Positions 1-64,000 of a stretch of 64,000 bases of DNA are shown here, one piece after another. The stretch is taken from assembly GCA_944327625.1 (NCBI GenBank), contig CALVHL010000003.1, forward strand, positions 1 through 64,000, read 5' to 3'. The notes beneath the pieces are model-generated. The model saw only the letters and a list, made by a program, of their open reading frames with translations. It had not been told where the DNA came from and made no database searches. Position 1 is the stretch's first letter; each line of letters begins with the position of its first letter. This stretch comes from an uncultured Clostridia bacterium (GTDB lineage Bacteria > Bacillota > Clostridia > Christensenellales > Borkfalkiaceae). The position numbers and the translations under genes are program-made.

Positions 1-34
1 CTTTGTGTTAAATTTCTTTTCTCTTGACATAAAA

Positions 35-75
35 ATATGCACCTCCAAAAGTGTCCAACTTTTGGGGTGCATATC
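35..75. repeat. Palindrome, left copy, related to the one at 2900-2933
   Basis: Arms 35-51 and 59-74 pair almost perfectly around a 7-base loop; one extra base bulges in the left arm. The right arm, TTTTGGGGTGCATATC (60-75), recurs exactly at 2917-2932, where it is again part of a hairpin. No clean T-tract follows, so a simple terminator role is uncertain. The two copies bracket the AT-rich gene. Confidence 0.7.
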
Positions 76-263
76 ACAAAAGCCCCCGCTCTTTTATATA
101 AAAACTTCTATTTTGATTGATAAAAATTCTATAATATTAGATGTCCTTATTTTTTTTATAGCTATAAAAAAAATTTTTGACAAAAAAGAATTAACTTTAA
201 ATCAAAACAAATTTAATAGTTAGTTTTAATTGATAATATGATTTGTATTTTTGTTGTACAATA

Positions 264-292
264 TTGCAAATTGTTTATGCAGATGTTATAAT
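264..292 (+). promoter_or_regulatory. Sigma-A-type promoter of the TIR-methyltransferase gene
   Basis: TTGCAA (264-269), a 17-base spacer and TATAAT (287-292) lie 36 bases upstream of the ATG at 329. An AAAAGGA ribosome site sits in the short leader. Confidence 0.6.
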
Positions 293-328
293 TTATTTGC
301 TATTTAGAATTTGCAAAAGGATTAATTT

Positions 329-2842
329 ATGTATACAGATGAAGTTTACGATGTTTTTATAGCTTACCATGGTGATGACAAAACAGGTAGCGAGGGAGTA
401 GCTCGTCAAGTCTATAATGAAATAAATGGAAAAGTGTTGTATAAAGACAGAGTTATAAAGGCATTTTTTAAACCAGAATCTTTGCCTTATGGTAATTTTA
501 GCGATACTCCGCGAATAGTTGCTCGAACACCGCTATTTCTTTTGGTAGTAAATAAAAATATCCCCATAAATAAAAGTGGTCAAATTGCTGAAAGAGATAA
601 GAATGGCCAGACCAAATATTTATTTAACGAGATTAAAGCGTTTCGTGATAGTGTTTTTAATAAAAATGCGCCAAATGGTTTTGCTGCAAAATTACTAATT
701 AGCGACGATATGGATTTTGCAAAAGCAAATCTTTTAGATCCATTATTCTCTGGAACGGAAGCTTTTTTAATGAAAGGCGATTATATATCAAATTTAATTG
801 GTTGGATCAAAGAAAGTTTAAAATACTATGTAACAAATATAGTTTCTGAAATACCATTGAATAATGACGCTTCAATAAAAAATGAGACCTTGGTTGATTG
901 GGATCAAGAGCGTGCAAAGACATGGCATAATATGAAACCACCTTCACGACCTTCAAAGTCAGAGATAGATATATATCGCAGATATTTTGAACTTGTAAAG
1001 AAAAACAAAGAAGGTCCGTATAAACCAAATGTCTTAATTTTGGGATCGACTGTTGAATTTAGAAAATTAGCAATAGAGCAAGACTTCTCTGTAACTGTCG
1101 TAGACTACAGTAAACCTTATCATGACGAAATCTCTAAAGAATTGCAAGACATCGATTTAAGCAATGAAAATTATGTAAATTGCGATTGGTGTGAGATGGA
1201 CTCATTTATAAAAGATAGAAAATTTAATATAATCATAGGTGATTTATCTATTGGCAATATTGCGCCTCAATCATTACCAAAGTTTATTAAAAATGTTGCG
1301 GATTTATTAATTGACGGAGGTTATTTCTTAGGAAAAAGTATCTATAAATATAGCACGTATTCCATAAATGCAGAACAAATTAAAAATTTGTTACATTATA
1401 TGGCTGAAAGTGACGATATCAATGAAGATAATTTGTATTACCATATAATGTATCCGCTAACAATTTTTGCTAGTTATCCATGTGATAAAGAAGGAAAAAT
1501 ATTAAAAGTGGATTTTAAAGCCTTATATAGAGTAATTGCTGATCTTCCGGATAATGAAAGCAGACGCAAATTTTCTATATATCTAAGCGAGAACACAAAA
1601 TTTAACACAAAAATGCCTCGGGATTTTTATGTGTATGATTATAGGTTTTTAATAGATTGTTTTGCTTGTCAAAACATGTTGCCAGAAGATGTAATATATA
1701 GTAATGAAATCTATAAAAATGATTTTCCGCTTATTATTATAAGGAAGCATATTAATGAGGTTAAAGAATGGCCTACAATTGACTCGTTTTTGTGTGAGGT
1801 GGATGAAAAATATTTAGAAATTTGGCGTAAATCAATTTCATCGACATACTTTTTATGTGAATATGGGTTTATTAAATATGATACTTTGAAGGATTATGTT
1901 ATTAGCCTTCTGAGTAATGCTCCTATAAAAATTGACAAACAATTAAATTATTTTTTAGCTCAAATTCCTGAACAATATATGTATGATGAAACTCAGTCGC
2001 TCACTAATAATACTGAGTTGAGTGATAAAGAAGAATTAAAAAAGGAATTACAGTTTAATTATACTTGTGGATTATTAGTTAAATTAATTTATTCTTATGT
2101 TAGTGTCAGTAAAAACGGTGAAGGGATTGAATTGTTAAATTTTATCTTGCGGACATTATTTAATAATAAATCCGCGAATAAAATCTGGAAGCCTTATGAT
2201 TCTCCATGGGTTTCAGCAAGGATCTGTATATGTTTGTATCCAATATATATTAAATGGCTAAAACACAAAAAATCTGTGTCAGGCAAAGAAGTATATATGA
2301 ACAACTTAAAGCAAGCTGTTACAATATTGGCACTAAAAAACATAAAGGAAACGAAAATGTTTTGGGAATCCGAAACAGGGAGCCATTTCGATACGTCAGC
2401 TCTATGTATTGAAATGATTTATCTTTACGGCAAACAGTTTGATACCGGTGGCGTTAATATTGAAGACAAGGTAAATCTTATATTGAATGAATATATGAGG
2501 CAAGGTAGGGTAAAAGAGACTTTTATTCGATTCCCCATATACTATTCTTTAATAGATCAGGTTTGTAATAAAGAAAAAATAAATGGTAAACCAGCTTTTA
2601 AAAAACTTTGCGGTAGGATTGAATGGTATACTATTCTATATATTGTCTGTAAAGATTGGGGCAAATCTAAAAACGATGGCGAATTGCTTGATATAAGTGA
2701 TTATATAGCTGATCAGTTAAAATGCTTTTGGCGTCTTTTTGTTGAGAGATCAAAGGAAATTATTGATTCAACTATTGAAGAAGAAAAAAGTATTGTGCCT
2801 CAGATTTTATTTTGTTTAAAACGTACAAAGCTATTCGGATAA
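329..2842 (+). CDS. TIR-like / Rossmann methyltransferase-like fusion, putative defence protein
   Basis: An 837-aa protein of unknown function in an AT-rich island. Seen: residues 6-15 (YDVFIAYHGD) resemble the first strand and loop of TIR domains, and E101 in LFNEIKAF sits where TIR NADases carry their catalytic glutamate. Residues about 230-340 look like a class I SAM-binding Rossmann fold: VLILGS at 235-240, an acidic strand end VVDYS at 257-261, IIIGDLSIGN at 301-310 and DLLIDGGYF at 325-333. The remaining roughly 500 residues look mostly helical and match nothing I recognise. Known: bacterial TIR proteins often cleave NAD+ in anti-phage defence. Inferred: a self-contained abortive-infection-type effector whose middle domain may sense or modify something. 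It is transcribed alone, its base composition differs sharply from the flanks, and palindromes sit on both sides. The glycine-poor motif I could mean a non-catalytic methyltransferase fold. The domain calls are made by eye. Confidence 0.6.
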   Translation: MYTDEVYDVFIAYHGDDKTGSEGVARQVYNEINGKVLYKDRVIKAFFKPESLPYGNFSDTPRIVARTPLFLLVVNKNIPINKSGQIAERDKNGQTKYLFNEIKAFRDSVFNKNAPNGFAAKLLISDDMDFAKANLLDPLFSGTEAFLMKGDYISNLIGWIKESLKYYVTNIVSEIPLNNDASIKNETLVDWDQERAKTWHNMKPPSRPSKSEIDIYRRYFELVKKNKEGPYKPNVLILGSTVEFRKLAIEQDFSVTVVDYSKPYHDEISKELQDIDLSNENYVNCDWCEMDSFIKDRKFNIIIGDLSIGNIAPQSLPKFIKNVADLLIDGGYFLGKSIYKYSTYSINAEQIKNLLHYMAESDDINEDNLYYHIMYPLTIFASYPCDKEGKILKVDFKALYRVIADLPDNESRRKFSIYLSENTKFNTKMPRDFYVYDYRFLIDCFACQNMLPEDVIYSNEIYKNDFPLIIIRKHINEVKEWPTIDSFLCEVDEKYLEIWRKSISSTYFLCEYGFIKYDTLKDYVISLLSNAPIKIDKQLNYFLAQIPEQYMYDETQSLTNNTELSDKEELKKELQFNYTCGLLVKLIYSYVSVSKNGEGIELLNFILRTLFNNKSANKIWKPYDSPWVSARICICLYPIYIKWLKHKKSVSGKEVYMNNLKQAVTILALKNIKETKMFWESETGSHFDTSALCIEMIYLYGKQFDTGGVNIEDKVNLILNEYMRQGRVKETFIRFPIYYSLIDQVCNKEKINGKPAFKKLCGRIEWYTILYIVCKDWGKSKNDGELLDISDYIADQLKCFWRLFVERSKEIIDSTIEEEKSIVPQILFCLKRTKLFG

Positions 2843-2849
2843 TTGAAAC

Positions 2850-2869
2850 ATAAAGTAATTATACTTTAT
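2850..2869 (+). terminator. AT-only hairpin after the TIR gene
   Basis: ATAAAGTA and TACTTTAT pair around ATTA eight bases after the stop codon. The stem has few GC pairs and no long T-run, so it would be a weak terminator at best. Confidence 0.35.
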
Positions 2870-2899
2870 TCATCATATACTAATTAAAAGTATTAGAGA

Positions 2900-2933
2900 C
2901 GATATGCACTCCAAATTTTTGGGGTGCATATCG
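2900..2933. repeat. Palindrome, right copy flanking the TIR gene
   Basis: A 16-base stem with one G-T pair (2900-2915 with 2918-2933) and almost no loop. It shares 16 exact bases with the palindrome at 35-75. TTTAAAT follows, so it may end transcription. Its position marks the change from AT-rich to GC-rich DNA. Confidence 0.7.
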
Positions 2934-2982
2934 TTTAAATGAATGGTATTCTGCGCCAAAGGCAAATGTAGTCGCTCCCGCT

Positions 2983-3010
2983 TGCAAAAATATAAATAAA
3001 GTGTTATAAT
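2983..3010 (+). promoter_or_regulatory. Promoter of uvrC
   Basis: TTGCAA (2983-2988), 16 bases, then TATAAT (3005-3010). Transcription would begin about 9 bases before the uvrC ATG, giving an almost leaderless message. Confidence 0.5.
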
Positions 3011-3025
3011 CAAACTCGGTGCAAT

Positions 3026-4837
3026 ATGGACATAATCAGGGAAAAACTCAGCCTTCTGCCCGACAACCCGGGCGTATATATAATGCTCGACAAGTACGGC
3101 AACGTCATCTACGTCGGCAAGGCGCGCGTGCTCAAAAACAGAGTGCGGCAGTACTTTCATTCCTCGCCGAAGCCGCTCAAAGTCACGCAGATGGTCGAGA
3201 ACATTGCCGATTTTAACTATATCATAACGGCGACGGAAATCGACGCGCTCGCGCTCGAAAACAACCTGATCAAAAAGTATAAACCCAAGTACAACATACT
3301 CTTAAAAGACGACAAGACATATCCGTACATAAAAGCGGATATGCGCGACGAATTCCCCGGCTTTTACGTCACCCGCAAGATAAAAAAGGACGGCGGGCGC
3401 TATTTCGGTCCGTTCATGGGCGGAATTAACTGCAAGGACATACTCGAAACCTGCCAGCTGCTCTTTCAGGTGCGGCTGTGCCATACGGCGATAGGCGCAA
3501 AACCCAAGCGGGAGTGTCTCAATTACCATATCGGCAGGTGTCTTGCGCCGTGCGCGCATAAGGTCAGCAAGGAGGAGTATGCCGAGCGGGTAAGACGCGC
3601 GCTCGACTTCCTCGAAGGCGACTATAAGGGCGCGGCGGAGGAACTGAGAAAGAAGATGGTCGCCGCCGCCGAGAGCGAGGCGTTCGAGCTTGCTCTCGAC
3701 TACCGCAACAAGATGAATATGCTCTCCAAGCTGGAGGCAAAGCGGATAACGGCTATCAACAAGCCCATAGACGCGGATATCGTCGCCTACGCCACAAACG
3801 GGCTGTATTCGGCGGTCAGCGTGCTCGTCACGCGCAAGGGCATAATGCAGGGCGGCTTCTCGTTCGCGCTCGACGACGCGCACGAAAACGACGCGGACGC
3901 GGTGACTTCGTTCATCACCCAATACTATGCCGCGCACGAACCCCCGCCCGAACTCATCACCGAAAGCTACTGCGAAAAGGGGCTTTTGGAGGAGTTTTTC
4001 AAAGATAAACTCGGCAAGAGCGTTACGGTCACGCTCGCCAAGCAGGGCGCAAAGGCGGGACTGTTGGAAATGGCGAAAAACAACGCCGCCGACTATCTCG
4101 AACGCTCCGTCGACAGGATAAAGCACAAGGACGATATGACGGTAAACGCCTGCACGCGGCTCATGCAGCAGCTCTCGCTGTCGCGCTATCCGCGCAGAAT
4201 GGAGTGCTACGACATCTCCAACGTGTCGGGCGTGGACAAGGTCGGCTCTATGGTAGTATTCATCGACGGCGAAGCCGACAAAAATTCCTACCGCCGTTTC
4301 AGGATAAAGACGGTGGAGGGCTCGGACGACTTCGCGTCGCTCAAAGAGGTGCTCACCCGCAGGCTTAAAAAACTCGGCACGGACGAGGAGGAGCGCTTCC
4401 CCCGCCCCGACCTCATAGTAATCGACGGCGGCAAGGGGCAGCTTTCGGCGGTAAAGCAGGTATTTGACGAGCTGGGGGCGCAGAATATCGACCTCATATC
4501 CATAGCCAAGCAGGACGAACTGATATTCACAACTCATTCGGACGACGGCATAGTCATACCCCGCCGCGACTATTCGCTGAGAATGGTGCAGAGGATAAGG
4601 GACGAGGCGCACAGGTTTGCCATAACCTATTTCCGCAATATCCACACAAAGCGCAACCTTGCAAGTCTGCTCGGCGAGATAGAGGGCGTGGGCGAGCAGA
4701 AAGCCAAGTCGCTCATGGCTAAGTTTTCCAATATAACGAGCATAATGGAGGCGAGCGAACAGGAGCTTGCCACCGCAGAGGGCATAGGCATAGAGCTTGC
4801 CCGCAGAATAAAGAAATATTTTGATGAAGGACTATGA
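3026..4837 (+). CDS. uvrC: UvrABC excinuclease subunit C
   Basis: UvrC makes the two incisions of nucleotide excision repair, after UvrA and UvrB have located the lesion. At 603 aa it has the usual length and domain order: a GIY-YIG nuclease at the N-terminus (GVY at 16-18, YVGKA at 29-33) for the 3' cut, a UVR motif near residues 205-240 that contacts UvrB, an RNase H-like nuclease in the second half for the 5' cut (VIDGGKGQ is visible), and helix-hairpin-helix motifs at the C-terminus (EGVGEQKAKSL, EGIGIELARRI). The ribosome site is weak and the leader is very short. The stop overlaps the next start, so the HAD gene is probably co-transcribed. A 447-codon antisense frame here is a codon-bias shadow. 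Confidence 0.97.
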   Translation: MDIIREKLSLLPDNPGVYIMLDKYGNVIYVGKARVLKNRVRQYFHSSPKPLKVTQMVENIADFNYIITATEIDALALENNLIKKYKPKYNILLKDDKTYPYIKADMRDEFPGFYVTRKIKKDGGRYFGPFMGGINCKDILETCQLLFQVRLCHTAIGAKPKRECLNYHIGRCLAPCAHKVSKEEYAERVRRALDFLEGDYKGAAEELRKKMVAAAESEAFELALDYRNKMNMLSKLEAKRITAINKPIDADIVAYATNGLYSAVSVLVTRKGIMQGGFSFALDDAHENDADAVTSFITQYYAAHEPPPELITESYCEKGLLEEFFKDKLGKSVTVTLAKQGAKAGLLEMAKNNAADYLERSVDRIKHKDDMTVNACTRLMQQLSLSRYPRRMECYDISNVSGVDKVGSMVVFIDGEADKNSYRRFRIKTVEGSDDFASLKEVLTRRLKKLGTDEEERFPRPDLIVIDGGKGQLSAVKQVFDELGAQNIDLISIAKQDELIFTTHSDDGIVIPRRDYSLRMVQRIRDEAHRFAITYFRNIHTKRNLASLLGEIEGVGEQKAKSLMAKFSNITSIMEASEQELATAEGIGIELARRIKKYFDEGL

Positions 4838-5664
4838 AAAAACTCAACAAAAAACTTATCGTTTCAGATTTTGACGGCACGCTTGCCGACTCTGACAATA
4901 AAGTAAGCGGGGCGGTAATAAAGGCAATCGAGGAATATCGCTCGCTCGGCGGCATATTCGCCGTCTGCACGGGCAGAATATTGCCCTCGGTGCTGCCGCG
5001 CCTCAAAGAGATGGGGCTTAGCGGTCTGGCGGTCGCCAGCCAGGGCTCGACTATCGCCGACATAGCCACGGGCAGGCTGCTGCGCGAGGCGGGGCTTGCG
5101 CCCGAGGACGCGGCGGAGATCTGCGCCGCGCTCGAAGAAGTCGGCGCAACCGTGCAGCTCTACACGACCTACGGCTTTTATTCGGACATGAAGGAAGACG
5201 ACGAGTTTCTGAAACTCTACGAAAAGATAACGGGGCTCAAAGCCGCGCATTCGGACAATAAGCTGTCGCAGTTCGTCAGCGATAACAGCGTCAAGGCGGT
5301 AAAAGTCGCGTCGCTGTGCTATGCCGAGGACAGGCAGAAGCTCTTTGATATGCTCGCTGAAAAGTTCGGCGACAGGTTTGAGATAACGTGCAGCGCCTCC
5401 GTGCTCGTCGAGGTGTCGCCCAGGGGCGAAACCAAGGGCACGGCGCTCAGATTTCTCTCCGAATATTACAACATACCCCTTTCCGAGACGGTTGCAATCG
5501 GCGACAATCTCAACGACCTCACCATGATAGAGCTTGCTGGTACGGGCGTTGCCGTCGGCAATGCCGAGGAAGAACTTAAAGCCCGCGCCGACTACGTCAC
5601 GGTCACCAACGACGAGGGCGCGGTAAAGAAAGTAATAGAAAAATTCGGTTACGTCCATGAATGA
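4834..5664 (+). CDS. Cof-type HAD phosphatase
   Basis: A haloacid dehalogenase superfamily phosphatase of the Cof/YidA class, 276 aa, which normally acts on small phosphorylated metabolites in the cytoplasm. Motif I is SDFDGTLAD, with the nucleophile D12 and the acid D14. Motif IV is GDNLNDLTM, starting at G223, which binds Mg2+. The roughly 100-residue insert between them is the C2 cap that sets the substrate. The start overlaps the uvrC stop by four bases (ATGA), which supports translational coupling. The substrate cannot be read from the sequence. Confidence 0.9.
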   Translation: MKKLNKKLIVSDFDGTLADSDNKVSGAVIKAIEEYRSLGGIFAVCTGRILPSVLPRLKEMGLSGLAVASQGSTIADIATGRLLREAGLAPEDAAEICAALEEVGATVQLYTTYGFYSDMKEDDEFLKLYEKITGLKAAHSDNKLSQFVSDNSVKAVKVASLCYAEDRQKLFDMLAEKFGDRFEITCSASVLVEVSPRGETKGTALRFLSEYYNIPLSETVAIGDNLNDLTMIELAGTGVAVGNAEEELKARADYVTVTNDEGAVKKVIEKFGYVHE

Positions 5665-7840
5665 AATACTCGCCCCTGCGGGCAATAAGGAATGTGCCTA
5701 CGCCGCCATAAATGGGGGCGCGGACGCGATATATCTCGGGCTTACAAGCTTTTCCGCCCGCAGCTCGGCGCAGAACTTCGACTTTGACGAGCTTGAAAAA
5801 CTCATCGACTATGCCCACTTCTTCGGCGTAAGGGTGCACGTCGCCATGAATACGCTCGTAAAGGAGGAGGAAATACCCGCGTTCATCGAGAGCGCGATAA
5901 GGGCGCACAACGCCGGCGCGGACGCGCTCATCATTCAGGATATTTTCCTCGGCGCATATCTCAAAAAATGCTGTTCTCAGCTCTGTCTGCACCTCTCCAC
6001 GCAGGCGGGCGTATGCAACGCCTACGGGGCGCGGCTCGCCAAAGAGCTGGGCTATTCCCGCGTAATACTCGCCCGCGAAACGGCTTTTTCGGACATCGCC
6101 GAGATAGCCAAGATTATCGAAACGGAAGTATTCGTGCAGGGCGCGCTCTGCACCTGCTTTTCGGGGCAGTGCTATTTCTCGTCCTTCGCGGGCGGCAACA
6201 GCGGCAACCGAGGCAGATGCAAACAGCCCTGCCGCAAGCAGTATTCCATAGACCGCAAGGGCTTCGAGGGGCAGGCTTACCGTCTTTCGCCCAGCGACCT
6301 CTGCGTCGGCGAGAACATAGAAAAGTACAGGAAGGCGGGCGTATATTCCTTCAAAATCGAGGGCAGAATGCGCCGTGCGGAGTACGTCTCTGCGGCGGTC
6401 ACCTACTATAAAAACCTGCTCTCGGGCAGGGCGACGGAGGCGCATTTAAGCGCGCTCAAACGCACATATAACCGCGGCAATTACACAAAGGGGCTGGCGT
6501 TCGGTCAGGATAAAAGCTTTCTCTCGCCGTCCGTGCAGGGGCATATCGGCGAATACGTCGGCACGGTCACGCCCGTAAACGGCAGGTATGCGGTCGGCAG
6601 CCGCGCCCGCTTCGGCGAGGGTGACTGCTTCAAGGTGCTCCGCGACGGCAAAGAGGTGGCGGGCGCGGTATATCTTGCCGACGGCAAGAACTGTTTTTAT
6701 ATCGCCTCGCGCATAAGGCTTAAAAACGGCGACAAGGTATTCATAACCACCGACGCGTCGCTAAACGCAGAGCTTGTTTCGGCAAAGCGCGAAAAGCGCA
6801 TAGATATAAGCATTACATCGCGCATATCCCGCCCCGTATCGGTTATAATAGACGGCAGGGAATACCTCTCCGACTTCACCGTACAGCGCGCCGAGAACCG
6901 CCCGACGACGTCGGACGACGTGCTTCGCGTATTCTCCAAAAAGGACGCATATCCCTTTGCGTTCAATTCGGTTTCTGCGGATACGGAGGAGGGGGCGTTC
7001 ATTCCCGCCTCGCTCCTCAACGAGTTCAGAAGAAGGGTTTACAGGGAATATTTCACGCAAAGCCGCAAAAACCTTGCCGAAAAGATAGCCGAAGTTCCCC
7101 GTTGGGAGGGGGCGAAGGTCGGCAAAAAGAACGATAAAACCTGCGTAATCGCCCGCAACCTCGACGGCGTGACGGCGGATATCGGCGTACTTAAACCCGA
7201 CGACTATTCCTCGCTTTCCGCCGCGTATAAAACGACCTTTTCGGGCGAGAAATTTCTCTATCTTCCGCCCTTTTTAAAGGGGGAGGAGATAGGGCGGCTC
7301 AAACCCGCCATAAGTGCGTTCGACGGCATATATTGCGGGGGCAATTACGCGATTATGCTCGCAAGAGAGCTCAATAAAAAGCTGTTTTTGGGCACGGGCG
7401 CAAACATTTCCAACTCGGTCGGCGTCGCCCTTTCGGGCGCGGACTATATCGCCCTCTCCAAAGAGCTTACGCTCCGCGAGCAGCAGCTTATCTCGGGCGG
7501 AAATACATTCATTCTGACGGCTGGCGGGATAAAGCTTATGGATCTCATCTACTGCCCGTTCGGCAAGAGCTGTCCGTCCTGCGACAGACGCGCGTTCTAC
7601 GCGCTGACCGACGAGGCGGGGCGAAAGTTCACCCTGCGCAGATACTCCTTCGGCGATTGCCGTTTCGAGATATACAACTGCGCGGACCTCGTCAGCGACA
7701 ACGACGTTTCGGGCAGACTGTACGACTTTACCTGCCTCGACAGCGCGGCGGAGGCCTCCGCCGAGGCGCAGCGTTCGCCGTCGCTCCGCAATTACCTCAT
7801 AAATTATACAAAGGGGCACAGCCAGTCGCCCGTACTTTAA
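5657..7840 (+). CDS. U32 family peptidase (collagenase-like)
   Basis: A long-form U32 protein, 727 aa. The N-terminal barrel begins EILAPAGN, as in U32 proteins generally. The family signature is visible as EVFVQGALCTCFSGQCYFSS, with three cysteines; more cysteines follow in GRCKQPCRKQ and near the C-terminus in CPFGKSCPSCDRR. These may hold a metal or Fe-S centre. Known: U32 proteins include peptidases and, in the RlhA/TrhP/UbiU branches, RNA or quinone hydroxylation factors that need prephenate or Fe-S clusters, so peptidase activity is not certain. It overlaps the preceding gene by 8 bases and runs on into mutS2. Confidence 0.88.
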   Translation: MNEILAPAGNKECAYAAINGGADAIYLGLTSFSARSSAQNFDFDELEKLIDYAHFFGVRVHVAMNTLVKEEEIPAFIESAIRAHNAGADALIIQDIFLGAYLKKCCSQLCLHLSTQAGVCNAYGARLAKELGYSRVILARETAFSDIAEIAKIIETEVFVQGALCTCFSGQCYFSSFAGGNSGNRGRCKQPCRKQYSIDRKGFEGQAYRLSPSDLCVGENIEKYRKAGVYSFKIEGRMRRAEYVSAAVTYYKNLLSGRATEAHLSALKRTYNRGNYTKGLAFGQDKSFLSPSVQGHIGEYVGTVTPVNGRYAVGSRARFGEGDCFKVLRDGKEVAGAVYLADGKNCFYIASRIRLKNGDKVFITTDASLNAELVSAKREKRIDISITSRISRPVSVIIDGREYLSDFTVQRAENRPTTSDDVLRVFSKKDAYPFAFNSVSADTEEGAFIPASLLNEFRRRVYREYFTQSRKNLAEKIAEVPRWEGAKVGKKNDKTCVIARNLDGVTADIGVLKPDDYSSLSAAYKTTFSGEKFLYLPPFLKGEEIGRLKPAISAFDGIYCGGNYAIMLARELNKKLFLGTGANISNSVGVALSGADYIALSKELTLREQQLISGGNTFILTAGGIKLMDLIYCPFGKSCPSCDRRAFYALTDEAGRKFTLRRYSFGDCRFEIYNCADLVSDNDVSGRLYDFTCLDSAAEASAEAQRSPSLRNYLINYTKGHSQSPVL

Positions 7841-7844
7841 GATT

Positions 7845-10217
7845 ATGAATTCAAAGAGCCTTGAAAAACTTGAACTAAATAAGATACTCGCCGCGTGTGC
7901 GGAGTACGCCGTCCTCGACAGAAGCCGCAGCGTCCTTACCTCGTTGCAGCCGTCGTCCGACCTCGACGAGGTGAGATGCCGCCTCAAAGAGTGCGCAGAG
8001 GCGGATAAGCTTCTCTATCGCTACGGCGTGGGAAAGATAGAATATTTCCCCGAAGTCGGCGGCTGTATTCTGCGGGCGGCAAAGGGCAGCACGCTGTCTA
8101 TGGGCGAGCTCCTCGACGTCAATTGTCTGCTCCGCTCGGCGCGTTCGGCTTACGAGGGCATAAGTTCCATAGAGGACGAGGAGATTACAGAGCTGTCGCG
8201 CGTCGCGTCAAATATCTTTTTCGATCCCCGTCTGGAAGACGACATTACTTCAAAGATACTCTCCCCTGAGGAGATGAGCGATTACGCCAGCGACGCGCTC
8301 TTTTCTATAAGGAGCAGGATAAAGTCGCTCAACGAGCGCATAAGAAGCACGCTTGCCGAATACGCCTCGGGCAAGGACGCGCAGTTCCTGCAGGACGGCA
8401 TAGTCACCATAAGGAACGACCGCTACGTCGTGCCCGTCAAGGCGGAATATAAGGGCAGGGTAAAGGGCTTCGTGCACGACCGCTCGCAGTCGGGCGCAAC
8501 TTTCTTCATAGAGCCGGAGTACGTGCTCAACCTCAATAACGAGCTCATCGCCCTGCGCATAGACGAAAAGGAGGAAGTCGAGCGCATTTTAAAGTCGCTC
8601 TCGTCGCGCGTGGGCGCAATGCAGCCACGCCTCGACGCCGACGAAGAAGCGCTCTGCACGCTCGACTGCGCCTACGCCCGCGCGGAATATTCCTACACCG
8701 TCAAGGGCGTTCAGCCCAAGGTCAACACGCGCGGATATATCGACATAATCAAGGGCAGACACCCGCTCATAGATAAGGATAAAGTCGTGCCCGTCTCTGT
8801 CACGCTCGGCGACAAGTATAATTTCCTGCTGCTCTCGGGCGCGAATACGGGCGGCAAGACGGTCACGCTCAAAATGGTCGGGCTTTTCTGTCTGATGGCG
8901 CAGTGCGGCATATTCATTCCCGCGGCTTCGGGCAGCTCGGTCTGCGCATTCAAGGAGATATTCTGCGACATAGGCGACAGCCAGAGCATAGAGGAGAGCC
9001 TTTCAACCTTTTCCAGTCACATAACCAACGTAATTTCAATCTGCAACAGCGCCGACGGCGACAGCCTCGTGCTCATAGACGAGCTGGGCGGCGGCACAAA
9101 TCCCGACGAGGGGCAGGCGCTCGCCCGCGCTATCTGCGAACACCTCATAGAGGCGGGCGGCAGAGGCATAGTAACCACCCATTTCACCGCCCTCAAAGAG
9201 TTTGCGTATAACTTTGACGGCATAGAAAACGCCGCAATGGAGTTCGACAGGGCGACGCTCAAACCGCTTTACAGCATTAAGATAGGCGCACCCGGCGCGA
9301 GCAACGCGCTTGCCATTTCCCGAAGATTGGGCATGAGCGACGAAATACTCGACAGGGCGGCGTCCTACCTTTCGGAGGGCGGCAGAAACTATGAGAACAT
9401 AATAAGAAAAGCCGAAGAAATCCGCGTCGAGGCTCAGACTGCGCTCGACGAAAATCTCGAAAAACAGCGGCAGCTCGACGAGAAGATTGCCGAGGCAAAC
9501 GCGCTCGTCGACAAGCTAAACAAGGAGCGCGAAAAACTGGGGCTTACCGCCCGCGCCGAAAGCAGGCGCATAATCAACGAGCGCACGCACAGGGCGGAGG
9601 AGCTGCTCGACGAGCTCGAGGGCATATTCCGCCAGAGCGAGATAAGCGAGAGCGACCTCATAAAGGCGCGCACGCTCAGAAACCGCATAGGCGACGAGGC
9701 TTACGACGACGAAGCGGGCGTAACGCAGATAGTCAACTTCAAAGACGCAACCCCCGAGGATATGAAGCCCGGACGGCGCGTCTATGTCAAATCGGCGGAC
9801 AGTCAGGGCGAAGTGCTGTCGTTCAACCCCAGAAAGGGCGAGGCGGAGATAGCCATGGGCAGCATAAGGATGCGGACGGGCATAGCCAATCTTCAGATTA
9901 TTCCCGACGCGCCCGCAAGGAAAAAGCCGCCCAAGGAAAACGTCAAGGTGGTAAGAAAGTTCACGCCCTCCCAGCCGCAGTTTGAGATAAACGTCATCGG
10001 AATGAACGTCGAGGAGGCGCTCGCCGAGGTTGAAAATTTCATCGACAAGGCGGTCATGGACAACCTCGAAACGGTCAAGATAATTCACGGCGCGGGCACG
10101 GGCAGGCTGAGGACGGCAATTGCCGAACGCCTCCGCAAAATGCGGCACGTCAAGGAATTCCGCTCGGGCAGATACGGCGAGGGGGAAATAGGCGTGACCA
10201 TCGTCACTCTTAAATAA
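7845..10217 (+). CDS. mutS2: Endonuclease MutS2
   Basis: A MutS-like ATPase, 790 aa. In Bacillota it acts on recombination intermediates or rescues collided ribosomes rather than doing mismatch repair. Walker A is GANTGGKT at residues 332-339, and Walker B is LVLIDELGGGTNPDEG. A long coiled-coil region rich in E, K and R follows at about 500-620. The C-terminal Smr domain (about 710-790) carries the IHGAGTGRLR motif. It lacks the MutS mismatch-reading N-terminal domains, as expected for MutS2. The start is four bases after the U32 stop and I see no good ribosome site, so coupled translation is likely. The last 28 bases are duplicated just downstream. Confidence 0.95.
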   Translation: MNSKSLEKLELNKILAACAEYAVLDRSRSVLTSLQPSSDLDEVRCRLKECAEADKLLYRYGVGKIEYFPEVGGCILRAAKGSTLSMGELLDVNCLLRSARSAYEGISSIEDEEITELSRVASNIFFDPRLEDDITSKILSPEEMSDYASDALFSIRSRIKSLNERIRSTLAEYASGKDAQFLQDGIVTIRNDRYVVPVKAEYKGRVKGFVHDRSQSGATFFIEPEYVLNLNNELIALRIDEKEEVERILKSLSSRVGAMQPRLDADEEALCTLDCAYARAEYSYTVKGVQPKVNTRGYIDIIKGRHPLIDKDKVVPVSVTLGDKYNFLLLSGANTGGKTVTLKMVGLFCLMAQCGIFIPAASGSSVCAFKEIFCDIGDSQSIEESLSTFSSHITNVISICNSADGDSLVLIDELGGGTNPDEGQALARAICEHLIEAGGRGIVTTHFTALKEFAYNFDGIENAAMEFDRATLKPLYSIKIGAPGASNALAISRRLGMSDEILDRAASYLSEGGRNYENIIRKAEEIRVEAQTALDENLEKQRQLDEKIAEANALVDKLNKEREKLGLTARAESRRIINERTHRAEELLDELEGIFRQSEISESDLIKARTLRNRIGDEAYDDEAGVTQIVNFKDATPEDMKPGRRVYVKSADSQGEVLSFNPRKGEAEIAMGSIRMRTGIANLQIIPDAPARKKPPKENVKVVRKFTPSQPQFEINVIGMNVEEALAEVENFIDKAVMDNLETVKIIHGAGTGRLRTAIAERLRKMRHVKEFRSGRYGEGEIGVTIVTLK

Positions 10218-10284
10218 TCAATCTCGCCTGTCAATTTGTTTCATCGTGTAAAAAAAGGCGTGACCATCGTCACCCTCAAATAAC
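10190..10284 (+). repeat. Imperfect direct repeat of the mutS2 3' end
   Basis: The last codons and stop of mutS2 (10190-10218) recur at 10256-10284 with changes only at two third-codon positions inside the coding part. The second copy is also in the sense GVTIVTLK-stop but has no upstream frame. The period is 66 bases; the intervening DNA is not duplicated. Confidence 0.8.
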
Positions 10285-10368
10285 CTTTCCGATTTTGGGC
10301 GGAAATAGTCAAAATAGTTAAACCTGCTAAATACAATATAAATAACTATTATATTTAGGGGCAAACTA

Positions 10369-11070
10369 TTGAAAAATAAAGTTATTTCTGTTATAGTAAA
10401 CATCGCACTCTGTTTCATCATAGTCGCAACCGCCGCCGTCGGTTTTGTCGGCGGGGGAGCGGCGACCGTATCTTCGGACGGGGAAAACCTCTTTTACCGC
10501 TCGCCGCAGCCCAAGGGCGTAAGCCTTATGTTCAACGTCTACGAGAACACGGCGAACGTCTATAAAATACTCGACATTCTCGACGAGTACGGCGCAAAGG
10601 CGACCTTTTTCGTCGGCGGCTCGTGGGCGGACGACAACGTCGACTGTCTGAGGGATATTGCTTCGCGCGGGCACGAAGTCGGCTCGCACGGGTATTTCCA
10701 CAGAGATCACGACAAACTCAGCTATGCCCAGAATATCGAAGAAATTTCGGTGAGCGTAAAGCTTATAAACGCCGTGCTCGGCGGTAAGGCGACGCTCTTT
10801 GCGCCGCCGTCGGGCGCATACTGCGAGGCGACGCTTACGGCGTGCGACGCGCTCGGGCTTAAAGTAATAATGTGGAGCCGCGACACCATAGACTGGCGCG
10901 ACAGCGACACGGCGCTCATCATAAAGCGGGCGACAAAAAATCTTGAAAACGGGGAGTTCATACTCATGCATCCCAAGGATGTCACGGTAAGCGCTCTGCC
11001 TCAAATATTAAACTGCGTAAGACAAAGCGGCTATTCCGCGGTAACGGTATCTTACAATTTAGGAGAATAA
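10369..11070 (+). CDS. ylxY: YlxY-like polysaccharide deacetylase family protein
   Basis: A 233-aa NodB-fold protein with an N-terminal signal or anchor segment (about residues 4-29), so it acts outside the membrane. The usual catalytic TFDDG is replaced by LMFNVYEN. The second metal motif survives as SHGYFH, and TFFVGGSW is recognisable. YlxY proteins commonly lose the first aspartates, and ylxY lies next to the M16 peptidase gene mlpA in Bacillus, exactly as here. The start is TTG at 10369 after AGGGGCAAACTA. The next ATG lies well inside the membrane segment. It may be non-catalytic, perhaps a peptidoglycan-binding helper; that part is inference. Confidence 0.75.
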   Translation: MKNKVISVIVNIALCFIIVATAAVGFVGGGAATVSSDGENLFYRSPQPKGVSLMFNVYENTANVYKILDILDEYGAKATFFVGGSWADDNVDCLRDIASRGHEVGSHGYFHRDHDKLSYAQNIEEISVSVKLINAVLGGKATLFAPPSGAYCEATLTACDALGLKVIMWSRDTIDWRDSDTALIIKRATKNLENGEFILMHPKDVTVSALPQILNCVRQSGYSAVTVSYNLGE

Positions 11071-12305
11071 TGGTTCACTTTAAACAGCTTGACAACGGCA
11101 TCAGACTAATCGTAAAGCAGATGACGGGGCTTCTCTCCGTCACCATGGGCATAATCGTCGGCACGGGCGCATCGGCGGAGACGGCGGCGCAGGACGGCAT
11201 TTCGCACTTTATCGAGCACATGATGTTCAAGGGCACGAAAAAGCGCACCGCGTTCCAGATTTCGGACGCAATGGACGCAATCGGCGCACAGGTCAACGCC
11301 TTTACGGGCAAGGATATGACCTGCTACTACGCAAAATCGACTTCCAGCCACGCGGCGGAGGCGTTTGAAATACTCTCCGACCTCTTTTTAAACAGCGTCT
11401 TCCCCGAAGATGAGATGGTCAAGGAAAAGGGGGTAATAGTCGAGGAGATCAGCATGAACGAGGATACCCCCGACGACCTATGTCTCGACCTTCTCTCCCG
11501 CGCATTCTTCGGCGAGGAGAACTACGGCAGAAACATTCTCGGCACCAAGGAGAACGTAAGGGGCTTTACCAAGTCCGACGTCGACGCCTATCTCGCCGAC
11601 AGGTACACGACCGACAATATAATAATCTCAATGGCGGGCAATATCTCCGTAGAGCTCGCCGAAAAACTTGTCGAACAGTATTTCGGCGGGCTTAAAAAGA
11701 CGACTAAAAAGCCCGTGGATATGTCCGTCAGGCTCAAATCGGACAACCTTTTCAGAAAGAAGGACATAGAGCAGATTCATATCGCCATCGCATATCCCTC
11801 GATGAAGCGGTACGAGCGGCTGTCCGACGCGACGAGCATAATGAACGCCGTATTCGGCGGCAGTATGTCCTCCCGCCTTTTCAAGCGCGTGAGGGAGGAG
11901 ATGGGGCTTGCCTATACGGTATATTCCTATATGTCGATGTTTGAAAAGTCGGGTTCGCTCGTCATATATGCGGGCGTAAACGCCGCCGACTATAAGCGCT
12001 CGGCAGAGGCGATATACGGCTGCATTGAGGAAATGCGCAAGAAAAATCTCTCCGAGGAGGAGTTCCTACGCGGCAAGGAGCAGCTTCTCTCGTCGTCGGT
12101 ATTCGCGCAGGAGAGCACGAGCTCGCAGATGCTTCTATACGGCAAGGAGCTCATATATTCGGGCAATATTTACGACTTTGAAAAGCGCATAGCCGACATA
12201 ACCGCCGTCACGCTTTCTGACGTGTACGAGGCGATAGAGTACAACTTCGACGACAGGTACAGGGCGACCGCGCTCGTCGGCAACGTCGACGCGCCGCTCG
12301 TATGA
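11070..12305 (+). CDS. mlpA: M16 family zinc peptidase (MlpA/YmxG type)
   Basis: A 411-aa insulinase-type metallopeptidase. The inverted zinc motif HFIEH is at residues 46-50, and the downstream glutamate is in the segment around EKGVIVEEISM. The second, non-catalytic half follows, with the R/Y pair region SSRLFKRVREEMGLAY. Known: Bacillus MlpA/YmxG sits directly after ylxY and influences extracellular protease levels. The start codon shares bases with the ylxY stop. It overlaps the next gene by four bases, so this is part of a long run of co-oriented genes. Confidence 0.92.
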   Translation: MVHFKQLDNGIRLIVKQMTGLLSVTMGIIVGTGASAETAAQDGISHFIEHMMFKGTKKRTAFQISDAMDAIGAQVNAFTGKDMTCYYAKSTSSHAAEAFEILSDLFLNSVFPEDEMVKEKGVIVEEISMNEDTPDDLCLDLLSRAFFGEENYGRNILGTKENVRGFTKSDVDAYLADRYTTDNIIISMAGNISVELAEKLVEQYFGGLKKTTKKPVDMSVRLKSDNLFRKKDIEQIHIAIAYPSMKRYERLSDATSIMNAVFGGSMSSRLFKRVREEMGLAYTVYSYMSMFEKSGSLVIYAGVNAADYKRSAEAIYGCIEEMRKKNLSEEEFLRGKEQLLSSSVFAQESTSSQMLLYGKELIYSGNIYDFEKRIADITAVTLSDVYEAIEYNFDDRYRATALVGNVDAPLV

Positions 12306-12787
12306 CCGAATTCGCGCAGGCGTTCGCGCCCTGCTATTCGCCCGACAGCCGAGTGCTCATTCTCGGCAGTTTTCCGTCGGTTAAGAGCAGACAGCAGAAT
12401 TTTTATTACGGCAACAGACAAAACAGCTTCTGGAAAATACTCTCCTCGTTCTTCGGCGAAAGCCTGCCGGAGACGGTGGAGCAAAAGAAAAAATTTCTCT
12501 TTGCGCACAAAATCGCGCTCTGGGATATGGTCGAAAGCTGTACGATAGAGGGCTCTGCCGACGCGTCTATCAAAAATTTTAAGGTGGTAAATCTTCAAGA
12601 GGTATTGCAAAATTGTCCGATTGAGGTTATACTTTTAAACGGCGGCAAGGCGACGGAGCTTTACAGGCGCTATTGCGGCGATATAGCTATTCCCGCATAC
12701 TCGCTCCCCTCCACAAGCCCCGCCAATACAAATCCCAAGGAAGAGAAGTGGTATGAAGCTCTCGGACGAGCTTTCGGCAGATCTTGA
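12302..12787 (+). CDS. DNA-deoxyinosine glycosylase (uracil-DNA glycosylase fold)
   Basis: A 161-aa protein of the hypoxanthine/uracil-DNA glycosylase superfamily. The conserved opening VLILGSFPSVKS is at about residues 18-29, followed by FYYGNRQNSFWK and the substrate loop ALWDMVESC. The later SLPSTSPAN motif matches the family's terminal catalytic loop. It would excise hypoxanthine from deaminated adenine in DNA as the first step of base excision repair. It starts four bases before the end of mlpA and overlaps the next repair gene by 35 bases, making a small DNA-repair pair. Confidence 0.85.
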   Translation: MTEFAQAFAPCYSPDSRVLILGSFPSVKSRQQNFYYGNRQNSFWKILSSFFGESLPETVEQKKKFLFAHKIALWDMVESCTIEGSADASIKNFKVVNLQEVLQNCPIEVILLNGGKATELYRRYCGDIAIPAYSLPSTSPANTNPKEEKWYEALGRAFGRS

Positions 12788-13424
12788 AAGTCATCGCGAC
12801 GACGGCTATGCGGCGTTTCATTCCGTGCTCATAAAGTGCGATAAAAGTCAGCTAATCGGCGTGCGCACGCCCGCGCTCCGCTCGCTCGCAAAGAAATACG
12901 CTCCCCGCATTGAGGAGCTCTTTTGCCTCGACGACGACAGGTACGAGGTAAAGTTCATAAAACTCGCCGCGGCGGCAATGCTCAGCTATGAAGAATTTTT
13001 GAAATATCTTCCCCGCTGTCTGCCGCTTATAGATAACTGGGCGCTGTGCGATATGTTCAAGCCGCTCTGCATTAAGAAAAACAGAGAAGATTTCAGACCT
13101 TACATAGACAATTTGTTGTCGGACGGTCGGGAATATTATCAGCGTTTCGCCCTCACTTCGCTGCTTTCATTCTATGTCGTGGACGAATATATCGACTATA
13201 TATTCGGGTGTACGGCTCGGGCAGACTGCTCGAAGTACTACGTGCGGACGGCCGTCGCGTGGCTTATATGCGAGGTGATCGTAAAGCGCTTTGAAAGGGG
13301 CGTTTTCTTTCTGAAAAGAGGAACGCTCGACGCGGCTACGCACAATATGGCAATACGCAAATCGACGGAAAGTTACCGTCTCGACAATGACCAAAAAAAC
13401 TATTTAAAGAGTTTAAAGAGATAA
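12753..13424 (+). CDS. DNA alkylation repair protein, AlkD-like HEAT repeat
   Basis: A 223-aa AlkD-family protein: an all-helical HEAT-repeat DNA glycosylase that removes positively charged alkylated bases without base flipping. Recognisable pieces are the GVRTPALRSLAKKY opening (about residues 36-49), the DNWALCDMF segment (about 94-102) and the W/R-rich helix AVAWLICEV. It overlaps the deoxyinosine glycosylase gene by 35 bases, so the two are probably coupled. It ends four bases before tex. Confidence 0.88.
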   Translation: MKLSDELSADLESHRDDGYAAFHSVLIKCDKSQLIGVRTPALRSLAKKYAPRIEELFCLDDDRYEVKFIKLAAAAMLSYEEFLKYLPRCLPLIDNWALCDMFKPLCIKKNREDFRPYIDNLLSDGREYYQRFALTSLLSFYVVDEYIDYIFGCTARADCSKYYVRTAVAWLICEVIVKRFERGVFFLKRGTLDAATHNMAIRKSTESYRLDNDQKNYLKSLKR

Positions 13425-13428
13425 GGAT

Positions 13429-15594
13429 ATGGAAATAGTAAATCAACTCACAGAAGAATTCGGACTTAAACCTGAACACGCGCAGAACGTCGTAAAGCTG
13501 CTCGACGAGGGCAACACAATTCCCTTCATCGCCAGATACAGAAAGGAGATGACGGGCGGCATTGACGACCAGGTATTAAGGCATTTTTCGGACAGGTACG
13601 AATACCTCAAAAACCTCGAAAAGCGCAAGGGCGAGGTTGCCGCGGCGATAACCGAACAGGGCAAGATGACCGACGAGATACAGTCGGCGATAGACGCCTG
13701 CCGCACGATGACAGAGATTGAGGACGTATACCGTCCCTTCAAGCAGAAGAAAAAGACTAGGGCTTCCGTGGCGATCGCCAAGGGCTTACAGCCGCTTGCC
13801 GATTTCATACTCGCGCAGGAGGGCGATCCCTACGCCGAGGCGGAAAAATACATAAATGAGGAGCTGGGCGTTGCGACCTCCAAGGACGCGATAGACGGCG
13901 CGAAGGACATAATCGCCGAAATCATTTCGGACAATGCCGAACTCAGGAAGAAGCTCCGCACGCTCATGGAAAATCACGGCGAAATTCAGGTCAAGCTCGC
14001 GAAAGACGACGGCAAGGGCACTTACGATATGTATGCCGATTATTCCGAGCTCGTCTCCGAAATCAAGGATCACCGCATACTTGCCATCAACCGCGGCGAA
14101 AAGGAGGAGTGTCTCAAAGTAAAGATAGCCTTCGACGCGGACCTTGCCAAGAGGGTATGCGCCGTCAAATACGTCACCACCAAGGGCGCGTGTGCCGACC
14201 TCATAAAGGAGGCGGCTTCGGACGGCTATGACAGGCTTATAGAGCCGTCTGTCGAGAGAGAAGTGCGCTCCATACTCACCGACAGGGCGAGCGAGCAGGC
14301 AATAAGGATGTTCGAGGTCAATCTCCGTCCGCTTCTCCTGCAACCGCCCGTAAAGGGCAAGGTGACGCTCGGGCTCGATCCCGGCTACCGCACGGGCTGC
14401 AAAGTCGCCGTCGTCGACGAGACGGGCAAAGTGCTCGACACGTCCGTCATCTTTCTCATTCCCGAAGCCCGTCAGGAGGAGAGCAAGAAGATAATCAAAG
14501 AGCTCGTCAGAAAGCACAAAGTCGACGTCATCTCGATAGGCAACGGCACGGCAGGCAAGGAGACGGAAATATTCGTCGCCGAGCTCCTGAAAGAACTCGA
14601 CCGCCCCGTAAGCTATGCCGTAGTCAACGAAGCGGGCGCAAGCGTATATTCTGCAAGTCCGCTCGCCGTTGAGGAGTTCCCCGACCTCGACCTCACCAAG
14701 CGTTCGGCAATATCCATTGCCCGCCGCCTGCAGGATCCCCTCGCAGAGCTCATCAAGATAGATCCCAAGTCGATAGGCGTGGGGCAGTATCAGCATGATA
14801 TGGACAAAAAGCGCCTTGACGCGGTGCTGGGCGGCGTACTCGAAGACTGCGTCAACAGCGTCGGCGTAGACCTTAACACGGCAAGCGCATATCTTCTCAA
14901 ATTCGTCGCGGGGCTCAATGCGGGCGTCGCCAAGAATATCGTCGCTTACCGCGAGGAAAACGGCAAATTCAAGCGCCGTTCGCAGCTTCTGAAAGTGCCT
15001 AAACTCGGCGCAAAGGCTTACGAACAGTGCGCGGGCTTCCTGCGCATAACCGACGGCGACAACATACTCGACAATACGGCGGTTCACCCCGAAAGCTATG
15101 ACAAGGCGGAAAAGCTTTTACAGCTTTTCGGCTACACAGACGAGGACGTCAGAAACGGCGGACTTTCTGACCTGCCCGAAAAGGTAAAGGCGTTCGGCGC
15201 GGAAAAGGCGGCGGAATATACGGGGCTCGACAAAGCAACGCTCTCCGACGTAGTCACCGAACTCGTAAAGCCGGGCAGGGACATAAGGGACAGCCTGCCC
15301 GCACCCGTGCTCAGAAGGGATATAATGAGCATTGAAGACCTCTCCGTCGGAATGGTGGTAGAGGGCTCGGTGCGCAACGTAATAGACTTCGGCGCGTTCA
15401 TAGATATAGGCGTGCATCAGGACGGGCTCGTGCATATTTCGGAAATAACCGACAAATATATCAAGCACCCCTCGGACGTACTCAAAGTCGGTCAGCGCGT
15501 CAAGGCGGTAATAATCAATCTCGACGTCAAGAAACAGCGCATCGGTCTGTCTATTAAACAGCTCGGCAGGGCGGCAAAACAAAAAAACACTTGA
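13429..15594 (+). CDS. tex: Tex family S1 RNA-binding transcription accessory protein
   Basis: A 721-aa Tex protein with the full domain series: an N-terminal helical Tex-N region (EEFGLKPEHAQNVVKLL), a YqgF/RuvX-like RNase H fold in the middle (TLGLDPGYRTGCKVAVVDE), helix-hairpin-helix motifs (NIVAYREENGKFKRRSQLL) and a C-terminal S1 domain (GSVRNVIDFGAFIDIGVHQD). Tex binds nucleic acid and RNA polymerase and affects transcription of stress and virulence genes. It follows AlkD by only four bases with AAGGAT upstream. The acpP promoter starts just before its stop codon. Confidence 0.96.
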   Translation: MEIVNQLTEEFGLKPEHAQNVVKLLDEGNTIPFIARYRKEMTGGIDDQVLRHFSDRYEYLKNLEKRKGEVAAAITEQGKMTDEIQSAIDACRTMTEIEDVYRPFKQKKKTRASVAIAKGLQPLADFILAQEGDPYAEAEKYINEELGVATSKDAIDGAKDIIAEIISDNAELRKKLRTLMENHGEIQVKLAKDDGKGTYDMYADYSELVSEIKDHRILAINRGEKEECLKVKIAFDADLAKRVCAVKYVTTKGACADLIKEAASDGYDRLIEPSVEREVRSILTDRASEQAIRMFEVNLRPLLLQPPVKGKVTLGLDPGYRTGCKVAVVDETGKVLDTSVIFLIPEARQEESKKIIKELVRKHKVDVISIGNGTAGKETEIFVAELLKELDRPVSYAVVNEAGASVYSASPLAVEEFPDLDLTKRSAISIARRLQDPLAELIKIDPKSIGVGQYQHDMDKKRLDAVLGGVLEDCVNSVGVDLNTASAYLLKFVAGLNAGVAKNIVAYREENGKFKRRSQLLKVPKLGAKAYEQCAGFLRITDGDNILDNTAVHPESYDKAEKLLQLFGYTDEDVRNGGLSDLPEKVKAFGAEKAAEYTGLDKATLSDVVTELVKPGRDIRDSLPAPVLRRDIMSIEDLSVGMVVEGSVRNVIDFGAFIDIGVHQDGLVHISEITDKYIKHPSDVLKVGQRVKAVIINLDVKKQRIGLSIKQLGRAAKQKNT

Positions 15595-15619
15595 CAGATT
15601 GGCATAATTGATATAAAAT
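15591..15619 (+). promoter_or_regulatory. Promoter of acpP
   Basis: TTGACA at 15591-15596 overlaps the tex stop codon. The -10 is TAAAAT at 15614-15619 (17-base spacer), or TATAAA at 15612. A GATAGGAGA ribosome site lies upstream of the acpP ATG at 15651. Confidence 0.65.
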
Positions 15620-15650
15620 CAAAATATAACCGATAGGAGATATATTAAAT

Positions 15651-15872
15651 ATGTTGGAAGAAATTGCAAAGATACTTTCCGAACAGCTCGGCATACCCCA
15701 GTCCAAGATCACCCTTGAAAGCAGAATAGTAGAGGACCTCGGCGCAGACTCGCTCGACGTCGTAGAACTTCTCATGCAGCTCGAGGATAACACGGGCAAG
15801 ACCATTCCCGACGACAAAGTCGCGTCCATCAAGACGGTCGGCGACCTCGTCGAAACGCTTTCGACGCTGTAA
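15651..15872 (+). CDS. acpP: Acyl carrier protein
   Basis: A 73-aa acidic carrier of growing fatty acyl chains. The 4'-phosphopantetheine attachment serine is S34 in the invariant LGADSLDVVEL. Length and acidity are typical. It is transcribed alone from its own promoter and closed by a strong terminator at 15944-15980; no other fatty acid genes are adjacent. Confidence 0.97.
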   Translation: MLEEIAKILSEQLGIPQSKITLESRIVEDLGADSLDVVELLMQLEDNTGKTIPDDKVASIKTVGDLVETLSTL

Positions 15873-15943
15873 TTTTAATCAGCATGGCAATCTGAAAACG
15901 GGCATATTTTTTAATATCGCCATATAATACAGGCATATTTTCG

Positions 15944-15980
15944 GGGCGGCGCGCCAAAAATCTGGCGCGCCGCCCTTTTG
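15944..15980 (+). terminator. Intrinsic terminator after acpP
   Basis: Thirteen perfect GC-rich base pairs (15944-15956 with 15963-15975) with a 6-base loop, followed by TTTTGCTTTTT. The run from here to 16150 shows nothing further that I can support. A decamer GGCATATTTT occurs twice just upstream (about 15901 and 15932). Confidence 0.9.
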
Positions 15981-16170
15981 CTTTTTCTCCGTTTAATTCA
16001 CCCGTCGCCCGCGTCCTGCCGCGCCAACCGTCCGCAATATGCCGCAAACCTTTCTCGACCGTCTGTCGCAACCCTGCCAATCTGCAAAACGCCCGACCAA
16101 AGCCGCGCACCAATTTGCTCCCGTGCGGCATAGACTATAAAAAATACTGTCTTACGGGAGATGACTTGTT

Positions 16171-16941
16171 TTGGAATGGTTGACAAATCTCGACGGGTGG
16201 GTGCAGGCGCTCGTCGCAACGCTCTTTACGTGGGCGATGACGGCGGCGGGCGCGGCGCTCGTCTTTTTCTGTAAAAAGGTCGGCAGAACCTCTTTCTGCC
16301 TCATGACTGCGGGCGCGGGGGGAATAATGCTCGCCTCGTCCTTTTTCTCGCTGCTTCTGCCCGCCCTCGAACGGGGCGGCGACAGCGCGTATATCGTGCT
16401 TACCTCGGGCTTTATCGCGGGCGGCTTAGTAATAGTTATTACCGATCTCATAATGGGCGCGGCGACGAGGTATGCCGACAAAAAGCGCCGCTCGTCGGCG
16501 GTTATGTGCGTCGCCGTAACCGTGCACAACATACCCGAGGGGCTTGCCGTCGGCGTGGCGTTCGGCGCGTTGGCGGCGGGCGGGCAGACGGGGCTCACCG
16601 CTGCGGTAATGCTCGCCCTCGGCATCGGCATACAGAACTTCCCCGAGGGAATGTGCGTCGCATTCCCCTTGCGGGCAAACGGAATGTCGCGCTTCAAAAG
16701 CTTTTTCATCGGTCAGCTCTCTGGCGCGGTGGAGATTGCCGCAGGCGTAATCGGCGCGCTCGCCGTGACCGTGACCGACGGCATATTGCCCTTTGCGCTC
16801 GCCTTTTCCTCGGGCGCGATGATTGCCGTCGTCTGCGCCGAACTCGTGCCTGAAAGCTTTGCCGTCAGCAAGATAAAGGCGACCTCGGGCATAGTTTTAG
16901 GCTTTGCGCTCATGATGATACTCGACATTGCCTTCGGCTGA
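16171..16941 (+). CDS. ZIP family divalent metal transporter
   Basis: A 256-aa ZIP permease that imports zinc or another divalent metal. About eight hydrophobic segments are visible. The metal-binding pair of helices carries HNIPEGLAVGVAFG and QNFPEGMCVAFPL, the two halves of the binuclear site. In the second half Q-N replaces the more usual H-N. The start is TTG at 16171 with GGGAG ten bases upstream; no ATG or GTG fits better. It appears to be transcribed alone or with the following SDR, which starts 32 bases after its stop. Confidence 0.88.
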   Translation: MEWLTNLDGWVQALVATLFTWAMTAAGAALVFFCKKVGRTSFCLMTAGAGGIMLASSFFSLLLPALERGGDSAYIVLTSGFIAGGLVIVITDLIMGAATRYADKKRRSSAVMCVAVTVHNIPEGLAVGVAFGALAAGGQTGLTAAVMLALGIGIQNFPEGMCVAFPLRANGMSRFKSFFIGQLSGAVEIAAGVIGALAVTVTDGILPFALAFSSGAMIAVVCAELVPESFAVSKIKATSGIVLGFALMMILDIAFG

Positions 16942-16973
16942 ATAATTTTCGTCGCGGCGGTTATGCTAATTGT

Positions 16974-17789
16974 ATGGAAAACAAGGAGAAAAAGCAGAAA
17001 CTTCGCCCCGCCGCCGCGGTGATAGGGGGCAGTTCGGGTATAGGCTACGAAACCTGCGTCCGCCTCGTCAACAGGGGCTGGGCGGTGACAAACATATCGC
17101 GCACCGCGTGCGATAACGCAAAGGTTGTAAATCTCTGCGCCGACGTCGCCGCGGGCAGCGAGGCGGCTGACGCCCTCAGAACTTCCGCCTCGCGCTACGG
17201 GCTGGACGCGCTCGTTTACAGCGCGGGCTATTCCATGGCCGCGCCCATCGAACACGCGCGGGAGAGCGACTATAAATATCTCTTTGAGGTCAACTTCTTC
17301 GGCGCGCTTCGGGCAATGCAGGCGGCAATACCTTTTATGAAGAAGGAGGGCGGCAAAATAGTGCTCGTCGGCTCGCTCGGCGGCGACGTGCCGATAGTCT
17401 TCGACGCGTTCTATTCGGCTTCCAAGGCGGCGCTCTGCATGCTCGCGCGGGAGGCAAACGTCGAACTCAACGCCTACCGCATACACGTCACCGCGCTGCT
17501 GCCGGGCGGAACGGCGACTAATTTTTCCTTCAAGCGCAAGGTCTATAACGCCGACGAGAACGGCAGTTATTATAAGAACGTCAACCGCGCTGTCGCTGCG
17601 CTCGCCAATATGGAACAGAGCGGAATGAAGCCCTCGCGCGTGGCGGAGGAGATATATAAACTGCTCATAAGCGAGCGCCCGCCGATAGTCCGCGCCTGCG
17701 GAGCGATGAACACGGCAAAGCGCATAGCCTCGCGGGTAATGCCCGAAAGGCTGACGCTCTATCTCGACGAGAGGGTGTTCCGCCAATGA
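16974..17789 (+). CDS. Short-chain dehydrogenase/reductase
   Basis: A classical SDR of 271 aa with an NAD(P) Rossmann fold. The cofactor loop is GGSSGIG near residues 18-24, and the catalytic YSASK follows with a serine upstream (VGSLGG). An ACAAGGAG ribosome site sits just after the ATG region at 16974, so translation may be weak. The C-terminal 70 residues are basic and divergent. The substrate cannot be read from the sequence. The stop overlaps an ATG of a 35-codon frame that I do not call. Confidence 0.85.
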   Translation: MENKEKKQKLRPAAAVIGGSSGIGYETCVRLVNRGWAVTNISRTACDNAKVVNLCADVAAGSEAADALRTSASRYGLDALVYSAGYSMAAPIEHARESDYKYLFEVNFFGALRAMQAAIPFMKKEGGKIVLVGSLGGDVPIVFDAFYSASKAALCMLAREANVELNAYRIHVTALLPGGTATNFSFKRKVYNADENGSYYKNVNRAVAALANMEQSGMKPSRVAEEIYKLLISERPPIVRACGAMNTAKRIASRVMPERLTLYLDERVFRQ

Positions 17790-17809
17790 GAAAGGAAATA
17801 GATCTTACG

Positions 17810-17845
17810 CGCCGCGACGAGCGCGAAACGCTCGTCCGCGGCGCA
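17810..17845 (+). other. GC-rich hairpin between the SDR gene and spoVAC
   Basis: GCGCCGC plus GACGAGCG (17810-17824) pair with CGCTCGTC plus GCGGCGC (17830-17845), with one bulged C and a 5-base loop. There is no T-tract. It could shield or separate the spoVAC ribosome site (GGGGGAGAGG) that follows. Confidence 0.45.
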
Positions 17846-17864
17846 AAGGGGGAGAGGATTAAAA

Positions 17865-18314
17865 ATGACAGGCAAACACAGGGAGAACTATAACGCCAAC
17901 TATCTCGAATACGTAAAGCGGCACGATCCCCCCACGAAGCACCTCAGAAACTGCGCGGCGGCGTTCGGCGTGGGCGGATTCATCTGCGCGATAGGTCAGT
18001 TTTTCAGGTTCATGCTCGAATACGCGGGGCTGTCGGGCGATATGCTGTCGGGCACGGTGTCGGCAATACTCATCTTCATCGGCTGCCTTCTGACGGGGCT
18101 GGGCGTATATGACCGAATAGGCCGCCACGCGGGCGCGGGCTCAATCGTGCCCATTACGGGTTTTGCCAATTCCGTCGCCTCGCCCGCAATAGAATTCAAG
18201 ACCGAAGGCTATATCTACGGCATGGCGGCAAAGATGTTCACCGTGGCGGGCGCGATAATCGTGTTCGGCGTATTTTCGGGCGTAGCGGTCGGACTTATCT
18301 ATTCTTTCATATAG
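17865..18314 (+). CDS. spoVAC: Stage V sporulation protein AC (orphan)
   Basis: A 149-aa inner-membrane protein of the SpoVA channel that moves dipicolinic acid in spore-forming Bacillota. Diagnostic stretches are NCAAAFGVGGFICAIGQFF, LTGLGVYDRIGRHAGAGS and PITGFANSVASPAIEFKTEG, with four hydrophobic segments. In Bacillus, spoVAC travels with spoVAD and spoVAE; neither is next to it here. It follows the SDR gene by 75 bases and has a good ribosome site (GGGGGAGAGG). The family call is firm; a spore role in this organism is inferred. Confidence 0.93.
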   Translation: MTGKHRENYNANYLEYVKRHDPPTKHLRNCAAAFGVGGFICAIGQFFRFMLEYAGLSGDMLSGTVSAILIFIGCLLTGLGVYDRIGRHAGAGSIVPITGFANSVASPAIEFKTEGYIYGMAAKMFTVAGAIIVFGVFSGVAVGLIYSFI

Positions 18315-18387
18315 TTGTAAAATTCTGGCAAAATACAATATATTGTGTTTAGTCAAAAAATAAATAGCAATATTTTGTAATAAGGTG

Positions 18388-18416
18388 TTGACAATGTCGG
18401 GTGTATATGCTATAAT
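18388..18416 (+). promoter_or_regulatory. Consensus sigma-A promoter of the pfl unit
   Basis: TTGACA (18388-18393), exactly 17 bases, then TATAAT (18411-18416): a full consensus promoter. It reads straight into the ZTP riboswitch. Upstream lie an inverted repeat TTGTA(N14)TACAA at 18315-18338 and a 12-base palindrome ACAATATATTGT at 18335-18346, which may be regulator sites. Confidence 0.85.
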
Positions 18417-18432
18417 CGCGTTGTAGGTGAAA

Positions 18433-18546
18433 GGGGTGTGCCGTAACTGACGATATTAGCGGAATAACCGCGTGGAGCGGCACACTTTATGCAAAGTCGT
18501 TCGTCTGGGCAAAAGTATCGCGCTTGCGGTAGTTTGCCCTTATTTT
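18433..18546 (+). ncRNA. ZTP riboswitch (pfl motif) with terminator platform
   Basis: Senses ZTP/ZMP, the alarmone of 10-formyl-tetrahydrofolate shortage. Seen: an outer stem GTGTGCCG (18436-18443) with CGGCACAC (18478-18485), the conserved GTAACTGACG stretch (18443-18452), an inner hairpin GCGG/CCGC (18459-18471), GTGGAG, and then the hallmark GTTCGTCTGGGCA (18499-18511), whose CGTC can form the pseudoknot with GACG. Immediately overlapping is an intrinsic terminator, GGGCAAA (18507-18513) with TTTGCCC (18533-18539) followed by TTATTTT. Ligand binding to the CTGGGCA arm would therefore block termination, switching pfl genes on when folates are short. This motif class was first named for its association with pfl genes, which fits. 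Confidence 0.88.
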
Positions 18547-18560
18547 ATGCGGAGGCGCTC

Positions 18561-19283
18561 GTGGAAGGATATATTCATTCGTTTGAATCATTCGGCACGG
18601 TCGACGGGCCCGGCATACGCTTCGTCGTATTCGTGCAGGGCTGCCCCATGCGCTGTAAGTACTGCCACAACCCCGACACCTGGACGTTCGGCACGGCAAA
18701 AAAATATACCGCCGAAGAAGTCGCTAAAAACGCGCTCCGCTACAAGAACTACTTTACGGGCGGCGGGGGCATAACCGTCTCTGGCGGCGAACCCATGGCT
18801 CAGGCGGGGTTTGTGACCGAACTTTTCAGCCGCATAAAGGCGGCAGGCGTTTCTACCGCGCTCGACACTTCGGGCGCTATGTTCGACTGTAACGACGTAC
18901 ATAAATTCGACGCGCTTTTGGCTGTCACCGACCTCGTTCTGCTCGACATAAAGCACATCGACGGCGAACGCCACAGGGAGCTGACGGGGCGTCCCAACGA
19001 CAATATACTCGCCTTTGCCCGCTATCTCTCGGATATGGGCAAGGATATGTGGATTAGGCACGTGCTCGTCCCCGGCATAACCGACGACGATAAGTATCTT
19101 ACCGACCTCGCCTCGTTCATAAAGACGCTTAAAACGGTCAGAAAGGTAGAGGTTCTGCCCTATCACACCATGGGCGTCGTCAAGTATGCCTCTCTCGGCA
19201 TACCCTATCCGCTCGACGGCGTTCAGCCGCCCTCGGCAGAGCGGGTGCTCAACGCAAAAAAAATTCTGGGGGTTATTCAATGA
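18561..19283 (+). CDS. pflA: Pyruvate formate-lyase activating enzyme
   Basis: A radical SAM enzyme, 240 aa, that abstracts a hydrogen from the PFL glycine to install its radical. The [4Fe-4S] motif is C28, C32 and C35 in CPMRCKYC. SAM contacts are recognisable in GGGGITVSGGEP. I place the start at the GTG at 18561, not further upstream: GGAGG lies five bases before it, and any earlier in-frame start would sit inside the riboswitch terminator. From GTG the protein opens VEGYIHSFESFGTVDGPG, the normal PflA start. Its stop overlaps the next start (ATGA). Its partner radical glycine is on a separate small protein here. Confidence 0.95.
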   Translation: MEGYIHSFESFGTVDGPGIRFVVFVQGCPMRCKYCHNPDTWTFGTAKKYTAEEVAKNALRYKNYFTGGGGITVSGGEPMAQAGFVTELFSRIKAAGVSTALDTSGAMFDCNDVHKFDALLAVTDLVLLDIKHIDGERHRELTGRPNDNILAFARYLSDMGKDMWIRHVLVPGITDDDKYLTDLASFIKTLKTVRKVEVLPYHTMGVVKYASLGIPYPLDGVQPPSAERVLNAKKILGVIQ

Positions 19284-19579
19284 GCGCAAATTTTGAGGGA
19301 ATGTGCATGATAGAGTTTTACGGCGACTCCTGCGCGAGCTGTCACGCCGTAATGCCCGTTCTCAGCGCGCTTGCGCCCCGCTTCGGCTATAAGTTCATAA
19401 GGGTGAACGCCGAGGACGACGGCAAACTTGCCGAAGAATATTCGATAACGCGCGTTCCGACGGTAATACTTGCCGACGGCGGCAGGGAATTTGCCCGCTT
19501 TTCGGGCTATCAGCCGCCTGAAATACTCGAAATCTGGCTGGAAGCCAAGACCGAGGATTATAAAAAAGACGCAAACTGA
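19280..19579 (+). CDS. Thioredoxin-like protein within the pfl operon
   Basis: A 99-aa thioredoxin fold. The redox motif is C18-A-S-C21 in GDSCASCHAV, in place of the usual CGPC. The cis-proline region TRVPTVILAD and the C-terminal helix are in place. It starts within the pflA stop codon, so it is translationally coupled to the activating enzyme. It lies upstream of the PFL core. A role in keeping PFL or its activase cysteines reduced is inference from the neighbourhood; no reductase is nearby. Confidence 0.85.
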   Translation: MSANFEGMCMIEFYGDSCASCHAVMPVLSALAPRFGYKFIRVNAEDDGKLAEEYSITRVPTVILADGGREFARFSGYQPPEILEIWLEAKTEDYKKDAN

Positions 19580-19648
19580 CGCCACGCGGCGGCAAAGCCG
19601 CGCGGCTTACCATACAGAAAAAAGTATCTAATTTGAGGAGAATTACAG

Positions 19649-21679
19649 ATGTTCTATAAACAGTGGGAGGGATTTAACCCCGGCAAATGGAGCGACGACG
19701 AAGTAAACGTCCGCGATTTCATTCAGCGCAACTACACCCCTTACGAGGGCGACGGTTCGTTCCTCGCAGGCCCCACCGAGGCGACGAAAAAACTGTGGTC
19801 GGAGATCATGGAGCTTTCCGCCAAGGAGCGCGAGGCGGGCGGCGTACTCAAAGCAGACACCAAAATCGTCTCCACGCTGACCAGCCACGGCGCGGGCTAT
19901 ATCGACAAGGAGCTCGAAAAGATAGTCGGCTTGCAGACGGACGAGCCCTTCAAGCGCTCTCTGCAGCCCTTCGGCGGCATAAAGATGGCAGAGCAGGCGC
20001 TCAATATGTACGGCTACGAGCTCGATCCCTCGGTAAAGGAGATATTCACCAAATACCGCAAGACGCACAACGACGGCGTGTATGACGCATATACGCCCGA
20101 AATGCGCAGGGCGCGCACCGCGCACATTCTGACGGGACTGCCCGACACCTACGGCAGGGGCAGAATAGTCGGCGACTACCGCAGGGTTGCGCTCTACGGC
20201 GTCGACTATCTCATCGCGCAGAAGAAGAAGGATAAAGATCTCATAGACGGCGACATGACGCCCGACAGGGTGCGCGACAGGGAAGAACTGTCCGAGCAGA
20301 TCCGCGCCCTCGAAGCGCTCAAAAAGCTCGCCGAAATCTACGGCAAGGACATCTCTCAGCCCGCAACCACCGCGCAGGAGGCTATTCAGGCGCTGTACTT
20401 CGGCTATCTCGGCGCGGTCAAGGACCAGAACGGCGCGGCAATGTCGATAGGCAGAAATTCCACCTTCCTCGACATATACATTCAGAGGGATATAGAGCGC
20501 GGAATACTCGACGAGAGCGCCGCGCAGGAGCTCATCGACCAGTTCGTAATGAAGCTCAGAATTGTCAAGTTCATGAGAATTAAGGAGTATAACGAACTGT
20601 TCTCGGGCGATCCCACGTGGGTTACCGAGAGCATAGGCGGCATGGGCGTCGACGGCAGAACGCTCGTCACCAAGTCGTCGTTCAGAATACTTCACACGCT
20701 CAAAAACCTCGGCCCCGCACCCGAGCCCAACCTCACCGTGCTGTGGTCGAAAAATCTCCCTGCGGGCTTCAAGAAGTTCTGCGCGGAGACCTCGATAGCA
20801 ACTTCCGCCATACAGTACGAAAGCGACGACATAATGCGCCCCGAAATGGGCGACGACTATTGCATAGCCTGCTGCGTCAGCTGTATGCGCGTCGGCAAGG
20901 ATATGCAGTTCTTCGGCGCGAGGGCAAACCTCGCAAAGTGCCTGCTGTACGCCATCAACGGCGGCAAGGACGAGCTTGCCAAGGACAGAAAGACGGGCAA
21001 GCCCCTGCAGGTTTCGCCCATGTACGCGCCCGTCACGGGCGACGGCCCGCTCGACTATGACGACATAATCGTCAAGTACGAACAGATGATGGACTGGCTG
21101 GCAAAGCTGTACGTCAATACGCTCAACCTGATACACTATATGCACGACAAGTACTCTTACGAGGCGCTCGAAATGGCTCTGCACGATACCAACGTGCGCC
21201 GCTTCTTCGCCACGGGCATTGCGGGGCTTTCGTGCGCGGTAGACTCGCTCTCGGCGATTAAGTACGCCAAGGTATATCCCATCCGCAATGAGGAAGGGTT
21301 GGTCGTAGATTTCAGAACCGAGGGCGAATATCCCCAGTACGGCAACAACGACGACCGCGCGGACGACATAGCCGTCTGGCTGGTCAAGACCTTCATGAAC
21401 AAGATTAAGAGCCACTATACCTACCGCGAAAGCGTGCCTACCATGTCCATACTGACGATAACTTCCAATGTCGTCTACGGCAAAAAGACGGGCAACACGC
21501 CCGACGGCAGAAGGGCGGGACAGCCCCTCGCGCCCGGCGCAAACCCCATGCACGGCAGGGATAAGAGCGGCGCACTCGCCTCGCTCGAATCGGTTGCAAA
21601 GCTGCCCTACGAATATTCGAGGGACGGCATCTCCAACACCTTCTCGGTAACGCCTGCGTCGTTGGGGAAGGAAGACTAG
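19649..21679 (+). CDS. pflB: Pyruvate formate-lyase core, lacking the glycyl-radical domain
   Basis: Converts pyruvate and CoA to formate and acetyl-CoA. The 676-aa product has the PFL barrel and the two adjacent catalytic cysteines C408-C409 in [18 protein letters not shown]. It stops at [11 protein letters not shown]. Full PFLs of about 750-760 aa continue there into the glycyl-radical domain with the RVSGYAV loop. That domain follows 267 bases later as a separate gene, and 676 + 76 = 752 residues, so nothing appears lost. The ribosome site is TTTGAGGAGAATTACAG. By itself this chain cannot hold the radical, so it must pair with the small protein. The stop falls in a hydrophilic linker, which makes it a plausible split point. 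A 725-codon antisense frame here is a shadow. Confidence 0.93.
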
Positions 21680-21946
21680 ACTGTTTCGTAATTTTGTCGC
21701 TTGGTGACAGCGACAAAATTGACGAGGTTGGGGAGGCGCTGCCTCCCTGCCCTCAATCATAAGGGCTCTCATATTACTGAATTGAGGGCATTCCCTCCGC
21801 TCAGGTTGCGGTAGCAACAAATGCTGTGAAAAAGCAAAAAGTGTGATTTTTGCTTTTTCCGTAAATTATTTAAGGAAGCAGGTGAAAACTTGTAATTACT
21901 GTTTGAACTACTTTTGTGTATATAAAAAAATAAGGAGAAATGAATT
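21680..21946 (+). other. Hairpin-rich spacer splitting pflB
   Basis: Five perfect hairpins in 180 bases: 12 bp (21690-21701 with 21709-21720), 7 bp (21731-21737 with 21741-21747), 10 bp (21748-21757 with 21781-21790), 5 bp (21805-21809 with 21814-21818) and 13 bp (21828-21840 with 21847-21859). The last is A-rich then T-rich, as in an intrinsic terminator. The remaining 87 bases are AT-rich and end in AATAAGGAG. No open frame, transposase or terminal inverted repeat is visible. Confidence 0.8.
21828..21859 (+). terminator. Probable intrinsic terminator between pflB core and glycyl-radical gene
   Basis: A 13-bp perfect stem (GAAAAAGCAAAAA with its complement) and a 6-base loop; the 3' arm is itself T-rich (TTTTTGCTTTTT). 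Partial termination here would set the ratio of core to radical-domain transcripts, unless a second promoter lies in the AT-rich tail. Confidence 0.55.
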
Positions 21947-22177
21947 ATGTCAAGGGCAGATAATCTTGTTAATATGCTGGACGCGTATGTTGCGGACGGC
22001 GGACATCATCTCAACGTAAACGTATTCAGCCGCGAAACGCTGCTGGACGCGCAGGCTCATCCCGAAAAATACCCTCAGCTCACCATAAGGGTATCGGGCT
22101 ATGCCGTAAACTTCAACAAGCTCACCAAAGAACAGCAGGACGACGTTATAAGCCGTACCATTCACGAAAGCCTTTAA
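21947..22177 (+). CDS. grcA: Free-standing glycyl-radical domain of pyruvate formate-lyase (GrcA-like)
   Basis: A 76-aa protein equal to the C-terminus of PFL. The radical loop is IRVSGYAV with G51, and exactly 25 residues follow it, as in E. coli PFL after Gly734. Residues 5-26 ([22 protein letters not shown], split here only by description) continue the PFL core almost without a gap. The ribosome site AAGGAG is ideally placed. Known: E. coli YfiD/GrcA is an autonomous radical domain that repairs oxygen-cleaved PFL, but it coexists with an intact enzyme. Here the core gene lacks the domain, so this protein should be essential for PFL activity. It is shorter than YfiD, with no extra N-terminal part. 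Confidence 0.93.
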
Positions 22178-22183
22178 TTTCAG

Positions 22184-22210
22184 CTCCCCGCAATTTCGCG
22201 GGGAGTTTTT
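22184..22210 (+). terminator. Intrinsic terminator of the pfl unit
   Basis: CTCCCCGC (22184-22191) pairs with GCGGGGAG (22198-22205) and TTTTT follows. It closes the pfl operon seven bases after the grcA stop. Confidence 0.9.
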
Positions 22211-22222
22211 ATCTATTAAATC

Positions 22223-22251
22223 TTTACATTGCCGCAATCTTATGGTATAAT
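22223..22251 (+). promoter_or_regulatory. Promoter of the leucine-rich repeat gene
   Basis: TTTACA (22223-22228), 17 bases, then TATAAT (22246-22251). It puts the transcription start near 22258 and so argues for the ATG at 22280 rather than the TTG at 22229. Confidence 0.65.
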
Positions 22252-22279
22252 TATTGACAAAGATTTTGCGGGGTACATT

Positions 22280-23641
22280 ATGCGAAACAACATAGAAGGA
22301 CTGTACACAGAGGGCGGAACGGTAATAAAGTATGAAGGCAGCGCGGAAGAACTTAATCTTCCCGTCTACATAAGGCGCATCGCGCCATACGCTTTCCATA
22401 ACTGTAAGACGCTCAAAACCATAATCATGCCCTCCCGCCTAGAATCAATCGGCAAGGGCGCGTTCTACGGCTGTGATAATCTCGTGCAGGCGGTCCTGCC
22501 CGGCAGGCTGTTTTTAAGGGCAAAGGGCAATAACGTATTCGACGACGCCGGCAAGATTTTCTTCCGCTTCTTCACTTCCCAGAGCGGTACGGAGGCGGAG
22601 GACGCCGACTATTCCGACGTCTTTCAGACGGAGGAAGAATATGTCTCATCAGGCTCTAAGCAGTCGGAGATTAACTCCGCCCCCGACAGACGCATACTGG
22701 GTACGGAGGAGGGCGAACACTTCCTCAATAACCTCGACGACGGATTTGTCGGCGCGGAGTACGAGCCGTCGCTCGACGAGAAAAAAGAAGCAATAGTGCC
22801 GCCCGAACGCTCCGCCGACGGACTTAGCGACGAGCAGCGCAGGGAGCTTATCAACGAGCGCAACTATCTCATCGACGGCGACACTGTAATACGCTATATC
22901 GGCGCGGAAAAGCAGACCGAAGTGCCCTCGCACATAGTGTATATCGCCGAAAATGCCTTTTCCAACAGCGGCGTTACGGCGGTCAGACTGCCCTCGGGGC
23001 TTAAATCAATCGGCAAGGGCGCATTTTCGTGGTGCGACAAGCTCGTCGGCATAGACCTGCCGCCCTCGCTCGAAGTAATTGAAGATTCCGCCTTTGCGGA
23101 ATGTCAGTCTCTCGAAGAAATCAACATTCCCGCAAGCGTAAAGTTTATCGGCGCAAACGCCTTCCACGCCTGCAGCGGCGCTAAAAAGCTCAGCCTTCCC
23201 TACGGCGTCAAGGTCATAAGCCGCAGGGCGTTCGACTTCTGCACCTCGCTCGAAAAGGTAATCGTACCCTCGTCGGTGGAGGTATTGCAGGAGGGTGCGT
23301 TCGCGCACTGCGAAAGCCTCGTAAAGGTATCGCTGCCCGACGGCCTCAAAGAGATAGGCGACTGGGCGTTTGCCGAATGTTACGAACTGCGCGAAATCAA
23401 CTTCCCCGCGGGGCTGGAAGTCGTCGGCGAGGTGGCGTTCTTCAACTGCCGCTCGCTCATAGCGTTCGACTTCCCCGCCAGCGTCCACACCGTAGGCAGG
23501 CAGGCGTTCACGGGCTGCGACAGCCTGCACCTTGCCACGCTTCCCAAGGCGCTCATGCCCCAACTTCGTCCCAAAAAGGTGTTCCACGGCGTGAAGAACG
23601 TGACGATAGAATACCTCGACGAAAAGACTATTCCCAACTGA
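22280..23641 (+). CDS. BspA-type leucine-rich repeat protein (LRR_5)
   Basis: A 453-aa protein made of BspA-like leucine-rich repeats of about 23 residues with the pattern L-P-x-x-L-x-x-I-G-x-x-A-F-x-x-C. Two repeats come first (about 20-70), then an acidic, low-complexity linker (about 80-190), then a run of about nine repeats to the C-terminus (for example AFSWCDKLVGIDLPPSLEVI). There is no signal peptide or cell-wall anchor, so it is probably cytoplasmic, unlike surface BspA proteins. I choose ATG 22280 with GCGGGG upstream, because the longer frame begins inside the promoter. Function unknown; the fold suggests protein binding. Confidence 0.85.
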   Translation: MRNNIEGLYTEGGTVIKYEGSAEELNLPVYIRRIAPYAFHNCKTLKTIIMPSRLESIGKGAFYGCDNLVQAVLPGRLFLRAKGNNVFDDAGKIFFRFFTSQSGTEAEDADYSDVFQTEEEYVSSGSKQSEINSAPDRRILGTEEGEHFLNNLDDGFVGAEYEPSLDEKKEAIVPPERSADGLSDEQRRELINERNYLIDGDTVIRYIGAEKQTEVPSHIVYIAENAFSNSGVTAVRLPSGLKSIGKGAFSWCDKLVGIDLPPSLEVIEDSAFAECQSLEEINIPASVKFIGANAFHACSGAKKLSLPYGVKVISRRAFDFCTSLEKVIVPSSVEVLQEGAFAHCESLVKVSLPDGLKEIGDWAFAECYELREINFPAGLEVVGEVAFFNCRSLIAFDFPASVHTVGRQAFTGCDSLHLATLPKALMPQLRPKKVFHGVKNVTIEYLDEKTIPN

Positions 23642-23670
23642 CGGCTTCAAAGCACGATTGCATATATTTG

Positions 23671-23704
23671 CGGGCGGTTTTATCTGTAAACCGCCCGTTT
23701 TTTT
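23671..23704 (+). terminator. Intrinsic terminator after the LRR gene
   Basis: CGGGCGGTTT (23671-23680) pairs with AAACCGCCCG (23688-23697), followed by seven Ts. Confidence 0.92.
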
Positions 23705-23705
23705 A

Positions 23706-23734
23706 TTTACAAACGGGGCGCTCTAATGTATAAT
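23706..23734 (+). promoter_or_regulatory. Promoter of the ComEC-like/aro operon
   Basis: TTTACA (23706-23711), 17 bases, then TATAAT (23729-23734), directly after the LRR terminator and 49 bases before the ATG at 23783. It likely drives the whole block to 28705. Confidence 0.65.
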
Positions 23735-23782
23735 TATAATGTATTATTGTACATAAATAACACATAAGTGTAAGTTACAGAG

Positions 23783-24808
23783 ATGAGCAAGAATAAAAAA
23801 CGCATAAAAGCGGGAAAGATAGCGGCGATAGTCGCCGCGGCGGTCGTCGTTGCCGCCTGCCTCTCCGCCATAATCGCCAATCTGTTCATACCCGTCAGGT
23901 ATCTGTCGGCATATCTCGTATTCAGAGAGGAGCGGACGGCGGGCGAACTGAGGATAACCTGCCTCGACGTGGGCTTCGGCGACAGCTATCTGGTCGAACT
24001 TCCCGACGGCGGCACTATGCTCATTGACGGCGGCGACGGCGAATATTCCCGCGTTTTAAGCCTGCTCACGCTGCTCAATCGGCGCGGCGTCGACAGGATA
24101 GATTATCTCGTCTGCACTTCCGTCAAGGGCGAACACTGCGGCGGGCTCGCCGAAATAGTGCGCTATAAGGAGGTGGGCAAAGCCTTCATTCCGTACTGCA
24201 ACAACACGCGCATAACCGAAGAATATTACGCCTTTATTTCCGCCCTCAGAGACAGCGGGACAGAGTACTCGGTTGCCGAGGTCGGGGCGGGAGTATGCCT
24301 CAGCGAAGACTGTTTTTTCAGCTTTCTTTCGCCCGTAAACAGTCAAAGTCCCGACGGCGAATATGCCGATCTCAACAAGAGCCCGACGGAGGAAAATATC
24401 GAAAGAGCTTCTGCCGTACTCTGGCTCGAATACGGCGAAAACGCCTTTCTTTTCACATCGGACGCGCGCGAGGAGACGCTCTCCCGCATAGTGGCGGAAT
24501 ACGAGCTGTGTTCGGCCCTCGGTCAGCCCTATTGCGCCGTCGGCGGGCGCGAAGTAAAGCTTGAAAAGTGCGACTTCGTCACCGTCCCCGGGCACGGCGG
24601 AAAGTACAATACCTACGCGCCGTTCTACGACCTGATAGCGCCGTCGGACGCAGTCGTCAGCGTCGGCGAAAACTATGCGGGCTATCCCGACGCGACCGCG
24701 CTCTCGGACGTATATGCCTATACAGAACCGTATTACACCCGCTACGACGGCACTATAACCGTCATTGCGGACGCAGAACAATACCGAATAATCAAGGAGA
24801 ACCAATGA
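23783..24808 (+). CDS. Exported ComEC-like metallo-beta-lactamase-fold protein with degenerate metal site
   Basis: A 341-aa protein with a basic N-terminus and one membrane segment (about residues 12-35), so the domain lies outside the cell. It matches the beta-lactamase-like domain found at the end of ComEC and in free-standing relatives: LDVGFGDSYLVELPDGG and LIDGGDGEY are clear. The metal motif, normally THxDxDH-x-GG, reads TSVKGEHCGG, leaving one histidine and losing the first histidine and the aspartate; a later histidine persists in VPGHGGKYN. Zinc hydrolysis is therefore doubtful. Its stop overlaps the aroC start, an odd partner for a shikimate operon. The role is unknown. Confidence 0.7.
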   Translation: MSKNKKRIKAGKIAAIVAAAVVVAACLSAIIANLFIPVRYLSAYLVFREERTAGELRITCLDVGFGDSYLVELPDGGTMLIDGGDGEYSRVLSLLTLLNRRGVDRIDYLVCTSVKGEHCGGLAEIVRYKEVGKAFIPYCNNTRITEEYYAFISALRDSGTEYSVAEVGAGVCLSEDCFFSFLSPVNSQSPDGEYADLNKSPTEENIERASAVLWLEYGENAFLFTSDAREETLSRIVAEYELCSALGQPYCAVGGREVKLEKCDFVTVPGHGGKYNTYAPFYDLIAPSDAVVSVGENYAGYPDATALSDVYAYTEPYYTRYDGTITVIADAEQYRIIKENQ

Positions 24809-25932
24809 AACTGACAACCGCAGGAGAATCTCACGGCAAAATGCTCGTCGGAATAATAGAGGGGCTGCCCTCCAACCTGCCGATAGACATAGAGGAAATC
24901 GACAGGTATTTGTCGCTCAGGCAGAGCGGCTACGGCAGGGGCGGCAGACAGAAGATAGAGAGCGACAGGGTGGAAATTCTGTCGGGCGTCAGAGACAGAC
25001 TGACGCTCGGCAGTCCGCTTGCGTTCTGCGTCAGAAACCGCGACTATGCCAACTGGGAGGGCTGCATGGCGCCCGAGGGCGCGGATACTTCCTTAAAGCG
25101 TCTCACCAAGGTGCGCCCCGGCCACGCCGACCTTACGGGCGTAATCAAGTACGACCAGACGGACGCACGCAACATTCTCGAACGCGCCAGCGCGAGGGAG
25201 ACCGCCGCAAGGGTGGCGGGCGGCACTATCGCAAGGCAGTATTTAAGGCAGCTCGGCGTAGAGATAAGCGGCTATGTCCGCGCCGTCTGCGGCATTGAGG
25301 ACGGCCGTTTTCATTCCTTTGAGGAGTTGGAGGCGGCAAAATCACAGCCGCTTTTCATGCTCGACGATAAGAAGCAGAGCGAGGCGATGCGGCTTATCGA
25401 CCGCCTTAAAGAGGAGGGCGACACGGCGGGCGGCATCGTCGAAATAAGGGTAAAGGGCTTAAAGAGCGGCTTCGGCAGCTGCATGAGCTATGACCGCAAA
25501 CTCGACGCAAAGCTTGTAGGCGCGCTCATGAGCGTGCAGGCGATTAAGGGCGCGGAGGTAGGAATGGGTTTCGATGTCGGCAGAAAGCGCGGCAGCGAGG
25601 TACACGACGAGATATTCAAGGAGAACGGCAGATTTGTCCGCACGACCAACAACGCGGGCGGCATAGAGGGCGGAATGTCCAACGGCGAGGAGATTGTCCT
25701 CCGCGCGGCAATGAAGCCCATACCCACGCTGATGAGGGGGCTGAGGACGGTCGACTATATGAGCGGCGAGCCCTGCACGGCGGCAAGCGAGAGGAGCGAC
25801 GTGGCGGCAATCTGCGCCTGCGAGGTAATTCTCGAAAGCGTGGTCGCGACGGCGCTTGCCGAGGTCGTGGACGAGCGGCTGGGCGGCGACAATATGAGGG
25901 AGGTAAAGGGCAGGTACGAGCTTTTGCCTTAA
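24805..25932 (+). CDS. aroC: Chorismate synthase
   Basis: The last step of the shikimate pathway, using reduced FMN to turn EPSP into chorismate. It is 375 aa, typical. Signatures are GESHGKMLVGIIEGLP at the start, the RPGHADLTG region, GGIEGGMSNGE, and RSDVAAICACEVILE near the end. I start at ATG 24805, with AAGGAG upstream and an ATGA overlap with the preceding gene. A 79-codon in-frame extension upstream is a shadow of that gene. First of five consecutive aro genes. Confidence 0.96.
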   Translation: MKLTTAGESHGKMLVGIIEGLPSNLPIDIEEIDRYLSLRQSGYGRGGRQKIESDRVEILSGVRDRLTLGSPLAFCVRNRDYANWEGCMAPEGADTSLKRLTKVRPGHADLTGVIKYDQTDARNILERASARETAARVAGGTIARQYLRQLGVEISGYVRAVCGIEDGRFHSFEELEAAKSQPLFMLDDKKQSEAMRLIDRLKEEGDTAGGIVEIRVKGLKSGFGSCMSYDRKLDAKLVGALMSVQAIKGAEVGMGFDVGRKRGSEVHDEIFKENGRFVRTTNNAGGIEGGMSNGEEIVLRAAMKPIPTLMRGLRTVDYMSGEPCTAASERSDVAAICACEVILESVVATALAEVVDERLGGDNMREVKGRYELLP

Positions 25933-25939
25933 AAGATAT

Positions 25940-27007
25940 ATGCAGGATATAGTAATAGACACCCCGTCCGTAAAGAGCGTCATTCATTGCGGAAGCGGCG
26001 CGTTTGACAGCTACGCGCCCCGCGCAGACGGCAAAAAACTGTTCGTCGTCACCGACAGCAACGTCGCAAAAATATACGCCGATTTAATCTCACAGCGCTT
26101 CGGCGGCGCGGCGGTGCACGTCATAAAGGCGGGCGAAGCCAGCAAGAACTATACCGTATTGCTTTCCATACTCCGCGCGATGATTGCGGCGGGGCTCACC
26201 CGTTCGTCGACGGTCGTCGCGTTGGGCGGCGGCGTAGTCGGCGACATAGCCGGGCTTGCCGCGTCGCTCTATATGCGCGGAATAAGAATAGTTCAGATCC
26301 CCACGACGCTGCTTTCGCAGGTTGACAGTTCGGTCGGCGGCAAGACGGCAATCGACCTCGACGGCGTCAAGAACGTCGTCGGCTCGTTCTATCAACCGCA
26401 GGAAGTCATCGTCGATCCGATGTTTCTTTCTACTCTCACGAAAAGGGAGCTTAGGTGCGGCTTGGGCGAGATAGTCAAATACGGCGGTCTGGACGGCGAA
26501 ATTTACGCCTTATTGCAGAAAAACAAGCGCCGCCTTTTCACCCTCGGGTTTGCCGAGGAGGTAACCCCGCTCTGCATAAGGCATAAGGCAGACGTCGTCA
26601 CGGCGGACGAACGCGACACGGGCGGCGCGCGCAAGACGCTCAACCTCGGGCATACCACGGGGCACGCGTTCGAGCTGTATTACAAGAGAAAATCTCACGG
26701 CGAATTCGTGCTCATCGGCACTTATTACGAACTGTATATCGCCCGCCGTCTCGGCAGGATAGATGACAATTTCGCCGACGAGTTCTGCTCGCTCATCCGC
26801 AGGGTGGCAGGCGCTATTCCCGCCTATCCCGACGCGGAGAAGGCGGCGCTCGTCGCAAAATACGACAAGAAGAACGACGTCCAGTCGCGCGTGTCTATGA
26901 TAGTGCCCCGCGCGGTCGGCGTCTCGCAGGAAATAGTGCTGCCCTTGGAGGAATACGCCTCGCTCATCGGCGAGTGCGCGGCACAGCTTAAAGGAGAACA
27001 GAGATGA
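25940..27007 (+). CDS. aroB: 3-dehydroquinate synthase
   Basis: Converts DAHP to 3-dehydroquinate with NAD+ and a divalent metal. At 355 aa it is full length. GGGVVGDIAGLAAS carries the NAD-binding loop, PTTLLSQVDSSVGGKTA is the family signature, and LNLGHTTGHAFE holds metal-binding histidines. It starts seven bases after aroC and overlaps aroE by four. The N-terminal residues are slightly degenerate but the active site looks intact. Confidence 0.96.
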   Translation: MQDIVIDTPSVKSVIHCGSGAFDSYAPRADGKKLFVVTDSNVAKIYADLISQRFGGAAVHVIKAGEASKNYTVLLSILRAMIAAGLTRSSTVVALGGGVVGDIAGLAASLYMRGIRIVQIPTTLLSQVDSSVGGKTAIDLDGVKNVVGSFYQPQEVIVDPMFLSTLTKRELRCGLGEIVKYGGLDGEIYALLQKNKRRLFTLGFAEEVTPLCIRHKADVVTADERDTGGARKTLNLGHTTGHAFELYYKRKSHGEFVLIGTYYELYIARRLGRIDDNFADEFCSLIRRVAGAIPAYPDAEKAALVAKYDKKNDVQSRVSMIVPRAVGVSQEIVLPLEEYASLIGECAAQLKGEQR

Positions 27008-27804
27008 AATTTGCGGTAATAGGCAAGGACGTGTCGCGCTCGACCAGTCCCGAAATGCACAAGTTCATAGCGCAAAGGCTTGGCTATGACATCGAATACG
27101 ACAAAATATCCGTACCCGAAGCCGAGTTCGAGGAGAAAATCGACGGGCTCATCGGGCAATATGACGGGCTCAACGTGACGATACCCTACAAGCTCGCGGT
27201 GATACCTCACCTCAAATCGCTCGAAGGCGATGCGCCTGTGTTCGGCGCGGTCAATACCGTAAATACGGCAACGCTGACGGGCTACAATACCGACGGGCTG
27301 GGCTTCATGCTCATGTTGAAGCTTGCAGGCATTGACGCGGCGGGCAAAAAAGTGCTGCTTCTCGGCGCGGGCGGCGCGGGCAGAAGCGTCGCCAAAAAGC
27401 TTGCCGACTGTGGCGCGGCGGTGGAGGTGTACGACAAGTGCACGGCAAACGCGGAGAACGTCGCGTCCGAATTTGAGGGCGTCGTCAGCGTCGGCGAAGT
27501 GCTGCCCGAAAAGCGCTATCTCATAATCAACGCGACGGGCGTGGGAATGCACAGGACGGTGGGCATATCCCCCGTCGGCGAGGATATCATCAGCGGGTGC
27601 GAAGTCGCCGTCGACCTCATCTACGAACCCGCAAAGAGCAGGTTTCTCGAAGTTGCCGAAGCCCTCGGCAAAAAGATAGTCAACGGCAGGGCAATGCTTT
27701 TCTATCAGGCGTATTATGCCGAGTGCATATATCTCGGGCTCGAACCGGACGCAGACACGGCGGAAAGGCTTTTCGCCGAATATTTAAAGGAGTTGGGGTT
27801 ATGA
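27004..27804 (+). CDS. aroE: Shikimate dehydrogenase
   Basis: Reduces 3-dehydroshikimate to shikimate with NADPH. It is 266 aa. The substrate motif SRSTSPEMHKF and the catalytic lysine in NVTIPYKLAVI are visible, followed by AVNTV, YNTDGLGF and the cofactor loop LGAGGAGRS. It overlaps aroB by four bases and aroQ by four, so translation of the cluster is coupled. Confidence 0.95.
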   Translation: MKFAVIGKDVSRSTSPEMHKFIAQRLGYDIEYDKISVPEAEFEEKIDGLIGQYDGLNVTIPYKLAVIPHLKSLEGDAPVFGAVNTVNTATLTGYNTDGLGFMLMLKLAGIDAAGKKVLLLGAGGAGRSVAKKLADCGAAVEVYDKCTANAENVASEFEGVVSVGEVLPEKRYLIINATGVGMHRTVGISPVGEDIISGCEVAVDLIYEPAKSRFLEVAEALGKKIVNGRAMLFYQAYYAECIYLGLEPDADTAERLFAEYLKELGL

Positions 27805-28211
27805 AATTCTTATTCATCAACGGCGTAAATCTCAATATGACGGGCAGGCGCGAAAAGGGCGTCTACGGCAGTCAGTCGCTCGACGACATCAATGCCGAGA
27901 TTGCCGCGCACTTCAAGGACGACGAATGTCAGTTCTTCCAGAGCAATATCGAGGGCGAAATCTGCACGGCGCTTCACAACGCCGACGCGGACGCCATCAT
28001 TCTCAACGCGGGCGCGTTCACCCATTACAGCTATGCCATAAGGGACGCGATCGCGGCGATAGATATTCCCGTAGTCGAAGTGCACCTCTCCAACGTCCAC
28101 GCCCGCGAGGAGTTCAGGCATAAGTCCGTCCTCTCGGAAGTTTGCAAGGGCGTAGTGCTCGGCTTCGGCAAGAACAGCTACATACTCGCGGCGGAGAGCT
28201 TCAAATTATGA
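27801..28211 (+). CDS. aroQ: Type II 3-dehydroquinate dehydratase
   Basis: Dehydrates 3-dehydroquinate to 3-dehydroshikimate by the dodecameric type II route. It is 136 aa. The conserved start FINGVNLNMTGRRE, the catalytic tyrosine in VYGSQS, NAGAFTHYSYAIRDA and VEVHLSNVHAREEFRHKS are all present. The ATG at 27801 has GGAG nine bases upstream; a 68-codon upstream extension overlaps aroE and is rejected. Confidence 0.95.
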   Translation: MKFLFINGVNLNMTGRREKGVYGSQSLDDINAEIAAHFKDDECQFFQSNIEGEICTALHNADADAIILNAGAFTHYSYAIRDAIAAIDIPVVEVHLSNVHAREEFRHKSVLSEVCKGVVLGFGKNSYILAAESFKL

Positions 28212-28705
28212 ACATCGCGCTGTGCGGAATGATGGGCTGCGGCAAGACGACCGTCGCCGCCGCCCTCAACGGTAAATACGGATATACCGTCGTCGACACC
28301 GACGCCGAAATAGTCGCCATGCACGGCGAAATCAACGCCATATTCCGCGACTTCGGCGAACAGCGCTTCCGCGACATCGAAAGCGAGGTAACCGCCGCCG
28401 CGGCGCAACGCGACGACATAGTCATCTCGCTCGGCGGGGGCTGCGTATTGCGGCAGAGCAACGTCGACGCGCTCAAAGAGCACGGAAAAATATTCTATCT
28501 CCGCACCCGTGCAGAGACGATAATTTCCCGCATAAAGGACGATAAAAGCCGCCCGCTGCTTCAGGGCGACCTCGAAAAAAAGGTGCGTTCGATACTTGAA
28601 AGCAGGGCAGATATTTACGAGGCGGCGGCAGACTATATCGTCGATACCGACGGCAGAACGCCCGAGCAAATAGCCGACGAAATAGTCGCGCTCAGCGGCA
28701 ATTGA
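28208..28705 (+). CDS. aroK: Shikimate kinase
   Basis: Phosphorylates shikimate. It is 165 aa. Walker A is GMMGCGKTT (residues 7-15), the DTDAEI motif binds Mg2+ and shikimate, and ISLGGGCVLR and the lid RPLL are visible. It starts inside the aroQ stop (ATGA) and ends the aro block. AroA (EPSP synthase) and a DAHP synthase are not in this window, so the pathway is completed elsewhere. Confidence 0.94.
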   Translation: MNIALCGMMGCGKTTVAAALNGKYGYTVVDTDAEIVAMHGEINAIFRDFGEQRFRDIESEVTAAAAQRDDIVISLGGGCVLRQSNVDALKEHGKIFYLRTRAETIISRIKDDKSRPLLQGDLEKKVRSILESRADIYEAAADYIVDTDGRTPEQIADEIVALSGN

Positions 28706-28742
28706 CGCGGCAATATGTGCCGATTAACGAGGTTTTAAGACT

Positions 28743-29468
28743 ATGAAGACCGTACTTGTCACAGGCGGAACGAAGGGAATAGGCAAGGCAATCTCGCAGG
28801 AATTTCTGCAACAGGGCTATGAGGTAATACTCAACTATTGCCACGACGAAGAAGCGGCGCTCGCCGCGCAGGAAGAATTCAACGAGCAGGGCTATTGCCC
28901 CGTGCTTATGCGCGCAGACGTCTCGGACGAAGCGCAGGTCAGGGATATGTTCAAGGAAGTATTCAGGATATACGGCAGGATAGACGTGCTCGTCAACAAC
29001 GCGGGCATTTCTGTCGTCCGCGTCATTCAGGATACCTCGCTCGAAGACTGGAACAGGGTATTCGCCGTCAACGCGGGCGGCGTTTTCCTTTGCAGCAGGG
29101 AGGTCGCCGACAATATGATCTGCAACGGCGGCGGCTGCATAATAAACGTCGGCTCTATCTGGGGTGAAGTCGGGGCGAGTTGCGAAGTTGCGTATTCCGC
29201 CACCAAGGGCGCGGTCATCGCATTCACCAAGGCGCTCGCCAAGGAGCTCGCGCCTTCGTTCGTGCGCGTCAACTGCGTCTCCCCGGGCGTAATTGATACC
29301 GAGATGAACGCCCACCTTTCGGACGTCGAAATGGAGGACCTCATCTCCGAGATACCGCTCGGACGGCTCGGCACGGGCGAGGACATAGCAAAGGCCTGCG
29401 TATTCCTTGCCGAGAACGGGTATATTACGGGCGAAGTGCTATCAGTCGGCGGCGGCTTCGCAAAATAA
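28743..29468 (+). CDS. ymfI: SDR oxidoreductase, probable EF-P 5-aminopentanone reductase (YmfI-like)
   Basis: A FabG-like SDR, 241 aa. The cofactor loop is TGGTKGIG (7-14), followed by NNAGI, catalytic YSATK with serine in NVGSIWGEVGASCEV, and PGVIDTEMN. The SIWG-x-VGASCEV stretch is what I associate with the YmfI group that reduces the 5-aminopentanone modification on elongation factor P. A fatty-acid 3-oxoacyl reductase cannot be excluded, but no fab genes are adjacent. It starts 37 bases after aroK with a GAGGTTTTAAGACT leader. Confidence 0.65.
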   Translation: MKTVLVTGGTKGIGKAISQEFLQQGYEVILNYCHDEEAALAAQEEFNEQGYCPVLMRADVSDEAQVRDMFKEVFRIYGRIDVLVNNAGISVVRVIQDTSLEDWNRVFAVNAGGVFLCSREVADNMICNGGGCIINVGSIWGEVGASCEVAYSATKGAVIAFTKALAKELAPSFVRVNCVSPGVIDTEMNAHLSDVEMEDLISEIPLGRLGTGEDIAKACVFLAENGYITGEVLSVGGGFAK

Positions 29469-29526
29469 AAAAATTTGAAAAAAATAAAGGAAAAGCGCAA
29501 ATTTTTTCGTATATAGAAGTATAGAA

Positions 29527-30561
29527 ATGGAAAATAACGGGGCGATAAAGCAAATACGGTATGCCATGGAGAAGCAGTATCTCTCCCGCTACGCGGCTAA
29601 ATCTTCGGAAACGCGCGGCAGGCAGAGGGAGGAAGAACCCTGCCCCATGCGCACGGAATATCAGCGCGACAGGGACAGAATAATCTATTCCAAGGCGTTC
29701 GTGCGCCTCAAAAACAAGACGCAGGTCTTCTTTTCGCCCGAGGGCGACCACTATGTCACCCGCCTCACGCACACGCTTGACGTCTCGCAGATTTCGCGTT
29801 CGCTCGCCCGCGCGCTCGCGCTCAACGAGGACCTTGCCGAGGCAATCGCGCTCGGTCACGACCTCGGTCATACGCCCTTCGGACACAGCGGCGAGCGCAT
29901 ACTCGACAAGCTGTGCTCTGCGGGTTTCAGGCACAACGAACAGTCGCTCCGCGTCGTCGACGTGCTCGAAAAGCAGGGGCGGGGGCTCAATCTTACCGAG
30001 GAAGTGCGGGACGGTATTCTCCGCCATAACAAGCGCGGCGAGGAAGGCGCGTCCACGCTCGAGGGCAGGTGCGTAAGCATAGCCGACAGAATTGCCTACA
30101 TAAATCACGACCTCAACGACGCAATCCGCGCGGGCGTGCTCAAAGAGAGCGACGTCCCCGAAGACATAGTCGCGGTGCTCGGCAAGACCTCCCGCCAAAG
30201 AATTGATACGGCGGTGACTTCGGTCTGGCGCAACAGCGCGGGCAAGCCCATGGTCGGCATGGAAAAGGACGTGCAGGAGGCGAGCGACGCTCTGCGCGCG
30301 TTCATGTTCGAGCGTGTCTACCGCACCGATTTCGCACTCGGCGAGGAGCGCAAGGCAGAGCGGATGATAGGCGCAATGTATGACTATTTCATGCACGATC
30401 TCTCGCAATTGCCCCCTGTATATGCCGCAATTACCGAGCAATCGGGCGCAGAGCAGGCGGTCTGCGATTACATATCTTCGATGACGGACAGATATGCCGT
30501 CTACGTATTCAAAAAGATATTCGTTCCAAGGAGCTGGACGTTTTTCGACGAAAATAATTAA
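29527..30561 (+). CDS. dgt: Deoxyguanosinetriphosphate triphosphohydrolase-like protein
   Basis: An HD-domain dNTPase that removes triphosphate from dNTPs. It is 344 aa, the short clostridial form. The HD core is visible: RLTHTLDVSQISRSLA (first H), then ALGHDLGHTPFGHSGE (HD and following histidine), and later SIADRIAYINHDLNDAI. It lies nine bases before dnaG, and this dgt-dnaG-rpoD order recurs in clostridia as the macromolecular synthesis cluster. The ribosome site is weak, in an AT-rich leader. Confidence 0.92.
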   Translation: MENNGAIKQIRYAMEKQYLSRYAAKSSETRGRQREEEPCPMRTEYQRDRDRIIYSKAFVRLKNKTQVFFSPEGDHYVTRLTHTLDVSQISRSLARALALNEDLAEAIALGHDLGHTPFGHSGERILDKLCSAGFRHNEQSLRVVDVLEKQGRGLNLTEEVRDGILRHNKRGEEGASTLEGRCVSIADRIAYINHDLNDAIRAGVLKESDVPEDIVAVLGKTSRQRIDTAVTSVWRNSAGKPMVGMEKDVQEASDALRAFMFERVYRTDFALGEERKAERMIGAMYDYFMHDLSQLPPVYAAITEQSGAEQAVCDYISSMTDRYAVYVFKKIFVPRSWTFFDENN

Positions 30562-30570
30562 GGTGAAGCA

Positions 30571-32367
30571 ATGAGCGGCGTCGATCAGGATTTTTTGAGA
30601 AATTTAAAGGACAAGGTAAATATCGTCGAAGTTGCCGAAAGCTACTTTTCGCTTGAAAAGAGGGGCGGCAGCTATTGGGCGTGCTGTCCTTTTCATCACG
30701 AAAAGACGCCGTCGTTCGCCATAAACGAGGCGGGGCAGTACTATCATTGCTTCGGCTGCGGCGAATCGGGCGACGTCATTAAATTTGTCTGCGAGATGGA
30801 GTCGGTAGATTTCATCGAAGGCGTAAAGATGCTCGCCGACAGGGCGAAAATACCCATGCCCGCATTCGACGGCGACAGCGGCAGGACGGCGGAACTCAAA
30901 CGCAAGAAGGACGCAATACTCAAAATTCTCAACCAGACGGCGCATTTCTACCTCAAAAACCTCAATTCGGGCAAGGCGGACGCGCATATAGAATACATCA
31001 ACAACAGGCGCATCCCCGTCGGCGTAGTCCGCGCGTTCGGGCTGGGCGCCAGCCTCAACTATGACGACCTTCCGCGCTTTTTGCTCGCCAACGGCCACTC
31101 TAAGCAGGACATAATCGACAGCGGCGTGGTAAACGAGAACGGCGGCAGACTGACCGACGCGCAGGGCGGAAGGCTGATCTTCCCCATAATAAATTCGCTC
31201 GGCGAGGTAATAGCCTTCGGCGGCAGGGTGCTGCGCCCGACCAACTTTGCAAAGTACGTCAACACGCGCGACACCATGGTATTCACCAAGCGCAAAAATC
31301 TCTATAACATAAACCTTTTAAAAAAGCTCAAAAGGGAGCAAACTATCAGGGAAGTCATAATGGTTGAGGGATATATGGACACCATTTCCCTCTATCAGGC
31401 GGGCTTTAAAAACGTAGTTGCCAGCATGGGCACTTCGCTCACGCAGGATCAGGCAAGGCTCATAAAGCGCTATACCGACACCGTGCTCATAAGTTACGAC
31501 GGCGACGCGGCGGGGCAGAAAGCCAACATAAGGGGGCTTGACATACTCAAAGACGAGGGGCTCAACGTGCGCGTCGTACCCCTTCCCGAGGGGCTCGATC
31601 CCGACGACGTCATAAAAAAACTCGGCAATGACGCATACAGAAAGTGCCTCGACAGCGCGTTGCCGCTTATCGACTATAAACTCGAAGTGCTGAGGAAGGA
31701 ATACGACCTCGAAAAGACGGAGGACAAGCGTAAGTTCGTCGCCGAGGCGCTCAAAGTCATCAACGCCGCCGACAGCAACGCCGAAAAGGAAGATCTATTA
31801 AAGCGCCTGCGCACCATGAGCGGCATTTCCTACGAATCGCTCAAACGCGACCTCGAAACCAACACGGCGGAGAGGCCCGCAAAGCCCGCGCCCCAGCCCG
31901 AGAAGCGGGACGACAACGCCGACGCGATAAAGCTCGCCTCGCGCTTCGTCATTTCCAGCTTTCTTTTCAACGCTGACGAATCGCGCGAAGCCGAGCTCTC
32001 GGAGATAGAATTTGCCGATCCCGTTCACGCGATAATCGCCAAATATATCCAATCCAAACAGATGATGGAGGAGCCCGTTCATCTCAGCGAGCTCTTTGAA
32101 TTTTTCGACGAAAACACCCCGGAGTATGAGGAACTTACCCATATACTCGACTATTCCGAGGGGGGCGGGTTCACGGGCGAAGTCGCGCATAAGTATTTCA
32201 ACGACTGCCTCATCAAGCTGAAGCTTGCCGCCGTGGACGGGCTGATCAAGGAATATACGAGACAACTCGATGCCAGCGCCGACCTCGCCGAAAGGGCGAG
32301 GATAGGCGAAAAGATAGTCGAACTTACAAGACAAAAGCAAAAAATAAGAAACGGAGTTAAATTATGA
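30571..32367 (+). CDS. dnaG: DNA primase
   Basis: Makes RNA primers for replication. The 598-aa protein has the CHC2 zinc finger ([12 protein letters not shown] ... [11 protein letters not shown], about residues 37-64), the RNA polymerase core, and the Toprim fold with catalytic acids in [15 protein letters not shown] and [11 protein letters not shown]. The C-terminal DnaB-interaction region is present (about 440-598) and is preceded by a proline-rich hinge ([13 protein letters not shown]). It overlaps rpoD by four bases. Confidence 0.97.
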
Positions 32368-33422
32368 ATTTAACAGAACAGAAACTCAACGAACTCTTGA
32401 AGCAGATCATCGACAACTATTCCCCCAAGGGCGCGATAACGACCAACGCGCTCTGCGACATTATGGAAAAGTACGAGACTACGCCCACGCAGATGGATTT
32501 CGTGTACAAGTCAATCGCCGAAGCGGGTATTCAGATAATCGACGAGGCGGAGCGCGACAAGGAACTCTACGAGCAGGCGCTCTCCGACATCGGTCTGGAC
32601 GATCCCGTCAAGATGTACTTAAAGGACATAGGCAAAGTGCCCCTGCTCTCGGCGGAGGACGAGATAGAACTTGCGCGGCGCATGCAGGAGGGCGACGAGC
32701 AGGCCAAAAAGGAGCTGTCGGAAGCTAACCTCAGGCTGGTCGTATCCATAGCAAAGCGCTACGTCGGCAGGGGAATGCTCTTTCTCGACCTCATTCAGGA
32801 GGGCAACCTCGGTCTTATGAAAGCCGTTGAAAAATTCGACTATCAGAAGGGCTTTAAGTTCTCCACCTACGCGACGTGGTGGATAAGGCAGGCGATAACC
32901 AGGGCGATAGCCGACCAGGCGCGCACGATAAGAATACCCGTGCACATGGTCGAAACCATAAATAAACTCACGCGCGTATCGCGCATACTCCTGCAAACGC
33001 TGGGCAGAGAGCCCACGCCCCAGGAAATAGCCAAGGAAATGGGCATATCCGAGGACAGAGTGCGCGAAATACAGAAGATCGCGCAGGATCCCGTCTCGCT
33101 CGAAACGCCTATCGGCGAGGAGGAGGACTCTCACCTCGGCGACTTCATAGAGGACGACAGGGCGATAACCCCGTCGGACAGCGTGTCGACCACCATGCTC
33201 AAAGAGACGCTGCTCTCCGTGCTCAACAGCCTCACCCCCAGAGAGGAAAAGGTATTGAGGCTGAGGTACGGCGTGGACGACGGCCGTCCCAGAACGCTCG
33301 AAGAAGTCGGAAAGGAATTCAACGTCACCCGTGAGAGAATAAGACAGATAGAGGCAAAGGCGCTTAGAAAGCTCAGACACCCCTCGCGCTCCAAGCACCT
33401 CAAAGACTTCCTCGATACCTGA
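32364..33422 (+). CDS. rpoD: Primary sigma factor (RpoD/SigA)
   Basis: The housekeeping sigma factor of RNA polymerase; it would read the TTGACA-17-TATAAT promoters listed here. It is 352 aa, the short Bacillota form with a reduced region 1.1. Region 1.2 is [16 protein letters not shown], region 2 is [25 protein letters not shown] followed by [15 protein letters not shown], and region 4.2 is [20 protein letters not shown]. Its stop overlaps the trmK start. Confidence 0.98.
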
Positions 33423-34081
33423 TGGACAGAATAGCCGAGCTGTGCGCGTATATCGACGCCTGCTACACCTTTGCCGACGTCGGGTGCGACCACGGCTATT
33501 GCACGCAGTACGCGCTCGAGCGGGGGCTGTGCCGCCGCGCGATAATCGCCGACGTCAGCGCAAAGAGCCTATCCAAGGCGGAGAAGCTGCTCTCGGGGCA
33601 TATCGCGTCGGGCGCCGTCCTTTCGGTGTGCTGCGACGGGCTTGATGATATACCCGAGGATACCGAACAGGTACTTATCGCGGGCATGGGCGGCGAGGAG
33701 ATAATAAAGATACTCTCCCGCGGCTTCATACCCCGCAAATTCATATTCCAGCCGATGAAGAATGCGCCGCTTTTAAGGCGCTATCTCATCTCGCGCGGCT
33801 GCAACATAACGCGCGACGACGTATTCGGCGACGACAAATTCTATTTCGTAATCAAGGGGACGAGGCAGGGCGCAGCGCCCGACTATGACGAGCTTGAATA
33901 TGCTTTCGGCCGCGACAGCCTCAAAAACCCCGCATTTGCCCGCTATGCCGCAACAGAGCTGAATAAAAAACTCAGCTATCTCGGCGGCTGTGACGAGGGC
34001 TCTGACAGCTCGTCTTTAAGGCGGGAGATAGCGCTTTTAAAGGGCGCGATTGAAAGATATGAACGTAAGACAAATTCTTGA
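33422..34081 (+). CDS. trmK: tRNA (adenine(22)-N(1))-methyltransferase
   Basis: Methylates A22 of tRNAs with SAM. It is 219 aa. Motif I reads TFADVGCDHGYCTQYAL, followed by AGMGGEEII and the catalytic FQPMKNAPLLRRYL. The C-terminal coiled-coil segment (about 175-215) is typical of TrmK. The ATG overlaps the rpoD TGA, and trmK next to rpoD and nif3 is a conserved arrangement in Bacillota. Confidence 0.92.
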   Translation: MDRIAELCAYIDACYTFADVGCDHGYCTQYALERGLCRRAIIADVSAKSLSKAEKLLSGHIASGAVLSVCCDGLDDIPEDTEQVLIAGMGGEEIIKILSRGFIPRKFIFQPMKNAPLLRRYLISRGCNITRDDVFGDDKFYFVIKGTRQGAAPDYDELEYAFGRDSLKNPAFARYAATELNKKLSYLGGCDEGSDSSSLRREIALLKGAIERYERKTNS

Positions 34082-34847
34082 ACTTCTCGAAAGCGCAGTC
34101 GCGCCCGTAAGCCTTTCGGACGAGCTGTGCGCAAAGTATAAAATGTATGACAACAGCGGCATAATCGTCGATACGGGTGAGGAGGTGACGGGCTGTCTTT
34201 TCTCGCTCGATTTCTCCGTCCGTGCGGCGGAGGAGGCGGTAAAACAGGGCTATAACCTCATAATCACCCACCACCCCGCGATATACGGCGGAATTAACCG
34301 CCTCGATACGATAGGCGACGGCAAGGCGAAGGCGCTTGCACTGTGCATTAAAAAGGGCGTTTCGGTCATCTCGATGCACCTCAACTTCGACGCCGCTCCC
34401 GAGGGGATAGACTACTATCTCATGCGCGGGCTGGGCGGTAAGCAGTGCAACACCATGCTTACGGTCGAAGGCGGCGCTTACGGCAGGGTGTACGATATCG
34501 AACCCGTAAGAATTGCCGAGCTCTTAACCCGCATTTCGTCGGTATTCAGAACGCGCCGCGCGGTCGCTTACGGCGACGAAAACGCGACGGTAAGAAGGGT
34601 TGCGTCCTTCTGCGGGGCGGGCTGCGACGGACAGGCAATGCTCTTTGCCAGGGCGCAGGGCGCGGATTGCTTCGTGTCGTCCGACCTCAAACACCACGAG
34701 ATTGCCGAACTTGAAGAAAGCGGAATGGCCGTCATAGAACTGACGCATTACAGCGCGGAAGCCTACGGGTTTTCGCGCATATATGAAAACGTAAAAAGAC
34801 AGTTGCGTGTGCCTTCGTCGTTTTTCTACGACGAGCGGCTTGCGTGA
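34059..34847 (+). CDS. Nif3-like dinuclear metal centre protein
   Basis: A YqfO/YbgI family protein, 262 aa. Metal ligands are visible in LIITHHPAIYGG and VISMHLNFDAAPEG, and in SSDLKHHEIAELEE near the end. The reaction is still debated (hydrolase or GTP cyclohydrolase I-like). The long PII-like insert seen in Bacillus YqfO is absent, giving the shorter form. I use ATG 34059; a TTG three codons upstream is less likely. It overlaps trmK by 23 bases. Confidence 0.9.
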   Translation: MNVRQILELLESAVAPVSLSDELCAKYKMYDNSGIIVDTGEEVTGCLFSLDFSVRAAEEAVKQGYNLIITHHPAIYGGINRLDTIGDGKAKALALCIKKGVSVISMHLNFDAAPEGIDYYLMRGLGGKQCNTMLTVEGGAYGRVYDIEPVRIAELLTRISSVFRTRRAVAYGDENATVRRVASFCGAGCDGQAMLFARAQGADCFVSSDLKHHEIAELEESGMAVIELTHYSAEAYGFSRIYENVKRQLRVPSSFFYDERLA

Positions 34848-34862
34848 CATAAGGAGTATAAT

Positions 34863-35564
34863 ATGTCACAGATAACACAGCTTTTGAACTATCAGAAGAA
34901 GGATTCCGAATTGCTCGCCCTCGAGGAGGAGATATACAATTCGGAGGAGAGAAAGAAGTATATTCAGACGCAGAATTTCCTCAAAAAAGCATCCGAAAAG
35001 CTCGACCAGCTCGAGGGCAAATCGCAGGAACTTGCGGGGCTTTTCGACAGACTTACGGCAAAGTACGAGGAGATCTCCGAAACGCTCAAAGACTATGAAC
35101 ACATCGACGAACTCGTCGAAAGCGGCGCGGATATATCCTTCTACCAGCGCAGCGCACAGCAGCTGACGGACAGCCTCAAATCGCTCAAAGCCGAGGTAAA
35201 CAATCTCATTGCCGCCGCAAAGGAGACGCAGGACGAATATCTCGCCCTCAAAAAGAAGGTCATAGCTTCGCAGAAGCTCTATCCCGACCTCAGAAAGGCA
35301 TATCAGGACTATAAGAACACCCGTCAGGCGGCGGCGGACGCGATAGCCGAAGAACTTAAAACCATCGCCGCCGACATCGACGAGGAGGTGCTCAAAAAAT
35401 ACAAGGCCAAACGCGCCGAGCGCATATTCCCCATTCTCTGCGAAATCCGTTCGGAGCGCTGCTCGAAGTGCGGAATGGAGCTGTCGCTCGCCGATAAGGA
35501 GACGGTCTCCGCCGGCAGAGTGGTAGAGTGCGAGAACTGTCACCGCTTCCTGTACAAGGTCTGA
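34863..35564 (+). CDS. Coiled-coil protein with C4 zinc ribbon (CdsZ-like)
   Basis: A 233-aa protein: a long coiled coil over residues about 5-180, then a C-terminal zinc ribbon with CSKCGMEL and CENCHRF. Proteins of this shape follow nif3-like genes in many bacteria; one characterised relative (CdsZ, in Helicobacter and Chlamydia) affects secretion or stress functions. The ribosome site ATAAGGAGTATA is strong and the gene follows nif3 by 15 bases. Function here is unproven. Confidence 0.82.
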   Translation: MSQITQLLNYQKKDSELLALEEEIYNSEERKKYIQTQNFLKKASEKLDQLEGKSQELAGLFDRLTAKYEEISETLKDYEHIDELVESGADISFYQRSAQQLTDSLKSLKAEVNNLIAAAKETQDEYLALKKKVIASQKLYPDLRKAYQDYKNTRQAAADAIAEELKTIAADIDEEVLKKYKAKRAERIFPILCEIRSERCSKCGMELSLADKETVSAGRVVECENCHRFLYKV

Positions 35565-35590
35565 AAAATTTTCGGCAAGGGGGAAAGTTT

Positions 35591-36271
35591 ATGGAATATT
35601 CAGGTAAAAAATTGCTTCTGTTCGGCGACAGCATAATGTTCGGTTCGGGCAACGGCGGCTACGGCGTGGGCGAATACCTCTCCGACCGTCTGGGCTTCAC
35701 TCTTGCAAAATACGCCGTCGGCGGCGCGCGCGTAGGCTACGTCGCGGGCAAAAGCTGGGTGGTAGATCAGGTGCGTTGCGCGCTTTCCAACGGCGAAAGC
35801 GCCGACTATATAGTGTTCGACGGCATGACCAACGACTGTAATCTGTCGGACGGCGCAACCCTGCCCGACGTGCCTCTCGGCGAAATGACCGAGGGCTATT
35901 CGGGTTTCGACATCGAAAAGGTTGGCGAAGAAATGTCCTTTTCGCGCTGCTTCGAGGAGATAGTCTGCGCATTCATGAAGTATTTTCCCGCCGCAAAAAT
36001 TCTCTATATCCGCCCGCACAACATGGGCAGGCGCGACGACAATTTACAGCGCATTTACGGCGAGCGCGCGCTTGAAATCTGCCGCAAGTGGGGCATACCT
36101 TACGTCGATCTCTATTCAAACAGCGGCATGAACACCTTTATTCCCGAACACCGCGACGCGTTCACCTTCGACAGCTACGGCTGGGGCAGGGGAGATTGCA
36201 CCCACCCCAACGCGGCAGGGTACGAGCTAAAATATATGCCCCTCATAGAGGCGGCTGTAAGAAGTCTTTAA
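35591..36271 (+). CDS. SGNH/GDSL hydrolase
   Basis: A 226-aa esterase-type hydrolase, with no signal peptide. Block I is LLFGDSIMFGSG with the nucleophile serine, block III is DGMTNDCN, and block V is GDCTHPNAAGYE with the catalytic D and H. I start at ATG 35591, since GGGGGAAAG lies six bases upstream, and reject a 21-codon extension into the preceding gene. The substrate could be an acetylated sugar or lipid; the sequence does not say. Confidence 0.87.
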   Translation: MEYSGKKLLLFGDSIMFGSGNGGYGVGEYLSDRLGFTLAKYAVGGARVGYVAGKSWVVDQVRCALSNGESADYIVFDGMTNDCNLSDGATLPDVPLGEMTEGYSGFDIEKVGEEMSFSRCFEEIVCAFMKYFPAAKILYIRPHNMGRRDDNLQRIYGERALEICRKWGIPYVDLYSNSGMNTFIPEHRDAFTFDSYGWGRGDCTHPNAAGYELKYMPLIEAAVRSL

Positions 36272-36281
36272 GAGGTAAATT

Positions 36282-36905
36282 ATGAAAGTTCTGATGATAA
36301 ACGGCTCTGCGCACGAGCACGGCACTACGTATTCGGCGCTTAAAATAATCGCCGACGAACTCAAAAGCCAGGGCATAGACAGCGAAATAGTCTGCCTCGG
36401 CACGGCAGCGGTGCACAGCTGCATGGGCTGCGGCAACTGTCATAAGGTCGGCAAGTGCGTATTCGACGACGATCCCTTAAACGCCATCGGCGAAAAGGTA
36501 AAGGAGGCGGACGGCTACATATTCGGCGCACCCGTGCACTACGCCTCGCCCGCAGGCGCAATGGTCGCCCTGATGGACAGGCTGTTCTACGCCTACGGCA
36601 GATATATGAAGTTCAAACCGGGCGCTGCGGTCGTCGCGGCAAGGCGCGCGGGCACTACGGCTTCCTACGAAGTACTCAACAAGTACATCGGGCTCTGCAG
36701 CATGATACAGGTGCCCTCGACCTATTGGAATATGATCTATGGCAACAACGGCGAGGAGGCGCTCCGCGACGAGGAGGGCGTAAGCATAATGCGGGCAATC
36801 GGCTCTAACATGGCTTGGCTTCTGAAACTCCTCCGGAGCGCGAAGGGAACCGGGCTCGAAGCTCCCGTCGTCATCAAAAAGGAAAGGACCAACTTCATAA
36901 GATAA
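36282..36905 (+). CDS. Flavodoxin-fold NAD(P)H-dependent oxidoreductase
   Basis: A 207-aa FMN reductase-type protein. MINGSAHEHGTTYSAL is the FMN-phosphate loop. A cysteine cluster CMGCGNCHKVGKC follows at about residues 47-59, and GAPVHYASPAGAMVALMDR is typical of the iron-sulfur flavoprotein/NADPH-dependent FMN reductase group. Whether the cysteines bind an Fe-S cluster is not certain. It starts 10 bases after the SGNH gene with AAGAGGTAAATT upstream. Confidence 0.85.
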   Translation: MKVLMINGSAHEHGTTYSALKIIADELKSQGIDSEIVCLGTAAVHSCMGCGNCHKVGKCVFDDDPLNAIGEKVKEADGYIFGAPVHYASPAGAMVALMDRLFYAYGRYMKFKPGAAVVAARRAGTTASYEVLNKYIGLCSMIQVPSTYWNMIYGNNGEEALRDEEGVSIMRAIGSNMAWLLKLLRSAKGTGLEAPVVIKKERTNFIR

Positions 36906-36921
36906 TAAGTATTGAAATATC

Positions 36922-36962
36922 AAAAGCCCCCTGCGCGGAAAATATCCGCGCAGGGGGCTTTT
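36922..36962. terminator. Bidirectional intrinsic terminator
   Basis: An 18-bp perfect stem (36922-36939 with 36945-36962), beginning AAAA and ending TTTT. It ends the forward block that finishes with the oxidoreductase gene. Confidence 0.92.
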
Positions 36963-36998
36963 GCGTTGCGCTAAGAAAAATCAAGGGTAATCGGCAAA

Positions 36999-37020
36999 GA
37001 AAAAAGGCGGCTTCCGCCGC
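36999..37020 (-). terminator. Terminator of the reverse-strand block
   Basis: On the minus strand GGCGG, a 3-base loop and CCGCC are followed by six or more Ts, eight bases after the zinc-ribbon gene's stop. Confidence 0.8.
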
Positions 37021-37027
37021 CCGAAAT

Positions 37028-37360
37028 TCAGATTAAAATTGCAGACATTATTATGAAGACGAATACCCAGACCATACCGAGCGCCACGCTTGAAATTACG
37101 CTTACAAGCGCGCCTATTCCGCAGGATTTCGAGCGGAGGGGATAATCGTCCTTCCAGACGAGGAAAAGTATGAGCCCGACGATGGGGAAGAAGAAGCCTA
37201 AAATACCCCAGCCCACGCTCGAAGCGTCGTCGGGGCGAGGCTGGCGTTGATACGTATAGTTCGGCTGAGGCGCAGAATATTCGCCGCTTTGCGACTTGCC
37301 GCAGTGCGGGCAGAATACCGCGTCGTCAGAAATTTCTTTTCCACAGGACCAACAGAACAT
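37028..37360 (-). CDS. Small zinc-ribbon membrane protein
   Basis: A 110-aa protein: an N-terminal double CxxC zinc ribbon (CWSCGKEI at 3-10, CPHCGKS at 17-23), a proline/tyrosine-rich linker (about 28-45) and two or three hydrophobic segments (about 50-68, 80-110). Such zinc-ribbon-plus-membrane proteins are common in gut clostridia and have no known function. It has its own promoter (37391-37419) and a strong AAGGAG site. Confidence 0.75.
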   Translation of the reverse strand: MFCWSCGKEISDDAVFCPHCGKSQSGEYSAPQPNYTYQRQPRPDDASSVGWGILGFFFPIVGLILFLVWKDDYPLRSKSCGIGALVSVISSVALGMVWVFVFIIMSAILI

Positions 37361-37390
37361 AATTCTCTCCTTAGAGCTTTATTCTCAAAT

Positions 37391-37419
37391 ATACTATCAC
37401 AAAGCAGAAAAAATGTCAA
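37391..37419 (-). promoter_or_regulatory. Promoter of the zinc-ribbon gene
   Basis: On the minus strand, TTGACA (37419-37414), 17 bases, then TAGTAT (37396-37391). The -35 overlaps the end of the MFS gene. Confidence 0.7.
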
Positions 37420-38699
37420 CGCTCTGGCGAAACAATTGTCGCCTTACGCGCCCCTTTAAGCTTTCCGTCCCTGCACTTTACGGCAATCGCGAAGAAAATC
37501 AGCCCGAACGCGAACATTATCGCCAGCGAACCGACGCCGTAATTCTGGTTATCCGTCGCCTGCGTGACGACCGAAACGAGCAGCGTACCCGTGAACGCTG
37601 CGCCCTTGCCGAATATGTCGTACACACCGAAATATTCGCCCGACTTTTCAAGCGGAATGATCTTTGCGTAGTAAGAGCGGGAGAGCGCCTGAATAGTGCC
37701 CTGAAACAGCCCGACGCACACGGCGAGTATCCAGAAATCGACGAGGTCGTCGAGGAATATCGCATATACGCTTATGCCGAGGTATGCGGCGATGCACACG
37801 CCTATTATTATCTCTATCCTCACCGAGCGCGACAGCTTGCCTAAGAGTATCGCCGCGGGAAAGGCGACGACCTGCGTGACGAGCAGGGCGATGAGCAGCA
37901 TGGTTATGTCCAGCCCCAGCGACTGACCGTATGCCGTCGCCATGTCGATTATGGTATATACGCCGTCTATGTAGAAGAAGAACGCTATGAGGAAGAACAG
38001 CACTTTCTTTTCCTTCCACAGCTCCTTGAACACAGAACCGAGGTTTTTAACGCTCGTTTTCAGCCTTCCGGAGCGAGCGTCGACGAAGTGCAGCTGTCTG
38101 TAATTCGTCCACAGCGGCAGCGAAAAGCCTACCCACCATAAGGCGACTATTATGAACGCCGTCGGCATTGCAATGTTTACGGACATTATGCCCTGCATTG
38201 CAAGTATTACGGGTATAAGCGCCAACACGAAGGGTGCACAGCTTCCGATATATCCCAGCCCGTACCCGTAGGAGGACACTTCGTCCATTCTCTCGGGCGC
38301 GGTCACGTCGACGAGCATGCTGTCATATATTACGAGGCTTACCGAATACGCCGACTTTGCTATGACGAACAGCAGAAGAAACCATATCCAGGAGCTTAAA
38401 AAGCTCATTATTATGCAGCCCGCCGCGCCGACGAGCACGGTGACGGAAAATACCTTTTTCTTGAACCCGTCGAGGTCGGAGAGTGCGCCGAGCGTCGGAC
38501 CGAGCAGGGCGACGAGCAGGGTGGAAGCGCTCGTAGCATAGCCGAAATATGCAAGATAATCGGTCTCCGAAATGCCCGCGTCGCCCGCAATTATGTTGAA
38601 GTATACGGGTATAATCGTGCAGACGAGCAGCGTGAATGCCGAATTGCCTATGTCGTACCATACCCATTTCTTTTCGTCGGAAGTAAGTTTAAATTTCAT
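37416..38699 (-). CDS. MFS transporter, UMF1 family
   Basis: A 427-aa membrane protein with about twelve hydrophobic segments. It opens with KKWVWYDIGNSAFTLLVCTI, the hallmark of the UMF1 group (related to the yeast Atg22 effluxer). The loop ALSDLDGFKKKVF resembles the MFS motif between helices 2 and 3. The substrate is unknown; amino acids are a guess from Atg22. It overlaps the upstream phospholipase-like gene by 11 bases, so both are one transcript. Confidence 0.85.
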   Translation of the reverse strand: MKFKLTSDEKKWVWYDIGNSAFTLLVCTIIPVYFNIIAGDAGISETDYLAYFGYATSASTLLVALLGPTLGALSDLDGFKKKVFSVTVLVGAAGCIIMSFLSSWIWFLLLFVIAKSAYSVSLVIYDSMLVDVTAPERMDEVSSYGYGLGYIGSCAPFVLALIPVILAMQGIMSVNIAMPTAFIIVALWWVGFSLPLWTNYRQLHFVDARSGRLKTSVKNLGSVFKELWKEKKVLFFLIAFFFYIDGVYTIIDMATAYGQSLGLDITMLLIALLVTQVVAFPAAILLGKLSRSVRIEIIIGVCIAAYLGISVYAIFLDDLVDFWILAVCVGLFQGTIQALSRSYYAKIIPLEKSGEYFGVYDIFGKGAAFTGTLLVSVVTQATDNQNYGVGSLAIMFAFGLIFFAIAVKCRDGKLKGARKATIVSPER

Positions 38700-39552
38700 A
38701 TTTTATTTCCTCGTCTGGCGTAAGCACGGGAATATTCTCCCAGCCCTCGCACGGTCCGAAAGTCGACAAAAACGCGTCCGACAGTTCTCCGCCCGCAGTC
38801 GCGGCGGCAAAGTCTGCGGCAAGTTTTTCGCAGCTGACTTTGGCTCTTTCGCACAACTTTTCCAGCCGCAGATTGCTGTCCGCGCAGTCGGGGTTGTCCT
38901 CGCGCTCGTACAGCATGGTGTGCATCTCGTCGTACTTGCCGCTCAATTTTAAAAGAAGCCTCGTCGCGCCCCGCATGAACGCCGTTCTGCCCTGCATTGC
39001 GCGGTTGTAGAATACAAAACCTTTGAGTGCGTCGTACAGCTGCTTTTCCGAAATTTTCGGATAGTCCTCGCCGAGGTCGTTATAGAAGGGCAGTAAAACT
39101 GCGGCTGTTTCGCGGCTTTTCTTCACGCCGCAGGCAATGTCGAACGCAAAGGGGGCGACGCCGTCCTTTCGCATGACGTACTTGTCAAATTCCTTCTCTA
39201 TGGCAAAGTGCGTCACGCCCGTCGTCGTCTTTTTCTCTATATAGCCGTGGCAGGCGGTGTCCAGCGCATAGTGGCAGACCGTTCCCGCCGCGTAGGCAAG
39301 CGCGGCTTCGCCGCCCTTCGCGGCGGCTTTCGCCGCGCGGGAGAAAAAGACCTTTCCGATCTGTTCGTGCAGGTCATAGCCGACCTTGTTGACGGGGTTG
39401 GAAGAAATCGCGCGGTAGAAGAACAGCAGGTCGGGGCCTTGCAGCCCGACGAGGTATAAATCGGGGTATTTCTCCGCCGCCGCCCGCATTTCGTCCGTCA
39501 GACAGTCGAGAAATTTTTTTCCGTAAGAATAGTGCGTATAAGTCGCGGGCAT
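38689..39552 (-). CDS. Zinc-dependent phospholipase C-like protein
   Basis: A 287-aa member of the zinc-dependent PLC/S1-P1 nuclease fold group. It has no signal peptide. It opens PATYTHYSYGKKFL, with likely metal ligands in LQGPDLLFFY, GTVCHYALDTACHGYI and VTHFAIEKEFD. Such intracellular members are frequent in clostridia and their substrate is not known. The ribosome site GAGGAGGCGGAAAT is strong. It heads the reverse-strand block with the MFS gene. Confidence 0.82.
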   Translation of the reverse strand: MPATYTHYSYGKKFLDCLTDEMRAAAEKYPDLYLVGLQGPDLLFFYRAISSNPVNKVGYDLHEQIGKVFFSRAAKAAAKGGEAALAYAAGTVCHYALDTACHGYIEKKTTTGVTHFAIEKEFDKYVMRKDGVAPFAFDIACGVKKSRETAAVLLPFYNDLGEDYPKISEKQLYDALKGFVFYNRAMQGRTAFMRGATRLLLKLSGKYDEMHTMLYEREDNPDCADSNLRLEKLCERAKVSCEKLAADFAAATAGGELSDAFLSTFGPCEGWENIPVLTPDEEIKYEI

Positions 39553-39830
39553 ATTTCCGCCTCCTCGATAAACATATCACCTTAATGTAATAATCTCATA
39601 CATATAATAGTATAACTTTTGTAAAACGGCAAGTTTTACGGGGCGAAAGCTCAAAAAAGCGTGAAAAATTGTCGCAATCGCCTGCGGGCGTTCTAAACGC
39701 CGAACTTCCGCAATAGATTATATTGTCGCCCGACCGCCCGAAAGGTGCGGCGTTTTCGGCAAAAAAATACAATATTTTACAAAACGGTAATAATTTCCCC
39801 ATTATCGTTTTGTTAGAATGGGAGAGCGAT

Positions 39831-40604
39831 TTGGCGGTAATAGTAAAGTTCAAAAGCGTGCTGATATGTTTCGTGGCGGCGGTGCTCATCACCGTGCTTT
39901 CATTTTCGGCGTATTATTCGGGCGCGTATGCCGTCTGGTACGGCAACACCCCGCGCCAGCTGCCCATATATTCGGTCGAGCGGGAGGAAAAGCTCGTCTC
40001 CATTTCCTTCGACTGCGCGTGGGGAGTAGAGCATACCGACGACATACTTAACGCGCTCCGCGTGTCGGACGTCCGCGCCACCTGGTTTATGGTCGAATTC
40101 TGGGTAACCGAAAACCCGCAGTATGTCGAGAAAATCGACGCTGCGGGGCACGAAATAGGCACACATTCGGCAACCCATTCGTATATGTCCAAACAGAACG
40201 CCGAGGAGATCCGCAAGGAACTTTCAACTTCCTCCGCGGCTATAGCGGCGGTCACGGGCAAACAGCCGGAGCTCTTTCGCCCGCCCTATGGCGACTATGA
40301 CGACGAACTCATAACGACGGCGGCGGAGGAGGGCTACTATTCCATTCAGTGGGACGTGGACTCGCTCGACTGGAAAGATCTCTCGGCTTCCGACATAGCC
40401 ATGCGCGTCATAAACGCCGTCAGGAACGGCTCTATAATACTCATGCACAACAACGGTCTGCATACGGCGGAGGCGGTGCCCATCATTTTAGAGACGCTCA
40501 AAAACCGGGGCTATACCTTCGTGCCGATAGGCGAACTCATTTACCGCGAAAATTACACGATAAACGCCGAAGGCAGGCAGGTAAGCACGGCTTCGGAACA
40601 ATGA
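39831..40604 (+). CDS. PdaB-like polysaccharide deacetylase
   Basis: A 257-aa NodB-fold deacetylase with an N-terminal membrane segment (about residues 4-28), acting on peptidoglycan or another N-acetylated glycan outside the membrane. The first motif reads SFDCAWGVEHTDDIL, as in PdaB-type enzymes that keep one aspartate. The zinc motif is HSATHSYM in GTHSATHSYMS, and RPPYGDY and LMHNNG are the arginine and histidine motifs. I take the TTG at 39831, with GGGAGAG before it; the longer in-frame extension would cover untranslated DNA. Paired with SpoVAC and YlxY it hints at spore-wall metabolism. Confidence 0.85.
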   Translation: MAVIVKFKSVLICFVAAVLITVLSFSAYYSGAYAVWYGNTPRQLPIYSVEREEKLVSISFDCAWGVEHTDDILNALRVSDVRATWFMVEFWVTENPQYVEKIDAAGHEIGTHSATHSYMSKQNAEEIRKELSTSSAAIAAVTGKQPELFRPPYGDYDDELITTAAEEGYYSIQWDVDSLDWKDLSASDIAMRVINAVRNGSIILMHNNGLHTAEAVPIILETLKNRGYTFVPIGELIYRENYTINAEGRQVSTASEQ

Positions 40605-40628
40605 AATACAAAATAAGAGGTGAAAAAT

Positions 40629-41324
40629 ATGAACAACACGACTGAAAAGAACAACAGGGTTTATATCTGCGGCAGGATAGTCACCGACGCGACTTTCTCG
40701 CACGAGGTGTTCGGCGAGGGCTTCTACGAATTTTCCGTCGAGGTCGCAAGGCTTTCGGGGCAGACGGATGTTCTGCCCGTCACGATCTCCGAACGGCTGA
40801 TGGGCGGGGGAATGAAGAAGGGCGACGAGCTGTGCGCCCTCGGTCAGTTCCGCTCGTACAACAAGCTCGAAAACGGCAGATCGCGCCTCATGCTGACGGT
40901 ATTCGTCAGGGAAATTCTTTCAACCCGCCCCGGGCGCAACCCCAATTCGATAGTGCTTTCGGGCTATATCTGCAAGCCGCCCGTCTACCGCACTACGCCG
41001 TTCAACCGCGAGATTGCCGACCTCCTCATCGCCGTCAACCGCTCGTATAACAAGAGCGACTATATCCCGACGATAGCGTGGGGCAGAAACGCGCGGTTCG
41101 TCAGAAATCTGCAGGTGGGCGATAAAGTTGCGCTCTCGGGCAGAATACAGTCGAGGGAGTACCAGAAAAAACAGCCCGACGACAGCTTCGTCACCATGAC
41201 GGCTTACGAGGTGTCGGTCTCCAAGCTCGCCACCTACGAGGACGACGCCGACTTCGACATAGACGAGGAATTCGACCTCTATTCGCTTCCCCGCCTGACC
41301 GACGGCGAACAGCTCAAAGGCTGA
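40629..41324 (+). CDS. Single-stranded DNA-binding protein, long two-OB form
   Basis: A 231-aa protein with two OB-fold segments: RVYICGRIVTDATFSHEV (about 10-27) and SIVLSGYICKPPVYRTTPF (about 105-123), the second carrying the SSB signature ADLLIAVNRSYNKSDYIPTIAWGRNA. The tail is acidic (EDDADFDIDEEFD). A typical SSB has one OB fold, so this looks like the duplicated accessory form seen in clostridia. The start is ATG 40629 behind AGAGGTG; the GTG three codons earlier is part of that ribosome site. Confidence 0.82.
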   Translation: MNNTTEKNNRVYICGRIVTDATFSHEVFGEGFYEFSVEVARLSGQTDVLPVTISERLMGGGMKKGDELCALGQFRSYNKLENGRSRLMLTVFVREILSTRPGRNPNSIVLSGYICKPPVYRTTPFNREIADLLIAVNRSYNKSDYIPTIAWGRNARFVRNLQVGDKVALSGRIQSREYQKKQPDDSFVTMTAYEVSVSKLATYEDDADFDIDEEFDLYSLPRLTDGEQLKG

Positions 41325-41378
41325 AAGGGCAAGTATTTAACATATACGCTGTGACAAAATAACATTGCCGATAAATTG

Positions 41379-41404
41379 AAACCGCCGATACCTTTCGGCG
41401 GTTT
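41379..41404 (+). terminator. Intrinsic terminator after the SSB gene
   Basis: AAACCGCCG (41379-41387) pairs with CGGCGGTTT (41396-41404), then T. It lies within the longest open frame of the next gene and so excludes that frame's upstream start. Confidence 0.85.
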
Positions 41405-41414
41405 TAGTGCTATA

Positions 41415-42794
41415 ATGAAGAAGATTATGAAGGCTCATACACAGGATTTGACAAAGGGCAACGTGTGGAAGACACTGCTCTTTTATTCGCTCCCGCTTCT
41501 GGGCAGCGCAATGGTACAGCAGGCATATTCGCTCGTCGACCTGCTGATAGTCGGAAATTTCGCTTATGACGGACAGAACGCGCTTACGGCGGTGGGCGAG
41601 GCGACGATCGTCGTCAACATTCTGCTGGCGTTCGCGCTCGGCTGCAACGGCGGCTGTTCGGTCATAGTTTCCCGCTATTTCGGCGCGAAAAACAGCCGAA
41701 AGGTGAGGGAGACGGTCAATACATCGCTCATCTCCTTTGCCGTGCTCTGCGCGGTCATTATGGCTTTGGGCTTTGCGCTGGCTCGCTCGTCAATGCTCGC
41801 GCTCGGCGTGGACGAAGGCAAGATAATGGAGGACAGCCTCGCATATCTCAACATATACGTGTTGTCAATGCCCTTCGTCTTTTTATATAACGTCGGCTGC
41901 GGCATCTGCTCGGCGCTCGGCGACAGTAAATCGCCCTTCCTGTTCCTCGTGTTCTCGTCGGTCGTCAACGTCGGGCTCGACCTGCTGTTCGTCTGCGTAT
42001 TCCATTGGGACGTTGCGGGCGCGGCTTGGGCGACGCTCATATCCCAGGCGGCGGCGTGCGTGCTGACGGTAATCGTGCTCATGAGAAAGCTTAAAGAAGT
42101 CGGCGGCGAGGGCGCGTCGAAGTTCAACAAATATATCTGCCGCGACCTCATAATAACCTCCGTGCCCATAATCTTGCAGAACAGCTTTGTCTCGGTCGGC
42201 AATCTGTTCGTGCAGAAGAAGATAAACGAGATAAGCTATGACGCGGCGGCGGGCTTCACGACGGCTTTCAAGCTCGTGCAGATAGCCAACGTCGGCGTCG
42301 GCAATATGACAAGCGGGCTTGCCAACTTCTGCTCTCAGAACAAGGCGGCGGGCGAATACAAGCGCATCAAGACGGGCTATCTCGCCGTGCTCGTGTACGC
42401 CATGATAACCAGTCTCGTATTCCTCGCGCTATGCGAACTTCTGCCACGTCCGCTGACGATGATATTCATCGACCAGCCCACCGACGAGGCGATAGACTGT
42501 TCGATAATGTTCTTGCAGATAGTGGCGGCGTTCCTGCCCGCCGTGTGCGTAAAAATAGTCTCCGACGGCGCGGTCAGGGGGTGCGGCGGCAACCTCGGCT
42601 TCACCATCTCGACCTTTACCGACCTCATTTTAAGGGTGGCGTTCGTCTATATACTCGTCGACGCGGGTATGGGCTTTTCGGGCGTGTGTTGGGCGTGGGC
42701 GATCGGCTGGTCGGTAAGTATGTTTATCGCGCTCGGCTTCTACATTGCAACCCCCTGTCTCAGGAAAAAATATGCTCTGCAAAAAAACGCTTGA
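41415..42794 (+). CDS. MATE family efflux transporter
   Basis: A 459-aa multidrug and toxin extrusion antiporter with about twelve membrane segments in two halves. The start DLTKGNVWKTLLFYSLPLLGS and QQAYSLVDLLIVGNF are typical, as are the repeat-like second half and PRPLTMIFIDQPTDEAI. The substrate is unknown. An extended -10 (TG-C-TATAAT, 41408-41416) overlaps the first ATG, so translation may really start at the ATG at 41427 on a nearly leaderless mRNA. It ends just inside the promoter of the T-box leader. Confidence 0.85.
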   Translation: MKKIMKAHTQDLTKGNVWKTLLFYSLPLLGSAMVQQAYSLVDLLIVGNFAYDGQNALTAVGEATIVVNILLAFALGCNGGCSVIVSRYFGAKNSRKVRETVNTSLISFAVLCAVIMALGFALARSSMLALGVDEGKIMEDSLAYLNIYVLSMPFVFLYNVGCGICSALGDSKSPFLFLVFSSVVNVGLDLLFVCVFHWDVAGAAWATLISQAAACVLTVIVLMRKLKEVGGEGASKFNKYICRDLIITSVPIILQNSFVSVGNLFVQKKINEISYDAAAGFTTAFKLVQIANVGVGNMTSGLANFCSQNKAAGEYKRIKTGYLAVLVYAMITSLVFLALCELLPRPLTMIFIDQPTDEAIDCSIMFLQIVAAFLPAVCVKIVSDGAVRGCGGNLGFTISTFTDLILRVAFVYILVDAGMGFSGVCWAWAIGWSVSMFIALGFYIATPCLRKKYALQKNA

Positions 42795-42818
42795 TTTTTT
42801 GTCTCGGGTGTGTTATTA
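42790..42818 (+). promoter_or_regulatory. Promoter of the leuA T-box leader
   Basis: TTGATT (42790-42795), 17 bases, then TATTAT (42813-42818). It overlaps the last codons of the MATE gene. Confidence 0.6.
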
Positions 42819-42837
42819 TGGATAAAATTAAATATTT

Positions 42838-43092
42838 ATAATGCGTTGAAGCGGAGCAGTAACTCCATTTTCGGGTTTCAGAGAACCGTCGGTCGGTGCA
42901 AGACGGGCGAAGAAAGGGGGCGAACTCGCCGCGGAGCAGACTCGCCGAAAACTGTAAGTAAGCGGGTACGGTTGTCCGCCGTAAAGGGGACGGGCTGTCA
43001 TAGCAGCCGTAAGGCGGAAAATTTTTCCGTAAAGAAGAGTGGTACCACGCAGGGCACGGCGTCTCTTTAAGAGATTACCGTGCCTTTTTTAT
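42838..43092 (+). ncRNA. T-box riboswitch, leucine-specific, upstream of leuA
   Basis: A tRNA-sensing leader. Seen: the apical stem I signature GGTCGGTGCAAG (42890-42902); a specifier-loop pattern GAACTC...GGAGC, whose CTC at 42925-42927 is a leucine codon; the antiterminator T-box AGAGTGGTACCACGC (43036-43050), whose TGG-side bulge pairs with the tRNA acceptor end; and a terminator GGCACGG/CCGTGCC (43053-43084) followed by six Ts. Uncharged tRNA-Leu would prevent termination and switch leuA on. The specifier codon matches the gene, which supports the call. Confidence 0.93.
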
Positions 43093-43122
43093 ACCGCCGT
43101 ATAGAAAACTGTAAGGAGAATT

Positions 43123-44796
43123 ATGCGCAATTATCACAAGTACACTAAACAGTATTATCTTCCTCCCGTCAGATGTATGGACTGGGCGGAAAAGGACGCG
43201 GTCGAACGCGCGCCCGTCTGGTGCTCGGTAGACCTTCGCGACGGCAATCAGAGCCTTATAGAGCCCATGTCGCTTTCTACCAAGGTAGAATTTTTCAAAC
43301 TGCTCGTCGCCGTCGGCTTCAAGGAGATAGAGGTGGGCTTCCCCGCCGCGAGCGAGACGGAATATAACTTCCTCCGAAAGCTCATCGACGACAACCTCAT
43401 TCCCGACGACGTCACCATTCAGGTACTCACGCAGGCGCGCGAAAACATAATCAAAAAGACCTTCGCCGCGCTCGAAGGCGCAAAGAACGTCATAGTTCAC
43501 GTCTACAACTCGACTTCCGTCGCGCAGAGGGAGCAGGTGTTCGGCAAGAGCAAAGAGGAGATAAAGAAGATAGCGACGGACGGCGCGAAGCTATTGAAGG
43601 AGCTCACCGAAAAGGCGGGCGCCGACTATCGCTTCGAGTATTCGCCCGAAAGCTTCACGGGTACCGAGCCCGAATACGCCCTCGAGGTAGTCAACGCCGT
43701 GCTCGATATCTGGCAGCCGACGGTCGACAAAAAGGCGATCATCAACCTGCCCGCCACCGTCGAAAACGCAATGCCGCACGTCTACGCCCAGCAGATAGAA
43801 TATATCAGCAAGAATATGAAGTACAGGGACGCGGTAGTGCTCTCGCTTCACCCCCACAACGACAGGGGAACGGGCGTCGCCGCGGCGGAATTCGGCATGC
43901 TTGCCGGCGCGGACAGAATAGAGGGTACGCTGTTCGGCAACGGCGAAAGGACGGGCAACTGCGACATAATCACGCTTGCGGGCAATATGTATTCGCAGGG
44001 CGTAAATCCCGGGCTCGACTTCTCGGATATGCCCTCGGTCGTCGAACAGTATAAGCAGTACACTTCAATGCCCGTCAGCCCCCGTCAGCCCTACGCGGGC
44101 GAGCTTGTGTTCGCCGCGTTCTCCGGCTCTCATCAGGACGCAATCGCAAAGGGCATGGCGTACCGCAAGAAGCACAAGCTCGCCATCTGGAACGTGCCCT
44201 ATATCCCCATCGATCCCGTCGACGTCGGCAGGGAGTACGAGAGCGACGTCATCCGCATAAATTCCCAGTCGGGCAAGGGCGGCGTAGGCTATATTATGAC
44301 CTCCAATTACGGCATAGAGATGCCGCCCAAGATGAAGGAGGACATGGGTTACAAGACCAAGGCGGTCTCCGACAGGGCGCATAAGGAGCTTAAACCCTCC
44401 GAAGTCTACGAGGTATTCATCGACAACTATATCAATTCCCGTGCGTTTTTCGACATACCCGAATGTCACTTCCGTCAGGTCGACGGCATAGACGCGGCGG
44501 TTACATTCTACAAGAAAGGCAGGCGCGACGTGGTCGAGGCGAACGGCAACGGCAGACTTGACGCAGTGTCCAACGCCATAAAGTTCTATCTCGGCATAGA
44601 CTATAACCTCACGGGTTACGAGCAGCACGCCCTTACCGACGGTTCCAGCTCCAAGGCGATTTCCTACGTCGGCGTGGAGGCGGGCGGCAGAACTTTCTGG
44701 GGCGCGGGCATTGACGACGATATTATCAAGAGCTCTTACAAGGCGCTGACCTCTGCCGTAAATAACCTCTTAGCGGTTGACAGAGCGGACAAATAA
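43123..44796 (+). CDS. leuA: 2-isopropylmalate synthase, long (type 2) form
   Basis: Condenses acetyl-CoA with 2-oxoisovalerate, the first committed step to leucine. At 557 aa it belongs to the long form seen in actinobacteria and some clostridia. Seen: WCSVDLRDGNQSL (catalytic R and metal D near residue 40), LHPHNDRGTGVA (metal histidines) and GNGERTGNCD; the C-terminal part (about 420-557) is the leucine feedback domain. It is controlled by the T-box at 42838-43092. leuB, leuC and leuD are not adjacent. TAAGGAGAATT is an excellent ribosome site. Confidence 0.96.
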   Translation: MRNYHKYTKQYYLPPVRCMDWAEKDAVERAPVWCSVDLRDGNQSLIEPMSLSTKVEFFKLLVAVGFKEIEVGFPAASETEYNFLRKLIDDNLIPDDVTIQVLTQARENIIKKTFAALEGAKNVIVHVYNSTSVAQREQVFGKSKEEIKKIATDGAKLLKELTEKAGADYRFEYSPESFTGTEPEYALEVVNAVLDIWQPTVDKKAIINLPATVENAMPHVYAQQIEYISKNMKYRDAVVLSLHPHNDRGTGVAAAEFGMLAGADRIEGTLFGNGERTGNCDIITLAGNMYSQGVNPGLDFSDMPSVVEQYKQYTSMPVSPRQPYAGELVFAAFSGSHQDAIAKGMAYRKKHKLAIWNVPYIPIDPVDVGREYESDVIRINSQSGKGGVGYIMTSNYGIEMPPKMKEDMGYKTKAVSDRAHKELKPSEVYEVFIDNYINSRAFFDIPECHFRQVDGIDAAVTFYKKGRRDVVEANGNGRLDAVSNAIKFYLGIDYNLTGYEQHALTDGSSSKAISYVGVEAGGRTFWGAGIDDDIIKSSYKALTSAVNNLLAVDRADK

Positions 44797-44805
44797 TGGT
44801 ATAAT
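44777..44805 (+). promoter_or_regulatory. Consensus promoter of lgt
   Basis: TTGACA (44777-44782) lies inside the last codons of leuA; 17 bases later comes TATAAT (44800-44805). lgt therefore escapes leucine control. Confidence 0.8.
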
Positions 44806-44849
44806 GCGCGTATGCGGTCGGATATTTCCGCCGCAGAGGACATGAATTT

Positions 44850-45728
44850 ATGATAGACGGACCTTTATTCAGTATAGGACAGGTAAGCGTCTACCCCTAC
44901 GGCATCTGTATGGCGTTGGGGATAATCGCCTGCTTCGTATTCCTGTACATCACAATGACCAAAAAGAACTTCAACGACGAGGCGATCGACAAGATGCTGC
45001 TTTTCGGCATATTCGCCACGGGCTTCGGCGTATTCATGGCAATGGTATTCCAGGCGCTCTATGACTACATCGAAGATCCCTCGGCGGGTTTCAGCCTCGG
45101 CGAATCGATGACCTTCCAAGGCGGTCTCATCGGCGGCGTAAGCAGCTTCCTCATCTGCTGGAACCTGTATATCTACGTCATCGCGCCGCGCTGCAAAAAG
45201 GGCATACTCTGCAACCACATGAATGCGTCTCTGAGCGATGCAATTCCCTTCGTCGCCCCGTCGATTACGATAGCCCACGCATTCGGCCGTCTCGGCTGCA
45301 CGTTTGCGGGCTGCTGCCACGGCGCGGAGACGGACGCATGGTACGGCATATATATGCACACGCCCGACGCGGGATATATAAAGGTAGTGCCCACTCAGCT
45401 TTTCGAGTGCATATTCCTCGTCATTCTGTCGGTCATAATGATAATACTGTACTTCAAGTTCCACTTCAACCACAATTTCAGCGTCTACCTCATAAGCTAC
45501 GGCGTATGGCGCTTCCTCATCGAATTTCTGCGCGACGACCACCGCGGAGAATTCGTCGCAGGCATGACGCCCTCGCAGTTCTGGTCGATAGTAATGGTGG
45601 TGCTCGGCATCGGCTTCATATTCCTGTTTAAGTACGTCTTGCAGGGCAAGATGAAACACCCCGAACTGCAACCGCCCGTCGACAGAAGCGGCAAGAAAAA
45701 GGCAGAAGAAACACCCTCTGCCGAGTAA
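44850..45728 (+). CDS. lgt: Prolipoprotein diacylglyceryl transferase-like membrane protein
   Basis: A 292-aa polytopic protein that should add diacylglycerol to the lipobox cysteine of prolipoproteins. It opens GPLFSIGQVSVYPYGICMALG, has seven hydrophobic segments, and carries the central motif GRLGCTFAGCCHG with PTQLFECI. The classical Lgt signature reads GRxxNFxNxE; here the asparagines are replaced by a cysteine-rich version found in a clostridial subgroup, so activity on lipoproteins is probable but not certain. The C-terminal 20 residues are charged. It is closed by a terminator at 45746-45779. Confidence 0.8.
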   Translation: MIDGPLFSIGQVSVYPYGICMALGIIACFVFLYITMTKKNFNDEAIDKMLLFGIFATGFGVFMAMVFQALYDYIEDPSAGFSLGESMTFQGGLIGGVSSFLICWNLYIYVIAPRCKKGILCNHMNASLSDAIPFVAPSITIAHAFGRLGCTFAGCCHGAETDAWYGIYMHTPDAGYIKVVPTQLFECIFLVILSVIMIILYFKFHFNHNFSVYLISYGVWRFLIEFLRDDHRGEFVAGMTPSQFWSIVMVVLGIGFIFLFKYVLQGKMKHPELQPPVDRSGKKKAEETPSAE

Positions 45729-45745
45729 TTTTCATATAAATATTC

Positions 45746-45779
45746 AAGCCCCGCAGGGTATGACCTGCGGGGCTTTTTC
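45746..45779. terminator. Intrinsic terminator after lgt
   Basis: AAGCCCCGCAGG (45746-45757) pairs with CCTGCGGGGCTT (45764-45775), followed by more Ts. Confidence 0.92.
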
Positions 45780-45860
45780 TGTGCTCCTTATTTGGGAGCA
45801 AAAATTCAATTGGTGCGGGGATATGCCGCAACTAACGCATATTTTTAAAGATTTTAACCA

Positions 45861-45998
45861 CCTTGACTTGCGCATTTTTATTAAGTATTTTTCCGCCTTA
45901 AATCAAGGCGCTCTGTACATTTTCCGCCGCCTTGACTTGCGCGGTATTATAATAGTTCTGGACACCTTAAATCGAGCCAGTCAGACTGGTTTATCGTC
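45861..45998. repeat. Two imperfect 69-bp tandem units at the 3' end of the aldo-keto reductase gene
   Basis: CCTTGACTTGCGC starts at 45861 and 45930; CCTTAAATC followed by AAG or GAG starts at 45896 and 45965. The constant pieces are 69 bases apart, while the AT-rich DNA between them differs. The second unit includes the last codons of the reductase gene, read on the minus strand. Confidence 0.75.
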
Positions 45999-46903
45999 AG
46001 CTCTATATCCGTCGCGGCGGCGTTCGACATGACGCGCTTTCTCGTCGCCTGCGACAATACGGCGTATACGTCGAGGCCGCGCGTGAACATCCACGCAAGG
46101 CAGACCTGCGCCACCGTCAGTTGCAGCTTGTCTGCAAGTATTTCGGCGCGTCTCAGCCTTTCTAGGTTTTCGTCGGTGAGGAAGCCGCGCCTTGCGGGCG
46201 CGTCGAGCGAGGATATCAGCCGCTTGTCGTCGTGGCGGAATTTGCCGCTCATAAGCCCTCTCGCCAGGCTGGAATAGGCGAACACGGGCATTTTGCTTAC
46301 CTGATACCAGCTCAGCGCGTCCTCGTCGCCGCCAATCGAAATACAGCCGCGCCAGGGCTGGCTTTTCTGCGCCGCCAACCCGAAGTTGGGCGAAGATACG
46401 GTTATGGGCGTAAGTCCGTGGCTCAGCGCGTATTCGTTCGCCGCGGCAATGCGCCCGTGCTCCCAGTTGGATACGCCTATCGCCTTCACCCTGCCGCGCT
46501 CTTTAAGCGAGTGCAGCGTCTCCAGGACGCAGGGAATGTCCGCCTGAGGGTGGTCCTTGTGCAGAAGCAGTATGTCGACGTAGTCAAGCTTCAGCTCGTC
46601 GAGCGAACGCGTAAAATCTGCCTTTATGCACTCCGCCTTGACGCGGTTGCCCCTTAGCAGGGAGGGGTGAGCGCACTTGGTCAGCACGACAATTCTGCTC
46701 CTGTCCTTGTCGGCAAGCCACCTGCCCAGCACCCGTTCGCTCTTGCCGTAAATTCTCGCCGTGTCGAAGGTGTTGATGCCTGCTTCCAGCGCGGCGTCCA
46801 GCGCCTCGTCACAGCTTTTGCCGAAGTCCATGACTCCGTTCATGCAGCCGAAGACAATTCTCGAAACAGGCTTGTCCAGCCCGTCAATCTTTCCGTATTT
46901 CAT
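45947..46903 (-). CDS. Aldo/keto reductase
   Basis: An NADPH-dependent carbonyl reductase with a TIM barrel, 318 aa. The catalytic tetrad is recognisable: D in NTFDTARIYG, Y in the same stretch, K in VVLTKCAH and H in ILLLHKDHP. I start at the ATG at 46903, with GGAG before it; the earlier GTG overlaps the -10. It lies across from galM and a few kb before the rhamnose operon, so it could reduce methylglyoxal or lactaldehyde, but that is inference. Its 3' end is partly duplicated downstream. Confidence 0.88.
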   Translation of the reverse strand: MKYGKIDGLDKPVSRIVFGCMNGVMDFGKSCDEALDAALEAGINTFDTARIYGKSERVLGRWLADKDRSRIVVLTKCAHPSLLRGNRVKAECIKADFTRSLDELKLDYVDILLLHKDHPQADIPCVLETLHSLKERGRVKAIGVSNWEHGRIAAANEYALSHGLTPITVSSPNFGLAAQKSQPWRGCISIGGDEDALSWYQVSKMPVFAYSSLARGLMSGKFRHDDKRLISSLDAPARRGFLTDENLERLRRAEILADKLQLTVAQVCLAWMFTRGLDVYAVLSQATRKRVMSNAAATDIELTINQSDWLDLRCPELL

Positions 46904-46923
46904 AATTTTTCTCCGTACTTGAC

Positions 46924-46952
46924 AGTATATCACATTTAATCGGCGCTGTCAA
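46924..46952 (-). promoter_or_regulatory. Promoter of the aldo/keto reductase gene
   Basis: On the minus strand, TTGACA (46952-46947), 17 bases, then TATACT (46929-46924), 21 bases before the ATG. Confidence 0.8.
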
Positions 46953-47149
46953 TGTCGGTATTGAAAGCTTGCCCTGCCAAAAAAGTACATAATTATGCAA
47001 AAAGTCGGCAAATTTCAGAAAATTATAAATTTTTTATCTTTCGGATATAACATTTTCATAAATATGTGATATTATCTTAATGATATTATTTATCGCGCGG
47101 GCAGATTTACTGCGCGGCATACGCGATCTGCGTAAGGAAAGGTGATTTT

Positions 47150-48145
47150 ATGGTAACAAAGATGTCGTTCGGACTTGCGGGCGGAAGGCAGATCTACGCA
47201 TACACGTTGAAGGGAGAGCGGCTGGAAGTGACCGTCCTCAACTACGGCGCAACCATTCAGAGCATTAAGTTTGACGGCAGGGAGCTCGTCCTCGGCTATG
47301 ACGTCGTCGACGGGTACGTCATGACCAACAACTATTTCGGCGCGACGATCGGCAGGGTTGCAAACCGCATCGGCGGCGGCAGCTTCACGCTCGGCGGGCG
47401 CGCTTTCTCGCTCGAACTCAACGACGGCGGCAAAAACTATCTGCACGGCGGCAGCCGCGGCTACGACAAGCGCGTATTCTACGGCGAGGACAACGGCGAA
47501 GAAGTAATGTTCACCCTGCTCAGCAAGGACGGCGATCAGGGCATGCCCGCAAACCTCATAATGCGCGTCATCTACGCAATCGAGGGCGACGCGCTCAAAA
47601 TTACTTATACCGCCGAGGCGACGGGCGACACGCTCTGGGCGCCGACAAATCACTCGTTTTTCAATTTCAGCGGCACGCCTGCGTCGGTGTGCGGCACCCG
47701 CCTGCGCATAAATGCGCACAGGTTCACGCCCATCGATAAAGACTCCGTTCCCACGGGCGAGATAAGGGAGGTCGCAGGTACGCCCTTCGATTTCACCTCC
47801 TTCAAGGAGATAGGCAAGGACATCTTTGCCGACGACGAGCAGCTTCGGTTTGCCTCGCACGGCTACGACCACAACTTCGTGCTCGACGGCGAACGCGCGG
47901 CAACGGCTGAGAGCGACGGGATAGGAATGGACGTCTGTACCGATATGCCCGGGCTGCAATTCTACACGGGCAATTTCCTCAACGATACCCGACTTCGCGG
48001 CGGCGTGTACGACGCACATTCGGCGTTCTGCCTCGAACCGCAGTATTTCCCCGACGCGGTCAACAAGGACAACTTTGAAACGCCCTTCGTCACGCGCGGC
48101 AGGACCTACACGCACTATATCAAGTACAGCTTCCGCTCGCTCTGA
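47150..48145 (+). CDS. galM: Aldose 1-epimerase (galactose mutarotase)
   Basis: Interconverts the alpha and beta anomers of galactose and glucose so that GalK can use them. It is 331 aa. Seen: YGATIQSIKF, GATIGRVANRIGGG, the catalytic histidine in WAPTNHSFFNFSG and the acid in GLQFYTGNF plus CLEPQYFPDAVN. The ribosome site AAGGAAAGGTGATTTT is strong. It stands apart from galTKE (60 kb region), as its own unit closed by the terminator at 48190-48225. Confidence 0.95.
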   Translation: MVTKMSFGLAGGRQIYAYTLKGERLEVTVLNYGATIQSIKFDGRELVLGYDVVDGYVMTNNYFGATIGRVANRIGGGSFTLGGRAFSLELNDGGKNYLHGGSRGYDKRVFYGEDNGEEVMFTLLSKDGDQGMPANLIMRVIYAIEGDALKITYTAEATGDTLWAPTNHSFFNFSGTPASVCGTRLRINAHRFTPIDKDSVPTGEIREVAGTPFDFTSFKEIGKDIFADDEQLRFASHGYDHNFVLDGERAATAESDGIGMDVCTDMPGLQFYTGNFLNDTRLRGGVYDAHSAFCLEPQYFPDAVNKDNFETPFVTRGRTYTHYIKYSFRSL

Positions 48146-48189
48146 CACGGTCGGCGGCAAGACCTCATTTAACCATATCGATTATTCGC

Positions 48190-48228
48190 GGCGGGCGCAG
48201 CCGATTTTCGGCTGCGCCCGCCGCTTCT
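48190..48228 (+). terminator. Intrinsic terminator of galM
   Basis: A 13-bp GC-rich stem (GGCGGGCGCAGCC with its complement) and a 6-base loop, then CTTCTTTTTT. Confidence 0.92.
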
Positions 48229-48321
48229 TTTTTACCTCATATTATGCTTCTCGCTGCGACGTTTTCGTTGAGCGAGGGGAGGGGAGCCCCCGCGCGGATC
48301 GCGTAAAACGGGCTCTAATGT

Positions 48322-48364
48322 GTTCGTTTATGTTCGTAATCGGCGGTGCGGCGTGTTCATTTTT
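48322..48364 (+). promoter_or_regulatory. Operator-like decamer repeats upstream of the candidate RNA
   Basis: GTTCGTTTAT (48322-48331) and GTTCGTAATC (48332-48341) are adjacent with a 10-base period, and GTTCATTTTT follows at 48355-48364. They match the triplets in front of the rhamnosidase gene (49791-49820), so the same DeoR-family protein may bind. Confidence 0.5.
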
Positions 48365-48393
48365 CAACATATCGATCAATTCAACCCCAAATA

Positions 48394-48422
48394 TGGACAT
48401 CGCGCCGCTTTTATGCTATACT
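48394..48422 (+). promoter_or_regulatory. Promoter with extended -10 in the galM-deoR interval
   Basis: TGGACA (48394-48399), 17 bases, then TATACT (48417-48422) preceded by TGC. No coding sequence follows before the terminator at 48701. Confidence 0.65.
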
Positions 48423-48428
48423 CCAAGT

Positions 48429-48731
48429 GTAAATGAAAGAAATTATAATTTACTGTTAATTTCTGACAGTCTTTCGCCAAATTGCAGGCGCTTCTCCCCG
48501 TAGGGAGAGTAACAAAACCTGTAAGGCTGTCCGTTTACGCCGAGCAATCGGCAGCGAATACGCTCCTGAAAATCTCTCCTCCATATATGTCAATTTAAGG
48601 TTTCGTCTGCCTCCGTCCGACGAGGGCGCTTTTCAGCCTCTTTATGTCTGTTCACCGTAAAAGCTGCAAAGTATGACGAACCTCGGTTGGCTGCCAAGCG
48701 AAAAATGCCCCCGAATTTCGGGGGCATTTTT
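48429..48731 (+). ncRNA. Candidate stand-alone non-coding RNA of about 300 nt
   Basis: Bounded by a good promoter and a 13-bp intrinsic terminator (48701-48713 with 48719-48731). Internal pairings: CTCCC/GGGAG (48494-48507), GCCGA/TCGGC around 48540-48552, and GGAGAG (48504-48509) with CTCTCC (48574-48579). The last competes with the first, so two folds are possible. It contains no frame longer than a few codons. It does not match the tmRNA, RNase P, SRP or 6S signatures I know. Confidence 0.4.
48701..48731. terminator. Bidirectional intrinsic terminator
   Basis: AAAAATGCCCCCG pairs perfectly with CGGGGGCATTTTT around a 5-base loop. Confidence 0.93.
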
Positions 48732-48936
48732 CTGTCTTATGTATTAAGGGTTTTAATGCGTAAACTTATTTAGTGGCGGCACACAGGCGATTCAGGCGCT
48801 TGCCGCGTTGCCAATTTTCTGAAATTCCTAAGCCGAAAAACCGATTAAATTACACGCTTGAAAATTTATTCGTTGAGGGATATATGCGGGGCAATTGAAA
48901 ATTTCGCGCTCTTTTAACCCCGAATAACCGAGGGGG

Positions 48937-49689
48937 TTATTTTGCGCTGTTGTACACCGTCAGCCCGCTCTTTCTCAGCTTTTCGACCATGGCGTCGTCG
49001 GCGTTGGTGTAGATCGCGTCGAATTCCGAAAGGGTGCAGGTGCGGTACGCGCTCGACTTGTGGAACTTCGTCCTGTCGACGAGCAGAACCTTCTTCTTGC
49101 ACTGCATGAGCGCCGTGCGCTTGACCTGACAGCTGTCCATCGAATATTCGTAGACGCCGTTATCGTCGATGGCCGCGCAGGAGCAGAGCATGAGGTCGGG
49201 CTTGAACATGAGGAGCGAGTTGCAGGCAAGGCTGCCCGAAACGGCGCTCGTGTTGAACTTTACCTCGCCGCCCGGCATTATTATGTCTATGTCCTCCTGT
49301 TGCGACAGCGTAAGCGCAAGTTGCAGGCCGTTGGTCACGACCGTCTTGTGCTTCAGATCGAGCTTTTTCGCCAGCGCGAAGCAGGTGGAGGAATTGTCGA
49401 TGAAAGTCGTCTGGAAAGCGGGGATGTGGTGCGCGGCGATCAGCGCCGTTCCGTCCTTTTCTCTCGCGTTCTTGTCAAGGCGAACGAATATCGAGGTTTC
49501 TTCGTTATCCTCAATGTATAACACGCCGCCGTGCGTACGCGCGACTATGCCGAGCGTCTGCATTTCGCTTAGGTCTCGCCTTATCGTCGCGGGGCTGACG
49601 TACAGCAATTCTGCAAGTTCTTCCACGGTGGCCTTTTTGTGCAATTTGAGGTAGTTTGAAATTTGTTCAAAACGTTCCTTGATATACAT
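48937..49689 (-). CDS. DeoR family transcriptional regulator, probable rhamnose regulator
   Basis: A 250-aa regulator. The N-terminal DeoR winged helix-turn-helix is ATVEELAELLYVSPATIRRD (about 20-39), followed by the sugar-phosphate isomerase-like sensor domain (about 70-245) with TFIDNSSTCFALAK and MPGGEVKF. Such proteins respond to a phosphorylated sugar. I start at ATG 49689, with GAGGAGA before it, not at the longer frame's 49761. It is divergent from the rhamnosidase gene and shares with it an intergenic region full of decamer repeats. In Bacillus the rhamnose operon is also controlled by a DeoR-type protein, which supports this role. Confidence 0.85.
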   Translation of the reverse strand: MYIKERFEQISNYLKLHKKATVEELAELLYVSPATIRRDLSEMQTLGIVARTHGGVLYIEDNEETSIFVRLDKNAREKDGTALIAAHHIPAFQTTFIDNSSTCFALAKKLDLKHKTVVTNGLQLALTLSQQEDIDIIMPGGEVKFNTSAVSGSLACNSLLMFKPDLMLCSCAAIDDNGVYEYSMDSCQVKRTALMQCKKKVLLVDRTKFHKSSAYRTCTLSEFDAIYTNADDAMVEKLRKSGLTVYNSAK

Positions 49690-49790
49690 ATTCCATCTCC
49701 TCGGAAATGACGATAGCCGTCCTTTTATCCCGATAATAGCACACGCCGATTTCTTTGTCAATACGCCGAGGTGAAATACTGATTATATTT

Positions 49791-49820
49791 GTTCATTTAT
49801 GCTCATTTATGTTCATTTCA
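49791..49820. promoter_or_regulatory. Three tandem 10-bp repeats, likely DeoR operator
   Basis: GTTCATTTAT, GCTCATTTAT, GTTCATTTCA stand back to back, one helical turn apart. DeoR-family proteins often bind repeated TTC-containing half sites. The position suits repression of both divergent genes. Confidence 0.65.
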
Positions 49821-49871
49821 GGGCAAATTTATGAAACTATTTCATATTACCAATCAAATTATAGGCTTATG

Positions 49872-49901
49872 TTGACAAGCTATATACAGGTGTGATATTT
49901 T
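49872..49901 (+). promoter_or_regulatory. Promoter of the rhamnosidase-rhamnose operon
   Basis: TTGACA (49872-49877) and TATTTT (49896-49901), 18 bases apart. The -10 is weak, which suits a regulated promoter. Confidence 0.55.
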
Positions 49902-49954
49902 ATTTTTGAGAAAATAAGTCACGGAATGATAGAAACGCACTATTTGTCGGTTTT

Positions 49955-49974
49955 GTTCAAATTTGCTCGTTTTA
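49955..49974. promoter_or_regulatory. Second operator-like decamer pair
   Basis: GTTCAAATTT and GCTCGTTTTA, again with a 10-base period, lie about 50 bases downstream of the promoter's -10, where a bound repressor would block elongation or loop to the upstream cluster. Confidence 0.5.
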
Positions 49975-50087
49975 GGGGTTAATCTTCAAAACGCAAAGAA
50001 ATGAGCACGGCCGAAAAACAGTCCGGCGTCCGTGTTTTTGCGGCTTTCCGTCGTCGTTCCGCGCATATTTTTCTGAGGGGGAAACGT

Positions 50088-52649
50088 ATGAAAATTTCAC
50101 AAATAAGGACAGAAAATTTAACCTGCGGCTGCGTCACCGACGAGGCGCATCCCCGCTTTTCGTTCAGCCTCGAAGCGGACGAAAAGGACGTCGCCTTAAA
50201 GTCGGCGGAAATCTCCGTCGGCGACTGGAAGACGACGGTTGACGGGCAGGTTTTAATTCCCTACGGCGGCGCGCCCCTGAAACCCTTTACCAATTATACG
50301 GTAAAGATCAGCGCGTGCGACAACCGCGGCAACCGCGACGTTGCTGAAAGCTCCTTTGAAACGGGCAGAATGAATACCCCGTGGGAGGGCAAATGGATAA
50401 CCGACGGGGCGTACGTTTTCACCGAAAAGGGCGTATCTCCCGTCCCCATGGTTTTCAGAAAGAGCGTCAAAACTGCAAAAAAGGTCGCCCGCGCCCGTCT
50501 GTACTCGACGGCGATGGGCATTTACGAGGCGACGCTCAACGGCAAAAAGATTGGCAAGGACTATTTCGCGCCCGGCTTCACCTCATATTTCACCAATCTC
50601 CAATATCAGACTTATGATATAACTTCCCTGCTCGCGGCGGGCGAAAACGAGCTTATGTTCGTCGTCGGCGGCGGCTGGGCGGTCGGCTCGTTCGTGTGGA
50701 CGAGAAATAACCGCCACTATGCCGACAGACAGGCTCTGCTTGCTGAACTTCGCATAGAGTACGAGGACGGCACTTCTCAGATAATCGGCACGGACGAGAG
50801 CTGGCAGGTAACCGAGGACGGCGCTTACCGCTTCTCGGACATCTATGACGGCGAAACGTACGACGCGACGGTCGATATGAATACTATTGCATGGCGCAAC
50901 GCGACGCGCGAAACGCTGAGGATAAACCCCAAAATTTCGGCGACCTACGGCTCGCTCGTCTGCGAACACGAAAAGATGACGCCCGTATCCTCGCATAAGC
51001 TTGCCGACGGACAGATCATCTACGACTTCGGTCAGAACTTCGCGGGCGTCATTAAACTCGACATAAAGAAAGCCGTAAAGGGGCAGAAAATTGTCGTAAA
51101 ACACGCGGAAATACTCAAAAAGGACGGCACGCTTTTCACCGAGTTCCTTCGCTCGGCAAAGTGCACGGCCACCTATATATGCAAGGACGGCGCACAGAGC
51201 TATTCGCCCAGGCTGACCTACATGGGCTTCCGCTATGCTTCGGTGACGGGCATAGACGAAAAGGATATAGAGGTCTCTGCAATCGCGCTGTATTCCGATC
51301 TCGAACTCACGGGCAGCTTCTCCTGCTCGGACGAGCGCCTCAACAGGTTGCAGAGCAACATTGTGTGGAGCTCGAAATCCAACTTCATGGATATTCCCAC
51401 CGACTGTCCTCAGAGGGACGAGAGGATGGGCTGGACGGGCGATATCGCGGTATTCGCGCCTACCGCCTGCTATAACTTCGACATGAGCCGTTTCCTCGAA
51501 AAGTGGCTCAAAGACGTAAAGAACGAACAGCGCAAGACGGGCGGCATACCTAATACTGTGCCCGTGCACGGCTACGGCTTCCCGACGACTATGCCCGTAA
51601 TGGCGGTTGCCTTCTGGGGCGACGCCTGCCTGCTCGTGCCGTGGGCGGAATACGAGGCGAGGGGGGATAAGGAACTCCTCAGAAAGATGTATCCCGTAAT
51701 GAAGAAGTATGTCAAGGCTTGCTCGTTCTGGGCAAAACTTTTAAGCTTCGGCAAGCGCAGATATATCTGGAACGTGCCCGCAATGCTTACTTTCGGCGAT
51801 TGGGTTGCGCCCGATCTCCCCAAAATGCAGCAGTGGCAGGCAAGGGGCAAGTGGACGGGTACGGCAAGCCTTAAAAATTCCTGCTCGCTGCTCTCCAAGA
51901 TTGCAGGCATACTCGGCGAAACGCAGGACGAGAAGAAATACGCGACTATGGCGGACAAGGTCGCCGAAGCGTACCGCGACGTATTCACCGACGGCGACGG
52001 CAAGCTCTTAAACGAATTCCAGACGGCTTACGTCCTGCCGCTCTATTTCAATATCTTCAAGGGCGAAGAAAAGAAGAAGGCGGCAAAAAATCTCGTCGAC
52101 ATCGTCGAACGCAATAATTACTGTATAGGCACGGGCTTCCCCGGAACGCCCTACATACTGTTCGCGCTGGCGGACAACGGCGAGGAGGAGACGGCGTATA
52201 AGATGCTCCTCAACGAAAAATGCCCTTCGTGGCTGTACGAAGTCAAGGTCGGCGCAACGACCATCTGGGAGCGCTGGGACGGACTTTCCGAGGACGGCGT
52301 ATGCCATATCGGCGACGACGGCACGGCGGGCGTAATGATAAGTTATAACCACTACGCAAGCGGCGCTGTCGGAAAATTCCTCTATTCGAGGGTGCTCGGC
52401 ATCGAGAGTACCGAGGCGGGTTACAGGCGCTTCAAGGTAAAGCCCGTATTGGGCGGCGGACTGACGAGCGCGGAGGGCTCAACCCTCACGCCTTACGGCA
52501 AGATCTCCTGCAGGTGGCAGAAGTCAGGCAGCGGAGAGTTTGCATTAAGCGTAAGCGTTCCCGTCTCGACCGAATGTGAAGTAGTGCTTCCCGACGGCAC
52601 GGCGCACAGCGTCGGCAGCGGTAATTACAGCTTCACCTGCAAAATCTGA
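50088..52649 (+). CDS. Alpha-L-rhamnosidase (GH78)
   Basis: Releases terminal L-rhamnose from plant or bacterial glycans and flavonoid glycosides. It is 853 aa with no signal peptide, so it probably acts on imported oligosaccharides. Seen: beta-sandwich domains in the first 400 residues (MVFRKSVKTAKKVARARLYST, WAVGSFVWTRNN), then the (alpha/alpha)6 catalytic barrel with the GH78 hallmark DCPQRDERMGWTGD, which holds the general acid glutamate, and later TTIWERWDG. I start at ATG 50088 behind GAGGGGGAAACGT. It is followed by rhaB after a long hairpin, so released rhamnose feeds the operon behind it. Confidence 0.95.
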   Translation: MKISQIRTENLTCGCVTDEAHPRFSFSLEADEKDVALKSAEISVGDWKTTVDGQVLIPYGGAPLKPFTNYTVKISACDNRGNRDVAESSFETGRMNTPWEGKWITDGAYVFTEKGVSPVPMVFRKSVKTAKKVARARLYSTAMGIYEATLNGKKIGKDYFAPGFTSYFTNLQYQTYDITSLLAAGENELMFVVGGGWAVGSFVWTRNNRHYADRQALLAELRIEYEDGTSQIIGTDESWQVTEDGAYRFSDIYDGETYDATVDMNTIAWRNATRETLRINPKISATYGSLVCEHEKMTPVSSHKLADGQIIYDFGQNFAGVIKLDIKKAVKGQKIVVKHAEILKKDGTLFTEFLRSAKCTATYICKDGAQSYSPRLTYMGFRYASVTGIDEKDIEVSAIALYSDLELTGSFSCSDERLNRLQSNIVWSSKSNFMDIPTDCPQRDERMGWTGDIAVFAPTACYNFDMSRFLEKWLKDVKNEQRKTGGIPNTVPVHGYGFPTTMPVMAVAFWGDACLLVPWAEYEARGDKELLRKMYPVMKKYVKACSFWAKLLSFGKRRYIWNVPAMLTFGDWVAPDLPKMQQWQARGKWTGTASLKNSCSLLSKIAGILGETQDEKKYATMADKVAEAYRDVFTDGDGKLLNEFQTAYVLPLYFNIFKGEEKKKAAKNLVDIVERNNYCIGTGFPGTPYILFALADNGEEETAYKMLLNEKCPSWLYEVKVGATTIWERWDGLSEDGVCHIGDDGTAGVMISYNHYASGAVGKFLYSRVLGIESTEAGYRRFKVKPVLGGGLTSAEGSTLTPYGKISCRWQKSGSGEFALSVSVPVSTECEVVLPDGTAHSVGSGNYSFTCKI

Positions 52650-52686
52650 CCATTCACATTCTTCATATTATTTTTCTCCACCCCAA

Positions 52687-52730
52687 GCCCCAGTCTTATC
52701 GCGGCCGCAGGGCTGCGATAAGACTGGGGC
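52687..52730 (+). terminator. 16-bp perfect hairpin between rhamnosidase gene and rhaB
   Basis: GCCCCAGTCTTATCGC (52687-52702) pairs perfectly with its complement (52715-52730) around a 12-base GC-rich loop. Only GCTTAAAAAGG follows, so it lacks a T-tract. It may stabilise or separate the two messages rather than end transcription. Confidence 0.5.
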
Positions 52731-52749
52731 GCTTAAAAAGGACGGCAAA

Positions 52750-54045
52750 ATGAAATATTTTCTTGCGATAGACATAGGCGCGTCTTCGGGCAGACACATC
52801 GTCGGCTGGGAAGAAGGCGGCAAAATAATGACCGACGAGGTCTTCCGCTTCGCGAACGGCGTTCACGAGCACGAGGGACATCTCGTCTGGGATATCGACG
52901 GGCTGCACAAAAGCGTACTCGACGGAGTAAAGGCGGCTTTTTCAAAGTATGCCGACATTCAGAGCATAGCCATAGATACATGGGGTTGCGATTACGTGCT
53001 CATCGCAAAGGACGGCGATATTCGCCCCGTATATTCCTACCGCGACGAGCGCACGGGCGAGGCCATAGACGCCGTGCATAAGCTCATTCCGTTTGAAAAG
53101 CTCTACGACAGGACGGGTATTCAGTTCCAGCCCTTCAACACGATATATCAGCTCTACGACGACCTCATGCGCGGCAGATTGAACGGCGCTACCGACTTTC
53201 TGATGATACCCGAATATTTAGCCTATAAATTGACGGGCGTGAAGATGCACGAATATACAAACGCCACGACTACGGGGCTGGTAAACGCCGATACAAAGCA
53301 GTACGATTTGAAGATATTGGAGGCGCTCGGCTTCGACAAGTCGCTGTTCGCGCCGCTGCACTTTGCGGGCGAGCCCGTCGGCAGGCTTACCTCGGAAGTC
53401 GAGGAATATGTCGGGGGCAACGCAACGGTAGTGCTGTGCGCGACGCACGACACGGGCAGCGCGGTAGAGGGCATACCCATGGAGGGCGAACAGCTGTATA
53501 TCTCCTCGGGCACGTGGTCGCTTTTAGGCGTAAAGACGCCCCGCGCGCTGACCGACGAGGGCAGCCGAAAGGCAAACTATTCCAACGAGGGCGGCGTGGG
53601 CTATAACCGTTATCAGAAGAACATAATGGGAATGTGGGTAGTCAACAACCTCCGAAAGGAGCTCTGCCCCGAAAAGCCTTTCGGCGAGATAATAGCCGAG
53701 GCTCGGGCGAGCGGCTACGAACAGATTGCCGACATAAACGCGCCGCAATTTCTCTCGCCGGAGCGAATGACGGCGGCGTTCGACGCGTCGGTTGCCAACC
53801 CGCCCAAAAGCTGCGGCGACTATTTCAGGTGCGCGTTTTTAAGCCTTGCCGAAAGCTATAAAAGGGCGATAGCCGAACTCGAAGCCAACACGGGCAGGAC
53901 GTATAGTAAACTCTATATCGTCGGCGGCGGCGCAAAGAACGACTACCTCAACGAACTGACGGCGAAGGCAACGGGCAAACAGGTTATTGCTCTCCCCATT
54001 GAAGCTACTGCAATCGGCAATTTAAAGATACAGATGAAAAGATAG
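52750..54045 (+). CDS. rhaB: Rhamnulokinase, C-terminally short
   Basis: Phosphorylates L-rhamnulose at C1. An FGGY-family kinase of 431 aa, where RhaB proteins usually have about 480-490. Seen: the ATP loop AIDIGASSGRHIVG (5-18), DTWGCDYVLI, YRDERTGEAI and the second ATP motif YIVGGGAKNDYLNELTA. The usual xAGPxEATAIGN reads ALPIEATAIGN, and the chain ends just after it with LKIQMKR, so about 50 C-terminal residues are missing. A 14-base palindrome (54047-54060) follows the stop. Function could be reduced; the active-site lobes look intact. AAGGA precedes the ATG. Confidence 0.88.
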   Translation: MKYFLAIDIGASSGRHIVGWEEGGKIMTDEVFRFANGVHEHEGHLVWDIDGLHKSVLDGVKAAFSKYADIQSIAIDTWGCDYVLIAKDGDIRPVYSYRDERTGEAIDAVHKLIPFEKLYDRTGIQFQPFNTIYQLYDDLMRGRLNGATDFLMIPEYLAYKLTGVKMHEYTNATTTGLVNADTKQYDLKILEALGFDKSLFAPLHFAGEPVGRLTSEVEEYVGGNATVVLCATHDTGSAVEGIPMEGEQLYISSGTWSLLGVKTPRALTDEGSRKANYSNEGGVGYNRYQKNIMGMWVVNNLRKELCPEKPFGEIIAEARASGYEQIADINAPQFLSPERMTAAFDASVANPPKSCGDYFRCAFLSLAESYKRAIAELEANTGRTYSKLYIVGGGAKNDYLNELTAKATGKQVIALPIEATAIGNLKIQMKR

Positions 54046-54046
54046 C

Positions 54047-54060
54047 GACAAATATTTGTC
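54047..54060. repeat. Perfect 14-bp palindrome after rhaB
   Basis: GACAAATATTTGTC begins two bases after the rhaB stop. It could be a protein site or a remnant of the event that shortened rhaB. Confidence 0.5.
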
Positions 54061-54118
54061 ACACAACTATTTATCGCTTGGAAATATGGATATTAAATAA
54101 TTATGAGGTAAGGATATT

Positions 54119-55363
54119 ATGAGCGAGATATACAAGCTTGCGAAAGAACAATATGCCGCTTGCGGCATAGATGCCGAGGCGGCGCTTGCAAAGTTAGAGC
54201 GCATCCCCGTGTCGGTGCACTGCTGGCAGGGCGACGACGTAATCGGGTTCGACGGCGGCGGAGCTTTGAGCGGCGGCATACAGACGACGGGCAACTACCC
54301 CGCACGGGCGAGGAACTTTGAGGAGTTGAAGTCGGACATAAGAAAGGCATTTTCGCTTATGCCCGGCACGAAAAGGCTCAACCTTCACGCCAACTATGCA
54401 ATTTTGGACGGCGACAAGGTCGACAGAAACGAATACGCTCCCAAGCACTTCGCGCCGTGGGTTAAATTCGCCAAGGAGCTGGGGCTTGCGGGCATAGACT
54501 TCAACCCCACGATGTTTTCGCATAAAATGGTCAAGGACGGGCTTACGCTCTCCTCGCCCGACGAAAGCGTCAGAAAGTTCTGGGTAGAGCACTGCAAGGC
54601 GAGCATTAAAATATCAGAATACCTCGCCGACGAAATGGGTACGCCCACGCTCATGAATATCTGGATACCCGACGGCTTCAAGGACGTTCCCGCCGACAGA
54701 TTGACGCCGAGGCTTCGCTTGAAGAAATCGCTCGACGAAATACTTGCGACAGGCTACGACAGAAATAAGGTAATAATCGCGGTCGAGAGCAAGGTATTCG
54801 GCATAGGCGTCGAGAGCTACACCGTGGGAAATAACGAGTTCTATCAGAACTACGCGGCAAAGAATAATATCTGCTGCCTCCTCGACAACGGACACTATCA
54901 CCCGTTGGAATACGTCTCGGACAAGATCCCCGCGCTTTTAGCGTTCTACGATAAGGTTGCGCTTCACGTAACGCGCGGAGTGAGGTGGGACAGCGACCAC
55001 GTCGTGCTTTTCGAGGACGAGCTCAAAGAGATCGCCAAGGAAATAGTAAGAAACGACGCGACCGACAAGGTCTTGATAGGTCTCGACTACTTCGACGCAT
55101 CTATAAACAGGCTGTCGGCGTGGGTGACGGGACAGCGGGCAATGCAGAAAGCGCTTTTATATGCGCTGCTCATCGACCACGAGGCGCTTAAAAAGTTGCA
55201 GGACAACGCGGACTTCACCGCGCTTATGGTAAAGCAGGAAGAAGTCAAGACGCTGCCCTTCGGCGCGGTATGGCAGGAATATCTCGACCGTCAGGGGCTC
55301 AAAGAGGACTACCTCACAACCATAAGGGAATATGAAAGGCAAATAATAAAGGAGCGGGTATAA
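54119..55363 (+). CDS. rhaA: L-rhamnose isomerase
   Basis: Converts L-rhamnose to L-rhamnulose with Mn2+. It is 414 aa, the normal length. It opens YKLAKEQYAACGIDAEAAL; CWQGDDVIGFDGG, DFNPTMFSHKMVKDGLTLS, AVESKVFGIGVESYTVGNNEF, CCLLDNGHYHPLEYV and VTRGVRWDSDHVV carry the metal and substrate residues. GAGGTAAGGATATT precedes the ATG. It is directly followed by rhaD with no gap. Confidence 0.96.
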   Translation: MSEIYKLAKEQYAACGIDAEAALAKLERIPVSVHCWQGDDVIGFDGGGALSGGIQTTGNYPARARNFEELKSDIRKAFSLMPGTKRLNLHANYAILDGDKVDRNEYAPKHFAPWVKFAKELGLAGIDFNPTMFSHKMVKDGLTLSSPDESVRKFWVEHCKASIKISEYLADEMGTPTLMNIWIPDGFKDVPADRLTPRLRLKKSLDEILATGYDRNKVIIAVESKVFGIGVESYTVGNNEFYQNYAAKNNICCLLDNGHYHPLEYVSDKIPALLAFYDKVALHVTRGVRWDSDHVVLFEDELKEIAKEIVRNDATDKVLIGLDYFDASINRLSAWVTGQRAMQKALLYALLIDHEALKKLQDNADFTALMVKQEEVKTLPFGAVWQEYLDRQGLKEDYLTTIREYERQIIKERV

Positions 55364-56197
55364 ATGAAAGATATAATGACTGCACCCTTCGTAAGGGAAA
55401 TGTGTGCGACGACGGCAAATATGTATCGCCTCGGCTGGGACGAGAGGAACGGCGGAAATATCAGCTATATGCTTGACGAAAGCGAGGTAAAGGAGTATCT
55501 TGATATAAATAACGTCATAAGAGAAATACCGCTTATGGGCGTGAACGAAGTCGACTTCGACATATCGCCGCTCATCGGTAAATACTTCATAGTGACGGGC
55601 ACGGGCAAGTACTTCAAAAATGTTGAGGGCGATCCCGAAATCAACCTCGGCATAGTGAGAATTGCCAAGGGCGGCAAGAGCATAGAGCTTTTATGGGGCT
55701 ATAAGGACGGCGGCAGACCTACCTCCGAATTCCCCGCGCACATGATGAGCCATATCGCTCGTCTCAAAGTCGATTCCGAAAACAGGGTAATAATCCACTC
55801 TCACCCGACCAACACGCTGGCGATGAACTACGTCCACGAACTCGACGAAAAGAAGTTCACGCATACGCTGTGGGAGATGTGTACGGAGTGCATAGTGGTA
55901 TTCCCCGAGGGCGTTGGCATATTGCCGTGGATGCTGTGCGGCACTTCGGAAATAGGTAAAGCCACCGCCGCAAAGATGGAGGAGTTCCGCCTCGTAGTCT
56001 GGGCAATGCACGGCATATACGGCGCGGGCAAGACGCTGGACGAGACCTTCGGGCTCATCGAGACGGTCGAAAAGGCCGCGCAGATCTATATGCTCATCTG
56101 CAACCGCCCGAGGGTAAACACCATCAAAGACGAGGACATGGTCAAGCTCGTCAAGCTCTTTGGCGTTAAATACAGAAAGGATTTTTTGGATTTGTAA
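55364..56197 (+). CDS. rhaD: Rhamnulose-1-phosphate aldolase
   Basis: A class II zinc aldolase that splits rhamnulose 1-phosphate into dihydroxyacetone phosphate and L-lactaldehyde. It is 277 aa. Seen: GWDERNGGNISYM (phosphate loop), FIVTGTGKYFKN, the zinc histidines in IHSHPTNTLAMNYV and the third in VWAMHGIYGAG. AGGAGCGGGTATAA is the ribosome site, inside the rhaA end. The mgsA ATG follows its stop without a gap. Confidence 0.96.
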   Translation: MKDIMTAPFVREMCATTANMYRLGWDERNGGNISYMLDESEVKEYLDINNVIREIPLMGVNEVDFDISPLIGKYFIVTGTGKYFKNVEGDPEINLGIVRIAKGGKSIELLWGYKDGGRPTSEFPAHMMSHIARLKVDSENRVIIHSHPTNTLAMNYVHELDEKKFTHTLWEMCTECIVVFPEGVGILPWMLCGTSEIGKATAAKMEEFRLVVWAMHGIYGAGKTLDETFGLIETVEKAAQIYMLICNRPRVNTIKDEDMVKLVKLFGVKYRKDFLDL

Positions 56198-56560
56198 ATG
56201 AAAAAGAAAGTAATCGCGCTCATTGCGCACGACGGCAAAAAGGCAGAAATCATAGAATGGGCAAAGAGGAATAAGGAAATTCTCAAAAATTACGACCTCT
56301 GCGGCACGGGTACGACTTCCAAGCGCGTATCCGAGGCGACGGGGCTTAATGTCAGGGGTTATCTTTCCGGACCTCTGGGCGGCGACCAGCAGATAGGCGC
56401 AAAGGTTGCGGAGGGCGAAATTGACGCAATAGTATTCCTCTGCGATCCGCTTACCGCACAGCCGCACGATCCCGACGTCAAGGCGCTTCTACGCATTGCC
56501 GTAGTCTATGACGTACCCATTGCCACAAACGTGTCTACGGCGGATTGCATTATCAAATAA
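56198..56560 (+). CDS. mgsA: Methylglyoxal synthase within the rhamnose operon
   Basis: Converts dihydroxyacetone phosphate to methylglyoxal and phosphate. It is 120 aa. Seen: [11 protein letters not shown] at the start, [17 protein letters not shown] (phosphate loop), [20 protein letters not shown] with the catalytic aspartate, and [12 protein letters not shown]. It starts right after the rhaD stop, and DHAP, its substrate, is a product of RhaD. The nearby FucO and a more distant aldo/keto reductase could reduce the products to 1,2-propanediol, so the operon may dispose of both halves of rhamnose. That is inference. Confidence 0.95.
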
Positions 56561-56597
56561 CTGTATATTAAGACACTTATTAGAGAGGTATAAATAA

Positions 56598-57743
56598 ATG
56601 AACAGATTTATTCTCAACGAGACAAGTTACCACGGCGCGGGCGCAATCACAGCCATTGCAGACGAGGTAAAAAAACGCGGTTTTAAGAAGGCATTTGTCT
56701 GCTCCGATCCCGACCTCGTCAAGTTCCACGTCACCGACAAGGTGCTGAAAGTGCTTGAAAATGCGGGTTATGCTTACGAGCTCTACTCCGACATCAAGCC
56801 CAACCCCACGATCGAAAACGTGCAGACGGGCGTCAAGGCGTTCAGAAAGAGCGGCGCCGACTACATAATAGCAATCGGCGGCGGTTCGTCCATGGATACG
56901 GCAAAGGCAATCGGCATAATAATCGCCAACCCCGAGCACGAGGACGTCAGGAGCCTCGAGGGCGCGGTTGACACCAAGAAGCCCAGCGTTCCCATTATCG
57001 CCGTACCCACCACGGCAGGCACGGCGGCAGAGGTCACCATTAACTACGTAATCACCGACGTTGAGAAGAACCGCAAGTTCGTCTGCGTCGATCCCCACGA
57101 TATTCCCGTCGTAGCCGTCATCGATCCCGAAATGATGGCAACCATGCCCAAGGGCTTAACCGCCGCAACGGGTATGGATGCACTTACCCACGCAATCGAA
57201 GGCTACATAACTAAGGGCGCTTGGGAGCTTTCGGATATGTTCCATTTAAAGGCTATTGAAATAATCGCAAAATCTCTGCGCGGCGCGGTTGCAAACACCC
57301 CCGAAGGCAGGGAGGGCATGGCTCTCGGTCAGTACGTCGCAGGTATGGGCTTTTCCAACGTCGGTCTCGGCATAGTTCATTCCATGGCACACCCTCTCGG
57401 CGCGCTGTACGACACCCCTCACGGCGTGGCTAACGCAATAATTCTGCCCACCGTTATGGAATACAACGCCGAAGCAACGGGCGAAAAGTACCGCGAGATT
57501 GCGCGCGCAATGGGCGTCAAGGGCGTTGACGAAATGACGCAGGAGCAGTACAGAAAGGCGGCAATCGACGCCGTAAAACAGCTTTCCCGCGACGTCGGCA
57601 TACCCGCAGATCTCAAAAATATCGTAAAGGCGGAGGATATCGACTTCCTTGCACAGTCGGCTATGGACGACGCTTGCCGTCCCGGCAACCCCAAGGATCC
57701 CACCAAGGAAGACATCATCGCCCTCTATAAATCGCTTCTTTAA
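56598..57743 (+). CDS. fucO: Lactaldehyde reductase, iron-dependent alcohol dehydrogenase
   Basis: Reduces L-lactaldehyde to L-1,2-propanediol with NADH. It is 381 aa, a group III iron-type alcohol dehydrogenase. Seen: the NAD loop GGGSSMDTAKAIG, VPTTAGTAAEVT, TAATGMDALTHAIEGYI and the iron histidines in GIVHSMAHPLGALYDTPHGVANA. A GAGAGGTATAAATAA ribosome site precedes the ATG. It is the last gene of the rhamnose operon, as in fucose and rhamnose pathways of other anaerobes. It is followed by a terminator at about 57784-57827. Confidence 0.95.
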   Translation: MNRFILNETSYHGAGAITAIADEVKKRGFKKAFVCSDPDLVKFHVTDKVLKVLENAGYAYELYSDIKPNPTIENVQTGVKAFRKSGADYIIAIGGGSSMDTAKAIGIIIANPEHEDVRSLEGAVDTKKPSVPIIAVPTTAGTAAEVTINYVITDVEKNRKFVCVDPHDIPVVAVIDPEMMATMPKGLTAATGMDALTHAIEGYITKGAWELSDMFHLKAIEIIAKSLRGAVANTPEGREGMALGQYVAGMGFSNVGLGIVHSMAHPLGALYDTPHGVANAIILPTVMEYNAEATGEKYREIARAMGVKGVDEMTQEQYRKAAIDAVKQLSRDVGIPADLKNIVKAEDIDFLAQSAMDDACRPGNPKDPTKEDIIALYKSLL

Positions 57744-57783
57744 TCAGCTTACAGATAATCTCCTTCAAGAAAACCTCTGAAAG

Positions 57784-57827
57784 CCCGCGCGGGACTGATC
57801 TATTCAGCCCCGCGCGCGGTCTTTTTT
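57784..57827 (+). terminator. Intrinsic terminator of the rhamnose operon
   Basis: CCGCGCGGG pairs with CCCCGCGCG and neighbours around an AT-rich loop; CTTTTTTT follows. Confidence 0.85.
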
Positions 57828-57840
57828 TACGCCTTTTAAT

Positions 57841-57922
57841 CCTTTTGCCGCAGAGCGGAATGAGCATTATTCCGCCCGCCGTCCGCCGCCTTGGCGGCCA
57901 CTCTCGCTGCCTCGGCAAAAGG
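57841..57922. other. Three-way-junction-like palindromic element
   Basis: The outer stem CCTTTTGCCG/CGGCAAAAGG (57841-57850 with 57913-57922) encloses two hairpins: GCGGAA/TTCCGC (57855-57875) and GCCGCC/GGCGGC (57885-57898). All three stems are perfect. It lies in the 333-base gap between fucO and the beta-galactosidase gene and encodes nothing; the rest of that gap holds the fucO terminator and one promoter. Confidence 0.55.
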
Positions 57923-57955
57923 TAAAAAAATGTCCATAAGTCGTAAAGATAGTTC

Positions 57956-57984
57956 TTGTAATTTCGCACATTTTTTGTTAGAAT
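57956..57984 (+). promoter_or_regulatory. Promoter of the beta-galactosidase-gal operon
   Basis: TTGTAA (57956-57961), 17 bases, then TAGAAT (57979-57984), preceded by TTTTGT. No decamer repeats are present, so control differs from the rhamnose operon. Confidence 0.5.
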
Positions 57985-58076
57985 GTTACCGTAAAGTTCA
58001 AAGTCGGCGCGTTTTCGCCCCTGTCGGGGCGGTCAAATCGGCTTTTAAGGCAAAATCGAGATGACGGGGGCAGAGC

Positions 58077-60434
58077 ATGAAAAAGATAAATTTTTGTAAG
58101 GATTGGGCATACAGAAGGCTGGGCGAGGGCGACTGGACGGCGGTCGAACTCCCGCACGACGCCGCCATATACGAAAAGCGCGTTCAGGGCGCAGAGGCGG
58201 GCGTAAATACAGGCTGGTTCGAGGGTTATGACTATGAGTATGTGAAGAAGTTCAATATTCCCGAAGAATACCGCGGCAAGGACGTCATTTTCGAGTTTGA
58301 GGGCGTCTACCGCAACGCCGAAGTGTACGTAAACGGCGAAAAGGTCGGCTATCGTCCTTACGGCTATACCAATTTCTATGCAACCGTCAACGATAAACTC
58401 GTCTACGGCGGCGAAAACGAAATGCGCGTAACCGCCCGCAATGCCGACCAGCCCAACAGCCGCTGGTATTCGGGCGCGGGCATATACCGCCCCGTGTATA
58501 TGTACGTCGGCGACAGAAAGAGAATATTGCTCAACGGTATAAAGATAAGAACGCTCAAACTCTATCCCGCGATAGTCGAAGTGTACGTGCGCACTACGGC
58601 GGTCGGCGAAGTCGAAGTGACTATCGAAAAGGACGGCAGGCAGATAACCTCGGTCAAAAAGGTTCAGGAGGACGGCGACGCGGCGTTCGCGCTCGAAATA
58701 CCCGACGCAAAGTTTTGGTCGCCCGACGATCCTCAGCTCTACGAGTGCAAGGTAAGGTTCGGAAACGATACCCAGAGCACGACTTTCGGCATACGCACGC
58801 TGACCTGCGACCACACCGACGGGCTTAAAATCAACGACGAGCGCGTAATACTGCGCGGCGCTTGCATACACCACGACAACGGCATACTCGGCGCGAGGTG
58901 CTATGCCGAGGCGGAGGAGCGCAAAATACGCATATTAAAGGAATACGGCTATAACGCCATTCGTTCGGCGCACAACCCCTGCTCCAAGGCGCTTTTGGAC
59001 GCCTGCGACAAGCTCGGCATGCTCGTAATGGACGAATACGTCGATATGTGGTATATCCACAAGAACCGCTACGACTATGCAAGCTATATCGAGGACTGGT
59101 ATGCCCGCGATATAAAGGACATGATCGAAAAGGACTATAACCACCCGTCGGTCATAATGTATTCGCTCGGCAACGAAGTGGCGGAGACGGGCGAAAAGCG
59201 GGGCATCGAATTTTTCAAGGCTATGAAAGCCGTCTGCAAGGAATACGATCCCGACCGCCCCGTAACTACGGGCGTAAATATCTTCTTCAACTATCTGTAC
59301 GCGCTCGGCTTCGGGCAGTACAGCGACAAAAAGGCAGAAAAGAACCCCAACAAAAAGGTGGGCAGCGAATTTTTCAACAACCTCGCGGGGCTTATGGGCG
59401 ACTCTTTCATGAAGACCATGGCGTGCCTCCCCGGTTGCGACCGCAAGACGCGCGACTGCTATGCCGTAATGGACGTCGCGGGCTATAACTACGGCATAAA
59501 GCGCTACCGCCGCGACATTAAAAAATATCCCGAAAGGATAATTTTAGGCAGCGAAACCTTCTGTTCGGACGCGTATGCGTTCTGGGAGATTGCGCGGGAT
59601 AACCCCGCGCTCATCGGCGATTTCGTCTGGGCGGGCATGGACTACCTCGGCGAAGTCGGCGTCGGCAGCTGGGAATACAGAGAGTACGCGCCCGACTTCC
59701 TGCACGGCGTGGGCTGGCTGACGGCGGGCAGCGGCAGAATAGACCTTATAGGCAACCCCCTGGGCGAGGCGCTCTACACCAAAGTCGCTTTCGGGCTCGA
59801 AGATAAGCCGCAGATAGCAGTAGTGCCCGTCAGCCACACTTTTGAAAAACATTCTCCGTCGGCGTGGAAGTTCTCCAACGCGCTGCCGTCGTGGAGCTGG
59901 AACGGCTTAGACGGCAAAAAGGCGAAAGTAGAGGTATATTCGCGCGCGCCGAGGATAGAGCTGTATATTAACGGGCGCAAGGTCGGCGCAAAGAAGTTCA
60001 AAAAGAACTGCCGCTTTGACTTTACTGTCACCTACCGCGGCGGCGAAATCTGCGCGATTGCAAAGGATAAGGACGGCAGGGAGCTGGCAAGGAACAGCCT
60101 CTATACCGCCGGCGAGACCACCTGCCTGAGCGTCCGCCCCGAAAAATTGCAGCTTAAAAAGGGCGAAATAGGCTTCATTAAGCTCGACTATACCGACGAC
60201 AGGGGCGAGGTCAAGCCGCTCAACCGCAAGAAGATAAAGGTAAGCGTCAAGGGCGGCAGACTGCTCGCCGTCGGCAACGCCTGCCCGTTCAACGCCGAGG
60301 GCTATACGGGCGACGAAACCTATACCTATTACGGCAGGGCGCTCGCCGTCGTCAAGGCTGAGGACGAGCTGGTGGAGATAACCGCCACCGACGGCGCTCT
60401 TTCGGGCAGCGCGACAATAGAGGTGCGCAGATGA
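58077..60434 (+). CDS. Beta-galactosidase, GH2
   Basis: Hydrolyses terminal beta-galactosides, or a related GH2 substrate. It is 785 aa with no signal peptide. Seen: the jelly-roll start (FEGVYRNAEVYVNGEKVG), the immunoglobulin-like domain, then the TIM barrel with the acid/base E367 in YSLGNEVAE and the nucleophile E493 in LGSETFCSD. The C-terminal 200 residues are additional Ig-like domains (TYRGGEICAIAKDKDGREL). Beta-glucuronidase or a mannosidase is possible from fold alone, but the directly coupled galT, galK and galE make galactosidase most likely. It overlaps galT by four bases. Confidence 0.9.
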   Translation: MKKINFCKDWAYRRLGEGDWTAVELPHDAAIYEKRVQGAEAGVNTGWFEGYDYEYVKKFNIPEEYRGKDVIFEFEGVYRNAEVYVNGEKVGYRPYGYTNFYATVNDKLVYGGENEMRVTARNADQPNSRWYSGAGIYRPVYMYVGDRKRILLNGIKIRTLKLYPAIVEVYVRTTAVGEVEVTIEKDGRQITSVKKVQEDGDAAFALEIPDAKFWSPDDPQLYECKVRFGNDTQSTTFGIRTLTCDHTDGLKINDERVILRGACIHHDNGILGARCYAEAEERKIRILKEYGYNAIRSAHNPCSKALLDACDKLGMLVMDEYVDMWYIHKNRYDYASYIEDWYARDIKDMIEKDYNHPSVIMYSLGNEVAETGEKRGIEFFKAMKAVCKEYDPDRPVTTGVNIFFNYLYALGFGQYSDKKAEKNPNKKVGSEFFNNLAGLMGDSFMKTMACLPGCDRKTRDCYAVMDVAGYNYGIKRYRRDIKKYPERIILGSETFCSDAYAFWEIARDNPALIGDFVWAGMDYLGEVGVGSWEYREYAPDFLHGVGWLTAGSGRIDLIGNPLGEALYTKVAFGLEDKPQIAVVPVSHTFEKHSPSAWKFSNALPSWSWNGLDGKKAKVEVYSRAPRIELYINGRKVGAKKFKKNCRFDFTVTYRGGEICAIAKDKDGRELARNSLYTAGETTCLSVRPEKLQLKKGEIGFIKLDYTDDRGEVKPLNRKKIKVSVKGGRLLAVGNACPFNAEGYTGDETYTYYGRALAVVKAEDELVEITATDGALSGSATIEVRR

Positions 60435-61855
60435 ACGCCGACGAACTCATCTCATCGCTCATACGCTTTTCGCGCGAAAAACTCGGTTTGGACGCGCGTG
60501 ACGAGGAGTATAAGATAAACCGCCTCCTCGAAATACTCGGCGAAACCTGCTATTGCCCTCAACCTGTCGGGCGGCTTGACGTCAACCGCCTTGCCTCCGC
60601 GCTCGGCGCGTTTGCCGAAAGCAGGGGAATGTCTGCCGAGGCGACGATCGACGGCGTAATGGCGGAGCTGTCGCTCCTTCCCTCGGAAATTGATAGGCGT
60701 TTCAAAGAGATTTTAGTAGCCTTTGGAGCAAAGGCCGCCACCGATTGGTTTTACGGCTATTGCGTATCCGACTATTATGTAAAGCGCGCCGTGCTCGACA
60801 GAAATCCCCGCTTCGACGCGGAGGGGCTGACCGTCACAATAAACAAGGCAAAGCCCGAATTCCGCGATCCCAAAAAGGCGGCGGCTGGCAATTCGGTTGC
60901 GGGCGGCTATCCCGCCTGCGTAATCTGCCGCAGTAACGAGGGCTATGCTCCGCGCGGCAAGCGCAATCTTAGAACTGTGTCGTTAAAGCTCGGCGGCGAG
61001 GACTATTTCTGGCAGTATTCGCCCTACGGCTATTTCAACGAACACGGCATTGCCGTCAATTGCCGACATATTCTTATGTACGTCGACAGGACGACTTTTG
61101 TAAAACTTATGGATTTCGTCGATATGTTCCCTCACTATTTCATAGGTTGTAACGCGCCGCTCCCGAGGATAGGCGGAAGCGTGCTCGCGCACGACCATTT
61201 TCAGGGCGGCGGCGAAATTCTGCCCCTGCACAGGGCGAAAATCGCAAAATATCTCAAAAATGCAGCATATCCCGCGCTCACCGTCGGCATACTCGACTGG
61301 CCGGGCACGGTCGTCCGCGTCGTCGGCAGCGACAGAGAGCAGATTGCCTCCGCCTGCGAGGATATACGCCGCGCGTGGTGCGCTTACGACAATGCCGCGC
61401 TCGGCATAATAAGCGCCGATAAGGACGGGGCGCATAACGCCGTCAGCCCGACGGTCATAAAGACGAAAGACGGCTATGAGATGAACGTCATTCTGCGCAG
61501 CAACATAACCAGCGAGCGCTATCCCGACGGCGTTTTCCACGCCCACCCCGAATATCATTCCATAAAAAAGGAGAGCATAGGCCTCATAGAGGCGCAGGGG
61601 CTGTTCATACTCCCCGGGCGGCTGGAAGAACAGCTCGCCGCCGTCGCCGACTGCGTCAGAAAGGGCGCGCTCGACGAGGGGCTGTCGCAGTTTTCGCTCG
61701 TATTCGACGAGGTCTCGGCAATGGGCGGGGACGTCGACGAGGCGATGAGAAAGGAGCTCGGCAGTATCTGCCGCAGAATACTCGGCAATACCGCGGTATT
61801 TAATACAACCGAACAATTTACAAGGTTTTTAAGCGAGGTCGGCTATCATGAGTGA
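60431..61855 (+). CDS. galT: Galactose-1-phosphate uridylyltransferase, type 2
   Basis: Transfers UMP from UDP-glucose to galactose 1-phosphate in the Leloir pathway. The 474-aa type 2 form is typical of Bacillota and unlike the shorter E. coli enzyme. Seen: the family N-terminus INRLLEILGETCY, YGYFNEHGIAVNCRH, GGSVLAHDHFQGGG with metal or catalytic histidines, and FHAHPEYHSIKKESIGLIEAQGL (split by description). It is coupled to both neighbours, with 4- and 8-base overlaps. Confidence 0.95.
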   Translation: MNADELISSLIRFSREKLGLDARDEEYKINRLLEILGETCYCPQPVGRLDVNRLASALGAFAESRGMSAEATIDGVMAELSLLPSEIDRRFKEILVAFGAKAATDWFYGYCVSDYYVKRAVLDRNPRFDAEGLTVTINKAKPEFRDPKKAAAGNSVAGGYPACVICRSNEGYAPRGKRNLRTVSLKLGGEDYFWQYSPYGYFNEHGIAVNCRHILMYVDRTTFVKLMDFVDMFPHYFIGCNAPLPRIGGSVLAHDHFQGGGEILPLHRAKIAKYLKNAAYPALTVGILDWPGTVVRVVGSDREQIASACEDIRRAWCAYDNAALGIISADKDGAHNAVSPTVIKTKDGYEMNVILRSNITSERYPDGVFHAHPEYHSIKKESIGLIEAQGLFILPGRLEEQLAAVADCVRKGALDEGLSQFSLVFDEVSAMGGDVDEAMRKELGSICRRILGNTAVFNTTEQFTRFLSEVGYHE

Positions 61856-62972
61856 ATATGAATATCAGGTGTCTGCGGCGGGCAGGATTAACATAATCGG
61901 CGAACACGTAGACTATTGCGGCGGCAAGGTCTTTCCCGTCGCGCTGTCGCTCAGAAATACGGTATACGTGCGCCCCAACGGCACTAATAAGATAAATATA
62001 AGGTGGACGACGCTCCCCGACGAAGTTTCGCTTGACATTGACAGGCTCGAAAGTTACAATAATCTTAAATACGGCAACTATCAGGCGGGCTGTGCGCTCG
62101 TCTGGCGGCAGGCGGGGCATAAGCTCGTCGGCTGCGATATGTTGCAGGACTGCACCGTGCCCTTCGGCAGCGGGCTATCCTCGTCGGCGGCGATAGAGGT
62201 GTCGACGATTGCCGCGCTCGCCGTCGTTGCGGGCGAAAAGATCGATCCCGTGGAGATTGCGCTGCTCGCACAGCGCGCCGAGCGGGAATATGCGGGCGTA
62301 AACTGCGGAATAATGGACCAGTACGCCTCGGCTTGCGGCAGAAAGGATATGTGCATGCTGCTCGACTGCAAGACGCTCGAATGTAAGTACGTTCCCTTCT
62401 CGACGGGCGACTATGCGCTCGTCATAGCCAACACCAACAAGCCGCACAGCCTTGTCGGCAGTAAGTATAACGAGCGGCGGGCAGAATGTGAAAGCGCGTT
62501 CGGCATACTTTCTAAGGTTATGGACATAACCTGCCTTGCCGACGTAAAGAGCAAAGATTTTGAAAAATACAGCCACCTTCTCGGCGGCAAAGTCCGCGAC
62601 AGGGCAAGGCACGTCGTGGAGGAGTGCGAGAGGGTTGAAAGGGCGGTAGAGGCTATGGAGAGCGGCGACATTGTCGCCCTCGGCAAGCTTCTCAACGCCT
62701 CGCATAAATCGCTTGAAGAGCTGTACGAAGTGACGGGCAAGGAGCTCGACGCGCTTGCGGAGGCGGCGCAGAAGCACCCCGACTGCGTCGGTTCGCGCAT
62801 GACGGGCGGCGGCTTCGGCGGCTGTACCATCTCCCTCGTTAAAAGGAGCGCGGTCGGCGACTTCATCGCCAAGGTCGGCGAAGAATACAGGCAAAAGACG
62901 GGCTATCAGGCGGCGTTCTACAATGCCGAAATAGCCGACGGAATAATCGTCACAAAATTGCAGACCAAATAA
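61848..62972 (+). CDS. galK: Galactokinase
   Basis: Phosphorylates galactose at C1 with ATP. It is 374 aa, GHMP family. Seen: GRINIIGEHVDYCGGKVFP (substrate motif; the usual GEH-TDY is GEH-VDY), VPFGSGLSSSAAIEVST (ATP loop), CGIMDQYASACG (catalytic aspartate) and MTGGGFGGCTISLV. It overlaps galT by 8 bases. The third gene of the beta-galactosidase-galT-galK-galE operon. Confidence 0.96.
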   Translation: MSEYEYQVSAAGRINIIGEHVDYCGGKVFPVALSLRNTVYVRPNGTNKINIRWTTLPDEVSLDIDRLESYNNLKYGNYQAGCALVWRQAGHKLVGCDMLQDCTVPFGSGLSSSAAIEVSTIAALAVVAGEKIDPVEIALLAQRAEREYAGVNCGIMDQYASACGRKDMCMLLDCKTLECKYVPFSTGDYALVIANTNKPHSLVGSKYNERRAECESAFGILSKVMDITCLADVKSKDFEKYSHLLGGKVRDRARHVVEECERVERAVEAMESGDIVALGKLLNASHKSLEELYEVTGKELDALAEAAQKHPDCVGSRMTGGGFGGCTISLVKRSAVGDFIAKVGEEYRQKTGYQAAFYNAEIADGIIVTKLQTK

Positions 62973-63001
62973 CAGTCAGTAAATTATAACGGAGGTTCTC
63001 T

Positions 63002-64000
63002 ATGAAAATACTCGTCACGGGCGGCGCGGGCTATATCGGTTCGCATACCTGCGTAGAACTCATCGAAAAGGGCTATGAAGTCGTCGTCGTCGATAACTTC
63101 TACAACTCCTCGCCCAAGAGCCTTGAAAGGGTTAAGACCATCACGGGCAAGAGCGTAAAGCTCTACGAGGGCGACATAAGGGACAAGGCGCTGCTCGAAA
63201 GGATATTCAGCGAGAACCAAATCGACTGGGTAATTCACTTTGCGGGGCTCAAAGCCGTCGGCGAAAGCTGCGCAAAGCCCATACTCTATTATGACAATAA
63301 CATAGGCGGTACGCTCGCCCTCGTCGAAGTAATGGCAGAACACGGCTGCAAGAAGATAGTATTTTCCTCCTCGGCGACGGTCTACGGCGATCCCGAAGTG
63401 CTGCCCCTCACCGAAGACTGCAAGACGGGCGGCACGACCAACCCCTACGGCACTTCCAAGCTCTATCAGGAGAAGATACTCTCGGATATGTACGCCGCCG
63501 ATAAGCAGTGGACGGTAGTGCTCCTGCGCTACTTCAACCCCGTCGGCGCGCACGAAAGCGGGCTGATCGGCGAAGATCCGCAGGGCATACCCAACAACCT
63601 TACGCCCTACATTTCCAAGGTTGCGATAGGCGAGCTCAAAGAAGTGGGGGTATTCGGCAACGACTATCCCACCCCCGACGGCACGGGCGTGAGGGACTAT
63701 ATCCACGTCGTCGACCTCGCGAAAGGTCACGTCTGCGCGATCGAAAAGATTGCCGCAAGCGGAGTTTACGTCTACAACCTCGGCACGGGCATAGGCTATT
63801 CGGTGCTCGACGTCATTCACGCCTTTGAAAAGGCTTGCGGTCACAAGCTTGCCTATTCCATAAAGCCCCGCCGCCCGGGCGACATAGCCGCCTGCTATGC
63901 CGACGCAGGCAAGGCAAAGAGGGAGCTCGGCTGGGAGGCGAAGCTCGGCATAGACGATATGTGCGCCTCGCTCTGGAAGTGGCAGACGATGAACCCCAAG
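63002..64000 (+). CDS. galE: UDP-glucose 4-epimerase, cut by the window end
   Basis: Converts UDP-galactose to UDP-glucose, completing the Leloir cycle. The 333 codons present run open to the last base. The family usually has about 338-340 residues, so only a few are missing. Seen: the NAD loop GGAGYIG at 7-13, [23 protein letters not shown], the catalytic YGTSK and [33 protein letters not shown] is an excellent ribosome site, 29 bases after galK. Confidence 0.96.

Follow-up and report, generated by a model that had tools for sequence, protein, structure and literature searches.

Pyruvate formate-lyase (PFL) is one of the main enzymes by which anaerobes break down pyruvate, and air destroys it, the backbone breaking at the radical glycine. 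In its closest described form, the PflB of E. coli (TIGR01255; PDB 2PFL, 1H16), the enzyme is one piece. E. coli also has a free glycyl-radical domain, YfiD/GrcA (PDB 6OWR), which, according to PMC8683613, has a 60-residue disordered N-terminus and repairs intact PFL. The same study describes an engineered core without the radical domain, tPFL (1-695), which was hard to activate with YfiD and had wild-type activity once activated; YfiD binding was not detectable and activation was 32-fold less. In vivo, GrcA together with the radical-dead PflB G734A led to intermediate formate production, as reported in PMC12338860.

The locus described here lies in the window, by which we mean the whole 64,000-nucleotide stretch that was analysed, from contig 3 of a 29-contig, 1.83-Mb genome that is 96.9% complete. 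The PFL genes and the elements around them are arranged as follows.

18388-18416, + strand: sigma-70-like promoter matching the consensus at 12 of 12 positions, the second hexamer being preceded by TG (pattern match only)
18433-18517, + strand: ZMP/ZTP riboswitch (pfl RNA motif, RF01750), 61.8 bits in Rfam
18489-19283, + strand: pflA, PFL-activating radical SAM enzyme (TIGR02493, 311 bits, above cut-off)
19280-19579, + strand: thioredoxin-like protein, 99 aa, with a CASC motif; shares 4 nt with the 3' end of pflA
19649-21679, + strand: PFL core subunit, 676 aa, with C408-C409 and without the radical domain (TIGR01255, alignment)
21680-21946, + strand: 267-nt gap, mostly a dispersed-repeat copy (genome self-comparison), with the Shine-Dalgarno sequence AAGGAG at its end
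21947-22177, + strand: glycyl-radical subunit, 76 aa, RVSGYAV with G51 (NF038360, 156.8 bits)
22182-22207, + strand: intrinsic-terminator-like hairpin directly 3' of the small gene (pattern match only)

The layout of this pfl operon, running from a promoter-like to a terminator-like element, suggests a single transcript. The start of the pflA ORF overlaps the riboswitch; therefore, the true start probably lies farther downstream. The riboswitch is present at 8 of the 14 related loci that were searched, some with short left flanks (5 of 11 split, 3 of 3 one-piece), and since it is found at split and one-piece loci alike, it is independent of the split; it would fit a PFL that supplies formate to one-carbon metabolism. 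Directly 3' of the operon, at 22229-23641, lies a gene for a BspA-type leucine-rich repeat protein.

The core is a close relative of one-piece PflB. It covers TIGR01255 1-662 of 744 and by itself scores 1079.2 bits, above the curated cut-off of 994.2, and it aligns with mature E. coli PflB as far as residue 678 with 64% identity over residues 6-676. The counterparts of E. coli R176, A272, W333, C418, C419, R435, N609 and Y612 are identical in the core, while E582 is replaced by K. We take the listed positions (R176, A272, W333, R435 and the others) to be active- or substrate-site residues. The window enzyme thus resembles PflB in most checked active-site residues, the C418/C419 pair, the RVSGYAV motif and the adjoining pflA, and differs in that its chain is interrupted past about residue 678, in the numbering of mature E. 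coli PflB. An AlphaFold model of the core (52 rows), which covers the core and says nothing on the small subunit, has a pLDDT of 72.8 and superposes on E. coli PFL with a TM of 0.87 and an rmsd of 4.4. A model of the read-through of core, gap and small protein (20 rows) reached a mean pLDDT of 52.9 and is not used as docking evidence.

The core terminates at ..SLGKED, and the radical glycine is not on its chain. The small protein resumes TIGR01255 at 666-744 and aligns with E. coli PflB 682-758, G51 being followed by a 25-residue tail; the Pfam Gly_radical domain (PF01228) is accordingly divided between the two proteins (2-49 on the core, 53-106 on the small protein). The ORFs and the alignments thus agree with the earlier note, which had described a 676-aa core with C408-C409 and no radical glycine, a 76-aa gene with RVSGYAV, G51 and the 25-residue tail, and a small protein that continues the family where the core ends. 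Like YfiD/GrcA, the small protein is a free glycyl-radical domain, its residues 16-76 aligning with YfiD 67-127. However, the ~60-residue disordered N-terminus of YfiD is absent from the 76-aa protein, and YfiD repairs an intact PFL whereas no one-piece PFL was found in the window genome. The tPFL(1-695):YfiD pair, as described in PMC8683613, is similar in that a core without the radical domain is combined with a free domain and is active once activated. In contrast to this engineered pair with its poor binding and activation, the window split is natural and lies about 17 residues earlier. Because tPFL showed no detectable YfiD binding, the natural split would need a tighter or different interface, by which it would have solved the binding problem left by the engineered enzyme.

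The split is common among the relatives of this locus. From 206 relatives, a contig scan retained the best 80, among which there are 67 split and 13 one-piece loci; this list is biased toward similarity to a split core. In the same genus, a core match was present in 50 of 61 genomes, with 30 split, 15 one-piece (one of which is a fragment) and 5 too broken to call; the other 11 were without a detected core. Rows whose records are titled Acholeplasmatales or Bacilli fall within the clade of the window's family. The break site is identical across split loci from independent assemblies, and such recurrence at one site reflects neither chance nor assembly error. An assembly error at 21677-21947, a possibility the earlier note had raised against itself, is ruled out by the same break in 67 of 80 loci and in all of 44 split genomes. 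The gap in the window consists mostly of a dispersed repeat that has 30 matching pieces in the genome including itself, several of them near contig ends, and inverted repeats in it were seen by eye. Parts of this repeat match the gaps of two other split loci (L015 and L016), indicating that the window gap is not a lone assembly fault. pflA adjoins 79 of 86 split rows, and four of the other seven have too little flank to tell. In four split loci (L072, L078, L081 and L082; two titled Acholeplasmatales and two uncultured bacterium), neither pflA nor a thioredoxin-like gene was detected in the available stretch.

In eight comparisons, several with dS near saturation, the core has a dN/dS of 0.05-0.08 and the small gene one of 0-0.09, ratios by which both split parts are under purifying selection. 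Because there are two genes with a common break point, separate translation signals, conserved residues and purifying selection, and no one-piece PFL beside them, we consider it very probable, judging from sequence, that the locus encodes an obligate two-subunit pyruvate formate-lyase. The adjoining pflA, the tPFL and GrcA precedents from E. coli and a break of this type in a second subfamily (see below) also speak for this reading, whereas the poor binding and activation of tPFL count against it. Two products would come from the operon, a 676-aa barrel that bears the catalytic cysteines and the 76-aa radical subunit, and the small subunit would fill the place of the core's lost C-terminal strand and loop. 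PflA would then put the radical on Gly51 of the small subunit in trans, from which it would pass to C409/C408, and the complex would convert pyruvate and CoA into acetyl-CoA and formate. A small subunit cleaved by oxygen might simply be replaced by a new one, which is a guess.

This last step leads to a reading that is compatible with the two-subunit enzyme and that the earlier note had already raised. The split would serve mainly as an adaptation to oxygen, and the small subunit would be a consumable, exchanged once it has been cleaved at the glycyl radical. By analogy, the YfiD-type rescue in E. coli, as presented in PMC8683613 and PMC12338860, speaks for it, as does the gene neighbourhood. 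In a 102-row clade around the window, 97 rows have pflA or a thioredoxin-like gene upstream, and five were left out of the count with neither gene upstream or with the edge of the stretch met. Here, a thioredoxin-like gene lies between pflA and the core at 72 of the 76 split loci and at none of the 21 one-piece loci, and 70 of the 72 genes contain a CxxC motif; we guess that the protein holds the exposed vicinal cysteines of the open core in the reduced state. Four split rows lack the gene (L037, L041, L056, L132), and these group with one-piece rows in the quick tree described below. However, one-piece relatives of the same genus live without the split, and the thioredoxin gene was not found beside the five GrcA3-type loci L159-L163 (see below), four of which have pflA downstream. 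The link between thioredoxin and split is a lead and no test, because it reflects only 2 to 4 independent changes. We place the consumable reading just short of an even chance.

The two-subunit reading depends on the lack of an intact PFL, and the nearest NCBIfam family of the small protein, GrcA3 (NF038360), is named autonomous glycyl radical cofactor; with 156.8 bits, the small protein narrowly misses the cut-off of 158. The name would suit a spare part of the YfiD/GrcA type that serves an intact PFL encoded at another locus. However, a PF01228 search of the window genome (96.9% complete) did not find a one-piece PFL and gave only three matches, which are the core, the small protein and a frame on contig 10. 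This frame is NrdD, its 852 bits exceeding a cut-off of 657, and NrdG (179 bits, cut-off 126) comes next. We extended the search to 44 genomes picked for looking split, 29 of which reach 90% completeness with no more than 5% contamination. The core and the radical domain are separated by a stop in all 44, the junctions having been read for most of them and the calls for G083, G174 and G192 coming from a TIGR01255 genome scan, and none of the 44 contains an uninterrupted TIGR01255 PFL frame. Several carry other glycyl radical enzymes scoring at most 116 bits against the PFL cut-off of 994. Two genomes, G285 and G309, contain many matches to other glycyl radical enzymes, with 16 and 15 TIGR01255 match pieces in all, the split PFL included. 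A one-piece PFL was likewise found in none of 13 further split genomes (completeness not stated; some titled Acholeplasmatales or Bacilli). Conversely, at the search threshold no stand-alone small protein was found in 18 one-piece genomes, each of which has one PFL (in one, G212, a fragment at a contig end), and no genome among the 44 split, 18 one-piece and 13 further ones combines the two forms. The second full-length PFL that would have contradicted the earlier note was thus looked for and not found in this genome, and its claim that the enzyme depends on a separate radical domain is borne out by these genome sets.

The genomic context of GrcA3 itself also argues against a spare part. NF038360 is above its cut-off in 5 of 147 class-wide genomes, and all five, from four other families, have a PFL core without the radical domain directly upstream. 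Among the matches listed for 199 phylum-wide genomes, the window's small protein is the only stand-alone match above 142 bits. GrcA3 is named a stand-alone cofactor, while its context at these loci points to a subunit, and we regard the spare-part explanation as very improbable. The cores of the GrcA3-type loci carry an extra, acidic C-terminal tail after ALGK, which in L160 and L161 contains cysteine as well.

A second way to keep a one-piece enzyme would be to rejoin the two frames by stop readthrough, frameshift or RNA or protein splicing. The ORFs in the window are in the same frame with stops between them, and at L070 (3273-5534) they share a frame and are only one stop and one codon apart, as readthrough would favor. 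Against this, the frame of the small gene relative to the core is distributed 36/27/23 over 86 distinct split pairs, and the gap ranges from 1 to 391 nt with a median of 59. In addition, the small gene starts with ATG in 86 of 86 pairs and has a Shine-Dalgarno sequence of at least 4 nt upstream in 85, the exception being L159; the start was chosen by the best Shine-Dalgarno match, which makes this count favourable. At L176 the small frame extends to 99 aa. No intron was found among Rfam matches in 18000-24000 up to E 1, the ZTP riboswitch being the sole match. Rejoining, which the earlier note had listed as a way in which its reading could fail, is argued against by the variable frame, the small gene's own translation signals and the lack of an intron match; we find it very improbable. 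Decay of the gene, with the split as a disabling mutation, could be read from the repeat-filled window gap and the 11 of 61 same-genus genomes without a detected core, but it is hardly to be believed in view of the low dN/dS of both parts, the presence of the CC pair and SGYAV in 115 of 115 aligned rows, and a split that is common to several families and lineages.

Trees were built from 178 matched loci, which were reduced to 115 rows by leaving out incomplete cores, duplicates and rows without a small match. One-piece genes are interspersed among split ones in the core tree. On the quick tree of 115 cores, no fewer than 5 changes between split and one-piece are required, and starred branches force 3 of these; the careful tree of 69 rows requires 6 (bootstrap range 5-7), with 2 forced in this way. 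A single change occurred in 0% of 200 bootstrap trees of the 69-row set, for which the bootstrap was not fully settled. Separate trees for three segments of the core required 6, 7 and 6 changes, without a single odd segment. The grouping of all split rows was rejected on the core (p-AU 2e-6), while one split clade was compatible with the radical-domain tree (p 0.54; 71 columns). Split-specific residues were listed in the alignment, and lineage and function are inseparable as their cause.

The direction of these changes is read differently by different data. With the quick tree rooted on E. coli as one-piece, allowing re-fusion improves the fit of a two-state model (lnL -22.5, as against -34.2 when it is disallowed), and parsimony gives either one split and four fusions or ten splits. 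On the other hand, 28 of 29 one-piece linkers have exactly seven residues from LG(K/S/H/R) to NL, as in E. coli, and no leftover methionine. The linker pattern and the radical-domain tree count against re-fusion; an intact 3' end acquired by transfer or recombination would account for the linkers as well. Because the core rejects a single origin of the split and the 71-residue radical domain does not, we do not claim re-fusion as shown.

Detachment of the radical domain is also seen outside PFL proper. Three short frames with weaker NF038360 matches (69.7-79.4 bits) in genomes of other families (G334, G504, G565) were retrieved. At each locus there is a PFL2/glycerol-dehydratase-type ORF of 746-775 aa and, no more than 30 nt behind it, a second ORF with VRVAGYSA. 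The split dehydratase-type (TIGR01774-like) loci are as follows.

L179, 473-3120
L180, 419-3001
L181, 657-3179 (the small frame runs off the contig end)

Of the 786 positions of TIGR01774, the cores account for 3 to 707-709, and the small proteins take over at 709-711 and run to the end. These loci therefore break at a boundary that matches that of the window PFL (about 709 of 786), which indicates that the radical domain has become detached here too. They differ from the window in belonging to another subfamily, and all are below the TIGR01774 cut-off, the cores alone scoring 583-632 bits against 678. G334 also holds matches to other one-piece glycyl radical enzymes.

The nearest PDB chains by sequence are 38la_A (687 aa) and 38lb_A (739 aa), both entitled 'Formate acetyltransferase'. 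Each aligns with the core of the window and differs from it in sequence; 38la_A ends at the same ..SLGKED, and 38lb_A continues for about 50 residues without a radical-domain match, as in L160 and L161. A radical-domain chain of 38la or 38lb was not matched by sequence. Both chains look like natural split cores; thus, others have probably worked on such proteins. Neither entry appeared among the best 50 of 135 (read-through model) or the best 50 of 163 Foldseek rows (core model) from a structure library ending 8 April 2026, and they are therefore probably newer. No description of a natural split PFL was found among the literature matches listed for split PFL, GrcA and YfiD, which included few subscription papers, and the parts covered of PMC8683613, PMC12338860, PMC11528403, PMC9850924, PMC12288474, PMC5700188, PMC3543383 and PMC13252398 hold none. 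The window presents a known enzyme in an unfamiliar natural form that is evidently not unknown to structural workers.

The analysis adds to the earlier note the frequency of the split, the link to GrcA3, the split dehydratase-type enzymes, the same-genus one-piece relatives, the thioredoxin-like gene and the two PDB entries. One might generalise that loss of the radical domain to a separate, replaceable subunit has happened repeatedly among glycyl radical enzymes. PFL would then have become an obligate two-subunit class, spread through several lineages, acquired a dedicated thioredoxin and been re-fused more than once, and dehydratase-type enzymes would have split independently. We offer this generalisation tentatively, as somewhat more likely to be wrong than right. 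The split PFL is a clean system for studying trans activation, docking and replacement of the radical domain, and it might tolerate handling in air better than the one-piece enzyme; the occurrence of split and one-piece forms within one genus permits paired comparisons. For annotation, our results suggest that GrcA3, which is annotated as a spare part, is an essential subunit in the six cases here. Finally, to judge from the split dehydratase-type enzymes, the radical domain may be a module that can be detached in the wider superfamily.
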